Shown here in pieces: positions 1-64,000 of a stretch of DNA of 64,000 nucleotides. The notes under the pieces are model-generated. The model had not been told where the DNA came from, made no database searches, and worked only from the letters and a program-made list of their open reading frames with translations. Both the position numbers and the translations under genes were made by a program. This DNA comes from Pontederia crassipes (taxonomy: Eukaryota; Streptophyta; Magnoliopsida; Commelinales; Pontederiaceae), in the NCBI GenBank assembly GCA_030549335.1, contig CM060194.1, positions 40,751,171 to 40,815,170 on the forward strand, written 5' to 3'. Position 1 is the first letter of the stretch. Every line of letters begins with the position of its first letter.

Positions 1-1550
1 ACGAGGAGAACTACAAGTATACAATAGTTGATTTAATGCTTGACGTTCATCCCAATGAAAATTGTTACTAGCTCTATTCAAAAATCCTATTTGCCAAACA
101 TGAGAAGAAGATTGGTATGAAAATGCTGAAATTCTTAAACGCAAATGACTATACTAATTTTTATAGCTTTTTGGTTTCAACGAAAGAGGCTAGAAAAAGA
201 AGAGCAAAAACATAGAATTCGGATGTCAATATGATTCAATACTAAGGACTTACGGGGAATGTTTTCATTTGGGATTAATGTTCTTCAAGCACCAAAATAT
301 TGATAAAGTGACAATGGGCTATCCAGCGCATGCTTGTACTCATTCTCGCGGACAACATTCACATTGCTTAGCAATGCTCTCGCATATGCCAATATTGGAA
401 CTTGCCCGCATTGGATTGCCTAATCAAACAATTTGATGAACCACTCTCGTGATCGTAGAACCTAGTGATGTGTCGATTTCCCTAAGTAAAAATTGAGCTG
501 GAACCTTTAGCACTCTCTAGCTCAAAAGAATCTCAAGAAAGAAATAGGGTCTCCAGCCAGCCTCTCGACTCATATTGGGTTCCTATTTAGAATGACGAAC
601 CCTCTCGGGTGAGATCCTTTGTATTGGAAAATAGTGAAATTCACGGAACTCAAACAAATGCCCTCGGATTAAGATGAAGAAATTACCATTGATGAAATCT
701 CATAACTCTACTCCTGTGTGTCCTCCCGATTCATCCGCAGAAGCAAGATGATGGAGAACCCCTCTCGAGTGAATGTCATCGATTCAACAAAGTCAAAGCA
801 GACAAATGCATGGAAAATAGATAGCGCGGTGAAATCTAAAAGTGAACCATGTTCAACTCCAATACATGCAGTTTGTGACCCTCGAAAGATAGTTGAGTCA
901 TTGTTACACCTCTTGGCGTGTATAAGGAATTCAAATGCCTAAACTCCCTCTCGGGCTAAGAGTTATCAAATGTACATCAAGCCTGAGCGAAAGATCTATC
1001 TACTAGCTACAATCTCAGAAACAGAATCATCGCATCCAGGGAACTCATTCATTTGCAAAGTGATATCTCGGCCTTAGCTCATCACCTCTCAACAATATCT
1101 GAATAGAGGATTGGAAAGTCCTCTAGGTTGCTAATAAAATGTTTTCCTCAACTCAAGCACATCACCACAAATCGTTCATGAAAAATAAGTAATGGATCAT
1201 AGAACAAAAAATGAAAATTGACATGTTGTCTATTAGGAAAATCAAAATGTACCCAAAGTTAGACATCCCTCAGCCCTGTTGGCTGGTTAATTAAGTATCA
1301 TTCAAATGAGTGACACAACACTCCAAATCATGCCACTCTCAATTGAATAAAAAATGTTTTAAGAAAGAAAACTCTTGCTCTTTTTGCCTCTCGCTTTTGT
1401 TGGGGATGATGGTGTCTGAACTCCCCCCTCTCTCTGCCCTTTAGCCCTTCTTATAGCTCCTCTTTCCTACCGGTTGTCCCTTTGTTTTTTCACTTTTTCT
1501 TGTTTCTAAAATTCAAAAGTTGTCTACAGGAAGCTTCGTGACTTTGAGTT

Positions 1551-1712
1551 ATTGTCGATTGTCCCCTGGTTGTAGCTCCATGTTTGCTACTGTTCGGACC
1601 GGCACATGGTGGTGAAATGTTTGCCTATCATAAGTGGAGTTGTTGTCGGTTAGTCCCTCGGTTGTAGCTCCATGTTTGTTGTTCAGACTGACACATGGTG
1701 GTGAAATGTTTG
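1551..1712 (+). repeat. Two-unit tandem repeat (about 90 bp units)
   Basis: Units beginning near 1551 and 1642 share GGTTGTAGCTCCATGTTTG and CACATGGTGGTGAAATGTTT. They differ by small indels. Confidence 0.7.
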
Positions 1713-2006
1713 CTTGTGTATCAAAATCGCCTAGGAGATCAGGTGGGGGTAGAAATCACCCATCTACCCCAGCTGCTACAAAATGCTAATTCTCACTGCA
1801 ACTAGTTTGAAGCTCCTGCAGAAAAATAGGGCACCAAAGAACATGCAAATTAAGCCTTTTACAATAAATATGCAGTTAGATGTGGAGAATCATAGATTTA
1901 CGCATTAGAAGGTAAAGCATGCATCAGTAGTTAAAAATATAACAATTTATAAGATAAATGCATATCAAATAAAAGAGGAAACATATAAAAAAAAAGGAAA
2001 AAATGA

Positions 2007-2182
2007 AGGTGTCCCCTATTTAAAGGAGGGACACCGTGTCTCCTGTGCTTTTATCCATTGGATTAGAAATCTATGGATATTATTTTATTCATTTCCATTT
2101 AAAGACTTTGAATCTGATTCATTGATTCTTGATCTGATGAATAAAAAGAGGGGAGACGTTGTGTCCCTCCTTTAACACCCAT
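2007..2182. mobile_element. Small foldback element (about 175 bp)
   Basis: Left arm GGTGTCCCCTATTTAAAGGA then GGGACACCGTGTCTCC; the right arm, inverted, is GGTGTTAAAGGAGGGACAC then AACGTCTCCCC. Arms of about 30 bp around about 100 bp of AT-rich DNA. The target repeat is unclear. Confidence 0.45.
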
Positions 2183-4786
2183 TAAGTCCTAAAAAAAATT
2201 CTCCACGTCATTTGTTATCATAAAACCAAGCATAAAACATGTAATCCACTAATCTCCCTTTTTATAATGACTAAATGAGAAATATAAAAGTTGCAAAAAA
2301 ATGATAACGATGTAATATAAAAATTCAAAGTTTTCACAAGTTATTACAAATTATCACTCTCCTTAAATAAAGCTTCCCTTTACAAGAAAAATTGTTCAAT
2401 TAAAGCATACTTTACACAGTTGATTGTCATATTTTTTTATATCATTACCGCCCTTTCTTATGAATATATGGCCATATAGTTTGGATTTAAAACTTTTCTC
2501 ATTTTCCTCCATTTATAAGTGTTTATTATTTTTTTCTATTTCTCCATTTGGTTTGTTATAAAAGTACATTGACATAGACAAAGGACTGTTATCAATGTGA
2601 CCATGATCTCCCTCAATTTATGCAGAATTTAAAAAACGTTAGAGTCCATGTCAATTTGGATGCCAAACATAAAATAATCAAGGAATAAATGATAAAGAAA
2701 TTTAGACAAAACTATGAGATAACAATGAGAGAGTAATAAGTATCATATAAGTATAAAACATGATCTTAGCAAAAGTGATATTCAAACGATAAATAGATAC
2801 TCTAGTTGTCAAGAACACTTTCGTAATGTGAGATAAGTATAGTAAGTGATGGAAAATAGGTCCAAATCAAAAGAGTGTGCAATAAGTTTCAAATACATAG
2901 AGTGGATCATCCAACACAAAAGACACACGTCAAAAATACATCTTAGAGATAAATCCATCAAAAGTATAGCTAGGACATCTATATCTTATTGGAATTAGCA
3001 TCTACTCTCTTAATCAAAGGAATGAAACCCTAAGCTATGAAGAACTCCTTAATGTCCATTCTGATAAAGCTTAAGCCACACCGTAATCTTTTATATGGAT
3101 GTTCGATAGGTCGGATCGATCATGAAATACCCATAGACCTTATCAAACCTAGGTCGAATTGGATTATGTCTATGGTCAGGTAGGAAACAACCTGACCCGA
3201 CCATAATCCGAGTAGTGGTCGAATTGAGTATGTATTGAAAAATCTCAATTCGTGTCGATTAGACCAAATTGAAGACTTGATCTTTTTTTTTATTTAACTT
3301 GAACCTTATCTTTGATTTAAATTTATAAATACTAAAATAAAATATTTAAAATGTGTAAATGATATTTAAAATTTAATTTATACAAATAACTATTAAATAA
3401 TATAAAAGTAAGAAAATAGTGCATGAAAAGTAAAATATTAAAGTTGTCTGATTGGGTCGAGTTTGAGATTAGGTATGATTGGGTCCAACAATGAACTCCC
3501 CCCTAGTCTCCTCAACATGCACATAAGAGTGCATTGTCCCACCTTCAATACCTCAAAGTGCTCCTCCTTGGAATTTCTACTAAGCGCTCCTCCTTGAAAT
3601 TTCTATCGTGTGTGTCAATTGATGGTGCCTATGGTGCTTGTGGCACTACAAGTGTAGTTGTAGAAGGAACACGAGTGTTATACCTAGTGTTAGAATTTGG
3701 GTCAAGATAGAAAGAAAGAGGATGAATTGATTTCACAAATTGAGTGCAAAGTTGAGTCATAAAATTTTAATGCAACACAATGTGTCAATCAAATTTTTTT
3801 ATGCAAGGGTTAAATATATAGAATAGTGGTAAAATCACAATCCAGACAGAAATTCGGTGACTAAGTTTCCCTTAAGTCACAATGTACCCCCACTTATGGA
3901 AGTGATCCTACTTAACAAAAAAAGCCTCAAATTTAAAATTTATAAAATCCTCAATGCACAAGATGAGGATGCAAGAGCACATCGTCAATGTAGTACTAAG
4001 GTTCGACCCAAGGGAACCTAACTAAAATCTGTCATAAAAATAGAGAAAAATGATTAAAATGCGAAAATAAGTATTGGTACACTAAAAATAGAGGAATGTA
4101 AAGTCATACTAATTTTTATGAGTTTTTTTTTTCAATGTACGTAGAATAGAAAATGAGATAAAGAAACGGGAGTTGGACAAGAATAAAAATCAATGTAAAT
4201 GAACACTAGGGCTCATGAGTAGTTTTAGGACCTCTATTTCTTGGTCAATCTCAATGAGTCGGCAAACCGGAGACGGACGACCATGGTCCCGACCTTACCA
4301 GCACCGTAGGTTTACTAATCAATGAAGCCCCTCAACCAACTATCTTTTCTTACAAAGTCAACCAAACTGAAAAACAACAGGGCACGCTAGCGCACTACGG
4401 CTTTGATGCCTCCGTTTGTTCCGTCATGGTCACGACTTATTTTTTATATTGATTGAGTTGGAGGGAGGCCCACGGAATCCATCCATAAACCAAATGATAG
4501 AAAGCAAGTAAAATATAGCAGATGCCCTCACTCAATGACATTCCCATTCTCATGGTGAACATCTCGCATAGGTAGATCATTCTCGTGCTTATTGGCTGTA
4601 GGATTTACATGATTGAGGATGACTCTAGAATGTACCCATCACATTCTCATGATATTTGGGCATGTAAATTTATTTATAGCAAGTATAAATATAATAAATA
4701 AATATAATATTATCATATGTAAATTAATTTATCACTATTGCATAATTTGTCAATAGCAAGTAAATTTATCATATGTCTCTTTTTTA

Positions 4787-4898
4787 CATGTCAAGAAGAA
4801 TAAGTGATTTGGTATAAGGAAAATAGACAAGTGTTTTTATGGCCATGTCAAGAAGAATAAGTGATTTGGTAGAAGGAAAATAGACAAGTGTTTTTATA
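4787..4898 (+). repeat. Two-unit tandem repeat (57 bp units)
   Basis: CATGTCAAGAAGAATAAG starts both units at 4787 and 4844, and the units are nearly identical. The open frame of 144 codons over it on the minus strand is a product of this duplication and AT-rich sequence. Confidence 0.8.
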
Positions 4899-6006
4899 TT
4901 TTTCTCATAAAACCTAACTCCATCTAAGATCATTCTTGATTCATAAAACCTAACGAGAAATTTTAAGGAAAGAAACAAAAATCTCAAGAACTTATATAAC
5001 TTCAAAATATTACATAAAGTCTTGAGATAACAATTATTTATCAAATTAAAAAAATGTAGGTTTTTCCACTTGATCAAATGAGCAAGAGGCTTTGTTATCT
5101 TTCCAACTTTCTTATTTATCAACTTCATATATTTGTTAAGTTTTCTATCATAAAGTACAAACCTTCTTTCGTCATCTTTGTCTTGTTCCTCACTTATCTC
5201 CTTACTTTCTTGTTGCATCTCAAATATACAAATTAATAGAACAAAAATAAGTTTGCATTCTACTTTCTAAATAAGCAAAGTTCGAAGAATCAAAAGTTAG
5301 TGGACAAACTATGACTTGACCTTCGATGAGTAAAAAATTACTTGATATCATAGTTTTAAATATGATTAGGTCTTAAAAATAAAAGCAACATTTCTCCAAT
5401 ACTAATTATTGGATCACAAGATACAAAGAGAGATGGGTGAGTTGACATGTAAATCAATAAAAATAATAATTTCTTTAATTGAACTCGGAATTTCAAAATT
5501 AATTCATAAATCTTAATCACATCATAGCATGTAAAAAAATATAGGGAAGAGAAAGAAAGCAAACATAAAGGCAAAATAGCTTGTTAATGAAGTTAGATCA
5601 CACATTGACTTACATTTTCGTACCAACTTTTCAACCTTGAAATTATCAAAGATTTCACTATCATGCTTCCTTAGATTCAAAAAAGAAAGAAAATAACTAT
5701 TTACACCGCCTTCTTTGTTTCGAGAGACGAGAACCTTGTATCTGAATTATTTCTCCTTTCAAGAGCTAAGGATCAATGCCTTATCACTCTGAATGTTAAC
5801 AACTTATAACAAGAGTACATTAATGACAAATGGTCAATTTATCCTTTACAATTAAAATTTCACACAAAAGTGCAGAAGGGAAAGAAACAATGGATATGTA
5901 AATTTGAGCTTAAAGAAACTTCTTGAATGCACACACGTGTATATTTTTACTTTTTCCTCGAAGATCCCTTTTATGACCTCCAACCTTCTCCACAACCCAA
6001 TATATA

Positions 6007-8474
6007 ATGTTCCAAAATTCGGTCCCGCCTTATGACGAAATCTCCTTTCAGTCGTTACTCTCTTCGATTTTTCTTTGACTTTTCATTGACCCAAATGGAC
6101 AAAAAAAGTGACACATAATCGAAAGACTTAATAAATAAAATATTACAATTAATGGACATGAGAAAATGTGGAAGCTAGAATTATAAGAGTACATCAAAAT
6201 ATTTCATCACAAGGGATATAAAGATCATGCCATGTACAACTCAATAGGTCCCATAATAGTCCAAATATAACTCGATATAAAGGAAAACGGAAGACTCCAA
6301 CTAGACTCTAGATAAGCATGCACATACGTCATCCGAACTGTAGTCGCTACACACATCAACTCTGCACACATTCATCTCAAGTACTTATGAGGATCACATA
6401 GGAGAGCAAGCTCAACTGTTAGCATAAAGCTAAGTGTGAGTTTGTAAATGTCATAAGATAATTCTATCAGAATAAGCATGAAGCAAGCATATAAATCCAC
6501 TATAAGAGTAGATCATAATAGAGGAATCAATAAAGAGATCATGGTTCATGCCTTTTTGTTTCCTTTCTTTTCTATATCCATGTTCATGTTCATGGTTCGT
6601 GTTCATGGTTCTTGGTCATATTCATGTTCATAGTTCTTATTCACATTCGTGTTTATAAGGACAAAGTCCTTTCACTCATTTTTTATCATTCATGTTCTTT
6701 CATTTTTTTCCATAACTTGAAAGAGCTCTCTACTTTTAGAGAATACCATTACAGACACACAAGTGTATAACTATATAGACCATGGTGGATCAATGGAGGA
6801 TCAGTGACAGGGCTAGCATGTCGGGCAGGATGACCTCGCACAAGGTAAAAAAATTCATAGGGAGAAACTCTCATCTAGATAAGGCAAATGGTAATCATCC
6901 ATCATATCTTATAATTCACGAGTCTGTCTTTCAATCACGTGGATTGATCAATGCTATATGAAGAATGGCTCAAAATCATCTTTAAGTTCATTTCATTCAA
7001 TAAAGTGGATAGAAACTTAACAAATCAGTGGGTTTCGATTAAAGTCATACTCTTTCTGTCCACATATCGAACGTCCGAAAGTTGAGTAGTCGTCCGATTA
7101 AGGTTCATTCAGCGGTCATCCGAAAAGTAAGCGAACGTCCATTTATCAATATTCTTCGGTCGATCGAAAGGTGAGCGGTTGCCTGTTCTGTATTCTTTCT
7201 GTAATCATTTCAAGGCCGTGTTTTATCGATCGATCGGGAGATGATCAGTCGTCAATTTTCATATGAGTAGTATATCATATTTTCGGTCGGCCAAAATTGA
7301 ACCGGTTGTCCACTATGAATAGTGTCGTCTTCTTCAGATTTCTTCATCGACGGTCGAAAGTCTTTACCGACTAGATTGGTTGCCTGAAACAATTTCGATC
7401 GACCGGCTGGTTTCATCTCCATTACCGAGTTTCCTTTACCAACTAGTTGCCCGAAACAGTTTCAAACATCCAATATGGCATGTCGCTATCCTCTTGTCAA
7501 CCTGAATTGGACGCTCGTAATGGTTTCGATCGTCCACTTCAATTCGACCGTGCCATAGGTCATTGTGGAATCCTTATGTGTTCAAATAGTTTTTCCATTA
7601 CAAACAAAGGTCTATCACTATCTAACACTATCTATAACATAGTAACATGATTCATAAGCACCTCATCACACAATTTCATCATACAAAATGTTCGAAATGA
7701 TTTTACTAAACTTGTCTAAAAGAAACATACAACTATAGGTTTCATAGTAAATCCATGATAATAGCACACTTTACATTGATCAGATATCATATTAAAGGCA
7801 TACGAAGGGTCATTCATCTCATTCAATTTGTGAAGTATTAGCAATCTTTCGAATCCTTATCATACATCATCTAAAATCAAGCAAGCATCATTCGGCATAT
7901 TTCAGTATAAGGAACTAGCATATCTATAAGTCATAATCATTATAATACACGATTTTTACTCCTTCCTAGCATGGATTTTACTTCTAATCAAGTCTTTAAG
8001 AACATGCATCAATCTTAGGAAGAATCCTATGACCTAGATCTCGAAAACATACATGTTTCAAACGCTTTTGAATTTTTCTCACACCCGATCGTCCTTAGAT
8101 CCACTCTCGTCGTCCTCAACGGATCTGTCCCTTCATTCTCTGGCCAAAACCAATGGAGAGAGCACACGAACGAACGGGAGAAAATGTGGGATGAGGAAGA
8201 AGAGAATGGCTTTTAAGGCTAGGAGATCATGACCATGAGTGGAGAGAAGGTTAGGAATTATTATGGTGTAACGAGGGAGAGAGATCGAAATTGAAATCTC
8301 TTCATTTCTGCTCGTTGCACTTCCGGACACTCGAAAATATTTCGGTCGCCCGGTAGTGCGTCAGCTGAGTTGCCAACTTCATCGTGACATCGGACGTCTG
8401 TTTGGATTTCGGTTGCCCAAAAGTTCGATGTCAGATAATAATGAGTTTTAAATATTTTTTGAAAATTTCAATGT
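6007..8474. mobile_element. Possible LTR-type relic (right border at 8474)
   Basis: The sequence GAAAATTTCAATGTGTTACA ending at 8474 is like the right end of the element at 35335. To its left the DNA is full of degenerate CGGTCG/CGTCCGAAA motifs (about 7060-8420) and a GTTCATG run (6540-6655), as long plant LTRs often are. The left border near 6007 is a guess and no target repeat was confirmed. No coding part. Confidence 0.3.
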
Positions 8475-9347
8475 GTTACACAACACTAGCCATTTTGCAC
8501 TTTATAAAAAGTTTGTGACTAACCTTTATCTAACGTCTGGAATGACTAACCAGTAAGTCATTAAGAAGGTTCGAACATACGAAGGTTTCAGCCAAGAGCC
8601 CAAGTTCAATTTTTGGGAAATAACTAGACTTTTATGCCTGGACGTCCAAACTTTTAGAGCAGACATTTGAAGTCCCATTTTCTTCAAACTATCATGCATT
8701 TTCGGACGTCCGAACATTTCGTTCCAAATTTTCAAACTTTTACAGATGCATCGAGATCTAATTAAACTTCAATCATTCGGTTCGAATGTTCGAACATCTA
8801 ACCAAAATTCCAAACTTCAGTTGATGTGAATTTCCAACTTCTTATCTTGGTCATCTAAATTTTTTGTAGCATAAATAATCTCACGAAGATCATCATAAAA
8901 ATAAAATAGTCATTAATAAACAAACATAAAATTTATGTATATGACTACTTAATTTATTTTAATCATATTTGGATGTGCCGATAATTAACTTTAGATATTC
9001 GAAATTTGTATTATTAAAATAAAAATTCATTGAGACACATAAAGCTACATTCCAACATTATCCTCTCAACCCATGCCTTCTGCATGCTTCAGTGATCACA
9101 AGTGTTTGTGGTTCATCATCTTTAAAGATATGTCTATTATGCAGTTTTAGACTACATAAGGATCAACTCTCTAGCTAACTTATATAATTTAAATTTTATT
9201 AATTGTATATCTTTTAATTTCATTATTCCTATCATATATTTCTGTTAATAATGTTTTGAACCCGTCTGGACTCCAAGACATGCCAAAGTAAAAGGCGTCC
9301 TCACACTACTGGAGTTTCGTTATAAAAGAAGAGTGTCTATATAAATT

Positions 9348-9624
9348 CTCTAGGGCCCTGTTTGGATGCCAAAAGATAATCTCTGACAAAGATTTTCAAA
9401 TCCACGAGGAGAAGTAGATTACAATAATCCTCGACCGACTTTTTGTATTCCACCTATTTTGAAGAATTATAACTCTAAAAATAATCGTCCGACAAGATTA
9501 AATATACATCGTGAGTCGTGCATGTGTTGTCTTTCATTAACCTTAATCTATCTCGTATTTGATTATATTCCACATATTATCTATTTAATTCAGGAGGTAA
9601 CCCACAACTAAACAGCGCCTAGAG
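9348..9624. mobile_element. MITE-like element, inverted ends CTCTAGGGCCCTGTTT
   Basis: Left CTCTAGGGCCCTGTTTGGATG and right (inverted) CTCTAGGCGCTGTTTAGTTG are imperfect inverted repeats about 275 bp apart. TAG next to each end may be the target repeat. No coding capacity. Confidence 0.5.
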
Positions 9625-10560
9625 GTTCAAAAAGAAATTAATCTAATTTGTAATTCTCTTTTATTTTTCATTAAATAAAATTATGTGCCGTCTTAATTTC
9701 TCAATTTTTTTTGTGGTGCATAATTTCTCTCGTGTAAAAATCTTAACAATTTTCTTTGTAAACTACATCCTCCTCTCTCCTGACTTCATTTCTCTTTTTC
9801 TTCTAAATCCAAAGAAAACTAAATTTCAGATCAAAATTATTTCCTTTTTAAAATTTCAGAAAATGAAAATTTTGGAACTTAAAACAACGAGTTCCAGAAA
9901 ATAAAAACAAAAAGAAGTTAAACGAAACAAGCCACAATAATATGTTTGATTTTGGCTGGCGATACACATCAAACGTATCGTCGGCCCCCTATTAAATTAA
10001 ATTGTTGTAACATGTCATCTTTGTCATGGCATTCAATTGGGCTCCCTCCGATGGCGACGCATGAATCAGTTGATCTTGACGGCAACCCCCACGTAGACCC
10101 ATCAACGGGCCGGGCCCATTCTTTTTTTTATTTTTTTATTTTTTAATTAAATATATATAACATATCAGTCAAAATTATTCATTTTCGATTAATAGTGAAA
10201 AATATAGTTATATATAAACTTACCATCCAAATTATTCACATTGGTACCCTTCGGTACTAAATCTTGGATCGATGTCCTTGTTGAGTCCGTGTCGATTATG
10301 ATTCAAGTGAGCACGTGAGATCAATTTTAATATTATTTTATAATACTCCCGGCCCATTTTGTAACATTTATCCATTCGAGCAAGATATTATTTATTTTGA
10401 ACTTTCGATTTGCACGAATTAAAAATGTATCTTAATTGATAAAAAAATGTGTAGACACATATAAGTGCATATAAGTTCATAGTTCATGATCGTCATCATA
10501 TTTTGTCTATGCGGAAGTAGCAATCGGTACTCTTAATCTTACATGTCGGGTTGTTTCATA

Positions 10561-10738
10561 TAACAACAACAACAACAAAGCCTTATCCCACTAGGTGAGG
10601 TCGGCTACGTGGATCATACGACGCCACATTGATCAATGTTCATGAGATTCGACAGAATTTTACGTTAGCTGTCGGGGCTTAACACAACCTCCTCCTTTAT
10701 CCGGGCTTGGGATCGGCTATAAAATATAGACGGAGTTA
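10561..10738 (-). mobile_element. SINE-like repeat copy 1, plain insertion with 10-bp target repeat
   Basis: TTGTTTCATA stands at 10551-10560 and 10739-10748, exactly bordering 178 bp that run on the minus strand from AACTCCGTC to a (TTG)n tail. This copy fixes the natural ends of the repeat unit. A middle motif GTCGAAT is only weakly like a Pol III B box, so calling it a SINE rests on size, tail and target repeat. The non-A, TTG-type tail is reminiscent of Au-type plant SINEs. Confidence 0.85.
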
Positions 10739-10748
10739 TTGTTTCATA

Positions 10749-13700
10749 ATATAAATAATAATAAATATATTATTGAGGTGGTCATGTGTCGCTCCGTTAA
10801 GAGGTCGCACTCTACGCCGCTATCCATCCCCGGTTCATGAGTGCTACCCAACAACAACAGGCTCCGATGCTCCTACTCTTTTTTTGTGTACTTCCATCCG
10901 CTTAATCGGCCAATTACTCTCTTCTTCTTTTTTTCTCTCGTCATTTTTTTTTTCCTTTTTGCAGAATTTGTCATATTTATATATGATGATTTCTTATCAG
11001 AATGACAAGTCAAGATTAGACTTTGGCTCGTGATCTTTTAATTAATGTTTTCCTAGCAACTGAATTGGATTATTAACAAAACTAGAATTTTTTTTGGGGG
11101 GGTCATAAAAGGAGGCGAAGACCTAGTGCAAAAAATATTTTTAAAAAAAAAACGTTATTTACACTCTCATTTCCCAACTAAAATATAATTGGATTAATTT
11201 GTTGCCTTTTTTTTAAATTTTTTTTAAAAAAATTGGCTTTGATAGTTGGGCTGGATTTGTTGCTGGGCCTTCTTTAAGTCCTCACCGTTTTCTTCTACCA
11301 ATCACGTCGGCACTTAATTAACAGTATTTTATTATTTCCAGATAATGCATTAATGTTGTACGTCCCGTCTGAATTCTTAATTGGGAAAAAAAACAAGATT
11401 AATTATGCATTGAACGGGAATTACTTCCTTTAGAATCTTATTAATTTAATTATTTACATTTTAAAAAATTAGTGTAACTTATGAATTCCTTTGTTTTTTT
11501 TTTATTTTCTCTTTTTATTAGGGCCATTGATTTTCCTTGTAATCTAAAGAAAAAAGAGTGTGCCCATAAGATTTTGACTGAGTTAGATTTTTGATAAATT
11601 TAAACTACTAGATGTTAAAAGATAGAGCATAAAACTACAAACTGAGTTTGAAGATTCGATGTTTCCATTTTTATTTAAATATATTATTTAATTTATAAAC
11701 ATCATGTATCATATTTGATTTTAATATTTAAAATTCTAATTTTACTTATAAACATAAAGCATTCATATTTTATTTTTTCATTAATTATTTTCTTCCTTTT
11801 TATAATAAATATTGTTTCACCAAAATATCAGTATTTGAGATAATACACAATAAATTAATTATTATGTAAATTATATATTTTTTCTACTTTTATCATTTGG
11901 TAATTGTATATTTTTACGAAATATTCTTTATTATATTTATAATTTAATTCTTATTAGTTAATATTTAACTGCTATCCTTTAGTCGATCATAATCAAATCA
12001 CTATCAACTAATCAATACACTAATTTTATAAAACGAAGGCATAAGAGAAAAAGTGCATCTGTAAATTATTCAAAATATAAAGTTATTAGCTTTGCATCCT
12101 AATACTTTAAGAGAATATTGTATTTATCACATTTAGCTGCCATATTTCTATTTTAACAGCTAATTAAGTTGGTTGCATTTTTTTTGTTTTAAGGCTGCAA
12201 AAAGCGACTGTAAATTCTCAACATTCGTTGCAAACTTCATTGGCAAAACTAATGAATGGTTGATAAACATAGATGTGCATATCAAATGGAGGATCCACAA
12301 AAAATAATTAAAAAAAGCTCAACATAGTTTAACGCTTATGTTTTCAGTACTCAGTAGATCGATCTTATACTTTTTTAGGGTGATAAAAAAAAAATTTCGA
12401 TTGTCACCCCAATATCTGGACAATGGTGTCAAATCGGGTAACCCTAATTATGGCGCTACGAGGAACACACTCATCGTGAAACTGGCTAAGGGTTAGATGA
12501 CTGGCCTTCTCTATCGTTCGATTAATTTAGTGTCGTCCTTAGCGGAGATTTTCTGAGTTGGATATGAAACAACCGAACGAAATTAAGGGAGGTGATAACT
12601 TTATGCTGTAATAACTAGAGAGAAGAAAATGTGACCTCATGAGCTACTGGATCTGAACGTACAAAGACCACAATATGCAAGTTGGTGTTTTCCCATCTCA
12701 ACAGCTTGCGCTTGTACTGAGGACAGATTTAAAATACAGCTTAGACCAAATTGGACCTTCATCATCATTTTTTAATCTCCATCAAATTGTACGTATATGG
12801 TCGCCCCTCGCCAATGCTTTTCATCTTGTCTTCTTTTTAAATTTCAAACTTAAGAGTAGGGTAACATGGCTTCAAGGGGAAAGAGAAATGTGCCTTCTAT
12901 ATTTAGAGAGCAATATTCCAGTCACTGGAACAAGAGTCCAATTTATGAGACAAAAAAAGAGTAGTTTTTTTCTACAGCAGAATAGCTGTGCCATCGGCTG
13001 CACAGTCGGCAGTGAAGCACCTTTGGAACAACCAATGGCATCCAACAATGTCAATACTTTTCCATTATCACCTGGGAGATTGGCACATTTGCTCTTTCAG
13101 ACTGTTCATATGATTTTAAAAGCTTTCAAGTACTGAGGAAGATGAAAAAGAAAAAGAAGATGCAATCAACTTGCAGTCAAGAAGAATATTATCTTCCCTC
13201 TTTGATGATGAAGTAGGTCCAGTATTCACATCAGATAAGCATGGAGTCAGCCCCAGAGGTTTTCAATTATACAAAACCAGTATTGGATTATTGATCTGGA
13301 AGTTGTATAGATTACGCCTTAGAAGCGAGATTAAACCTTTTCTTCTCTTCTTAAATCAGTGGTGGACAAATTTATCGATCATGCAGAACCAAAGTAGAAG
13401 ATAAAGGGAGTTAGAGAAGTAGAGAAAGAACTTGTGACTTGCTTGTTGTGCACAGCCCTTGACCCATGGGGACATATTACTCAAATAGCTTGGGCTGCTT
13501 TCCTTGCTGCAGACTCTCCAAATCATGTGCAGAGCACAGAAAGAGTAGCAGTAGGCCAGAAGTAAAGTCCAGAGATCTCAATTGCTTTCCCCTTGATTCC
13601 ATCATTCTTGTGACTGTTCTTGTAGCCCAACTCCGCACACTCGAAGACACTACCACTAATGATTGCACTTGCACTCTCCAATGATGACTCCTTGTGGACC

Positions 13701-13898
13701 CCTGAATCAAATGTCCTTTAACAACTCATTCAAAAGCCCCTGTCACATCATCATGCTATTAATTATTGATACTATGATACCAAAATCATCATGGCTACCA
13801 TCATCAAGCACCGCTGATTCATACTATGATTTTCACTCTCTATAAAGAACTAGGCAGCCAGGTCCTGGACATTGCCTGATATGATATATAGGTAAAAG
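10749..13898. other. Intergenic, no gene recognised
   Basis: AT-rich to 12600, then a more balanced stretch (12600-13750) with several short open frames on both strands and CT-rich tracts. The latter could be transcribed, but none of its frames looks like a known protein. Confidence 0.5.
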
Positions 13899-14225
13899 AT
13901 GGCTTGCAATGACATGCCAACGGACATCAAGAGCATGGCAGCGATCATGTGGTGGAGCGGAAGGCAGAAGCAGTTCGCAGGGTTCGGCGGCGGGCGAAAG
14001 CTCTGGAGGCGGCGGGCTGGTGCTACCATGCGGCTGGGGAGTAGACGCCGGAGGTTGACGCTTCGGCCCGTTGTCCGGTGGTCGCAGGTCCGGTGGCGGC
14101 TGGTGGTGGAGCTTCTCGGACCGATCAGGAAAACGTTGATGGAGCTTGTATTGGGCAGGCAGTTGCTGCAATCGCAGCACCTGCCTTTGCCTTTCATTTG
14201 CAACTTTCCAATTCCCCTTGTATGA
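13899..14225 (+). CDS. Possible small basic protein, 108 aa, unrecognised
   Basis: An open frame with a plant-like start context (AAAAGATGGC) and GC-rich third positions through its first two thirds, in an otherwise AT-rich area. It is Arg-rich: FGGGRKLWRRR, MRLGSRRRRLTLRPVVRW, ELLGPIRKTLMELV. I recognise no domain. The opposite strand is open too, as expected from base composition, so it may be a short GC-rich non-coding exon. No function proposed. Confidence 0.3.
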   Translation: MACNDMPTDIKSMAAIMWWSGRQKQFAGFGGGRKLWRRRAGATMRLGSRRRRLTLRPVVRWSQVRWRLVVELLGPIRKTLMELVLGRQLLQSQHLPLPFICNFPIPLV

Positions 14226-15549
14226 TATATTTTCCGGGCTCTTTCAATCCAGGAAACTTTGTATGTTGAACCAATTGTTGGTGGCATGAATTGCTCTTTT
14301 TCATAACCAAGTGATTTTATGTTTCACTAACTATGAATTTTGTTGTGGATATACATATTTCAGCTTAAGCTATCCCAACTGAAAGCAGATCACTCCGATA
14401 AGATGTCACAAAGGACGAAATTACCTTGCTAAATTGAATATTAACGTTGATATTACAGGAAACAGGATAGAGATCAGCATGCTTACGTCAAATATTGTGA
14501 GATTTTACAATGGTAATGCTTTATTTCTCCATTTTCTAAAGCATATTTATGGTAGATATTTTTTCATGCTGATTTAATGATGAACGTCTTCGACCTGAAC
14601 TGTGCCACCATAACTTTGTTTTCTTTTTAATTCTCTTGCTTTTTCTTTTATTTCGTCCTTCAGGCCTCATGATTGACTTTCGCTCGATCAGCGAACGTAA
14701 AAACGAAACAACGTCAATGCTGATAGCACCCTTTCCTTAACATCTAATCCATCATTTTTATTTGATAATATTAACAAATATAGCCAACCTTGTCATTGTG
14801 ACCTTTTTTATGAGGTAAATGGCTCCGAAAATGAAAGGTCGTGGGAACCCTAATTTAGCATATGCATTTGAATCGATTCAGAAGCAACATAAAATCAATG
14901 TTCATCAAAAACAGACATTTATCAGATATCTAATTCTCAAGACCTCTCGCACGGAATGGGAGAACACACAAATACCAACTTGAATACATATAAGTATGGC
15001 CACCACCACAGATCATGAGAACATCATAGGTTTAGGTGTACATTTTCAGAAAGCTGAATGGGTAGATCCCATCTTTAACATAAACAAAGAAAAATAGCTA
15101 GATCCCATCTTTAACATAAACAAAGCAAAATCCAATAAAACAACCCCAGTAACATAAGTAACATAAGCCAATTCCCGAATTCGAGCATGCACTAAAATAT
15201 TTTTCTGCTGTAGTCAAACGTGAGCTAACTTAATCGGGACAAAGCTCCTAAGGAAAACAAAAAACAATTCGAGGAACATCTTTTCGAATAAAAGTTAAAT
15301 TTTGTTTATACAGAAAAAGAGATTTGACATAACATTTTGTTTTATTTACTTTCACTTCGTTGTCCCTTAAATCAACATTTTAATGGTCAGTGGATTCTGG
15401 CACAACAGATATAATGATGGGGAAAACATGGGACAAGGTAAAACGGAAAAATGAGGTAAAAAAGGTAAGACATATCAACACTAAGAATGCAATGCTTTCT
15501 CTGCGTCAAAATTTTGGTTTGCAATGAGCCAAAACTGGAGAACCTTTCT
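14226..15549. other. Intergenic, 3' side of the ABC1K gene
   Basis: No gene seen. The ABC1K 3' UTR and polyadenylation site must lie in the upper part (about 15100-15549); several AATAAA-like minus-strand signals are possible and none is decisive. Confidence 0.5.
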
Positions 15550-18500
15550 CTAAGGAACCATGAGGCCTTCAATTGTGTACAGAAGAGATTCTGCCCAATC
15601 AGTTCTGAATAATATTGTTTGCAATGTCTGCATCACATTATAATCTGGATCCAGTTTACGCTGCCATCCCTGCAGAGGATATTTACAAATTAACCTTCTT
15701 TCTTAAAAGACTACAAACATATGTATCTACTCTATTTGTTATTTCTATCAAATTTAGGGGTCTCAGATTTCTATGGCTGTATTTTATGTCGACTATCTAC
15801 ATCCCGTTTTATTGATCCATTTAGCACAATCAGTGTCAACATCACCATTTTATTGATTGATTTAGCACAATCAGTACTATACGTTATGGTATCTCACACT
15901 TAGGTCTAACCTGATTGTCAAATAAATGCAGCAATTGCTTGACATGTATACAACAACAACAACAACAACAACAAAACCTTATCCCACTAGGTGGGGTCGG
16001 CTACATGGATCATACGACGCCAATTCGTTGATCCATGTTCAAAAGATTCGACAGGGTTTTACGCTGGCTGTCGGGGCCTAACACAACCCTCCTTTATCCG
16101 GGCTTGGGACCGGCTATAAAACATAGGCGGAGTTTTCCATAACGCGAATCATACTTGCGATAAAAATGAAAAAAAAGGTTTTCCATAACAACAGAAATTA
16201 TATGAACCCAAGAATATTATGATTTTTTATCTATAGAAGGATCCTAAGCAAAATCTCTGTAGTTTTCATCTAGAAAATGAAATAAATATTAAAATGTGGG
16301 CCACGTAAAAGGTTCAGAATCAATTTCCCCTATTACTTATTTATAGGGAGGCTCCTCTTAGTGGATTTCGTCCTCTAATTTGGATAAATAATGGCTCTAG
16401 GGAGACATTCAGTTGTGATTGTTTGTTTTGTCCACTGTTGCATGCCTAGAATGGTTGACATGTATACAAGATGTGAAATTTTATGTCAATGACAATGAAG
16501 AGATTTTGTTTTGTTTTTGGGAGAGAATGAGAATTACCTCAAGAACCAGAGTTGTCACCATCACAGTACAAACATTACCATCAATATTGACCATATGTCG
16601 GCGAACTTGCTCTAGAAGCTGGTGCATGCACTCAGCAGGATGGATGGAATCCCCTTCAGTAGTACCCCAAAAATTGAAAGACTTTTCCACTTCCTGTCAT
16701 ATAATGAAAGAGTATCATAAAAACAAATTCAAAACATGTAAAAGGGAATTCAAATCTTACGACACTGACAAAAAATTGTCGAACAAGAGATTTTGTTTGG
16801 GAATGGAAAAGGGGGTAATTGATAATTCAAATATATATATGGATAAATTGAAAGAAAATCTAAACTTTAATATTTGTTGTAGACAAGGTTATCAAGATCG
16901 CTTTCCAAGGTAGGATCGTAAGGGACTTCGAGGATCGTAGGATCCTACCCTATGAATAAAAAGCATTTTTTAATATAAAATAATTAAAGTAATATATTTA
17001 TTCAAAAATGTTATCATTATTTATAAGTTAATTAAACATTGACCATTAATACTTTATTCATATTTTCAAGTCTAATAGATATTTTTATATCATGTGAAAG
17101 ACAGTATGATATATTCTTAAAAACACTAAAATAATAATATATAATATTTAATCTTAATGAACTATAATATTTATCAAAATGCAATATAATTCTTAGTATA
17201 CGTGCAATTATAAAAATTAATTTTGACGTAAGATAATATAGCATTAGATTCATAACATAACATTAAATTATTAGAAGATATTAAAATTCATGAAAGTGAG
17301 ACTAACATAAAAAAATATATATAAATAAAATAGTTACATAAAATTTTCTCAAGGACTTTTATGTTTACTTGTATTTTTTTTATTCGAATAAATAAATTTG
17401 TACCAATATGGTAGGACCATAAGATCCTACCAATCTTAAGACCCAACTATAAATCCGGTATAAATCCTACATTTAAGATCCACCAAGTAGGATCGGAATC
17501 GTTTTTTGTCCAGAGGATTGTAAGATCATAAGATCTTACTATCTGGATCAGGATCCTAACAACCATGCTTGCAAACCTAAATTTTTTTATCAGACAAAAT
17601 AAACTATTTTTGTGAGGTGGACAAAAACAAATAACTTTCAATTTTTTAATCAAATTTGGCATAAAGCTTTTCTCATATTTAGCCTCGTAATAGTTTTTTA
17701 GTTAAATTATTCAGTTCAACGCAGTAAATTAATATGGATAGATGGACACTACCCAGAATATATCATTTCTACCTAAAACATAGATAAGTGAAAATAAAAA
17801 TAAAGTTCAAGTTTTAATAAAAAAACACTTATTTCGAGCATGTTTGATCATTCACAATAACATATTTTCGACCTTTACCTAAAACGTTGTTACTTGAACT
17901 TGTTTTCTATATCATGCCCTTGAGAATAATAATCATTATGATACATAAACGATACAAAATTCTATTTCTTTATTCAATAATATCTTGATATTTTTTCCAT
18001 TACAAGTAATATTTGTCTATATACCATCCACTTATACATATGAATTGATTACATCCAATGTCGTAAACTTATTACAAAATTTTTTACAATCCTAAATATA
18101 AGAAAATTTTAAAAAGTAGGTGAATTGCAGTCCAATAAAAGTAAGTTTAAGCTAAATTCATAAAAGTTTGGAGGTTGCCAAAATGTTGTACAACAAAGAA
18201 GTTAAGGCTATATAAGCAAGAAAACTTCAAAGTTTGGGGATGCAATTTACCTCATATCTAAATGGTTAAACTTTAAACAAAAAAAAAACGGTTAAATTCT
18301 TGCACTATGCTGCTTTTTGGCCTCACAGAACAGTGATCCCTCATATATGTAACTAGCAGTACACAAGTTTTGGCTGCTTTCCCAAGGGCTGAAGTGCAAC
18401 AAAGTTATGAATCAAACTCTTTCTCACAAACAAGAACTTCAAAACAAAATTTTCAACAAATTGTTTTGTGCTGGCATTATGTATGTTGGTTGACATCCAT

Positions 18501-21500
18501 GAGATTCCTTCTCAAAAAAAAAAAGACATCCATGAGATTAAAAAATAATTTGATCCACAGATTTTATTTTTGAGGCTGTCGATCCACAAATTTATAGCTT
18601 ATAAAATCAAGGCACGCAAAAGGAGAAAGAACATGATGGTATTATATGAAATATTCTATTAAACAAACAAATCTAATAAGACAGAAAAACAAAAGAGATA
18701 CAAAAGATATAAAACATAACAGTACAAAGAACACTGTAACATAAAATGCTTGATCATTATCTGGTTAAGGTTGCAACCACAAATAGCCATATGCTATAGT
18801 TCATTAAGGCAGAGAATAAGAAATATGTAAACTAGAAAAACGAGGTAAATTGAGTCCCACAGTTAAGAATGAACTAATGTAGTTATATGAACAATGCACT
18901 AATAACATAATGGACAACAATATGACATGCAGAAAACTGAAAATTTGCGTACAGAGAATCTCATGAGAAACTATATGAGCAATGTTGAATCTTGTGTAAG
19001 AAAAATATATATTGGAAAATTCTTCACCATAAAGACAACATAAAGTAGTCTCATTTGTGTTCTTGTGAGCCATTTGGTACAAAAGAAATAATTGTATATC
19101 TAGAGGGGAGAGTTTCTATGTGGAAAATTCTTTATTTAGCACGTAATTGCACAAAGCAGTTGAAGGAATGGGAAAATAAACTGTGATATCTCAATTTAGC
19201 AAGAACACCATTTTTTTGATAATAATGGATGGTTGCATCCTTTTATCACTCAAGAAAACAAAAGATTGAAAGTTATTAACTCAATCATTTTACTTTGAAG
19301 TCCTACTATTTTTAATCGATTATTTATCATTGCATTTTACTTTTTCCATCTGCCAGATATTCTGTTTGGATTGATAGCAAAATGCGTCTTCACACTGATC
19401 CAATGTTAATATTGGAGTACTTCCTATGGAGGACAAAATCAGAATATGCTATATCCAATCATTATGATCTCCATTGTGTCTGGGATGAAGTTATCCAGAA
19501 CAAGCGCTTGAATAAGTATAATCATACAGCTATTGATGAACAGTTTAAATTCTATCAGTCTGACGGTTTGGTCAAATTTAACGAGTCAGATCCAAGCTCC
19601 CCTCTTCCAAGTTGTCTGTGTCAACTCGATTCGCTGCTGAATTCCTACTATCTAATTGTTAGATCGGTAATTTCATCACATTCTTATCTTTCTGTTGCAG
19701 ATGTTCCGGAAGGTTCATTCATTGTGCGTGCCCACACTCCTATGTCAAATTTGTTCTCATGTCTCTGGTTTAATGAAGTAAACCGTTTCACCTCACGTGA
19801 TCAGCTGAGTTTTGCATACACTTTCTTGAAGCTGAAAAGAATGAATCCTGGAAAACCATTTTACTTCAACATGTTCAAGGTAAAATATGTTATTATTAAA
19901 ATTGCAAGTGAAAATCCAATAGTTGTATTTCATTATAGGAGAATGCCATATCATCAAACTTGACTAATTGAAGTAATTACTATTCATGTAAATTCCGGAT
20001 GAGCATCCAATAAGGTTACTTGCAGTAACGAATGAGTTTTCTTCCTTCTTTAAAAAAAAAGAAAAAGAATAAGTTTTCTTTTGAGGGTATGCAGTAAAGA
20101 ATGAGTTAACATATACTATGTAGACAATGGTAGCATATGTTAACTACTTGAGAACACTGCATAGTTCTATTTGTCCTTAATATGACTTTGGTTTTGGTTT
20201 AAAATCATTGAGAAAACAGTCAATTTTGTGTGAGTTAGATTTTGCTTGTGGAATATATCAACCATTGTCTTAGGATTTCATGTTTCAGTAAGCAATTTTA
20301 GCAGTCGTCTGCGTATGATTTATAAATTCATATGTTATTCCTCATGGCAACTCCGCCTATGTTTTATAGCCGGTCCCAAGCCCGGATAAAGGAGGAGGGT
20401 TGTGTTAGGCTCCGACAGCCAGCGTAAAATCCTGTCGAATCTCATAAACATGGATCAACGAATTGGCATCGTAAGATCCATGTAGCCGACCCCACCTAGT
20501 GGGATAAGGCTTTGTTGTTGTTGTTGTATTTATCATTGCATTTGATAAAGAAACTTTCTTTTTTGAGGGGTAAAAAGGATGACCAGCAGGGATGTATCTC
20601 AGAAGATCAAGGCTTCTTTTATACTACCGCATGCTAGTATTCCAGACATAAGAAGACCTACTATTTCTCCTCAAAAAAAGACCTTTTCCAAAATGAGACC
20701 ATTCTTCTTTTTAATGAACTCCAATACCTTTTTATTTATCAGAAATCCTTGTTTCTGAAGCCCATTCAATATGGTGCACATTTCCTTATAATCATGTAAT
20801 TCTAAAGCGAAATTGCTTCCACTTCATTAATAAAACATAAAATGGCATAAAGCCTTACAGAATATCAAATGGAAACAAGAATAAGGAAGACACAGGACAC
20901 AGCTCAAAAAAAACTAATCAAAATTATTCCAGTCTCAGATTAAACCCTTCACATATTGTATGATGTTGTCAGGGGTAGCACAGTTCCTGCCTAAAGATGA
21001 TGACATTTCTCTGGAGCCACATGGCCCAAAGATAAGCAAGGGGCACTTCACGCGTCTTCCCGGACATGTATGTACACATCTTCTGGGGGCCGCTAGCTCT
21101 AAAATATGCCCAGAACGCTTCATCAGATCTGGTATCAAGCCACAGCCGGGGTATCGATGACCAGACGTCACCGGCGACCCAGCACTCAGAGTACATGCAA
21201 GGTGTCCTCAATTCCATGCCACACAAGCCACAGCTAACATCATCATTGCGGCCGTTTCCTTCTCAGCAACCAAACTAAAATTTTAACTTTTAGTGGGGCG
21301 ACTGCCAAATCTGATATTGAGAGATGTGTAGACATTGCGCACTTGACCCTATCACTGCACCACTTCCAGCCATCTCTGGCACCATCTAAAGGGTGCAAAT
21401 TGCTAAGGGGCTCGAGCAGGGTCGCAAGCCCATCAATGTGTTGATTAGACAGGGGGGAGCCAAAAGTTGGCAATCACAAACCCCAGGTGTTATGCCCTTC

Positions 21501-24500
21501 CCCATACAAATAATCCTTTACCGGGCCCACTCATCAATAGCCACTGCTGCCAGGGAGGAAACGCTCTAGCAAGCGACCCGATGGGCAGCCACTTACCAGA
21601 ACTCAGCCAGAGCAGAAGCTCGCCATAGAGAACCACCGACAGGAGGATATAATTCCTGCCATACTTTGCCAAAAGAAGATGATCCAGTGGACATCTGGTA
21701 TCGCAAGCCCCAAGATAGATGTCTTCCATGGCAGTAAAAAGGATAGTAATCCAAAGGCCCTGATACAGTGATACGGGCCCATGATACGCACCAACCATTT
21801 GGACAGCAGAACTGTGCTCATTCATCTGAGATCAAGAACCCAGAGTCTGCCCTCAGCAATTGGCTGTCAGATCTCGCTTCATGATTCAAGGCCAGGTTGT
21901 ATTTCTAGAAGAACCCTAAGCGCAGCGAGCCAATTCTCTTTCCCACCTTCCCTGGGGTGTGGACCGCCCTGTGCGAGGAGCTTGGAGACCCAGCCAACCA
22001 GCCTATGTTTCACCCTTTTGACCACCCGATTCCAATTTCAAGAGGGGATGCGATCATCTGACAATGGCAAAACCAAGTACCTGATGGGGAGAGATCCAGC
22101 AGGAGTTTGAAGTTCGTCTAAGCAGCGTCTCTGTTCATCATTGTCCATGCCAAAGGGTTCTCAAGGCCAGAGTTTGATGAAGAAACTAAGGTGCCCCAGG
22201 TGACAAATTATATGTCATAGTTTCTGATGCTCATTTTATATTTTGAGGATAACAAAACCTAGTTTTGTATGAACTTACATATCATCATTTTTTAAAAGAA
22301 AAATACTAGAAATTCTGAGGGAACATGATACAAACTGAAAATACAATTACATATATGACTGAAAATAAAAATAGGATAACTATTATAGTAGTAAAAGTGC
22401 AAGAATCTTAAACACCATTACTATTATCTCCATAAGTCCGTATGGAGTGGACCAAGCTCCAATTACTTAATTGGTAAACACATTTCAAAGGCTATCCTAA
22501 ATGTAAAACCCATGCATGTATTTATAACATGCAAATGTAATTACAATAATTGTAACTGAACTATAAATAAAACTACCCACTACTTTTTTAAGTACCCCAC
22601 TAACTAATACAAAGTCGTGGTATCTTATCACCACAACCCTCCTAAAATTTTGCCTTGTCCTCGAGATGGAGAAAAGAAAATTAGTAATAATATTCTGCAG
22701 ATGCAGTTGAAGCCTCCGAACTAACTCCATCTTTGGACCAAGAGAGAGATTTTTGAACCAGTATGAACTTTCGGCTTTTCTTCTTATGAAATGAGCTTTC
22801 CCTTGTGATGTGTAAAGGTGATTTCTGCTAAATGAATGCTGCTTCTTTGTGCTTTACTATTAGGATCTTTGAGGTTATGATACTAATTGATACAAACTGA
22901 AAATACAACTACATATATGACTGAAAATAAAAATAGGATAACTATTACTAGTACTAAAAGTGCAAGAATTTTAAAGACAATTACTACTAATAACTTGTCA
23001 ATTCGAGATGAAAAATCTTCATAAGTCCGTATGGAGTGGACCAAACTCCAATTACATAACTGATCAACACATTTTCCAAGGCTATGCTAAATGTAAAACC
23101 CATGCATGTATTTATAACATGCAAAGGTAATTACAATAACTGTAACTAAACTACAAATAAAACTACCCACTACTTTTTTAACTACCCCACCAACTAATAC
23201 AAAATAGTGGTATCTTATCAAAACATAAGAACAATGAATGCACTGCAATACAATATAATATAATACAATAAACAGAAAGTACCATATTCAAACATCCACA
23301 AACATATCATAGGAGTTCCACAAAAAATATATTACCTCAATAAAGGCCTTTGGTTCTGGACAATTCTGTTGTTTTGATAACCTTAATGTGCATTCGGCAG
23401 CTCTACGACCATCTCGTGTGGCAACAGCCTTGAAGAAGTCAAGAAGATTTACCCGGTCTGAGTTGGAAAGCTCTGCTGTCATGCCTACGTCAAGGAAAAC
23501 AACATGAGGCTTTGACTTGAAGAACCCTTTCTTTAAGTGCCTAGTTTGAGTTCGGACAAGAATATTGCCAGGATGCATGTCTGCATGGATAAAATTGTCC
23601 ACCTGAACCATGATAATCCATTAGAACAGCCATCATGATATGAACTATTAATCATTCTTAATAAGAACATGCTAGACAGCCACAAGAATGTCAACAAATG
23701 GTTCAAAGTACGTTATGACGGGGACTTTCATGAAGATGGCCTTTCACTGCACTCTAAATGAATAAATGTTGTCTTCTTTTTAGTCTTACAAACACTTAGA
23801 AACAATTATATCAGAGCATAAACTACGAAATAATGATTAGTCAAGTCTGAACCCAAGCCAAAAGGAAGTTTGTTGATGCAAATTTCGTGGTCTTCTACAG
23901 GCTATTTAATAAGTAGAAGGTAGCATTTCTTCATATTCCTTTATCCTTGTATACCATCATTGTAAAGTGCAGATATATTAGCTCATATTTGTTGTCAATT
24001 ATCGAAGATTAGAACAGGCATCGCAACTAAAAAATTAAAATAATAAGCAACACAGAACATACAAAAAGAAAACAGAGGTGAAATTGAAAATGAGAAATAA
24101 TAACAATTAAATGTTCCATAAATCATGTGGCAGTTGTATTAAAAACGTTTGGAAAGGCAAGACAGGAATCATACTAGGAGCATCTTCAACAATGCATGAG
24201 TTCCAATGTGAGCAAGAGCACTTTTAAGTCGGCCATGCCCTTGAAGCTCATCAACATAATGAGAAACACTTTCCCCATCCTCATAAGTCTCCACCAAAAC
24301 AGCAGGATGGACAAGTGGATAGAGGGGTTTTGGAAAAGATACATCCTTCCAACTGCGAAAATTATAAATGAAACGGCTCAAATGTGCAGCTTCTCTTGCA
24401 AGATCAACTTGAGACATCATGAAAACCGCAAACTGTTGTACACTCTCATCCAACCGAAGCCACCTCAGTGTAGGAATAAAGTTCGAAATTTTGGCAACCA

Positions 24501-26965
24501 AGTTAATTAATGTGAAATCCCTCTTAATCGATTCACCAACACCAGGATGTCTAACCTTGACAGCAACAACAACCCGTTTTGCCTGCTGACCTGGATATCG
24601 AAATCTCAAAGATGCCCGATGCACTTGTGCAACACTTCCAGATGCCACGGGTTCTTCTTCAAAGTTTTCAAAAATATCTGAAAGCCTGCGACTGAATGCT
24701 TTCTCAATAGTTTTCTTTGTGTAGGCAAAGCTATGTGCAGGTGCTTTACTATGTAGCTTTGTCAACTCACGGCATAGATCATTAGGGAAAAGGTCTGGAC
24801 GTGTAGCTGCCCACTGACCCCATTTTATAAATGCTGGCCCTGCCTGTTCTAGAGTCGAATGAACAAGATGAAGCCATGTTTTCCTGAAATTTGCGCCACA
24901 ACTATCTGCAAATGGTGCCATGACTATCATAGGTGAGAATAAAATTGCCAAATACACTGCTCTTAAAAACAAAATAATACATTCCAAGGCAGATAGGATC
25001 AAGGAAGTGAGATAAATATGGCCATCTTGTGCTCGCATGTACAAATCATTTAAAGCTGGATGATACTCTCCATCAGCCCAAGTCGTCTTGCCCAATGCTA
25101 ACTCTCCAATGACACATGCAACAATACCAGGAATTAAATGCGATCTTGCAACAGCAAAGCTTGTTGCATAAGCAATCTTACTGACAGGTGAAAATGTGAT
25201 TCCTCTATAGGAGTATATAGCGCAAAGCCTCTTCCAAGCTAGTTGAGCATGACGTGGAACTGAATAGTGGGTTGGGCGGACAGAGAATTTCCTAAAGGTG
25301 ATACTATTGCATAAACTTTTCTCATTTTTATATAACCTAAGTAGGCTATTTCGTCCATCAAAAGTTATACAACTAGAAAATGTTCTGAAAGACAAAGGTA
25401 AACTCTCTGTATAAAGTGATCGGTAACTCTCAGCAGAATGGTTGGACCCAAAACTTGCTGCTAAAGAACACCCAACTTTCTTGATCTTTGGTAAAGACAA
25501 AAACCTGCAAGATATTAATGAGACTGGAACTTAATAGATATAATATAATTAATTGAATTAAGCAAAAAAGACATCTTATATATATTTTGTTGCATATGAA
25601 ATGTCATTCAAAATGCTGATAAAGCAACAAAGCAAATGCTTAATTACAAACTAATTGTTCTAGCACAGACATGCCCTGAAAAATGACACAGCTTTAATAC
25701 TTTGAACTAGTGTTTTCATTTTTTTTCTTCGACGATGCACTTTGAACTAATATATAAATAAGTAAACATTAATGCCAGAAATCCCTACATGTGTAAACAG
25801 CTTCACGCAATTTCTTATATTATAAAGTTCAACTCCTATTTATTGATGACGAATTTTATTTAATAGAAAGCGAGCATTTCATTGATCACCTAGAAAAGCA
25901 TATTGTTGTATACCTAGGTACTACATCTCATAATATAACTCATGCAAAAGACACACGGGCAATGAGTTTAAATTAGCAGTTGCAGTCGAGCATCCTAAAC
26001 AAACTTTCTCAACTTTTGACCAGACATTCAATAAAAAGAAAAGCCAAATCTTAAACTAAAAAAAGAATTTTTTTTAGAAAGGAAGGGTTGACTCCTAAGT
26101 TTGGGCAGTCGTCCGCTTTGTATTAAGCCAAAGAGAGCAAAATTAACCAATAAATAGGTGAAAACTAATGTTGGGCAATGGACATAAATAATTATGAGAA
26201 CGGAGCATAAGTTGGACGAGTGGAGAGGACACACTTTCTCCTTAAAGTGGTAGAGTTATGTGTTTCAAATCAGTATATCCGCACTATCTAACTACTATAT
26301 GCCAGGGTTTTTTTGCCAAGAAAAGTAGCGAAGAGGATTGAAACTCTTACGAGTTACTTCCTTACTGGAAAAATTCCAGATTTGAAGGGAGGGACTGTTA
26401 CCTACCTGGTAGCAAGACAATAAGGGATGAGGTATGTAGTTCAAGGTCGAGTCTTGGATAAAATTTGAATGATGCACTTTTAACTAAATGGAATAGAAGC
26501 CGCAATGGATGAAGGGAGAGTGAAAATCTTGCAACGTCAATATAAAGCGACAATTTATTGTTATCAACAACAAATTTGGATAGCTACCAAGCCCGTTAAG
26601 TATCCTTTTCCCTCAACATTGTCATAACGTATGCAGAGAATGTGAGCCTAACCTAATATAATCATACTGGCACTACAAACAAAGTGCACATTCCAGATGG
26701 ATATGAACTATTTCCATGATCTCAAGAAAGATAACATAGACATAACGACAATGACAGACCAAGTAAGGAAAAAAAACGAATACAAGTAGAAAATTTTAGC
26801 ATGAACAGAATTCCACTCCCGCAAAATCACGGGAAAGCCATTGGGACAACAACAGATCCACAATAATTAAATGTTCGATCTTCTATTCTTGCATTCTACA
26901 ACATGAAATGAATCCAAGCGATGCAATAGGAAACAAAAATTTTATAGAACGAACCTTGACATCAT
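15550..26965 (-). CDS. ABC1/UbiB-family atypical kinase (ADCK2-like ABC1K)
   Basis: Five coding exons joined by GT-AG introns: 26965-26955, 25504-24175, 23602-23336, 16693-16538 and 15669-15550 (stop TAG). Exon lengths keep frame and give 627 aa. The start is the first ATG of an ATG-ATG pair; exon 1 carries only 11 coding bases, and exon 2 has an acceptor but no ATG of its own before the conserved part. Visible family motifs are KWGQ (about residues 231-234), the Ala-rich nucleotide loop ASGSVAQVHRA (291-301), a VAVKV lysine (320), the QVDLAREA segment (369-376), the catalytic HADMHPGN (453-460) and DVG in place of DFG (485-487). A hydrophobic stretch lies at about 168-199. The N terminus is Ser/Arg-rich, which would suit mitochondrial import (inference). 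Known: ABC1/UbiB proteins act in quinone and lipid metabolism of mitochondria and plastids; the substrate of the ADCK2 branch is unclear. Intron 3 (23335-16694) is 6.6 kb and holds several mobile elements. The family call is firm; the subgroup is likely. Confidence 0.93.
15939..16469 (-). mobile_element. Compound SINE-tailed insertion with 15-bp direct repeats
   Basis: TTGACATGTATACAA occurs exactly at 15939-15953 and 16455-16469. The first copy abuts the (TTG)n tail of SINE copy 2; its last CAA could also be counted as tail. The DNA between (501 bp) is the SINE plus about 320 bp on its 5' side (16135-16454). I do not recognise that DNA; it includes a TATA-like CCTATAAATAAG on the minus strand. 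The pattern matches a retrotransposed unit whose 3' end is the SINE tail. It sits in ABC1K intron 4 in the gene's sense. Confidence 0.65.
15954..16134 (-). mobile_element. SINE-like repeat copy 2, (TTG)n tail, inside ABC1K intron 4
   Basis: About 180 bp, same family as 10561-10738, 20349-20526 and 40049-40237. In its own sense (minus strand) it starts GGAAAACTCCGCC and ends in TTG repeats at 15954. Near the tail it has a hairpin with arms ACATGGATCA and TGATCCATGT. No tight target-site repeat flanks the 180 bp alone; see the compound insertion 15954-16454. Confidence 0.8.
16884..17566. mobile_element. MITE-like element in ABC1K intron 3 (hAT-type look)
   Basis: Left end GGTTATCAAGATC and right end GATCCTAACAACC (inverted GGTTGTTAGGATC) are imperfect inverted repeats. 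Several GTAGGATC and GATCCTAC motifs lie just inside both ends around an AT-rich core. No clean 8-bp target repeat was found, so the borders are approximate. Confidence 0.45.
18492..18539 (+). mobile_element. Tiny poly(A)-only retroinsertion with 15-bp direct repeats
   Basis: GACATCCATGAGATT occurs at 18492-18506 and again at 18525-18539. Between them is only CCTTCTC followed by eleven A residues. This is what an extremely 5'-truncated LINE-driven insertion looks like: target-site repeat, a few bases, poly(A) tail, target-site repeat. Confidence 0.6.
19357..19879 (+). pseudogene. DUF616 (TOD1/MUCI70-like) gene fragment, two exons
   Basis: Two exons of a DUF616 protein, 19357-19613 and 19701-19879, separated by an intact 87-base GT-AG intron. 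Joined in frame they read through SDPSSPLPSY-VPEGSFIVRA, and conserved family segments are visible: YSVWIDSKMRL, EYFLWRTKSEYAISNHYD, NKYNHTAIDEQF, HTPMSNLFSCLWFNE and RDQLSFAYT. Known: DUF616 proteins include TOD1 and MUCI70, Golgi glycosyltransferase-like proteins. The exon after FNMFK is absent and so is everything upstream, so this is a captured fragment. The reading frame is undamaged, which points to a recent arrival. Confidence 0.85.
20089..20107 (+). repeat. Short direct repeat GCAGTAA.GAATGAGTT
   Basis: Near-identical stretches at about 20022-20039 and 20090-20107 flank about 50 bp containing an A-rich run. This may be another tiny retroinsertion, nested in the intron part of the DUF616 insert. 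Confidence 0.3.
20349..20526 (+). mobile_element. SINE-like repeat copy 3, (TTG)n tail
   Basis: Plus-sense copy starting AACTCCGCCTATG and ending in four TTG repeats. It forms the 3' end of the compound insertion 19338-20526. No target repeat lies at its own 5' end. Confidence 0.85.
20815..22110 (-). mobile_element. LINE ORF2 3' fragment (RT thumb to zf-RVT)
   Basis: Minus-strand frames read YLVLPLSDDRIPSWNW, then RLAGWVSKLLA, like the segment after the RT core of plant L1-clade LINEs. Downstream come zf-RVT and C-terminal remnants (EAFWAYFRAS, LAYLWAMWLQRNVIIF). Frames are broken in several places and there is no RT core or endonuclease. It lies inside ABC1K intron 3. The 3' border is approximate. 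Confidence 0.7.
22326..23220 (-). mobile_element. TRIM-type miniature LTR element (fossil)
   Basis: Two direct repeats of about 305 bp (22326-22630) and 333 bp (22888-23220) each begin TGATA and end TATCA. They enclose only about 257 bp with no coding capacity. On the minus strand the internal part begins with a region resembling a Met-tRNA primer site and ends with a purine-rich tract. Flanking GAACA/AAACA suggests a 5-bp target repeat. The repeats have clearly diverged, so the insertion is not recent. It lies in ABC1K intron 3. Confidence 0.75.
25505..26954 (-). other. Intron 1 of the ABC1K gene
   Basis: The donor follows the 11-base coding part of exon 1 and the acceptor reads TTGCAG. No gene or confident mobile element is visible inside. 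A stretch near 26400-26460 has a weak tRNA-B-box look, not enough to call a SINE. Confidence 0.75.
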
Positions 26966-27620
26966 ATGATTCCAGCGAAGAGTCCCACCCTTACGATGCA
27001 AACCGAACTCTCTCCAATGAACGAGCTCACGACGTCAAGCGCGCAACGGACGCAGACCACCTGGCAACAAGAAAACGCGAGACTCGAATCAGCACCAAGA
27101 GTCGAGGACAAGGACGGAAACCAGGCGCACAATGACGCACAAACGACCGACGCGCGACCCGAGCAAACACCTTCGACTACGGCGACCACCGCCATGGAAT
27201 CCGGCGACTGCGACATAGGATGCCCAGGGAGGTCATTGCCGGACCAACGCCAGAACCATCTCCGGCGAGATCGATAGGTGGCGAAGGATCGCAGGGATTT
27301 GGGATCGAAGGTAGGGGAGAAGCCACGGAGGGGTTTGCGATTCCGGTTTAGGGTTTCGGTCGACCACGGAGAGAGCGCGACAGAGAGAGCGCGATGCGCG
27401 GGAGCGGCCACAGGTGAACAGAAAAGAATGGGAAACGAGTGTGAAGATCGCACGTGCCGAACACCCAGTCTTCCCCCTCGTCCCGGGGCGCACACGTGGC
27501 AACGGCAGCGACCGCGCGTGCGAGAGGACGATTAAGGCATCCACAAGATCGCGATGGATGACGTCGGCGATGACGTGGCGTAGTTAGGGCCACGGCCCAC
27601 ATGGGAGTGTGAATTGGGAG
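26966..27620 (-). promoter_or_regulatory. GC-rich leader and promoter of the ABC1K gene
   Basis: GC-rich stretch just upstream of the ABC1K start, standing out from AT-rich surroundings. On the minus strand it contains AAACCCTAA (about 27341-27352), a telo-box typical of plant housekeeping promoters, so transcription probably starts near there. Several upstream ATGs follow. One reading frame runs through the leader and ends with a TGA that overlaps the main ATG-ATG start. Long open frames on both strands here look like by-products of GC content, not separate genes. Confidence 0.5.
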
Positions 27621-27944
27621 GGCTACCAAAAATGGCAAAGTTTTCTTTTTTTGTTTTACTGGACCCGTAACGTTTCATAAATAATATATTAATATATGAT
27701 TTATTATTATGGTTATGAAATTTGTTTATTCTTTTTTATTTATCGAAATGCGGAGCGTGCTTCAGTAATTTTTTTTTATTTATCGAAAAAACCACTATCC
27801 AAACGATCCCATTCAGTTTTCCTATTTTGACTTTATTTTTCGGCTGTTATATTTTAGTATTGAATTAATTTTTAGTCAACTCGTAAGTTGATTGACTTAA
27901 AATACAAAATTATCGGTTGATATAATATTGTAATAATCTGTATT

Positions 27945-28393
27945 TTCAAGAGAACGCTTACTTGGCCAGTAAACACCACCAGCGAACAAACGCTGCATTT
28001 TCGAAGTTAAAAGTGGAGTTACTTACAATCGTAACGGCTGTGCTGGAAAACTATAAGTGCACTTGATGCCAGACAGCCCTCGTCCTGTGACCATCGCTTG
28101 TTCGAACAGCAGAACCATCGAGCAACATATTCATTGTTTTTGTATTATTCCATGAGATGCAAAACAACAGCCGCAGCTAATATTCTTGAAGCTCTGAGCC
28201 CACTTCCACGGGGAACTCTTGTCCTGAGTTTGCCAATACTCTAGCCAATAGCATCAGTTACCAGTAGGGCTGAATTTACAAACCAGAAATGGTCAGGTTC
28301 ATCAAATGGTGCAGAAATTGAATTTCGTTCTTCAATATATACATGGTTGCTGGTACGATCAACAATGAAAAGACCACAATCTTTTGTTGTCTC
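27945..28393 (-). pseudogene. FKGP: FKGP copy B, GHMP-kinase segment (decayed)
   Basis: Minus-strand remains of the fucokinase half of L-fucokinase/GDP-L-fucose pyrophosphorylase: IETTKDCGLFIVD, VYIEERNSISAPFDEPD, a SALLVT segment, then a degraded GSGLGTSSILAAA ATP-binding loop. Frames shift repeatedly, so it cannot encode the enzyme. It is clearly homologous to 39108-39600 (copy A), and both end at the same exon border (TGGCCAAGTAAG). The copia fossil splits it from 31825 onward. Confidence 0.8.
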
Positions 28394-28398
28394 TATCC

Positions 28399-31300
28399 TA
28401 TTGTCCAGAGAGATCGTTGCAGTGCAGAGAGTCAAAGTATCTGCAATTGTTAGAGCGTTTTGTTTCTTCATGTCATTTTATACCCTGTTTATCCGAAATG
28501 TTATGTAGCATTATAAGTTTTTTGTTTTCTTCTCTAACTATAAAATGCATTGAAGAGGGCTTTGTAGTTTTAGTTTTGCATTGAAAAAAATTTAAATTCC
28601 TCTCCAACTTCATCTCTCTTCTTCCCGCGTGAGGCTCATCAATGGCAACTACTGGATCGTGAAGTTTTTGACATGGTATCAGAGCCTCCTCAGATTCAGC
28701 AGGTTTTCTAGATCTGGCATATTACTGTTGATTACATTTTGGTAACTTCCGATTGACTCGTTGGATTATAACTGTTGCTTGAGTTTATCTTGTTGATTCA
28801 TTAGTTTGCCTTTCGAGGTGTCAACTTTTGGATTTGCTTCGTCCTCTTCGTTTGGATCTAATTTTGCTTCACTTAGTCGTAAGATGATGAATTCACTTCT
28901 TCTAGCTCCTTCATATACACTTGGTATTTTGTTGATTTCTGAGCAATTAACCAGATCTGAAAACTATTCAGATCGGAGCAATGCTTTGTTTGCCTTGTTG
29001 GCAAAAAACAAGTAAGATTTTGTACATGGTTCCTGTACGATTGATAAAGTTTGATCCGATCTATCAACCTCTTTGGAAGAGATGTAACGCTCTAGTGTTA
29101 TCTTGGATCATTACTTCTACTGCTAAAGGATTAGTTAGTAAATCCTCTTTTACCCTTACAGCGGATGTAGTGTAAGCTTTTTCTGTTAAAGCAAGGGAAT
29201 CTAATTATATTTGAATACCATACCAAACCTAAGAATCTGTGGGAGGATTTCAATTCGATGATCCCTACTTTACCTATTTTAGATGCTTTAAAAGAATTCA
29301 ATGAATATCAGAATCAAATGAATCTCTATAGATTTTTAATGGGCCTATCGAATGAATATAATCATGTTAGATCAAATTTTACTCATCTCCTTTGCCTTCG
29401 GTAAACGTGGCATATTCTTTGTTAATAGAGGAAGAATAGAGGTCTAAAAGAGTTGTTAATACAGAAGTGGATCCGGTTGCTCTTTTCGGAAAGAAAATTA
29501 CAAGGCAGAAAAACAATGTGGTATGTGAATATTGCAAGAAGATTGGACATCAAAAGTCTCAGTGCTACAGAATTATTGGCTATCTGACCAGCTTCAAATC
29601 CAAAGGGAAATCTCAGAATTCAGTTAATGTAGCTCTGTCATAGACTGTTTTGGAAGATAATGAAAAGTCAGTAGTGGATACTGGCTCTAAAAGTCCATTG
29701 CCTTTCACTGCTGAACAACACAAATACTTAATGCATCTTTTGAACAAGAATGTTCAACCTACTGCTTCTACATCTTCAGTCGACATGGCAGGTATTGTTC
29801 AAAACAAGTTTCAAAATGGATTATTAACTCGGGTGCCACTAGTCATATGACTTCTCACCTAGATTGGCTTGCGAATGTGAAAACTTTGCAAAGACAAAAT
29901 AATGTTTCTTTGCCCAATGGAAATATTTCCTTGGCCACAGTTCTATCATACTTAATTCAGGACTAAAGTTGAATGATGTATTATATGTTCCAGATTTTGA
30001 TTTCAATCTTGTTTCAGATTCTAGATTGACAAGAGATTTGTCATCTTTCATCAGATTTACCTCAGATTCTATGTGAATGGCAGGGGGAGAGGTGAGCAAA
30101 GAAATGGACTCTACTATCTTCATGAATATGAAGGAATGAATAATGTATTGGCTGTTGCAAAAATTGAAGATTTCAGTGTTTGGCATAAAAGGATAGGACA
30201 CCTACCATATGACAGAATGCAATTGTTATCTTTTATTAAAGGCTAGAGTGCTACATTGTCCAATATGTCCTTTAGCGAGACAGACTCTTTCATCTTTTGT
30301 TCAAATTGAAAGGAAATCTACTCGACTATTTGATTTGATTCATATTGACACGTGGGGTCCTTTTAAAACTCCAACTTACAATGGATTTTACTATTTTGTG
30401 ACTCTTGTTGATGATATGTCAAGAATGGTGTGGGTATACCTGATTAAGAAAAAAAATTGATTGTTATTCTGTTTTACTCAATTTTCTTAATCTGGTCGAA
30501 ACACAATTTAGCTCAAAAGTTAAAATTATCAGATTTGATAATGGCTCATAATTCCATAATTTGAAGTGCAGGGAATTGTTTTCAGCTAAGGGCATCATCC
30601 ATCAAAGAACATGTGTTTATATTCCTCAACAAAATGGGGTTGTTGAGAGGAAACATAGACACATTCTTGAAGTAGCTAGAGCTCTTCTTTATCGGTCCCA
30701 TTTGCCTTTAAGATTTTGGGATGATGTTGTGCAGGCCGCAATACATATTATAAACAAAACTCTTTTAAAAGTCTTGAATAACATCTCACTCTATCACAAA
30801 ATTTTTCAAAGCCCTCCTGATCTTTCTCATTTGAGTTGTGTTTGGATGCCTTTGCTATGTGACTAACAAGATAATTATGGATAAATTTGATAAAAGAGCT
30901 AAACCGGCTATGTTTCTGGGATATCCTTCAGTACAGAAAGGTTACAAATTCTTTAATTTGGATTCTAGAAAAGTTTTAGTAACGAGAGATATTAAATTCT
31001 ACGAAACAGTTTTTCCTTTCAGTGACCAAGAGATATTAAAATAATAAATAAAAGTGATGATCATTCATTTTATAATTAGAGGAGTGGACATAAGTTGGAT
31101 TATTTTACTACAACATTGTCTCCCCAGTCCTCTCAATCAGATCTTCAGTTAGATCAAATTAATAATCAGTCCACTGATTCTATTCAGTCTTCCCCTATTC
31201 AGTCTCCTCTACAAGAGCCTATTGAAATTTTGGAAGAAATACCTTCTTCTCCTATTGCTACAAAAATTTATCCTGTAGAGAATTCTCCTATTCTACAAAG

Positions 31301-31819
31301 ACCAAAGAGAAATACTAACCATCAGGGTGGTTAAATGACTATATAGTCACTTTAAAGCAAGATTCTCTTCCCTATGATATTAGAAATTTCATCTCCTATA
31401 ACAAATGCTCTACTGGTTATCATTGCTTCCTCTCAGCTTTGTCTAAGGTGGAGGAACCTTCTTCTTGTAGTATGGGACTAAAGGATCCAAGATGGATTAA
31501 GGCCATGCAAAGGAGTTGGAAGCTTTACAAAACAATGGAACTTGGGAGGTTGCTTCTCTTCCATCTGGTAAATAAACTGTTGGTTATAGGTGGGTATACA
31601 AAGTGAAATTCACATCTAGTGGAGAGATTGAAAGGTTTAATGCACGATTGTTCGTAAAGGTTACAATAAAAAATAAGGTATTGATTTTAAGGAAACCTTC
31701 TCTCATGTTGCTAAGTTAGTTACCATTAGATGTCTTTTGATTGTTGTTGTCCAACAAAAATGACTTTTGTTCCACTAGAAGTTGCCTATCGAGTTGTTCC
31801 ACTTGTGAAGTTTTTGACA
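28399..31819 (+). mobile_element. Ty1/copia retrotransposon fossil, plus strand
   Basis: Flanked by TATCC at 28394-28398 and 31820-31824. Left LTR is about 28399-28673, followed at 28674 by the Met-tRNA primer site TGGTATCAGAGC. Parts in order: gag with a CCHC knuckle (CEYCKKIGHQKSQCY, near 29520), protease region, GAG-pre-integrase, integrase core (HIDTWGPF near 30340; QQNGVVERKHR near 30630) and the start of reverse transcriptase. The last 15 bases of the left LTR recur at the right end. It is incomplete and broken in many places, so it is old. It interrupts FKGP copy B; removing it mentally restores the sequence seen in copy A. Confidence 0.85.
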
Positions 31820-31824
31820 TATCC

Positions 31825-32478
31825 TAGTTCCAACCGTAAAAAATCCCTTCCATCTCTGCAAGATCCAAGGAGGTATGTCAGTGCAACCATGGATGGAATC
31901 AACGTGCACCGATAACTCCACACTTGCACTTTTCGTTTGGAAACATGTCAATACCTTTCTTAAGGCTTGGAAGAGCTTTCAGTGTCCCACATTTACATGA
32001 AGGATACATGTCAAGTAAGGAAAAAAATTCCCTATGAACAAAACCAGATTAATTTATCGAAGCAATGCACGCTTAGCAAACTACAAGTGTAGCATACTGT
32101 GGACCATACATTGGACTATTTTTCCATGGTGATGGTCCATGTGTTCGCTACACATGTAAATGGTCACACATGCATTAGCTCCCTTAGGATAATGTGATCA
32201 ATGAGCTAAAACCTTTGCTGAAAATATGAACCAACATACGAAACATATGTTTTTTTATGTTCCTGGTTGCCAGGATTCCATTATGAACTTTGGAAAATAT
32301 ATTAACAAAAGTAGCACAACAGAATATAAGGGAAAAAACATTTCCTATACCTTTGATTCCATACTTTACTTTTTTTGCAGTTTCATTAGCCACTGCATCA
32401 CAAATTTTCTGACTCCATCATGCACTGCATCACAAACATTTTGACAAGCTCTAAGAAGATGAAATTGCACATGATATA
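31825..32478 (-). pseudogene. FKGP: FKGP copy B, linker segment (decayed)
   Basis: 31825-32160 is homologous to 39620-39958 of copy A. Further up, the minus strand reads AVANETAKKVKYGIK, matching the AVAEETASAVRYGFRE region of Arabidopsis FKGP as I recall it. Just before the LTR element comes a remnant of the LLRAC segment. It is interrupted on one side by the copia fossil and on the other by the LTR-type element at 32479. Confidence 0.7.
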
Positions 32479-35335
32479 TGTAACGTCCTGAGATTTTTTT
32501 TTCTTTTGCCTGTGCAGAAGACTATATCGGCGACGTCATTTAATTCTATAACTTAGCTATAGCTAGCCAGCATGCTGGTTTACAATAGCAGAAGATAATA
32601 ATTTATACCACATGCGAAAGTCATTTGTACAACATCCAAAACTTGTGGGTTAGGATCAACGTCTATACAATAATGGACCTATATCTATGTGCATATCATC
32701 CGTCAGAAGAGCCACCAATCGTCTCACCATCACCTTCACCACCACCTGTACGAATCTAAGTACAAGGGTAAAGTCCAATGAAATAACTCAGTACGTAGGG
32801 TCACCCATTACAATAAATAATATGAACCTCTATCAATATCAATATTATCAATAAACAATTATGTATATCAATATTTGATCGATCAGTATAAGTAACGTTT
32901 AACAATAATCAGTAAATCATTAACAATACGATTAATCATAGTAATTATCCATATCATCAATTACTGATGATCAATATTCATTCAATTAGATTCGATTATC
33001 TTAAATCAATTATCAATTGACCATAGGTCGATGAAGGCCACAATAACAATTATTAATTATCAATTCTATTAACAATTCAATAATTCCATTATTCATCATC
33101 CACTAGAGCATAACAATGGTCCATCAGTCACTATGAAGCAATTCAATTATCAATCAGCCACTAAGACGAAATCAATTATCTATCAGCCACTAGGGCACAA
33201 TTCGATTAACAATTCAATTCAGTTCAATTATCTTAATTCTGTTTAATAATAATTGTCAATTCAATATCAACTACCTTTAATCAATCACTAATTTGCCAAA
33301 GGTCAATGAAGGCCATAATTCGACAATTAATAATTAACAATTGATCAATTCTCAATTGGCCAAAAGTCAATGAATGTCACAATAAAAATTATCAATTCAA
33401 TTCTATTAATAATTATTAATCATCTATCGGTCACAAAGGCCGTAATTTATTATCCATCAACCTTAAAGGCGCAATTTGATTATCCATCAGCCTTAAAGGC
33501 GCAATTTGATTATCCATCAATGACGCAATTAATAGTCTATCAACCACTAGGGCAAAATCAATTGTTCATCAGCAGCTATGGTGCAATTCAATTAACAATT
33601 CAATTCGATTCAATTCAATTATCAATTCAATCTCGGGAGTTACAATCAACCCATTCAGCTGTAATACGAGAGTTCTCTATTGTTAGGGGACATCATGCCA
33701 CTTCATGTCAGTTAAAGAATTCGGATATGATGGAGGACGAAGGACCACACCCAGGACAGTTATAATTTTTATGATATTTGCTCAATTTAATTATCTATCA
33801 ACCCGAAGGCGCAATTAGTCCGAAAGCCCTATCAACCAAAAGGTGTAATTAGCCCAAAAATCTTATCAATCCGAAGGCGCAATATTAATCCGAAAGCCCT
33901 ATTAGCTTGAAGGCGCAGTAGCCCGGAGGCCCTATAACCCGAAGGCTCAATCAGCCTGAAGGCGCAGCTAGCCCGAAGGTTCAATCAGTCCGAAGACGCA
34001 ATATTAGCCTGAATGCCCTATCTGTCCCAGTGGCAATAAGTAAACATGGGTCTAATAACTTTCAACTTTTATCTCAATTACCTAAGATGCCTATCTTTAA
34101 TAATTATCTAAGGTTAAACATGACCAAATCAGAATATCATCATATATGATGACGATCAATCAGATACAATAACAATTTAATCAGGATCAATCAATAATAA
34201 GGTCGATGGATCAATACCATAATCAATATCATGATTGGGTGTAATGATAATAATAATCAATATGATGACAATCTGATCAGATATTATCATACTAAAATTC
34301 GAGATGTTGATCAAGTGATCGACAATAATTAACAATCTTAACTATCCAATAAATTATAAATCAATTCATAAAAAAAAAACATGTTTTCTATTCCAAAATC
34401 TGATCTGTGTCGATCATTATCCGGGTCGTGTTAAATGGAACCGGGTTGTGTCAGACAGAACCCGAGCCGACACAATTTTCGACAATCCTATCTCTGTTGA
34501 TATTTAATCGATGCAATTAATATATAATATATGTATAATGGAGAAAAGTTCTAGATTCATGTCATAGAAAATCAACGACATGGGGATCCCTACGTACTTA
34601 AGTTAGTTGAAAAACTAACTATGTTCCTGTTGTTTGTGGACTGTACGAACGATGCAACTTTGGCCGACGATTCCTACTTATTGACATTCAGAAACCTTCA
34701 GTTACCACTTGGATCTTGTTCTACTTTGTTGGGGCTTCGAAATGATATATTGCTCGCACTTTCCAGTGCCTAAATTTGTGAAAAAACGAAGAAGAAAAAG
34801 GAACTCTTGTGTAAAAATTATGTGGAGAGAAATAATACTTTCTAATCACCCTTTAGACCTTAATTATAGCTCTCAAGTAAAATTTTTCATTCCTATTGGA
34901 CCTTGAGCTATTCTCCATCAACCATGATCATCCATCATTAATTATCAGCTCTTAAATGTTCAAATTTAATTAAATCCGAATTTCACTATTTATTTAATAA
35001 TCATACTTATCAAAGATTCATCTCTACTCAAATTCCTTTTTAACTCCTCCATAATTTCTCTCAATCAAACTTTATCTTCATCTTTTATCCATAACTTATG
35101 TTATCCAAATTATACATTTATTTTATCTTTTTTATTTCTTTCTTTAAATAGTATTTTGTATCTCAAGTCCTGTAATCATTAAATATTCTTTTGGATCTCA
35201 AATCAAACTGAAATCTCTAATAATAATTTTTACTTTCAATAAGATTAAATCTTTCTTTTTTTTCATTTTCCTTTCTAACCGTACTTTTAATTTGCAAATT
35301 ACTTTATTATCCTATTGAAATTTTGGGGTGTTACA
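32479..35335. mobile_element. LTR-type element or long solo LTR (fossil) with internal repeats
   Basis: Begins TGTAACGTCC and ends GGGTGTTACA, with the 5-bp repeat ATATA on both sides (32474-32478 and 35336-35340). These ends suit a Ty3/gypsy LTR. No protein-coding part is visible. The interior is full of short degenerate units: ATCAGCCACTAGGGC and AAAGGCGCAATT types (about 32990-33640) and CCCGAAGGCGCAAT types (about 33780-34030). At 2.86 kb it is long for a solo LTR. It split an exon of FKGP copy B, whose sequence continues across the two flanks. Confidence 0.7.
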
Positions 35336-35558
35336 ATATACTCTGTTTTGAGAAAGAATCATATGATTTTGATGTACAACCTTGCCACAGAGCTCTTGCA
35401 GAATGCCAGAATGTCTTCAATTAACTGAAACAAGTTGCGTCCAAGCAGACCATAGGTAATGCAAGCTCTACTAATCAAAAGTGCAAGATCTAATTGATGG
35501 AAACTGGACTCCGGGCAACGCTGTGGGAAGTCTATACACCGATGGAAGTGCTCCAGAC
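35336..35558 (-). pseudogene. FKGP: FKGP copy B, middle exon (decayed)
   Basis: The minus strand reads SLEHFHR, then ACITYGLLGRNLFQL, matching SLEELHGS and ACMNYGMLGRNLSQL of Arabidopsis FKGP. Bordered by the MITE at 35562 and the LTR-type element ending at 35335; both insertions landed in coding sequence. Confidence 0.8.
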
Positions 35559-35561
35559 TTA

Positions 35562-36348
35562 GGGTCTGTTTGGATTGAGGGTTATGAAGGGGTGGGGTGG
35601 AATATGAGGGAATGAAATTAGTTACACCATGTTTGGTTACATTTTTTATTTAAGTTACGAGGGGTGGAGTGGAATAGCTAAACCCTTCAAAGACCACATT
35701 TTTCATTCCACCAAATTAGTGGAATGAGGAAGAATAGATTATTTTAGATCAAATTAACATCTTTCCCTTTTTTATTACCAAATTAAATTATTTCTCTTAT
35801 TACCAAATTAAACCACCTCCTCTCTCTCACACACACACATTATTTTTTTCTAATATGAATAAATATTTATCTATAATTTTTATTAAATAAAACTTTTTAG
35901 TAAATATAAAATTTTATTCAAAATAAACATAAATATACTATTTAAAATTTTTTTAATATTAATATAATATATTCAATCGGGTCAAGACGTAAAACCCAGA
36001 TTCGGTCCCGACCCGACCTGGTCGAGTGTCAAAGAAATGAGACTCGATTCTGACTTAATTATCTATCGGATCGAAAAAAATTTAAAAAATTCGAACCGGT
36101 GCGAACGAGGGCGATCAATCGTCCCGATTCATGCTCACCCATAATTAACGATTATAGATACTTTAAATATATAATGAAAGATAAAAATGACTTTTATATA
36201 AATAAAATCTTCATTACCCCACCCCACATCTTATATAATTTATTATCCAAACATGAACTTTCTGATGACACACCACGCCACCCCACCCCATCACTCACCA
36301 CACCAGCCCATCTCATCCCATCCCTCCATTAGTTGTTTGCACATACCC
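35562..36348. mobile_element. PIF/Harbinger-like MITE with TTA target repeat
   Basis: Ends GGGTCTGTTTGGATTG and (inverted) GGGTATGTGCAAAC are imperfect inverted repeats, with TTA at 35559-35561 and 36349-36351. The core is AT-rich with a GTCGGGTCAAGAC-type block. It separates ...LWRSS from SLEHF of FKGP copy B, which continue each other in the Arabidopsis protein, so the insertion point is exonic. Confidence 0.65.
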
Positions 36349-36359
36349 TTAAAGCGAGT

Positions 36360-38288
36360 TGAACTCCTCCATAGCAAAAAGCATTTATTCACATTGAACC
36401 CGTAGGCCACTTTCCTAATCTAAGCATCTAACAAAGATGAAGGGTTGGAAATAGTTTAGCATTCCAGACATTTCTCTTGGTGATTTGTTAAGTTCCATAT
36501 ATCACTTTCTAGAATTTGTAAATCATTCAAAATTTTACTCCATGGTTTCCCACAAAAGGTTCCACCTGTCTTCAGCGCATTGGGTTATCATGAAGTCCAC
36601 AGTAAATAATAACCTTTCCCTTGGATCCTACGAGGGAACTTCCCAAAGACAATGACGATCAGGAAATACAAAGCAGCATAGTATCTTTGTTTAGACTCCG
36701 CTAAGCCTTTTAGATGCACTCCAACAACAATGGATTGTGAACCTATCTGTATTCTACCAGAAAGTGTAAACTAAGCAGTCATCTCCAATAGAGACCCCAG
36801 ATTCAGTTCTGCTGGAAAGAATGATAGCAGAAGTGACAATATCACAAGCAAACATTTCTGGCAAAGAAAACAAGTGCCTCCGTCCTACTAATCTAGAATT
36901 AGAGCCACATAAGTGATCAAGAACTTCAACTGAAGTTCCAAAATGTAGGAAGGACAAACCATCCGCAGTTTAACACATAAATCAGTTAGTGCTACACTTT
37001 TATAGTAAAAGAATAAATACCTCATTCGAATACCAAAAGGAAAGCAAGATAGGAAACCAAAGACAACTAAAACTGCAGCAGTAGAACCGCAAGAAGTTTA
37101 AGTGGAATTAATGCACAGAAAATCAATAAGTGTACAGTTTACCTACTTAAAAAAAAATAAAACTTTTACTACAAAATTATCAACAGAAGAAGTAATTGGA
37201 AATGGTACATATACTAGAACAGAAAGTACTTTCCCAATGAACAAATTAGCTCATTCCCCAAAGGGCATAGTTTAAGCCAATCAGCTTTTGTCAGTACCCA
37301 TGCCGACACAAGAGCTTCATATAAACTCATCTGCAACCATTTATGAAAAGTCTTAGTGCACCACTGAAAACACAAAACACTAGCAATAATGACATTAATC
37401 AATTGACAGAAAATGTGACTAGATACACATATCCATAAATATTTTAATATAAATGTGAAATGACAGGTCAGCATGAAGCAAGAAAACAACATTGAGTATT
37501 GTTCAGCTTCTAAAGAATCATTCATAGTTGCTCACTTGTTAGAAAGCTATCACATCTTGGCTGCTTCTGCTACCAAGATGAATAACCTCTTCATACATCA
37601 TATATTTGTATGTAAATTTTCTTTAGGAAGGAAGATGAAAAACCTTGTACTTGGCATCCTACTATATTGTTTGGATACGTTATACTTCATAAAGAAGCTA
37701 AGGAATAAAAAGAAAATATATCCAATACATATTTTGTAAAAGAGATACAATTACAAGTCAATCATGTCAAAAGTTCTATAAAAAAATGATGTCAAAAGCT
37801 AATTGAATTGAAATGGGCAATAACAACAATAATAATAACATAGTGATCAAGCTTGTCTCCAGGAGAACCCTTAAGATAAAAAATGAGCCATGAAAAAGTG
37901 ACCAAAACTTTGTATTATTAATAAATATGCCAATGCTGATAAATTACCTTTTTTTCTGCAACTTATAAGCTCCTGAATTATCATTTGACTTGACAAACAT
38001 GCAAGCATAGGAAGTTCAACCCAAGCCTTGCCCCTGGTTGCTATTATTCCTATATCAAGGAGTGTCCTACCATCATGAAGTGTGACATGATTTTCTGAAA
38101 GTTCTTTCAATGTTGGCTTTTGGAGAAGATTTTTTTACCAGAGGGAGTAGAAGCTACAAAAAAACCATAGTTAATAGCTATATCCAATGTCATTGGGACA
38201 CTGATGATGCAGTGTGCATCATCTGGATGAATCATAGTAGAGGCACCAAAGCAAGGGAGAACATCTCCTCTCATTATAAAAATTCCAG
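36360..38288 (-). pseudogene. FKGP: FKGP copy B, pyrophosphorylase segment (decayed)
   Basis: Several exons of the GDP-L-fucose pyrophosphorylase half on the minus strand. From 38288, after acceptor TTGCAG: AGIFIMRGDVLPCFGAS and DIAINYGFFVA. Then, after a frame slip near an A-run (about 38135), LHDGRTLLDIGIIATRGKAW (to about 37953). Exon 37330-37230: MSLYEALVSAWVLTKADWLK. Then 36950-36750: FLHFGTSVEVLDHL, VGRRHLFSLP and GVSIGDDCLVY. Then a degraded run with KVIIYCGLHDNP (36650-36570) and WNAKLFPTL. Frameshifts, stops and a doubtful acceptor before FLHFG mark it as a pseudogene. The N-terminal exons are missing. FKGP salvages L-fucose to GDP-L-fucose in the cytosol; a working copy should be elsewhere. 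Confidence 0.85.
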
Positions 38289-38732
38289 CTGCAATGCAAA
38301 TAAGGGTATCATCAAGTAAAATATAAGTGCTGGATATTTTTTTTATTACTATTCGGTGGACAAAGGATATCAAATAACAAAATTAGAAGGCTGCAGTGCT
38401 ACACAAAACAAAATTATAAGTTTATTTGTCAAATCTTCTACAAAAGGTTAGCCATGGCCGTCCAAGGGATTTGCAAAGAACCACTTGATATTTCATTGTG
38501 CAAATAATCAAGAGGCGGAAATATTTTATAACACCTGATATCTAATAAAATGATTCTCATCATCAAATACTGGATTACTGAAAATCAAACATCTAAATTA
38601 AATTAATAAGAAAGTGAAACTGGCATAATAATAAGAGATGACGGAATTGAATCAACGCTAACATGCCAAATTCTTTTTTCTTTCAGTGGATGCTGACCTT
38701 ATTGGCATTTAGCCTCCCATCATGAGTTCATA

Positions 38733-38858
38733 GTTTTTTTTTCGGTCACATGGTCTGAGGGCTACGGCGTCGGGGTTCGAGCGGTGAAGGTAATATCCCT
38801 GGCCAACACGATGGCTCCAAGGATCGATCCCGGGCTACTAGCTCGTCGACCACTTGGG
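38733..38858 (-). mobile_element. tRNA-derived SINE-like element
   Basis: The minus strand reads a tRNA-like head with B-box GGATCGATCC preceded by GTGGTCGACGAGC, and ends in GAAAAAAAAACT as an A tail. About 125 bp. It is unrelated to the (TTG)n SINE family in this window. No clear target repeat was found. Confidence 0.5.
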
Positions 38859-39107
38859 AACATGGCATTCTTTTCTTTACAGCCCATTCTGCTACATGTT
38901 TATAGATTTGTCAATGGCGATGAAACCATTAATTAAGTGAACCTAATACCTTATAAGTCCTCGCTAAAACATACCACATAAGTTAAAATTCGTAAAATTG
39001 CATGACAATCAATACCAATACAAGACGTAGTTTTCATTTTCTATCATAAGACTGAAATCAATATATCCAAGCAAAATTTCAGTGTCAGCTAAAGCAAGAA
39101 AACACTT

Positions 39108-39958
39108 ACTTGGCCAGTAACCACCACCAGAAAATGCTGCTCTCGTTTTTCCACTCTCTTTCGAAGTTACCAGTGGAGTTACTTGCAATTGTAATGGTTG
39201 TTCTGGAAAACTACATGTGCACTTGATGCCAGGATATAATCCTCCAATCTGATCATGCCACCCTCCTCATGTGCCCATCACTTGTTCTAACTTCTAACAC
39301 CAGAACCATCCGAGCAACATTTTCATTGCTTACATCTTCTTCCATGAGGCAAAAGGTCATTCACAACAGCTGCAGCTAATATGCTTGAAGTTCCGAGCCC
39401 ACTTCCAAGGTGAACTCTTGCCCCTGTATTAATCTGTTAGCCTGAGTCCGCTAATCCTTTATGGCCAATAACACCAGTTACCAGTAGGGTGATTTTACTA
39501 ACTGGAATCGGTCCTGTTAATCAAATGGTGCAGAAATTGAATTCAATTCTTCAATATATACATGGTTGTCGGTATCATCAACAATCAAAATACCACAATC
39601 TTTTGTTGTCTCTATTGTAGTTCCGTTCCAACTGGAAGAGATGTTTCCAGGGTAATTGCCATATTCAAAACACATCCTGGTCTCTCCAAGCTCCAAGGAG
39701 GTGTGCACCGGTGACTCTACACTTGCACTTTTCGCTTGGAAACAGGTTGCATCAGTATCATTCTTAAGACTTGATGAGCTTTCAGTCCCACCTTTATATG
39801 AAGGATACATGACATGTAAGAAAAAAAATCCGCTGTGAATGAAACCAGAATAATTTAAGGAAACAATGCACGTTTAGCAAACTACAAGTGTAACATACAG
39901 TGGACTATACATCAGACTAAGTTGCCACGGTGATGGTCCATGTGTGAGCTACATTGTT
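39108..39958 (-). pseudogene. FKGP: FKGP copy A, fucokinase segment (decayed)
   Basis: The minus strand reads TTIETTKDCGILIVDD, VYIEELNSISAPFD and RVHLGSGLGTSSILAAAVVN (the GHMP ATP loop), then GGWHDQIGGLYPGIK. All match the GHMP kinase half of FKGP. A small deletion removes most of the RVDFVGGWSDTPP motif and frames shift several times, so it is not functional. It lies immediately 3' of the PPR stop codon. It is the tandem partner of copy B and shows the site without the copia insertion. Confidence 0.85.
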
Positions 39959-39969
39959 AGAAATGTTTT

Positions 39970-42900
39970 CTAGAAACTTGAAGCCTCACATTTTAATCCC
40001 TGCAGTAAAATTGCTGACATGAGAATAGAGAATTAAAAGAAAGAAATACAACAAAACAACAACAACAACAAAGCCTTATCCCACTAGGTGGGGTCGGCTA
40101 CATGGATCATACGACGTCAATATATTCGTTGATCCATGTTCATAAGATTCGACAGGATTTTATGCTGGCTGTCGGGGCCTAACACAACCCTCCTCCTTTA
40201 TCCGGGCTTGGGACCGGCTATAAATATAGGCGGAGTTTTCCCTAAAATAATACATTCATGAAAATCTAGATCACAAGTTTTATCAATGAGTTTGGATGAT
40301 ACATAACTAAAAACGTGATATTCACAAATGAGTTTTTCCAGGAAAAAATGTACTCACGAATGGGCAGTGATGGTCCATGTCCATGACACACATTCGACAG
40401 GAACGGCAATGGTGTGCCCTTTGTGGCTTTGGCTTTTTGCAATAGGTGCAATATGTATAGTTGTCTAGACCATATTTTCCTACAATTGGATAGCTACCCC
40501 ATTGTATGTGCGATGGTGCCCCAGGGCATGTGAAGGATGCCAAGCAGAAGGTAGAGATGGTAATGGCTGACAAAATAAATGTTACAATGCAGTGGAAAAT
40601 ACCACAGATGTAGCCAATTGTGAAAACAATAGGGTAAACTGCCCAAACACCAGCACATATCACAAAAAGCATGAATAGAAGAAGAAGTGTTACAAAGAAC
40701 CGGTCCCGTATGTGCCTCCACTTAGAAAAGCATGCGCTATCAGGCTTTCTCAAGCTTTTCCCTTTATCTGTTATCGCACCACACCATCGCTGGTTGTCCT
40801 TTCCCATTTCAAAAAATTTTAATTTCCTTTTCATCCATCTAGGATAGGAAAACAAACCAAAATTCATATAAAGAAGTACCGATAATTAGCATAAAAAAGA
40901 ATTTCTCAAATAAAAAATTATATGGATCATAACTGTGTATATTAGATAATTCAACCAATAACATAAATTTTTCATTTATAGTCCTCACAAAACATATATA
41001 TAACTAATAAATGACAACCACAACCTCGCTGGTCATCCTTTTTCTCTAAAAAAAGATGTGAGCGTCCTTTGGATGATTGGGCCAGTTGTAGCTTCCTACC
41101 GTGGGGTTTGAGTGACAAAGGGTATGTGATAGGTTTTCCAAACAACTGCTTTGTTGCTATTGTCAGATTCCCTGCCGAAGTAACGAATTATAAGATAAAC
41201 AAATGTAAATAACAAAAGGAGAAAGTCTCCAGATTCTCATCATTTCAAGCACTTTAATGACTGATAAAACGAAATGGAAATATAAAGACAAATAATGTAA
41301 ATAAATGATCCTAAGCTTTACAAAGATTGATAACATGATAATACTTATCATTTTTGTTTCTTTAGGCAAATCAAATTTGCGACACAAAATATAACTACTG
41401 CATTACTTAAATTCTTCACGGCCATGTATAAATTGATGATAAATGGGATTTGTTATTAGATTTGGTAGCTTATAAGCTACAAGATAATCATCATCTTTGA
41501 TGGTTGACAATAAGATTAAAGGATCCTCGAAATATTGATGTATCAAGTGACCACGAACCTGCAAAAGGGTTGCATGTCAACAACATGAAAGATTAAGAAC
41601 ATTGCACAAAGGATTAAAAGATTAAAAGAAAGAAATATAATATTGATAATGGGCACTTCAATGTTGGCAGCATCAACAAAGAATTAATACAATTTCTGTT
41701 GAAATTTACCATGACTTGCTTTTCTCTTGAATGCACTTCAACCATCAGCGCTTTTACAGATTCTTCCATGCCCAGAGAACTATATGCTTGAATCATAGTT
41801 GAAAATGTGACGTGATCAGGATTGCATTTTTTCTCCTTCATGAGCAAGAACATCTCTTCCATTATAATTACCTCTCCAGCCTGCCCATAAGCATTGATCA
41901 CACTGTTGAAGAATGCAGTGTCCAAGACCACATCTGTATTTTCTGTCTGTCTGATAATTGCAGGAACTTTCTCAAGAAGCCCAGCTTTACCATATGCACT
42001 TACAAGTGAGCAATAAGTGATACAATTAGGCTTAATCCCCTGTATTTTCATCAAGCGGAAAAAGTATTCCATCTTCTCTATGTTCCCCGCTCTGCCAAAA
42101 CAATCTATTATTATGTTGAAAGTTATTGTTGTAGGAGGAAAAAATCTTTTCTTCATAAAGCTCAAGACAAAACCCATTTTCTCATACATGGCAGCTTTAC
42201 CATATGACTTAATTAAGATATTGAAGGTCTGAAGATCCGGTTCAATGCCCATAAGCTGAAACTTACTATACCATTTCTCCATTTCATTAAACTTGCCACT
42301 ATTTCCATATGCCCAGACAATTGAATTCATTGTAAAAATGTCAGGCATACATTTCCCACTTTCAATCATGGTCGACAGACAATCCTCCATTTCTTCGAGC
42401 ATCCCAGCTTTACCATACCCATTAATTATTGTGTTGTACGTAACAGTATTGCATTCTATTCCTAGATAAGACATCTCCTCGAGCAGAAACGGAATCTGAT
42501 CAAAGCGACGCAATCTGCTGCAACAATTGATGAGTATGGTATAAGTGTGTTCATCTGGCTTGCAGTCAGAGATGGTTTTCATCTCATCAATAGTATGCAT
42601 CGCTGCATCTAACAGGCCGCTGTGGCCATAGGCACCAACAAGCGATGTGTAGACAACCAATGTTGGTTTAAGCCCATCGGAAAGCATCATTCGGAAGAGT
42701 GAAGTCGCATGCTCCGGCTGCCTACACTTCCCAAGCATCGTCAACAGTCGGGCGTAAGTTTGAGACTTAGGTTGATACCATCGTTGCCTGCGTAGAAGCC
42801 CAAATATCTGGAGCACAAGAATCCACCATCAGTTTATCACGCATGAGAAACGTTTGTCAGAATGCCAAAGGTGGCTCAAAAGCAAGCGAGAGATCCCTGT

Positions 42901-43440
42901 ATCTTCGTTTTGTACGTAACAAATTGCAATTCACTGAGAGCAAAAGGGGAAATTGGTGAATTGCCCCGGAATCAATAAATATGTATAAACAAGATCATTC
43001 CTTTTCGATGAAATTGGTGATAGGACGGGCACAAGAAGAGCTAAATGTACGAACCAAAGGAGAAATTTTTAGTGAAGACGACATCTGCTAACCTTAAGAG
43101 CCGACTCCCAGCGGTTACCGGAAATGGAGTCGTCAAGCGCCTCGAGGACGGCGTTGGGGCACAGTGTGGTATACTTGGAGGACCGGGCCTTCCGCTCGAC
43201 GGTTAGAGCGGCGGACTCCGCCCTAAGAATCCTAGAAAGCTCGCGCTTTGCATCCTTCTGACGGCCCCTAGAGGCGGAGCTTCGCCGCGCTGCAGCCATC
43301 ACGAACGGCGGTGCCGGCGGCCGTCTTCGTTGCCTTCGCTTGCGGTGTTCCAGCGAGGAAGCAAAGTTCGAGGAGGAGGACGTGAAGGCGGACGACGATA
43401 ACCGGAGGTCAGAAGGATCGCGGAGACGGAAGCGCTCCAT
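39970..43440 (-). CDS. P-type pentatricopeptide repeat (PPR) protein, At3g53170-like
   Basis: Three exons: 43440-43093 (116 aa, GC-rich), 42807-41710 (366 aa) and 39999-39970 (GLKCEASSF then TAG). All junctions are phase 0; 491 aa in total, close to my recollection of Arabidopsis At3g53170 (about 499). Exon 1 encodes a basic, Ser/Arg-rich leader plus the conserved ALDDSISGNRWESALK. From about residue 130, ten 35-36-residue P-class PPR motifs follow, for example TYNTIINGYGKAGMLEEM and TFNILIKSYGKAAMYEKM, with no E or DYW tail. Known: P-class PPR proteins bind organelle RNA and act in stability, splicing or translation; the RNA target cannot be read here. The start is the only ATG in a good position at the head of the leader. 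Intron 2 (41709-40000) contains the 1.6 kb compound SINE-tailed insertion; the branch region and acceptor TTTTACTGCAG are intact. The last exon is an inference from frame and acceptor. Confidence 0.9.
40049..40237 (-). mobile_element. SINE-like repeat copy 4, (TTG)n tail
   Basis: Same family as the copies at 10561, 15954 and 20349; on the plus strand it shows (CAA)n, CCTTATCCCACTAGGTGGGG and ends GGCGGAGTTTTCC. It forms the 3' end of the compound insertion in the PPR intron. The near-tail hairpin arms are conserved. Confidence 0.85.
40358..40838 (-). pseudogene. DHHC palmitoyltransferase gene fragment (one exon)
   Basis: A 481-base exon between acceptor TTCCTATCCTAG and donor GTGAGT. The protein shows two membrane segments (FFVTLLLLFMLFVICAGVW; GIFHCIVTFILSAITISTF). 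It then shows the Cys-rich core: CTYCKKPKPQRAHHC, CRMCVMDMDHHCPF. Known: DHHC proteins S-acylate cytosolic-side cysteines. The frame is open throughout, but the fragment stops right after DHHCPF and the remaining catalytic and membrane parts are absent. It is a captured piece inside the PPR intron, not a working gene. Confidence 0.85.
41080..41558 (-). pseudogene. Probable ubiquitin-specific protease (UBP8-like) fragment, two exons
   Basis: Exon a (41558-41407), after acceptor TTTTGCAG, reads VRGHLIHQYFEDP, IKDDDYLVAYKLP and FIHGREEFK, with donor GTAATG. Exon b starts at 41171 after GGCAG and continues in frame with ESDNSNKAVVWKTYHIPFV. The combination of IKDDD.LVAY.LP with H.REE and later WK....P.V resembles the linker of plant UBP5/8/9/10 proteins; this is from memory and less certain than the DHHC call. 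Exon b ends by about 41080. Only a small part of a protein is present. Confidence 0.55.
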
Positions 43441-43744
43441 GTGGCTAGAGGTCGACGATGAGGAGCGAGACCACCTTCAGTGTGTTATCTGCACCTGCAG
43501 TATGTACTTACGAGAAAAATAAAACATTTTATTTTGTGCTTATTCATTATCTCATGCGTCGATATTAATTGCAAAATAATATTTTACTCAAAAACTAGAA
43601 AATAATTTTCATTAAAAAATTTAAATAAGTTATTCCTAGAATTACCTTATGTTTTATATCGCAATCTTAACGTCAAATTTTGTTTAATATATATTTTTCT
43701 TTAACTCACAAATTTTAATATAATAAAGTTGGTACTGTTCTGAT

Positions 43745-44184
43745 TAGGGGTGTACCCGACCCCTGAACAAATTCGATCCGGCCGACCAAATTTGATCGGG
43801 TTCGATCCGGTCGGGTCAAGGCCCCTAGGGGCAGAAGGGTCACCCGATCACTTTTTTTTTGTCTTATTTTTTATATATATTTTAATATAAAAATTTATTT
43901 AATAATTATTATAAAATATCTTTTCTGAATATTTGTTGCATTATTTTCAAAATTAAAATGTTTTATTTTAATATTTTTCTATTTTAAATTAAGTATAGGA
44001 CTAAAATTAAGTAAAAAAATTAAAAAAAAAAGTAAAAAGTGAGGTCATCGGGTCGGATGAAATTTTTCAATCCGTACCCGATGGTTCGGGTCGGGTCGGG
44101 TCGAATTCGACCCAACCCAAACTAGGTCGAATTGGGTCAGATCGCCGGGTTCACCGGGTCGACCCGACCCGTTGCACACGCCTA
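43745..44184. mobile_element. hAT-type MITE with perfect 8-bp target repeat
   Basis: GTTCTGAT lies at 43737-43744 and 44185-44192. Ends TAGGGGTGTAC and (inverted) TAGGCGTGTGC are the terminal repeats; 440 bp in all. Rich in GACCCGACCC and GGGTCGGGTC blocks inside both ends with an AT-rich middle. No coding capacity. It starts 305 bp upstream of the PPR start codon, so it is likely in or next to that promoter. Confidence 0.88.
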
Positions 44185-44192
44185 GTTCTGAT

Positions 44193-47100
44193 CATGTCAC
44201 TATTCCACTTACAAAATTATTAACAAGTGAATAATGTGTTCGGACATAACATGTCATTTTTTCTTCAAAAATCTAAATATGCAAACTAAAAATTTAAATG
44301 CAATTATTTTTATGTCATAAATTAGCAGAATTGTGTACCACATTATTATAAGTGGTATACAGATTTACTCCAATTAATGATTTTTTTACTATTTCATTCG
44401 TTGACCATAATACTTAAACAAAAATAAATATTACAGTGAATAGATATATTATAATAATCTAATATTTGGTATCTATTGTAGTCACGGTGAGTGAGGACAA
44501 GTGATAATCAATACAATAATAACACTTAAAAAGATAATGTGCAAATTCCACCTAAATAAAATAAATAAAGAAAATAGACTACATAAAATTAATAAGATTC
44601 ACATACCAATTTGTGAAACATTAATTGGATCTACCTATACTCTATAATGTCACAACATTATAATGTATTATATCAAACTACATAAAATTAATAAGATTCA
44701 TATATGAATTTGTGAGATATCAATTGAATCTACTTATACTCTACAATGCCACAAAATTGGAATGTGTTACAAGGAACTTTTTGTGAGTTTATGATTTATT
44801 GTTATATTTGATGTGGCTTTAAATTATGGGTTTAACCGGCATCTACCTCATTTTAATGTGGTGAGCATGGCAGATCAATAGTTCGTGCGTTCCCTTTTTC
44901 TAAACATGGTTTTGCGCCCGGTTCAGAGCACGCACGATGGTTCAACGCCGGCCATGTCCAACCTTCGGGTGGATGTGGGTCACGAGGAGGTCTAGGAGGT
45001 CGGTGCATGAAAATGAACTGGTAAAAGATGAACCGACGCCATTTAAATGGTGGACCACCCATGAACCGCGCACATCACATCGAATCGTTTGTGGCACATC
45101 CGACAATCAAGCCGATAGGGGGTTAGCAAACGATGAACGGTCAGATCTCTTGACATTTTATTACCCGGCCCGGGTTCATGCCACGAACTCGGCCTAGGTT
45201 ATACCAGTCGAAACATTCCATTTTTTTTCTTTTGTGATTGTGAACTTGACCTGATCCTTCCTTGAATTTGTTCGAGCTCTGATGTGATTTTTACCTTATA
45301 ATGGACATGATTTTATGCTAAGACAAGAATTCTCATGTTATCCTTATTGATTTTTCCCTATCATCGGACCTTTGATTTAGGTTTTACATTGAACATTAAA
45401 ATACAAGATTTTAAAGTGACTAATAAGATATGATGAAAGATCATCGTCAGTCGTCAGTCTAAGTCAAGTGTCTCTATGATAAGAGTCGTTTCCTTAGTCA
45501 TGACTTAATCAACCATTGACTTGCACGCGGTCGTATCATTTTGCTCGGCATACTCTATAAGTGAACAGGACTCATCCTATGATAAGTAAAGGATGAGGAA
45601 TTTAAAAGCATTTCAAAGTCACCTTATTGTCAAACATGTTATAAGATAATGAAACATTGTTAAGTAAAGAAGTATGAATATCGAATCAAGTTACATGTTA
45701 TCATGATTATCAAACATGTTATCGATATCGAAAATATCATGATTATCAAGTAAGTTATTAACTTTAAGTTCATCATGTTTCATGAGATTACATTGCTTAA
45801 TTCTTACCCTATTGAATTTCCTTTGCTCATGATATATTTATAATGACCCTCATGATTATTTTTCTAGCAAAGATATGATCCAATCATTCTTTATCGATTT
45901 ATTTTAATTGGAGTTAAGCATTGTATAGTGTTATTATTCTCCACTAGACTGTAATACTTACAGGAGAATTGTCTCCCTTGTGTTTGATTTCCACATGACT
46001 AAGACAGTTATGGTATTGAGTTAATATACTGTGATGCTCACGCGACAAGATAGTACATGAACAAAAGGGCCTAGATTTATCTCTTTTCCTTTTGCATTTA
46101 TAAACTCTGATGCAACCATTATAACATTTTTATTTTGTATTAATATTCTTCACTTTCCGCAATAAATGTCACCTTCAACATTTTTTTATGATTTCATTCT
46201 CTCTTTCGCTGATGTGTTATGAATTTTGAGCAAGTCTTGATCAAATGTACGGTCAATGTCATAACGTTTGTGGTGTCTTCATGTTAGACTTCGTCACGTG
46301 ACGGGAGTCGACTTAGAGTCATTACATTTTTGTACATGTCCAAATTGTCCGTGATTTAGGAGCACCCCATGAGAGACTTTACAGGAGAGAGGGGAAAAGT
46401 GAAGGGAATTTACTTTAAACTGAGGCAAATACGTGGGATGAATTCATTCTAAAATCATTGATGAGAAGATGTGAATAGATAATTCGAACTTTGCATTATT
46501 AGGTTTAAATTTGGAATAAAAATCATCAAACTCTTGATCTTTTAAATTTTGGCAGCTAAAATTCGAACTGACATCAGCATTTAAAAAATAATAATAAATT
46601 CTGAGGAGTTACGGAGAAGTGTCTTGTGCAAGATTTTATTCCATTATTTTTTTAACATTTCCAAGTTTATTGTCTAGCACATTTTTATTTCAATCATAGC
46701 TAACAACAACAGCAACAATAAAAAAAAAAGTTGAATTCATCTACCCAATCCATCTCGGACTCCTGTTTGGTTCCAATCTCATGAGGCCCTAGTCGATCAA
46801 ACTTAGCATCGTTAGGTCAAGCTTCAGTCAGTCTCAGACCAAAGATGGAAAGTGTCATGGTTTATGATTAAGGTTAAGAAAAAACTCAAGAAGTTCGAAA
46901 TTAAAATAGGTAAATGAATATTACTAACAAAATAAAGTTAGAAGAAATAGAGATAATGAAAATAAAGTTTTGAAAGATAAACTATGCAATTTTATCTGCT
47001 TCCATGTGAAAGAAATGGTGAATATTTTCATGGCGAGACATTCCTATCCCTTGAGATAACCACTTGGTCATCATCCCAAAATTGGGATCTGATTATTACC

Positions 47101-47312
47101 CAATAAAATTATTACCCCCCAAAAAGGATTCTAATTACTAGAATCGTTAAAGACTGGTAATAAGCATGTTGCATATCAAGGGGAAGAGCAACGGTCGATT
47201 CTGGATTAGATGGCCTATCAAGTAAAAGAGATAAAAGAAATACACACGTCACAAGGGGACGAGAAGTGAATTTAGGTGAGAGATCAAATATAGAAGTGGC
47301 AAAAGTTCAATA
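44193..47312. other. Intergenic, no gene recognised
   Basis: Besides the tandem repeat at 44578-44769, only AT-rich unique-looking DNA. Short open frames at 44853-45197 lie opposite each other and lack known motifs. Confidence 0.55.
44578..44769 (+). repeat. Two-unit tandem repeat (about 99 bp units)
   Basis: ACTACATAAAATTAATAAG begins both units at 44578 and 44677. The units then run in parallel with about 15-20 percent differences. Confidence 0.75.
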
Positions 47313-47322
47313 ATTTTATAAA

Positions 47323-47790
47323 AAATAAATTTCACTAAATGACTTTCAACTTTATCATATTTTTTAACTTTGTTTTATAGTTACACTTCACTCTAACTAT
47401 TAATTTATTTTACTAATTACCCTTTCGATGACGATTTCCCAATTAATTACCTTACCTGACATGTTATTTAAAATAAAATAAATTTTAAATAATACTTAAT
47501 AAATTTTAAAATAATTTAAGAAGAAAGAGGGAGCTCGATCCCCCCTCGCCGAGCCCACTTCCCACCAGCCACCTTAGCGTTGGGGGCAACTCACCGGCAA
47601 CAAAAGAGAGAGGAAGAGGGAGCCAAGCCTCCTCTTTTTTAATTTTTTTTTTTAAAATTGTTAAATTATTATTTTAATATTTTATTTTAAATAACATGCC
47701 ACGTAAGCTAATTAGTGAAATAAATTATAGTTGAAGGGAAATTTAAAGTTGAGAAATAAGATACTTGAAAGATATTTAGTAAAATTTAGC
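47323..47790. mobile_element. Mutator-like MITE with long inverted ends and 10-bp target repeat
   Basis: ATTTTATAAA stands at 47313-47322 and 47791-47800. The inner ends match in inverted orientation over more than 100 bp, with mismatches (left TTTCACTAAATGACTTTCAA; right, inverted, TTTTACTAAATATCTTTCAA). Both inner arms contain GACATGTTATTTAAAATAAA-type sequence. The centre is a GC-rich block of about 120 bp with the hinge GGGAGCTCGATCCCCCC. No coding capacity. Confidence 0.7.
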
Positions 47791-47800
47791 ATTTTATAAA

Positions 47801-49033
47801 GGGACTATCAACACACATCATATATGAGGTGGGAAATTTTGTGAATAAAAAAAACAATCATATTAATTTTTTAACCAACTTACACAAACACAAATATAAT
47901 TAAAAATACCATTACATGATTATTCTGAGCGTGGAACAAAAGATTATTCTTCCTCATCCCTTACCTAGCCAGTAGATCAACTGTGTTTGGAATTGGATGC
48001 ATGCTAACACAGATAAAATATCTTTTACATAGATAATGTCGTCAGGACTTCTACATTGCAGTAACCTCTAGATAGGCTTTTGTCATTACCACAAGTACTC
48101 CACGACAAGTCCAGGCGAAGGTTTCAAACCACTAATTTCGAGTTCCATTTTAATTGCGAGATGCATTATCTGTTTCCAATTTAATTTTCTCCACATAGAT
48201 ACCTTGTAACCAAAAACAAAATACGTGACGTAAAAAGCAACAAGAATGAAACTTGAAAGCAGCCAAAATTGCAACACATCGGAGTGGTAGAAATAGTTAC
48301 ATATCTAGTCAGCCTTCGCAGAATCATAATACTTATCAATTAAACAATTTCTCCTGAGCACGAAGTTGGACATACATGGGAGGGATGTGTTTTACCAAAG
48401 CAATGATAAGATTAGTGCTTGACAAGAGACATATATACGAGATTATACTAAAGTGGCCTTCACATATATCTGTTTATCCCCAACCAATAAATAAGTAGTT
48501 TTTTTGTTGGGGTCTTAGTTCATTTAAGAGGTTTGTATTGCTGGATTTTATCTGACAAGCTTTTTTTCATCAGGTTTTCCTACCATACAAATTGATAAGT
48601 ACATATACACACAGCATCTCAGAGTCTGTTTCGGAACTGATACTCTTCCCCCATACGCTAAGCCTCACTCGGCCAAGTTATTTCTCGAAGGAAAATCCAG
48701 ATGCAGAAATTAGAAGCCTTCAAAGGCTCTGGACAGAGAACACAGCTGATATGGATCAGGTAAAATGTATTACCAGATACTACCGAAGCACATTACCGGG
48801 AAAGCAACATCAGATTTCCTGTAACATAAGTGCATTAATGTCAACAAGTCATTTTTGAATCCTTAAGTGTACTGTTTTCCCTGGAAAAGAGTATGCATCT
48901 TTTCTGCATGTTCATCAAATTAATCATTGTTGTTGTTCTGCATATATACTTTGGAAGGATTTCCACTCTATGATATCAGATGTGAAACTAGTATTAAATT
49001 CAAAGGGTAGCTTACCAAATAACAACTGGAAAT
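47801..49033. other. Intergenic, 3' side of the RRM gene
   Basis: No gene recognised; the open frame at 48592-48858 (+) has no known motif. The RRM gene 3' UTR presumably occupies the upper few hundred bases. Confidence 0.5.
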
Positions 49034-50644
49034 CTAATCAGTCGAGTCTCCTGCAGTAGAGATCCGAGGAACTACAACAGGTCCACCACGAACCTTGTCG
49101 AGAGCAAAGCTTATCCTCAGAGGTCGTCCTAAGAATGCCTGAGTAACACGTGCTTGCTATTGAATATATCAATGCACTTGGATCCGACAAACCATAGCAG
49201 CAACTCTATGCTTACCTTTCCATCCATGGCATTTTTAGCGCACTTAGCTTCCTCGTCTGATGTGAAATGGACAAATCCAAAACCCCTTGACCTCCCAGTA
49301 CTCTTATCATACATGATTCTCACTATCAAAACAGGATTAAAAGTATGTAAAATGAATTCCAGACATAAAACAACACTAAATATTTTCAGAAACAAACCAA
49401 ATGAATTTCTTGATTAACAAGCACAAAAAATGGTCAAATTTCAAGATATAACAGAAATAATCTCACTACGGAGCTCCAGTGCACAAGAGATTATAAATAA
49501 AGTATTAGTGATTTTCTCCTAGAGTGAGAAAAAGAGGATAAGGTGAGACCTTACAATTTCATTTTAGCTTAAACTTTCACGAACTCCACAAGACAAAATG
49601 CTAAAAGAACTGGGTATATCATGGTCTCGCCGATTTCTTTAGCATCAAAAGACTACTTTGTTACAGATTTTCTTAAAAATGAATAGCATAGGTCAACTAC
49701 GAGTTGGATGGTTTCAACTATTAGCAGGTTGAACAGAGTAAGAAGATCATCATGTCGAACCCTGGACGCCCTACAGTTGGGAGAGGTTTTAACTTTAACA
49801 CTTCCGCCTGGAGCTTAATTTGTCAAGATGGTGCAATGGGTTTGCAGACGCCCATGGTAAAAAAATGGCACATGTCAAGCCAAACAAAGATGATCTGGTA
49901 TGAAGAATCAGGACTCAGCTTAACGTCCAGCACTTGACCTAAGTTGCAGGCTAGTTCAAAATCATGAATGGCATCCAAATAGATAAGTAGGTAACTGACT
50001 TCTTCCAAGCAATTCGTCAAACATTTAGTGATCACGAAAAGAGAGAGAAGGCTTTCAGTCATGCCGGCCTACCGCAGAATTCCGAAAGTCTCCAACTGAA
50101 GATACGCAACAGGATAAAGGAGAAAAAACAATATACCATTAGCAGTAACCGGAGAGAACAACCGCAGAACCAATTTTTGGGATGCACGGAGCACTGTTAG
50201 CGATCTTTTATCACACGGTACAAAACACATCTTTTATCAGGTTAAAAACCAATCAAAACACATCGAGTGATCGAAAGGATTACAAATGGCGAGCAGAAGA
50301 ACGATGCAACTAAGTACACAACAATTTGTACCTTCAGTAACCTCGCCGAATGAAGAAAATGCATCTTTCAGGGACTGCTCGTCCACGGACCACGAAAGAC
50401 CTTCATCCCCAAACATTGAATGACGCAATCGAATCAGAAAACTTGATGTATCCACTTATACATCCGTGCACAGTGGATGGCTAGACGATGCGTAAGTAGA
50501 AGTAAGGAACAAGAAAGCCTCACCTCCGACGAACAACTTGGAGTTTGGTGCCCACGGCGAAGGCGGCGGAGGAGCGCACTGGAAGCGTAGCTGAAACAGT
50601 CTCGGAGCTCCGGTGATCTGAATCCTGTTCAGCAGATGCCTCAT
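49034..50644 (-). CDS. Small organelle-type single-RRM RNA-binding protein (At3g08000-like)
   Basis: Four exons: 50644-50524, 50400-50332, 49322-49216 and 49138-49034, joined by GT-AG introns. Frame is kept and gives 133 aa ending DSTD and TAG. An Arg-rich, acid-poor N terminus (about 1-33) looks like an organelle targeting peptide. One RRM follows: RNP2 KLFVGG (36-41), SVDEQSLKDAFSSFGEV, then RNP1 RGFGFVHF (76-83). The tail LGRPLRISFALDKVRGG and VVVPRIS is the signature I recall from At3g08000. There is no Gly-rich tail, unlike GR-RBPs. Likely role: binding organelle transcripts, in RNA processing or editing (inference). The start is the only ATG ahead of RNP2 in the open leader exon. Confidence 0.9.
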
Positions 50645-51177
50645 TGTTCTGCACCTTCTCGCTATCGCGGCGGCAGAGTGCTAAAATGAAGAGCCAACAG
50701 AGCTTTCCTGTGTTTAAAATTGAGAACTTTTTTTGTTTAATTATCCGCCTCCAATTTTTTTAGAAGCGATCTCACAGCTCAATACTAATAATTTAATTAT
50801 GCGCACTATTTATTATTGAGTTTAACTAATTTGATAAAATAGTGTCACACCATGTATATAATAATAATAAATTCTTAATAAAATTTTTTTCATAATGTTA
50901 ATAACATTCGAATTTGAATCGACCGAAAAAAATTATTATTATTTTGTCTTTCTAAACTCTAATTAATCTGGTGCTTAGACCTCCGTCCGACACCCAAACA
51001 ATTGAGAAGTTTCGTAACTCATTCCAAAAATTCATCAATTTTATTATTACATAATAAAATAAAATGACGATATTATATTTTTAACTGGCAATAGTATCAT
51101 CCTGTTAATAAAAATATATTAAAGCAATTTAATTCATGAATTTAAAGTTTTATACTTTTTCCCCAATAAAGTCTCAC
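50645..51177 (-). promoter_or_regulatory. 5' flank of the RRM gene
   Basis: A short GC-rich leader directly before the start codon, then AT-rich DNA up to the CACTA element, so the promoter is at most about 530 bp before element DNA begins. No specific element is assigned. Confidence 0.4.
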
Positions 51178-51439
51178 CCACGCTACTAGAAAAATGTAAA
51201 TTACAGACGAAATCGATTTTCGACGGGTTTTTCGACGAAATTGATTCAATGAAAAAATGGTCGTCACAAATCGATTTGCAATGGTCGAAAAAAACTCGTC
51301 GATAGTTTCGATGGTTGTGTCCGTCGCAAATGTCCGGCGGTCGCAACCGTCGCAAAAAAATTTTATAATATAAAAAAATTAGCCCGTCGTCAACGATCGG
51401 ATTCGGCAGCCATCGACGGATTTGGCCGTCCGCAACCGA

Positions 51440-51690
51440 TTCAGCGCCAGCGGCGAAATCCAGCCGCCAGGCGGCCGATCCAACGCCAGCGGTCAGATCC
51501 GGCTGCCAGGCGACCGATCCGACGCCAACGACCAGATCCGGCTGCCAGGCGGCCGATCCGACACTAGCGGCCAGGTCCGGCCGATCAGGCGCCCGCGACT
51601 AGATCCGGCCGCCAAGCGGCCTATCCGGCGCCCACAGCCAGATCCGGCCACCAGTCGTTGGATCCGGCCGCCCGCGGGAGAGGTTCGTCC
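51440..51690 (+). repeat. GC-rich minisatellite inside the CACTA element
   Basis: Roughly 30-36-bp degenerate units of the type GATCCGGCTGCCAGGCGGCC follow one another. They create a long open frame (51422-51802) of Arg/Gly/Pro-rich repeats, which I do not take for a gene. Confidence 0.65.
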
Positions 51691-51814
51691 GGGAGGAAGA
51701 TGGTCGTCGACAATCGAAGTTTGTCGTCCGATCGGGAGAGACTCGCCGACAGGGTGTGAGAGAGGGAGAGAGAGAGGAGAGGGGGAAAGAAACAGAGAGT
51801 GAGATTGAGGAAAG

Positions 51815-51815
<1 letters not shown>

Positions 51816-51852
<37 letters not shown>
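51816..51852 (+). repeat. (TA)n microsatellite
   Basis: Uninterrupted TA run of about 18 units inside the CACTA element. Confidence 0.9.
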
Positions 51853-51854
<2 letters not shown>

Positions 51855-52281
51855 GAAAGATGAGAAAGTGGAAAAATGAGAAAAAAAGGAGCGGGATAGT
51901 GAAATTTTAATTATATTAACAAAATACTCGTTACATTATATTACTTTTCATTTATCGACGGTCGGAACCATAAAAAATTATGATGGAAATTATCGTTAAT
52001 TATATTAATAAAATATTTCTTATATTATATTATTTTATATTTACCGACGATCAGGATCGTTGAAAATTGCGACGGATAGATACCCGTCGAAAATTTCGAC
52101 ATCGTCGAAAAATAAAATAATAATATAAAAAATTACATAATTTATTATTTTGATTTTTGACGATTTTGACCGTCGAAAATTCCGACGGATAACTATCCGT
52201 CGGCTATCCATCGCAAATTGCGACGAATTTCTATTCGTCGAAAATGACCCATCGGAAAATCCTAATTTTCTTGTAGTGCCA

Positions 52282-53429
52282 CTCTAGAATCGTGCGCAAA
52301 TAGATTAATCTTCATTGATTATAATTAATATAAAAATATCTTAAATTAAAATTAACATAAAAAAGTTTATAAAAAATGGAAGAAAATGATGCGTAAACTC
52401 GTTTAATATAAGCTTCGTAGGAAATGCATGACATATTTGAGAGAATAAATGAAGATTATGAACTCATAAATGATGTGCACCTCACATTTGCCACTCACGT
52501 AGAGAACCTGCACCAACTTCTACTTAGCCTTGTTTAGATGTAAGATTTAAATCGTTGCATCGTAAATCAAGTATTATTTTTTTTTCAGCTCATGATGATT
52601 ACCGCTATTTGATTTGGATCATTTGATTGATGTAACGAATTTAAACAATTGTTTGGTCAACACATCTATGTATATGATAAATGAATAATTTCATAACATA
52701 CTTCGTTCCAGTTTTATTGCTCTATTTATTTTTTTCTATTGCCACTCGAATCTATCATACTGTGCTAAGAATTATGTGCATAGATCATAAGTTAAAATCT
52801 GGACCCATTATTGATTTTGACTAATCGAGTGTTGTCCTAGACAACGCACCTAATTGCGGTGAGTGAGAAAAAAAAAAATTTACATTCACAAATGTTTAAA
52901 TTTGAAACCTCGACTTGCGATGCGAAGCCGCTATTCCCTCAATCCCGTCTTAATTTTGCCTTATACTATTTTGATATGCTCTTGTCTATGTTCATGCATC
53001 TGATTGTTGGGCTCCCAATTGGATCTATGGACGAGTAGGACTTAATCATATTCAATCTTATTACCTTTCTTTATTATTCTACTTTTTCTTAACTTTGTTT
53101 GTTCAATTTTATATTTATCTTCATATTCTTAAATATTATGTATTTTTTTTATTAAATTCTATTTTATTTTCCATATTATTAATATAAAATCTTAATATTA
53201 AAAATACAAAAGTAGGCTTTATTAATAATGATGCAGGCAAATTTTAATAAATTTTTAGTATTATTTTTGTTAGTCATATGCATTGATTATTTATTAGTTT
53301 ATAATTTCTTTAAGCCGTTGATCTATCCAATGTTTCATGTGCATTATGCAAGGTTATAAGGTCTGTTCCCCTTTAAGTAGTTCAACTCAACTCTTCCTGT
53401 GGTGCTTGTGAGCCACCTCCTCTTGCTTC
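52282..53429. other. Intergenic between CACTA element and LINE remnant
   Basis: AT-rich; no gene or bounded repeat recognised. Confidence 0.5.
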
Positions 53430-56310
53430 TATGGCTCTCCACTCATCTCCTCTAGCTCCCTCTCATGACCTTAACCACCATTAACAACAAGGTTCTTCGA
53501 GCACAACCCCTCCACCCTCCTCCTCCTCCTCTAGGTTCCACCCTAGAGATCTTTCAACTCCACTCTTATATTCCCCCTCAAACCTTTTTACATTGCCTTC
53601 AATTGTAATCCAACATGCCATTTCATGGTCGGCCATTATTCATCATGGATGAGGAATTTCGTCTCTTCCCAAATTTCCAATCACAAGCTCTGAGCATTCA
53701 GGAGATGATTAGTGCGAAAGTCAACAGTGAGTCAGCCGATGTTGTGGAAAGATCACACGAGTCCCAAAATTGTCTGATCAAGCATTTCTATGGTGATGGG
53801 ATCTTGGTTGACATTCTCTATCAAAGACTCATTGTGCTGTGAAAAATCAAGGGAAGTCTTAAAATTGTTGAACTGGAAAATTACTTTATGCCCTTTTTCT
53901 TCTCTTGTGTGTAGTTGAAGATCCACATGCTAACCGGAGGACCTTGGATGATCAAAGGGCACGTTCTTAATGCTATGCAACATAAACCTTTATTTTGGTC
54001 AACCGAGGATAGACTCAATTCTTGGTCGATCTGGATCTGGTTCCTAAGCTTGGCTTTTGAATCACATGGTATTGATTCCATAATGAATATTGTTGGTCCT
54101 TTAGGATACCCCCTTGCACTTGGAGTAGGAGGCATCCACCGCTCGAAAGTACTTTGCGCATGTGCATTGACTTAGATATCACATCGTCGTTGAAGTAGGG
54201 AGTCTTGATGTGCCCTCCCGATGATAACAAGTATTTTTTAGGGGATAACTTACGATGATTTACCAACCTTCTATTTCAAGAGCAGAGTTATTGGGCACTG
54301 CTTGGAGCACGTCACAAGCGAGATTCTTCTCTATTGACCGTGGTCCACTCATTAATCAAAATGAAGCGCCATATTCCTCCTATGAGGACCACTACTACTA
54401 TTAGTGTCGATCGGGCTCGGTCGTGTCATCATCGAAATCCACGGATCATCCCTTCAATGGTTGAATTAGTCAATTTTTCAACCCCTAATCTCAATCGCTC
54501 ATTAGTAGAGCCTAGAGAGCACTTGGACTGTTGAATCGTTGAAGCTTCTGGTGGTAATGGTCAGATCAGACACCACTCTCGCCTATAGGGATTTCCTCTC
54601 ACTTAGTCCATTGGAGATAGTTGGCAATAGTACCCTTCCCCTGCCACAATCAAACAACTCAACAACTACATTGCGAAAATCAAGAAACAATGCATTACCA
54701 CGTGTAATCCACCTTCAAAACTCAACTTCCCAAGCATCACGTGAGTGCATGGGCAGTTGTGATACGATGATGAATGTGGAGTAGCTCATCCTCCTCCACT
54801 TGTCATTGCACTGCATGGGGGAATGGATAGCGCTGATGCAGAGACAACCTTCTCATTGAAGCATCCTTGCCCACCTGTCCCTAGGGTTGCACTGAGCTCA
54901 TCAAAACCATCTTCAAACCCTCACTCTACTAGGATGACTTAGAGTTGGAAAATTATTATATCGACCTTATAAGAAATTAGGCCAGGTTTGAGAGTTCAAA
55001 TTGGTGATGGGAGAACCACTAAGGTTTACGTTGATCCTTGGCTATTTAAAATTAATCGGGATGTCTACTTTTCTTAATGTCTATGCTTATTCTAATTCTT
55101 TAGTGTCTTGAATTTGATTCTATAGAGTCACTGGAATGCTACACTTTTATATGACGTGGTTGGTGAAATTGTGGCTTCTCAGATTGTATCTCTTTATATA
55201 CCTCCTAGGGCCAAGGATGATATGTGGATTTGGGACATTGACTTACACAGGTGTGCGAATGTCAGGGTTGTAACGGTTGTTTACAATTTTTTAAATCGTT
55301 GATCCTTACCTTTGTTGGAGGATGGAAGGCACATCTGGAATTCAAATTGGAGGTTTCCCCTTTACTTAAAATACATATTTTTTTTAAACTTGCTCATCAT
55401 AAATTACCAACCCTAGATTACGTCTCCTGCTTTAATTCTTATACCAATCCTGTGTGCACCTTTTGTAAGGGTGAAATTGAACAAAATATCATCTCTTCTT
55501 TCAATGCCCAATGCCCGATCAATTTTGGAGTTACATTCAAACTAGACTTCATTTTAGATTTGAGCTTGGTCATGTGGCTCCTGAATTCTTGAGGGGTAAA
55601 GTCTAGATCACATTTTAAAGCTAAAATTGCTAACTTTTCTCTCTCTATGGGACCTTTGGATATGCAAAGTGACATTTTCTTTCGATCCAGATTTTTTAGC
55701 CCTTTTAGTCATTTGGTCTAGGATCCTGATTGGCTTTAATGAGTAATTAAACCACATGCCTCAAGCCTTTTCCCTAGTTGACCTGCTTCGGGTCCAGTGG
55801 GAGCTTGACCCCTCCCCCCTCTTGGGTTAAAGTTAACTCAAACAGCTCGTATACACGGGCTGGAGAGGCTGGGGGAGCAGATTATTTGTTTAGTTCTATT
55901 GATGGTTGTTTTATTGTTGCAAGGCCTTTAAAGGCCTAATTTGCATCATTCTTGGAGCTTGAGGCATTTGCTCTCCTAAAGGGTCTTGCCGCTTGTGCAC
56001 TGAAGAACAACATTCGCATCATTTTAAAAATTGACTCGTAAATCTTGGTACACATTATTTAGCATAGAAGCTCTTGTTCATGGAGTATTAGACATCTTTG
56101 TTGCTTCTGTAAAATTTGAATCTTGGGAAATTCTGCACTGTAATAGAAATGCTAATCAAGCTACAAATTTCTTTGCATATTTTGGCCACTTACATGATCA
56201 CGAAATTTTTTGGGGCAACAATTCCCCTTGGGGACTTTGACAGTATTTGTATCCTCCTAATTTCAATAGTTAACAAGCAGTTTACTTCTTCTAAAAAAAA
56301 TATATATTTG
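53430..56310 (+). mobile_element. LINE remnant, plus strand (ORF1, zf-RVT and RNase H pieces)
   Basis: From 53430 a Ser/Pro-rich ORF1 head, then a DUF4283-like region (CLIKHFYGDGILVDILYQR; LTGGPWMIKGHVLNAMQ near 53930) that parallels the ORF1 of the LINE at 62.8-63.6 kb. From about 54960 it jumps to the C-terminal part of ORF2: PWLFKINRDVYF, AKDDMWIWDIDL, then the zf-RVT region KLAHHKLPTLDYVS and NPVCTFCKGEIEQN (55390-55490). Degraded RNase H remains follow (55860-56230), then an A-rich end near 56300. The endonuclease and RT core are missing and frames are broken. Confidence 0.75.
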
Positions 56311-56429
56311 TGGTGGTAGTACAAACACTAGAAAAATAATATTAAAAATGTAGTACAATCAAGGATAACCAGTGATGGTACTAATTTTCTATTATGAAGG
56401 ATAATTCGACAAATCAGGGTACTTTATCA

Positions 56430-57085
56430 AGTTTTTATCCGCATATGAGCTAGCAGTTGATAGAAGAACAATGGTTTCTCAATGTTGGTGTGGTGATAGA
56501 AATGACATTAAGGAGGGTCATGGATACCTCTGTTCAGATCTCTATTATCTGACCAAAGGATTAAGGATTTGTTAAGCCTTCTTGATCATTTAGTTGGGAT
56601 GAGTGAGATTTCAGGAAAAATGGATGGATGGATTTGGGCTTGAGGGCTCGGACAAGCAACCATCATAATGTGTTGGGATTCGTCATGTGTGTTCTGCTAA
56701 AAAAAATTGAAGATTCAGCACATTTGTTGTTTGGGTGTTTGTGGTCCAGGCAAGTGTGGTCCAGGCAAATGTGGTCTGATTTGGGCGTGATGACATTGGA
56801 CTCGAGGTCAGAAGGCATATTCTGGGCATCGTTCAAGGTGCTGTTGATGTAGATCATGAACTGCATACATAGTATCATCCAAAAAAAGGGTGACATCTAT
56901 AGCTATATTATGGGCCATTTGAAAACAACGAAACGAAATATTGTTCATTTGGTGACAAGGTGTATGTGGAGAATATGGTGGAGATAGCCCAACCCATATT
57001 AAAGATTAGAGAGAACTATGATATTTGCTTGTAATTCTATATGTTCCTTCTTGTAACCATATAATTAAAAACTTTTAATAAATGG
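56430..57085 (+). mobile_element. LINE 3' fragment, plus strand
   Basis: Contains zf-RVT-type sequence (CVLLKKIEDSAHLLFGC near 56690, then SEGIFWASFKVLL) and a C-terminal tail (HLVTRCMWRIWW), then the TTTTAATAAATGGATGA end common to plant LINEs. It differs from the element just before it and resembles more the piece at 20.8-22.1 kb. Confidence 0.55.
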
Positions 57086-57880
57086 ATGATTGACACATTG
57101 TCAACATCCTATTTTTTCTTTAAAAAAAAGTTGTGCAATCAAGGATACAATACCATCTTTGCCAAGGACCCACTTTAATGAAGACACCCAAATTATATTT
57201 TATTAAGCTTTCAGAACTAATTCATTAGATAGAAAAGTTTATATTTAATGTTTGAATGGAAATGCAGTGATAAGAAATTAAAAATCTGATTGCAAAAATA
57301 AATTCTAATAGGTGTTTGAATAAAAAATTAGAATTAAAAGAGATTTATAGAATAAAAAAATAATTAATTAGTTATTCTTCAAAAATATATTTTAAATTCA
57401 TAATACAGTTTGATTAGTGAAATCAAATTATTTATTTGATATTATTAGTCAAACTATTTTATTAAGTTAAATAAGGTTATTTTGATATTAATAATAAAAA
57501 TTGAAGTCATTGACTCATTGTAACTAATATTGATATCATATGATGTAACGAAACAAAAAAAATGTTTACTTTAATTAAACTATCCGGACATTATTAAAAA
57601 ATATGTAACAATGTAAATTAATTTCACGTAATTATTACAAACATTATTTTATTTTATTTTATTATACTAGATAAACTATAATTAATCATAAAAAAATAAT
57701 TATTTATTATCAAATCTTAATAAAATGAAATTGTTAAATTAGATGATAATATATAATATATAAACTAATTAATATTAATATTTTAAGGCATAGTATATAG
57801 GTTTAAAAAAGTAGTGCAAAAAGTAAGTGGCCTTACTATTTAAACCTATAATGCTAAAAGTTAAAAAAAACATATGATTC
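57086..57880. other. AT-rich spacer between two opposed LINE units
   Basis: No coding or bounded repeat seen. The LINE target site should be near 57870-57880. Confidence 0.5.
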
Positions 57881-60800
57881 TTTTTTTTTTAAAAAAAAAG
57901 AAGAGAGATCATCTATTGATAAGGAGGCCAAAACGGTTCTGATACAAAATATCGGAGAGATCCCGCGGGGGATTAGACTTCCAAAAAAGGTCGTGAATAG
58001 AAGTTCGATCAAAATTTGCCAAAAAATCAGCTGCTCGGTTAGCTTCCCAGAAACAGTGAGGAAGGCGCCATTAAGTAAAATGGTTAAGCAAAGTCTTAAT
58101 ATCAGTTACAATAGTCTTCACTCGCCAAGGAATAGCAAAATGCCCATTGACAATCTGCACCAGGTTAGCAGAATCGGATTTGATCATAATAGAAGGCAAC
58201 TCCAAGCAGAGACAACGTTTGACAACAATGAGCACCCCCCAAGCTTCAAGCTCGAGAATTGAATCAGCATATCTCTTAACAGCACCTGCAAAAAGGCAAC
58301 GACCAGAGTGAGTACGGATAATGAAACCTGCTCCCCCCGCCAAGACAGCTCCCGTAAAGGAACCGTCCGTGTTAACCTTAACATAAGACTCTAGGGGGCT
58401 ACCACCAGACCCAGGTAGGGTTTTGGGGGCAAGTTGCCTCAGGAACATGGATTCTAGCATAATCGTTATACTGCGCTAAAACTTTCTCCCAGACCACAAG
58501 CTGGGTTACCCGGATGGAACGAAAATGCGCATCATTCTGACACTGCCATATGCCCCAGAAAGCAAAGGAAAACAAAGAAAGCAGACGGGTTTTGGAGTGC
58601 CTATCCAGCGAAGGACCTTCAATGAGCCAATTACCCTCAGGTCAAGAGTTCATAAAGTCGAACGTAATGCGCAATTTAGCTTGAAAAATTTCCCAAAAAT
58701 GAATTGAAAAAGAGCAAGAAGAAAAAATAAATGCATCACTGTTTCAAGGGCGTTACCGCAAAAAACACAAGTGGGGTTTAAGTTTTGATTAAAGCGAGTA
58801 ATATAATCTAAAGTAGGTAGTTTAGTATGCAAAGGTTTCCACAAAAACGCATGGACCTTTGGCAATGTCAGAATATTCCACATTTTAGACTAGGCGGGCT
58901 GTCCAACAGTAGGAGTCAGCAAGGTTAGCCGAGTAAGATAACGATAAACAGATTTAGCATGAGCAACACCATGAGTGTCAGCCTCCCATATCCACATGTC
59001 ATCATCGGCGTGAGCAGGAGTATAAATGGTGGAGATAAGTGAAGCAAGATGAGGGCCAAAAAATTGGTAAAGAAGTTGATCATTCCACAGATTGTTAAGA
59101 ATAAGCATGTCAACAGTCAAACCATCAAGCGAGATATCCATGTTAATGAATGTAGGCTTATGAGTGAGTGGGATATTAAAAATCCAGGGATTCAAGAGAA
59201 TATAGGTACTAGTTCCACTACTGACAAGTTTCTTCATGCCCAGGCGAGTGGAAAGAAGGGATTCACAAATAAGTTTCCAAGCCCCGGAGTGATTGTCGTG
59301 ATAAGAAGTGACATAGGGGTGGATGGTACCATACTTGTTTCTAATTAGGTCTGACCATATTGACTCCTAGTTGTTTAGCATGTTCATGATCCGTTTGATT
59401 AACAGGGAGGGTCTGACGAGCTTAAGGTTTCGAAGTCCAAGACCACCAGCGTAACACGAGAGCAAAATAGTATTCCAATTGACCATATGCAAACCACTAT
59501 TGTCCTTATTGCCATTCCAAAGAAAACTGTGAGAGAAGTGCTCGATAGTCTCAAGGACATTATTGGAAAGGTAGGTAGAGCCGAGGGCATGAATTGGGAC
59601 CGAGTTGACAACATAATTGATAAGCGTGAATTTGTCAGCCTGATTCAACAGTTTACTTTTCCATCCGGAGATCTTAGAAGAGATGCATTCAGTAATTCAA
59701 TTTTGATATTTGGCGGGGATGAATTTGTATGAAATGGGGACTCCGAGGTAAGAGAAGGGGAAAAGATCAGGTTTGAAGTTGAGGATGTTTAAGATGATTT
59801 GCTTCCTCCGAGCAGAGAAAGCAGGAGGAAAGAAGATTTCTGATTTGTCGGGGTTGATCCATTGATTAGTTAAGCGTCCATAAATGTGAAGGGTTTTCTG
59901 CAAATTTGTGCAGTTAGATTTAGTAGCCGATATGGTGATTAAGAGGTCACAAGCAAAAAAGGAGATGGCTAAGGGAAAAGGAGCGAATCGAAAAGGGGGT
60001 GATCTGATTAATTGCAACAGCCTATTTCATGAGGGCTGAAAAAATCTGGAAAATAGGGGTAAAAAGGTAGGGGGAGAGGGGATCACCTTGTCTAATCCCC
60101 CGGTGACTCCTAAAGTCGGGAGAGTCAATACCATTAATGTAACATGAGAATGTAGAAGATTGAACACAAGTGGACACTCAGTTGACGAATTGAGCAGAAA
60201 AGTTCATAATGGTGAGTACTTTGGTGATAGCTTCCCAAAAGACCGTGTCAAAGGCCTTATTGATATCGGCTTTGATAATGATATGCTTTTTACGATCTTT
60301 AGTGAGGGAGTGGGCAATCTCCTGGGCAATAAGGATATTGTCCTGAATGGAGCGATTGGGGATAAAAGATGATTGCTCTCTGTCGACAAGCGAGGCAAGG
60401 ACAGGTTTAGGTCTAGTGGCGATGATTTTAGAAATGGTCCGATAAAGAACATTACAGACTGTTATACGGCGATAATCAGAAACATGTCTGGGATGAGACT
60501 ACTTGGGAATGAAAATAAGACGTGTTTTGGTAAGTTCAGTAGGAGGTGATTAGTGGCAAAGAACGATAGAATGACCTGAGTAATATCATGCCCAATAATG
60601 TCCCAATGTTCTTTGTAAAACTCAATAGTGAAACCATCAACTCCAGGAGCGCGCCTAGGTGTCATACTCCAAAGAGTGTCCTTGACCTCCTTGGGCGTAA
60701 TAGTATTAATGAGGTCATTGGCCAGGGATGAGGGCAAGGAAGGAAAAGGGGGTTAGTAATTACTCTCCAGAGGCGGGAGGTCAAACTGCTGCCAAAGTGT

Positions 60801-63800
60801 ATGATAATGAGTAACAAAAAGATTACGAATGTGGTCTTCGTTAGTGATCTTGATGTCATTGAAATTGTACAAGGTGGTAATGAGGTTAGAACGGTGTTTA
60901 ACCATAGTAGCAGTATGAAAGAAGGAAGTGTTTTGATCGTCATGCTTTAACCAGTTAATACGTGACTTACTCCACCACCTAATGGTGATCTGTCGAAGCA
61001 GGGCAGCATGCCTGTGATAAGCAGATCATAAATTGTTCAGTTCATTATCAGACAGACCAGTGGCAGAATCCTTAGTCTCAAGGTTAGAGATAAGAAGCTC
61101 AGCTTCCGGCAGTCTATGCTCTAAGCTGCCTAAGACATTATGATTTCAAAGAAGAGTTTTATGTTTAATATTGCAAAGGGCTTGGTGAATAGTTCTACCA
61201 GGGTGTTTGAAAATCCATTCACGATTCACAATGTTAGGGACTCTGGGTAATCGAACAAAAAATGCTCGTACTTGAACCCCCCGGGCCGATGCCGTCAGGA
61301 ATTAGTAGTAAGAAGCAATGGATTATGATCGGACACACAACGAGTCAGAGTCGACAAGGACATGTTGGAGAAATTGGTAAGCCAGCGATGAGTGCAAAGT
61401 GCACGATCAAGGCGACAGAGAATGCGGGCATGTCCACGGTGATTGTTACACCAGGTGAACTGGTTGCCGGCGAGGGGGAGGTCAGTGAGGCCTTGATTGA
61501 GTATGAAGGTAGCTAAGTTATGGATAGATTGCGTAGAATGAAAGGGAGCCCCTCCTTGCTTATCAGCCAGAGAAAGCGTCGAGTTAAAATCACCCATAAC
61601 TAACCAAGGGATATTATCAAGGGCGAGGGAAGAAAGATCCTGCCAGAGCAGGTCACAGGAGGCTGGCATACAACTAGCGTAAATAGTAGAAAGTAAAAAT
61701 GAGAAATGATTAATAGTAACGATAGCATGCATGACATGAGGAGAAACAAGGAGCGAGGTCACCTGAGCACGCTGTTGATTCCAGGCGACGATGATTCCAC
61801 CAGAAGTGCCCGTGCCACTCTGAGTTATAACAGACCAACTATGCCCTAAGCGGTGAATTATTACATCAACTGATTTTAAAATTACATGTGATTCAATTAA
61901 AATAAGAAGATCGGGAGAATGGTTCCTAAGGAGGTCACGAAACGATCTCGGACTTTCGCGCGGGCCGCACCCCTACAGTTCCAGGCAATGATCCGCATCT
62001 AGGTCAGAGGTGGTGTCACGTCCTGCACAAGAGGAGCCACACACGAGTCTAGATTTTTGAGCGAGGAGGAGATCTTACCTTTCTTCTTAGAGGAAGATGG
62101 AGGTCGCCTCGATGAGAGGGCCGGCGGAGCAGCAGAGCGTGGGGGCAGCTGATGCCGGAGATGCTCCTTTTTGCGACCATCAACAACCGGTAGGAGTAGA
62201 TCAATGTCTAGATGTTCCTCGAGGTCCAAGAAACAACCAGGGGCAGCTTCGCGAGGATCCTGGCCCGAGGCAGCCAAGGCATCACCCGCGGAAGAGGCAG
62301 CGAGCACTCCAGACACAGAGATGACAAGGGATTCATGAGTGATATTAAGGGGGCGAAGAGGGGAGAAGTGAGTGGGGGAAGAGGGGGAGAAGTGAGTGGG
62401 GGAGGAAGGTAAGTTTCGAGTGGGGTGTCGGGGGGATCATACCACGTGTAGGGCTCAGGGAGCGACGATCCGTGGGCGCGAGATCACGCTCATTGATGGA
62501 GCGAGGGATACGAGCAGGCATGGACATGGTAGCGGGAGGGGACACACAATGTGTAGGGCTCAAGGAGAAGCAATCCGTGGGAGCGAGATCCTGATCGTTG
62601 ATAGTGCGAGGGATACGAGGAGGTGGAGACGTGCCATTGGGTGCAGACACAGCAGGCAGAGCGACACATCCCAAGATGCCCTCATCCCCACACGTGCCTT
62701 GCAGGATCGTCAGATTGACATCCGACCGTTGGCTACTAATGACCAGATCTGACCATTGGAAGGATTGATCAGTATTATCCAATGGCTAGTTGAGATCAAA
62801 CGTGTTGGGATTCGAGTTAGGGTTTCTCCCGTGAGTCATGGCCGGCACTGGGCGAGCATGGGGAGGGCTGACGACGACAGATTGGCGGATGTTCAACCAG
62901 GGACCAAAGAGAAGAATGTCGCCGATCGAAGAGCTCTCCGACCGGGAAGGACGTTGTTCGTGATGATGACCTGTGATACCACAACGAAAGCAGAACAAGG
63001 GTAGATTCTCGTAAATAATGCGTTGAAAGAACTTACCGCCGTCGGCAATCCAAAGGCCCTGCTTGATCGGCTTACCCAGTTCAAGCTCAATACATACACG
63101 GATCTTACAAGCGACATCCGAAAGATCAAGCCGAAGGGGAGATCCAATGGAAGTAGCTATCCGAAGGATGGAGGAGGAGTTTTGTAGTTCGAAGGGCAAA
63201 CCTTTGAATTGAATCCATGTTGGAGTAATGGTAATAACCTCATCTTCTGGCTGAAAGAATGGACGAGGCTGGGAGAGACAAAGAACATGCCCCTCGATCT
63301 CCCAGGAACCACTGGTAAGAGCCTGCAATCGGTCATCAAAATTAGAAAAGAAGAAAAGGAGATAAAAGTTACCAATGTTTTCATTTTTGAGAGAACCCTT
63401 CAACTGCCACAATGTCGGGAGCAACAGGAGAAGACGATCGACAATAGCCTGGTCTCCGACGAAGCGCCCAAGGAGGTGGCTGCCAAGATCCTGCTGCCGC
63501 TGCTGAATCTCTTCAGGAGGAATGGTCACAATTTTCGAAATCGACTCTTTGAGTGATCGCAACTACCGCGGAGAAATCGTGTGCGAGACATTAGAGGGAG
63601 CATGTCTGGCAACAATGTTAGCCCACGAAGAGTGGGGGGAGGGTTTGAGGAGTTCAGGGAAGAAGGTGCATGAGGTTTGGAGATTTCAGTAGTGGAGGTC
63701 TTAGAGTGAAAAGGGGGAAACTTTGTAATGGAGGGGGATTAGGAATGAGCGGAGGAAGATCAGAAGGTGGAAGAGGCGCTCGGATAGATCGGGAAAACGA

Positions 63801-64000
63801 GGGGTGAGATGAGAAGAAGGAGAGGGTCTGTGAAGGTAGAATGATCGAGAGGATGGGAGGGCATAGCTATTGCAGACCAAGGTTGGAGAACGCAGTTAGT
63901 GTTACCATGATGGGAGAGATCGGAGCAGGGAGGAGGGTGAGGAGATAGATCGGAGCAGGAGGAGGGTTGTGGGAGGAGAACAGGGCAGGAAGGAGAGGGG
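57881..64000 (-). mobile_element. Long L1-clade LINE with RNase H, minus strand, runs off the window
   Basis: ORF1 (63562-62786): DUF4283 domain (GSWEIEGHVLCLSQ, TWIQFKGLPFEL) and a CCHC knuckle CFRCGITGHHHEQ. ORF2 parts in order: endonuclease (VMGDFNSTLSLADKQGG near 61590; VSDHNPLLL near 61315), RT (RRAPGVDGFTIEFYKEHWD near 60630; KADINKAFDTVFWEA near 60250; RGIRQGDPLSPYLF near 60090), the YLGVPISYKF segment (59740), zf-RVT (KLPTLDYITRF, NPTCVFCGNALE near 58790) and RNase H (VKVNTDGSFTGAVLAGGAG near 58360; SDSANLVQIV near 58165). The usual FADDLL site reads FACDLL, losing a catalytic Asp, and ORF2 is split by several stops and frame changes. The A tail is at about 57881-57891. The 5' end lies beyond 64000; a pyrimidine-rich leader is visible on the minus strand. 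Confidence 0.9.

Follow-up and report, generated by a model that had tools for sequence, protein, structure and literature searches.

Host-gene fragments probably copied along with a twister-headed, RTE-type retroposon in a 64-kb window of plant DNA

In the window (the whole stretch of DNA that was analysed, 64 kb), the segment 40032-41637 on the minus strand, here called unit D, was found to be a single insertion with exact 17-bp target repeats at both outer edges. Its interior was found to contain 1,383 bp of gene fragments followed by a 189-nt tail, all in one sense and with the introns retained. The best explanation, to which we give a probability of about 0.8, is a twister-headed RTE-type retroposon that would have taken host pre-mRNA along, the join lying at the ribozyme cut site.

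In minus-strand order (41637 to 40032), unit D was found to contain the 17-bp repeat, two exons with an intron, a DHHC exon and intron sequence, followed by the presence of the tail and the second 17-bp repeat (Table 1). The repeat was TATTTCTTTCTTTTAAT in the minus-strand reading, at 41637-41621 and at 40048-40032. The earlier note on this DNA, made from the letters alone, had placed all parts of the unit in one sense, and the tail and the exons were indeed found to read minus throughout. Its statement that the exons keep their splice sites was likewise confirmed by the presence of AG before and GT after all three exons, and the exons 41558-41420 and 41171-41100 were found to share one open frame. 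The DHHC palmitoyltransferase exon that it had named was recovered by Pfam (PF01529, E 9.2e-13). The first two exons probably belong to a plant ubiquitin-specific protease (UBP) of the UBP8-11 type, although searches of Pfam, NCBIfam and PDB did not match them to any UBP, and the PDB lists for these exons were found to contain unrelated proteins only (E 0.099 or worse). The host had been described as a PPR gene, in agreement with which the exon beside unit D was found to match PF13041 (E 2.5e-62); this exon ends at the GT donor 41709-41708, and the insert starts 71 nt past that donor.

Table 1. Positions of the features of the four tail copies in the window.
Unit	Feature	Position	Strand	Basis
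D	5′ copy of 17-bp target-site repeat	41621-41637	-	exact match to 40032-40048
D	first exon of probable UBP	41420-41558	-	AG/GT borders, frame open into next exon
D	second exon of probable UBP, preceding intron retained	41100-41171	-	AG/GT borders, phase agrees
D	DHHC palmitoyltransferase exon	40358-40838	-	PF01529 E 9.2e-13; AG/GT borders, open frame
D	type-P1 twister ribozyme	40184-40242	-	RF03160, 59.8 bits, whole-window E 5.9e-11, full model
D	predicted ribozyme cut	between 40238 and 40237	-	RF03160 placement
D	tail module, predicted cut site to (TTG)n end	40049-40237	-	profile of four copies
D	3′ copy of 17-bp target-site repeat	40032-40048	-	exact match to 41621-41637
C	5′ copy of 17-bp target-site repeat	19321-19337	+	exact match to 20527-20543
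C	TOD1_MUCI70 exon	19357-19610	+	PF04765 E 5.8e-66, predicted intron left out; AG/GT borders
C	next TOD1_MUCI70 exon, preceding intron retained	19701-19879	+	PF04765 match with predicted intron left out
C	type-P1 twister ribozyme	20344-20403	+	RF03160, 62.5 bits, whole-window E 9.7e-12
C	predicted ribozyme cut	between 20348 and 20349	+	RF03160 placement
C	tail module	20349-20526	+	BLAST and four-copy profile
C	3′ copy of 17-bp target-site repeat	20527-20543	+	exact match to 19321-19337
B	5′ copy of 15-bp target-site repeat	16455-16469	-	exact match to 15939-15953
B	cargo, 320 bp, no gene recognised	16135-16454	-	no second copy in window
B	type-P1 twister, core damaged	16080-16139	-	RF03160, 45.2 bits, whole-window E 8.7e-7; 28/35 conserved positions
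B	predicted ribozyme cut	between 16135 and 16134	-	RF03160 placement
B	tail module	15954-16134	-	BLAST and four-copy profile
B	3′ copy of 15-bp target-site repeat	15939-15953	-	exact match to 16455-16469
A	5′ copy of 10-bp repeat, one base (T) before module	10739-10748	-	exact match to 10551-10560
A	type-P1 twister, three changed core sites	10684-10742	-	RF03160, 50.9 bits, whole-window E 2.1e-8; 29/35 conserved positions
A	cargo-free tail module	10562-10737	-	BLAST and four-copy profile
A	3′ copy of 10-bp repeat	10551-10560	-	exact match to 10739-10748

At the 5′ border of unit D (41604-41637, minus), the target repeat was found to end in CTTTTAAT, followed immediately by the same eight bases again, and this doubling is a possible trace of 5′-end joining. 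About 35 nt of the cargo between the UBP and DHHC exons (41024-41058, minus) were found to recur 14 nt behind unit C, at 20557-20591 (plus), with a score of 42, where 500 shuffles reached no more than 29 (E 5e-4). The flank downstream of unit D (39095-39953) was found to resemble 27947-28396 and 31904-32152, 8-11 kb off, at 72% and 83% identity; these lookalike stretches are probably duplicated gene remnants, and one ORF there had no Pfam match. The reading frames of the window were of the PPR, ABC1-kinase and LINE type, and the window looks plant-like. A direct duplication of about 300 bp with 85% identity (22326-22630 and 22888-23220) was found adjoining the ABC1-kinase gene, and LINE remains were found at 59370-63562 (minus), with an endonuclease (PF03372, E 5.6e-11) and a DUF4283/zinc-knuckle frame (E 2.8e-20); this LINE is presumably of the L1 type and not of the RTE type that the tail needs.

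Unit C (19321-20543) was found to contain 17-bp repeats enclosing two TOD1_MUCI70 exons (PF04765) with the intron kept, followed by the presence of a tail as in unit D; the Pfam score of TOD1_MUCI70 rose from 214.6 to 223.4 bits once the predicted intron was left out. Unit B and copy A were absent from the earlier note. Unit B (15939-16469) was found to contain 15-bp repeats around 320 bp of cargo and the tail, and the first three letters of its repeat, TTG, could belong to the tail. Copy A (10562-10737) was found to be a cargo-free tail with a 10-bp repeat adjoining. No second copy of the cargo of units B, C and D was found within the 64-kb window, so that the donors do not lie inside it.

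Cargo inside repeats of 15-17 bp was found in three of the four tail copies (B, 15 nt; C and D, 17 nt each), and in copy A the repeat was present at the tail's own 5′ end; the sample, four tail copies in one 64-kb window, is small. The earlier note had proposed a recurrent mechanism, and this is strengthened by cargo in 3/4 copies, one unit more than it had listed. The opposing pattern that it had named, every tail copy with a target repeat at its own 5′ end, was found to hold for one of the four copies in the window and not to hold for the other three. Random anchors on the two strands were checked for an exact match 150-1800 bp upstream; 18/6000 had one of at least 15 nt and 11/6000 one of at least 17 nt. 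The rarity of the latter agrees with the earlier reading of the exact 17-bp repeats of unit D as the ends of one retrotransposition-type insertion whose target repeats lie far upstream of the tail. Under a nested, independent history, the repeats would have arisen by chance, and the cargo would already have been present locally or would have arrived in insertions of its own. Short target repeats alone can mislead, and copy A has only 10 bp, but the three cargo units share one layout, each with a long anchored repeat of a length that random anchors seldom reach, and such a history is considered highly improbable. DNA transposons with captured genes (Pack-MULE, CACTA) are marked by terminal inverted repeats and a short target-site duplication. 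This class was rejected, as no terminal inverted repeats were found and the target repeats were 15-17 nt; the best 12-nt match between the ends was 9/12 in B, 8/12 in C and 7/12 in D, that of B lying between CAA-type repeats.

The tail was found by BLAST in four strong copies in the window, and a profile built from these four found four and no more, covering model positions 1-181 of 182 in C, B and D and 1-180 in A. The copies were found to be 91-96% identical pairwise and 94-98% identical to their own consensus (n=4). The module was 176-189 nt long and without a coding frame, and TTG repeats were found to close all four copies. The earlier note had called this tail a SINE, and the label could not be kept in the ordinary sense: the best matches to Pol III boxes A and B in the tail were no better than those in 200 shuffles each, the head was a twister and the end was (TTG)n. 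A search for tRNA found none, the Rfam scans giving a twister there and no tRNA. A tRNA-type SINE was therefore ruled out, its boxes not rising above shuffles and a tRNA-related head being absent. The 3′ end presumably resembles the ends of plant RTE elements, and on its sequence the tail is best read as a non-autonomous element of RTE type that has a twister at its head and no visible promoter. RTE LINEs of flowering plants are described as ending in (TTG)n or (TTGATG)n (PMC3747384), and an end of this kind was found in 4/4 copies. An Au-type SINE was also ruled out, because Au-like SINEs are described in the same source as ending in T tracts (PMC3747384) and the tail ends in (TTG)n. Searches of viral_contigs and genome_contigs, two collections not meant for plants, gave 0 matches to the tail pattern.

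In a sensitive Rfam scan, made on the tail of unit D and then on the whole window, the type-P1 twister RF03160 was found to head all four copies. Model positions 1-68 of 68 were matched in each copy, with whole-window E values from 9.7e-12 to 8.7e-7 and with scores of 62.5 (C), 59.8 (D), 50.9 (A) and 45.2 bits (B), all below the Rfam gathering score of 67.2; the default Rfam scan of the window listed no twister, and both points count against the best explanation. The conserved capital-letter positions of the model were present at 31/35 in C and D, 29/35 in A and 28/35 in B. The four differences in C and D were confined to the nucleotide preceding the cut and to the variable-length hairpin, and changes in the core, which also count against the best explanation, were found only in A and B. 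Folding hardly predicted the stems of the pseudoknotted core, whether the ribozyme had its natural upstream sequence or random flanks, and the folds favour neither a template jump nor read-through. The tail RNA would probably free its own front end by this built-in twister. Twisters are described as cutting at a U-A step with another A next, the U not being conserved; as stem P1 is dispensable, the piece removed can be as short as one nucleotide (PMC5408937). A 2020 review states, giving the work as in preparation, that RTE-superfamily retrotransposons have truncated but active twisters conserved at their 5′ ends (PMC7761336). The ribozyme core gave 0 matches in genome_contigs and a match to one contig, L001, in viral_contigs, neither collection being meant for plants; L001 contains its own, unrelated twister (70.5 bits), which serves as a positive control for the core search. 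Within 2.8 kb, L001 was found to contain this twister, a weaker second twister (32.1 bits) and a twister-sister match of 39.2 bits, above its gathering score, the match coordinates being 2812-2874, 2499-2553 and 5163-5234. One other row was present in the sensitive whole-window scan, a weak match to the MIR9481 precursor at 52073-52201 (plus; 30.3 bits, gathering score 130, E 0.025), in a stretch with other repeats.

The twister is predicted to cut directly before AACTCC, the U-A step being placed on the consensus UAA of the Rfam model. The mean pairwise identity of the four copies was found to be 0.35, 0.27 and 0.33 in the three 8-column blocks before AACTCC, followed by 0.94 in the first 8 columns from AACTCC on and 1.00 in the next 4. 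In copy A, the target repeat was found to stop one base (T) short of AACTCC. From this jump in identity and from the repeat of copy A, it follows that all four copies start where the ribozyme-cut RNA is predicted to end, a 5′ boundary that had been missed before. An exception was found in B and D, which agree at 7/8 bases just before the predicted cut; a random join would not predict such agreement, which counts against the best explanation. In unit B, the 12 nt GTTATGGAAAAC were found twice, 46 nt apart, with the second copy reaching three bases into the module, which would speak for a template jump, and a 12-nt junction repeat of this kind was found at 157/20000 random points. The AAC may have acted as microhomology, with copying then restarted on the same template, although this is suggestive only. 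A looser 17-nt comparison of the junctions was equalled in 3% of shuffles for B, 46% for C and 36% for D, and no significant junction repeat was found in C and D by this comparison, which likewise counts against the best explanation.

The common start might alternatively be a strong stop in the 3′ region of a longer RTE LINE, a hot spot of 5′ truncation or template switching to which the ribozyme is incidental. In favour of such a stop, a fungal LINE is described as switching templates at preferred sites near hairpins (PMC2104539). The stop must, however, coincide with the cut site of a full-length ribozyme match in 4/4 copies, and twisters have been reported at the 5′ ends of RTE elements (PMC7761336); this alternative is considered unlikely. 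It is similarly improbable that the units are filler DNA, that is, a break patched with copied genomic DNA (gene fragments with their introns) plus a retroposon end. Filler DNA keeps introns and can join unrelated genes, as in unit D, but it predicts neither target repeats of 15-17 bp nor an outer border that falls precisely where the (TTG)n stretch stops, and it does not predict the inner joins at the ribozyme cut site that were seen in 3/3 units. This route was reportedly proposed for plant gene movement by Wicker and colleagues in 2010. The gene pieces were found in the sense of the tail in 3/3 cases, with introns and splice sites kept, whereas filler DNA expects either orientation; the common sense of three pieces is, taken alone, weak evidence. 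The target repeats around the whole, the LINE-type end, the common sense and the joins at an RNA-processing site argue together for RNA and target-primed reverse transcription, and these same features point away from filler DNA, chance nesting and DNA transposons. As the introns were kept, nuclear pre-mRNA is indicated as the source of the cargo.

In the preferred reading, that of a twister-headed retroposon copied together with host pre-mRNA, the element would begin at its 5′ end with a twister, continue through a hairpin-rich middle and close with an RTE-type (TTG)n 3′ end, no promoter being visible. Its RNA would most likely arise within host-gene transcripts and would be cut free by the twister between N and AACUCC, after which the proteins of an RTE-clade LINE would recognise the 3′ end and insert the copy by target-primed reverse transcription. 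In unit D, the copy would have taken in unspliced host pre-mRNA attached immediately 5′ of the cut site. We infer the RTE helper, the activity of the ribozyme, the read-through transcription and the joining step from the features described above. The joining could have occurred by read-through: a source copy lying within an intron would have failed to cut itself free, leaving the upstream pre-mRNA attached, which would be a 5′ transduction; slightly less than even odds are given to this route. In its favour, the element shows no promoter and its RNA must come from host transcripts anyway. The same odds are given to template jumping, in which the reverse transcriptase, on reaching the 5′ end left by the ribozyme, would have moved over to another nuclear pre-mRNA, and a small share is left for re-ligation of the cut RNA ends or for mixtures. 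On either of the two main routes, the two genes in unit D call for two joining events in a row or for a chimeric source.

Gene fragments that keep their introns are usually explained in plants by DNA transposons or repair. The units described here suggest an RNA route in plants by which introns are kept and unrelated genes are fused, a little-described kind of gene-part shuffling. A wider idea, held tentatively and with less than even confidence, is a ribozyme-gated gene capture, in which a promoterless plant element would rely on host-gene transcription and its twister would decide what moves. If this is true, a clean twister cut would let the element alone move, and failure of the cut or a jump of the reverse transcriptase would move unspliced stretches of host genes as well. 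With cargo in 3/4 copies in this one 64-kb window, exons would then be moved routinely in plants, with introns kept, with a bias in sense and with genes strung together. The RNA route suggested by the units would also give plant twister ribozymes a concrete job, and the link between ribozyme failure and gene capture would be directly testable. The signature, a ribozyme-cut join inside long target repeats, is sharp and can therefore be searched for in any plant genome. In a review of plant gene capture of May 2026, 5′ transduction is given as unreported in plants (PMC13317346). Among the literature matches listed, there was no plant case in which a ribozyme, or a SINE or LINE tail, marks the edge of captured gene sequence, and none in which gene fragments meet the cut site of a ribozyme.

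Twister heads of RTE elements, LINE-made chimeras and SINEs with RTE ends are already known apart from one another. The RTE elements with 5′ twisters (PMC7761336) are described as carrying the ribozyme at the very 5′ end, like the tail, whose 3′ end is of the RTE type by its (TTG)n. Compared with those elements, the copies found here are 176-189 nt, without a coding frame, and 3/4 contain sequence upstream of the ribozyme. The retrozymes of plants and animals (PMC4918200, PMC7761336) are likewise described as small and self-cleaving, with no evident promoter, and are thought to depend on read-through. They contain hammerheads and form circular RNAs, whereas a single twister per copy and RTE-type ends were found here. 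The tobacco TS SINE is, like the tail, a short element, sharing its RTE-type 3′ end with RTE-1_STu and containing TTG repeats (PMC3747384). It is described with a tRNA-related head and Pol III boxes (PMC3747384), in contrast to the twister head and the boxes not above shuffles found here. The Sadhu retroposons of Arabidopsis (PMC2848041, 2010) are non-LTR elements of a plant as well, and both template switching and a possible transduction of DNA from upstream were noted for them; they are poly(A)-tailed, no ribozyme is mentioned in the sections cited, and the added sequence was not identified there as gene exons. In LINE-1 5′ transductions with mRNAs (PMC13174262) and in SVA 5′ transduction (PMC13317346), upstream gene sequence is likewise described inside the target repeats, mostly in sense; in human LINE-1 copies with mRNA or lncRNA sequence, the sense orientation was reported in 15/17 cases (PMC13174262). 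In the LINE-1 examples described, the exons are spliced, and six of them end at a splice donor (PMC13174262), whereas introns and a ribozyme-cut join are present here. The bipartite and tripartite MINE and WEIRD chimeras of Magnaporthe (PMC2104539), with mammalian cases cited there, are also described as fused transcript copies inside one pair of target repeats, with the 3′ part derived from a LINE or SINE as in the present units, and one fungal LINE chimera contained three RNAs inside 14-bp repeats. Those chimeras, in the account given there, fuse non-coding RNA with retrotransposons (PMC2104539), whereas the units found here contain unspliced pieces of protein genes, with ribozyme-cut joins, in a plant.
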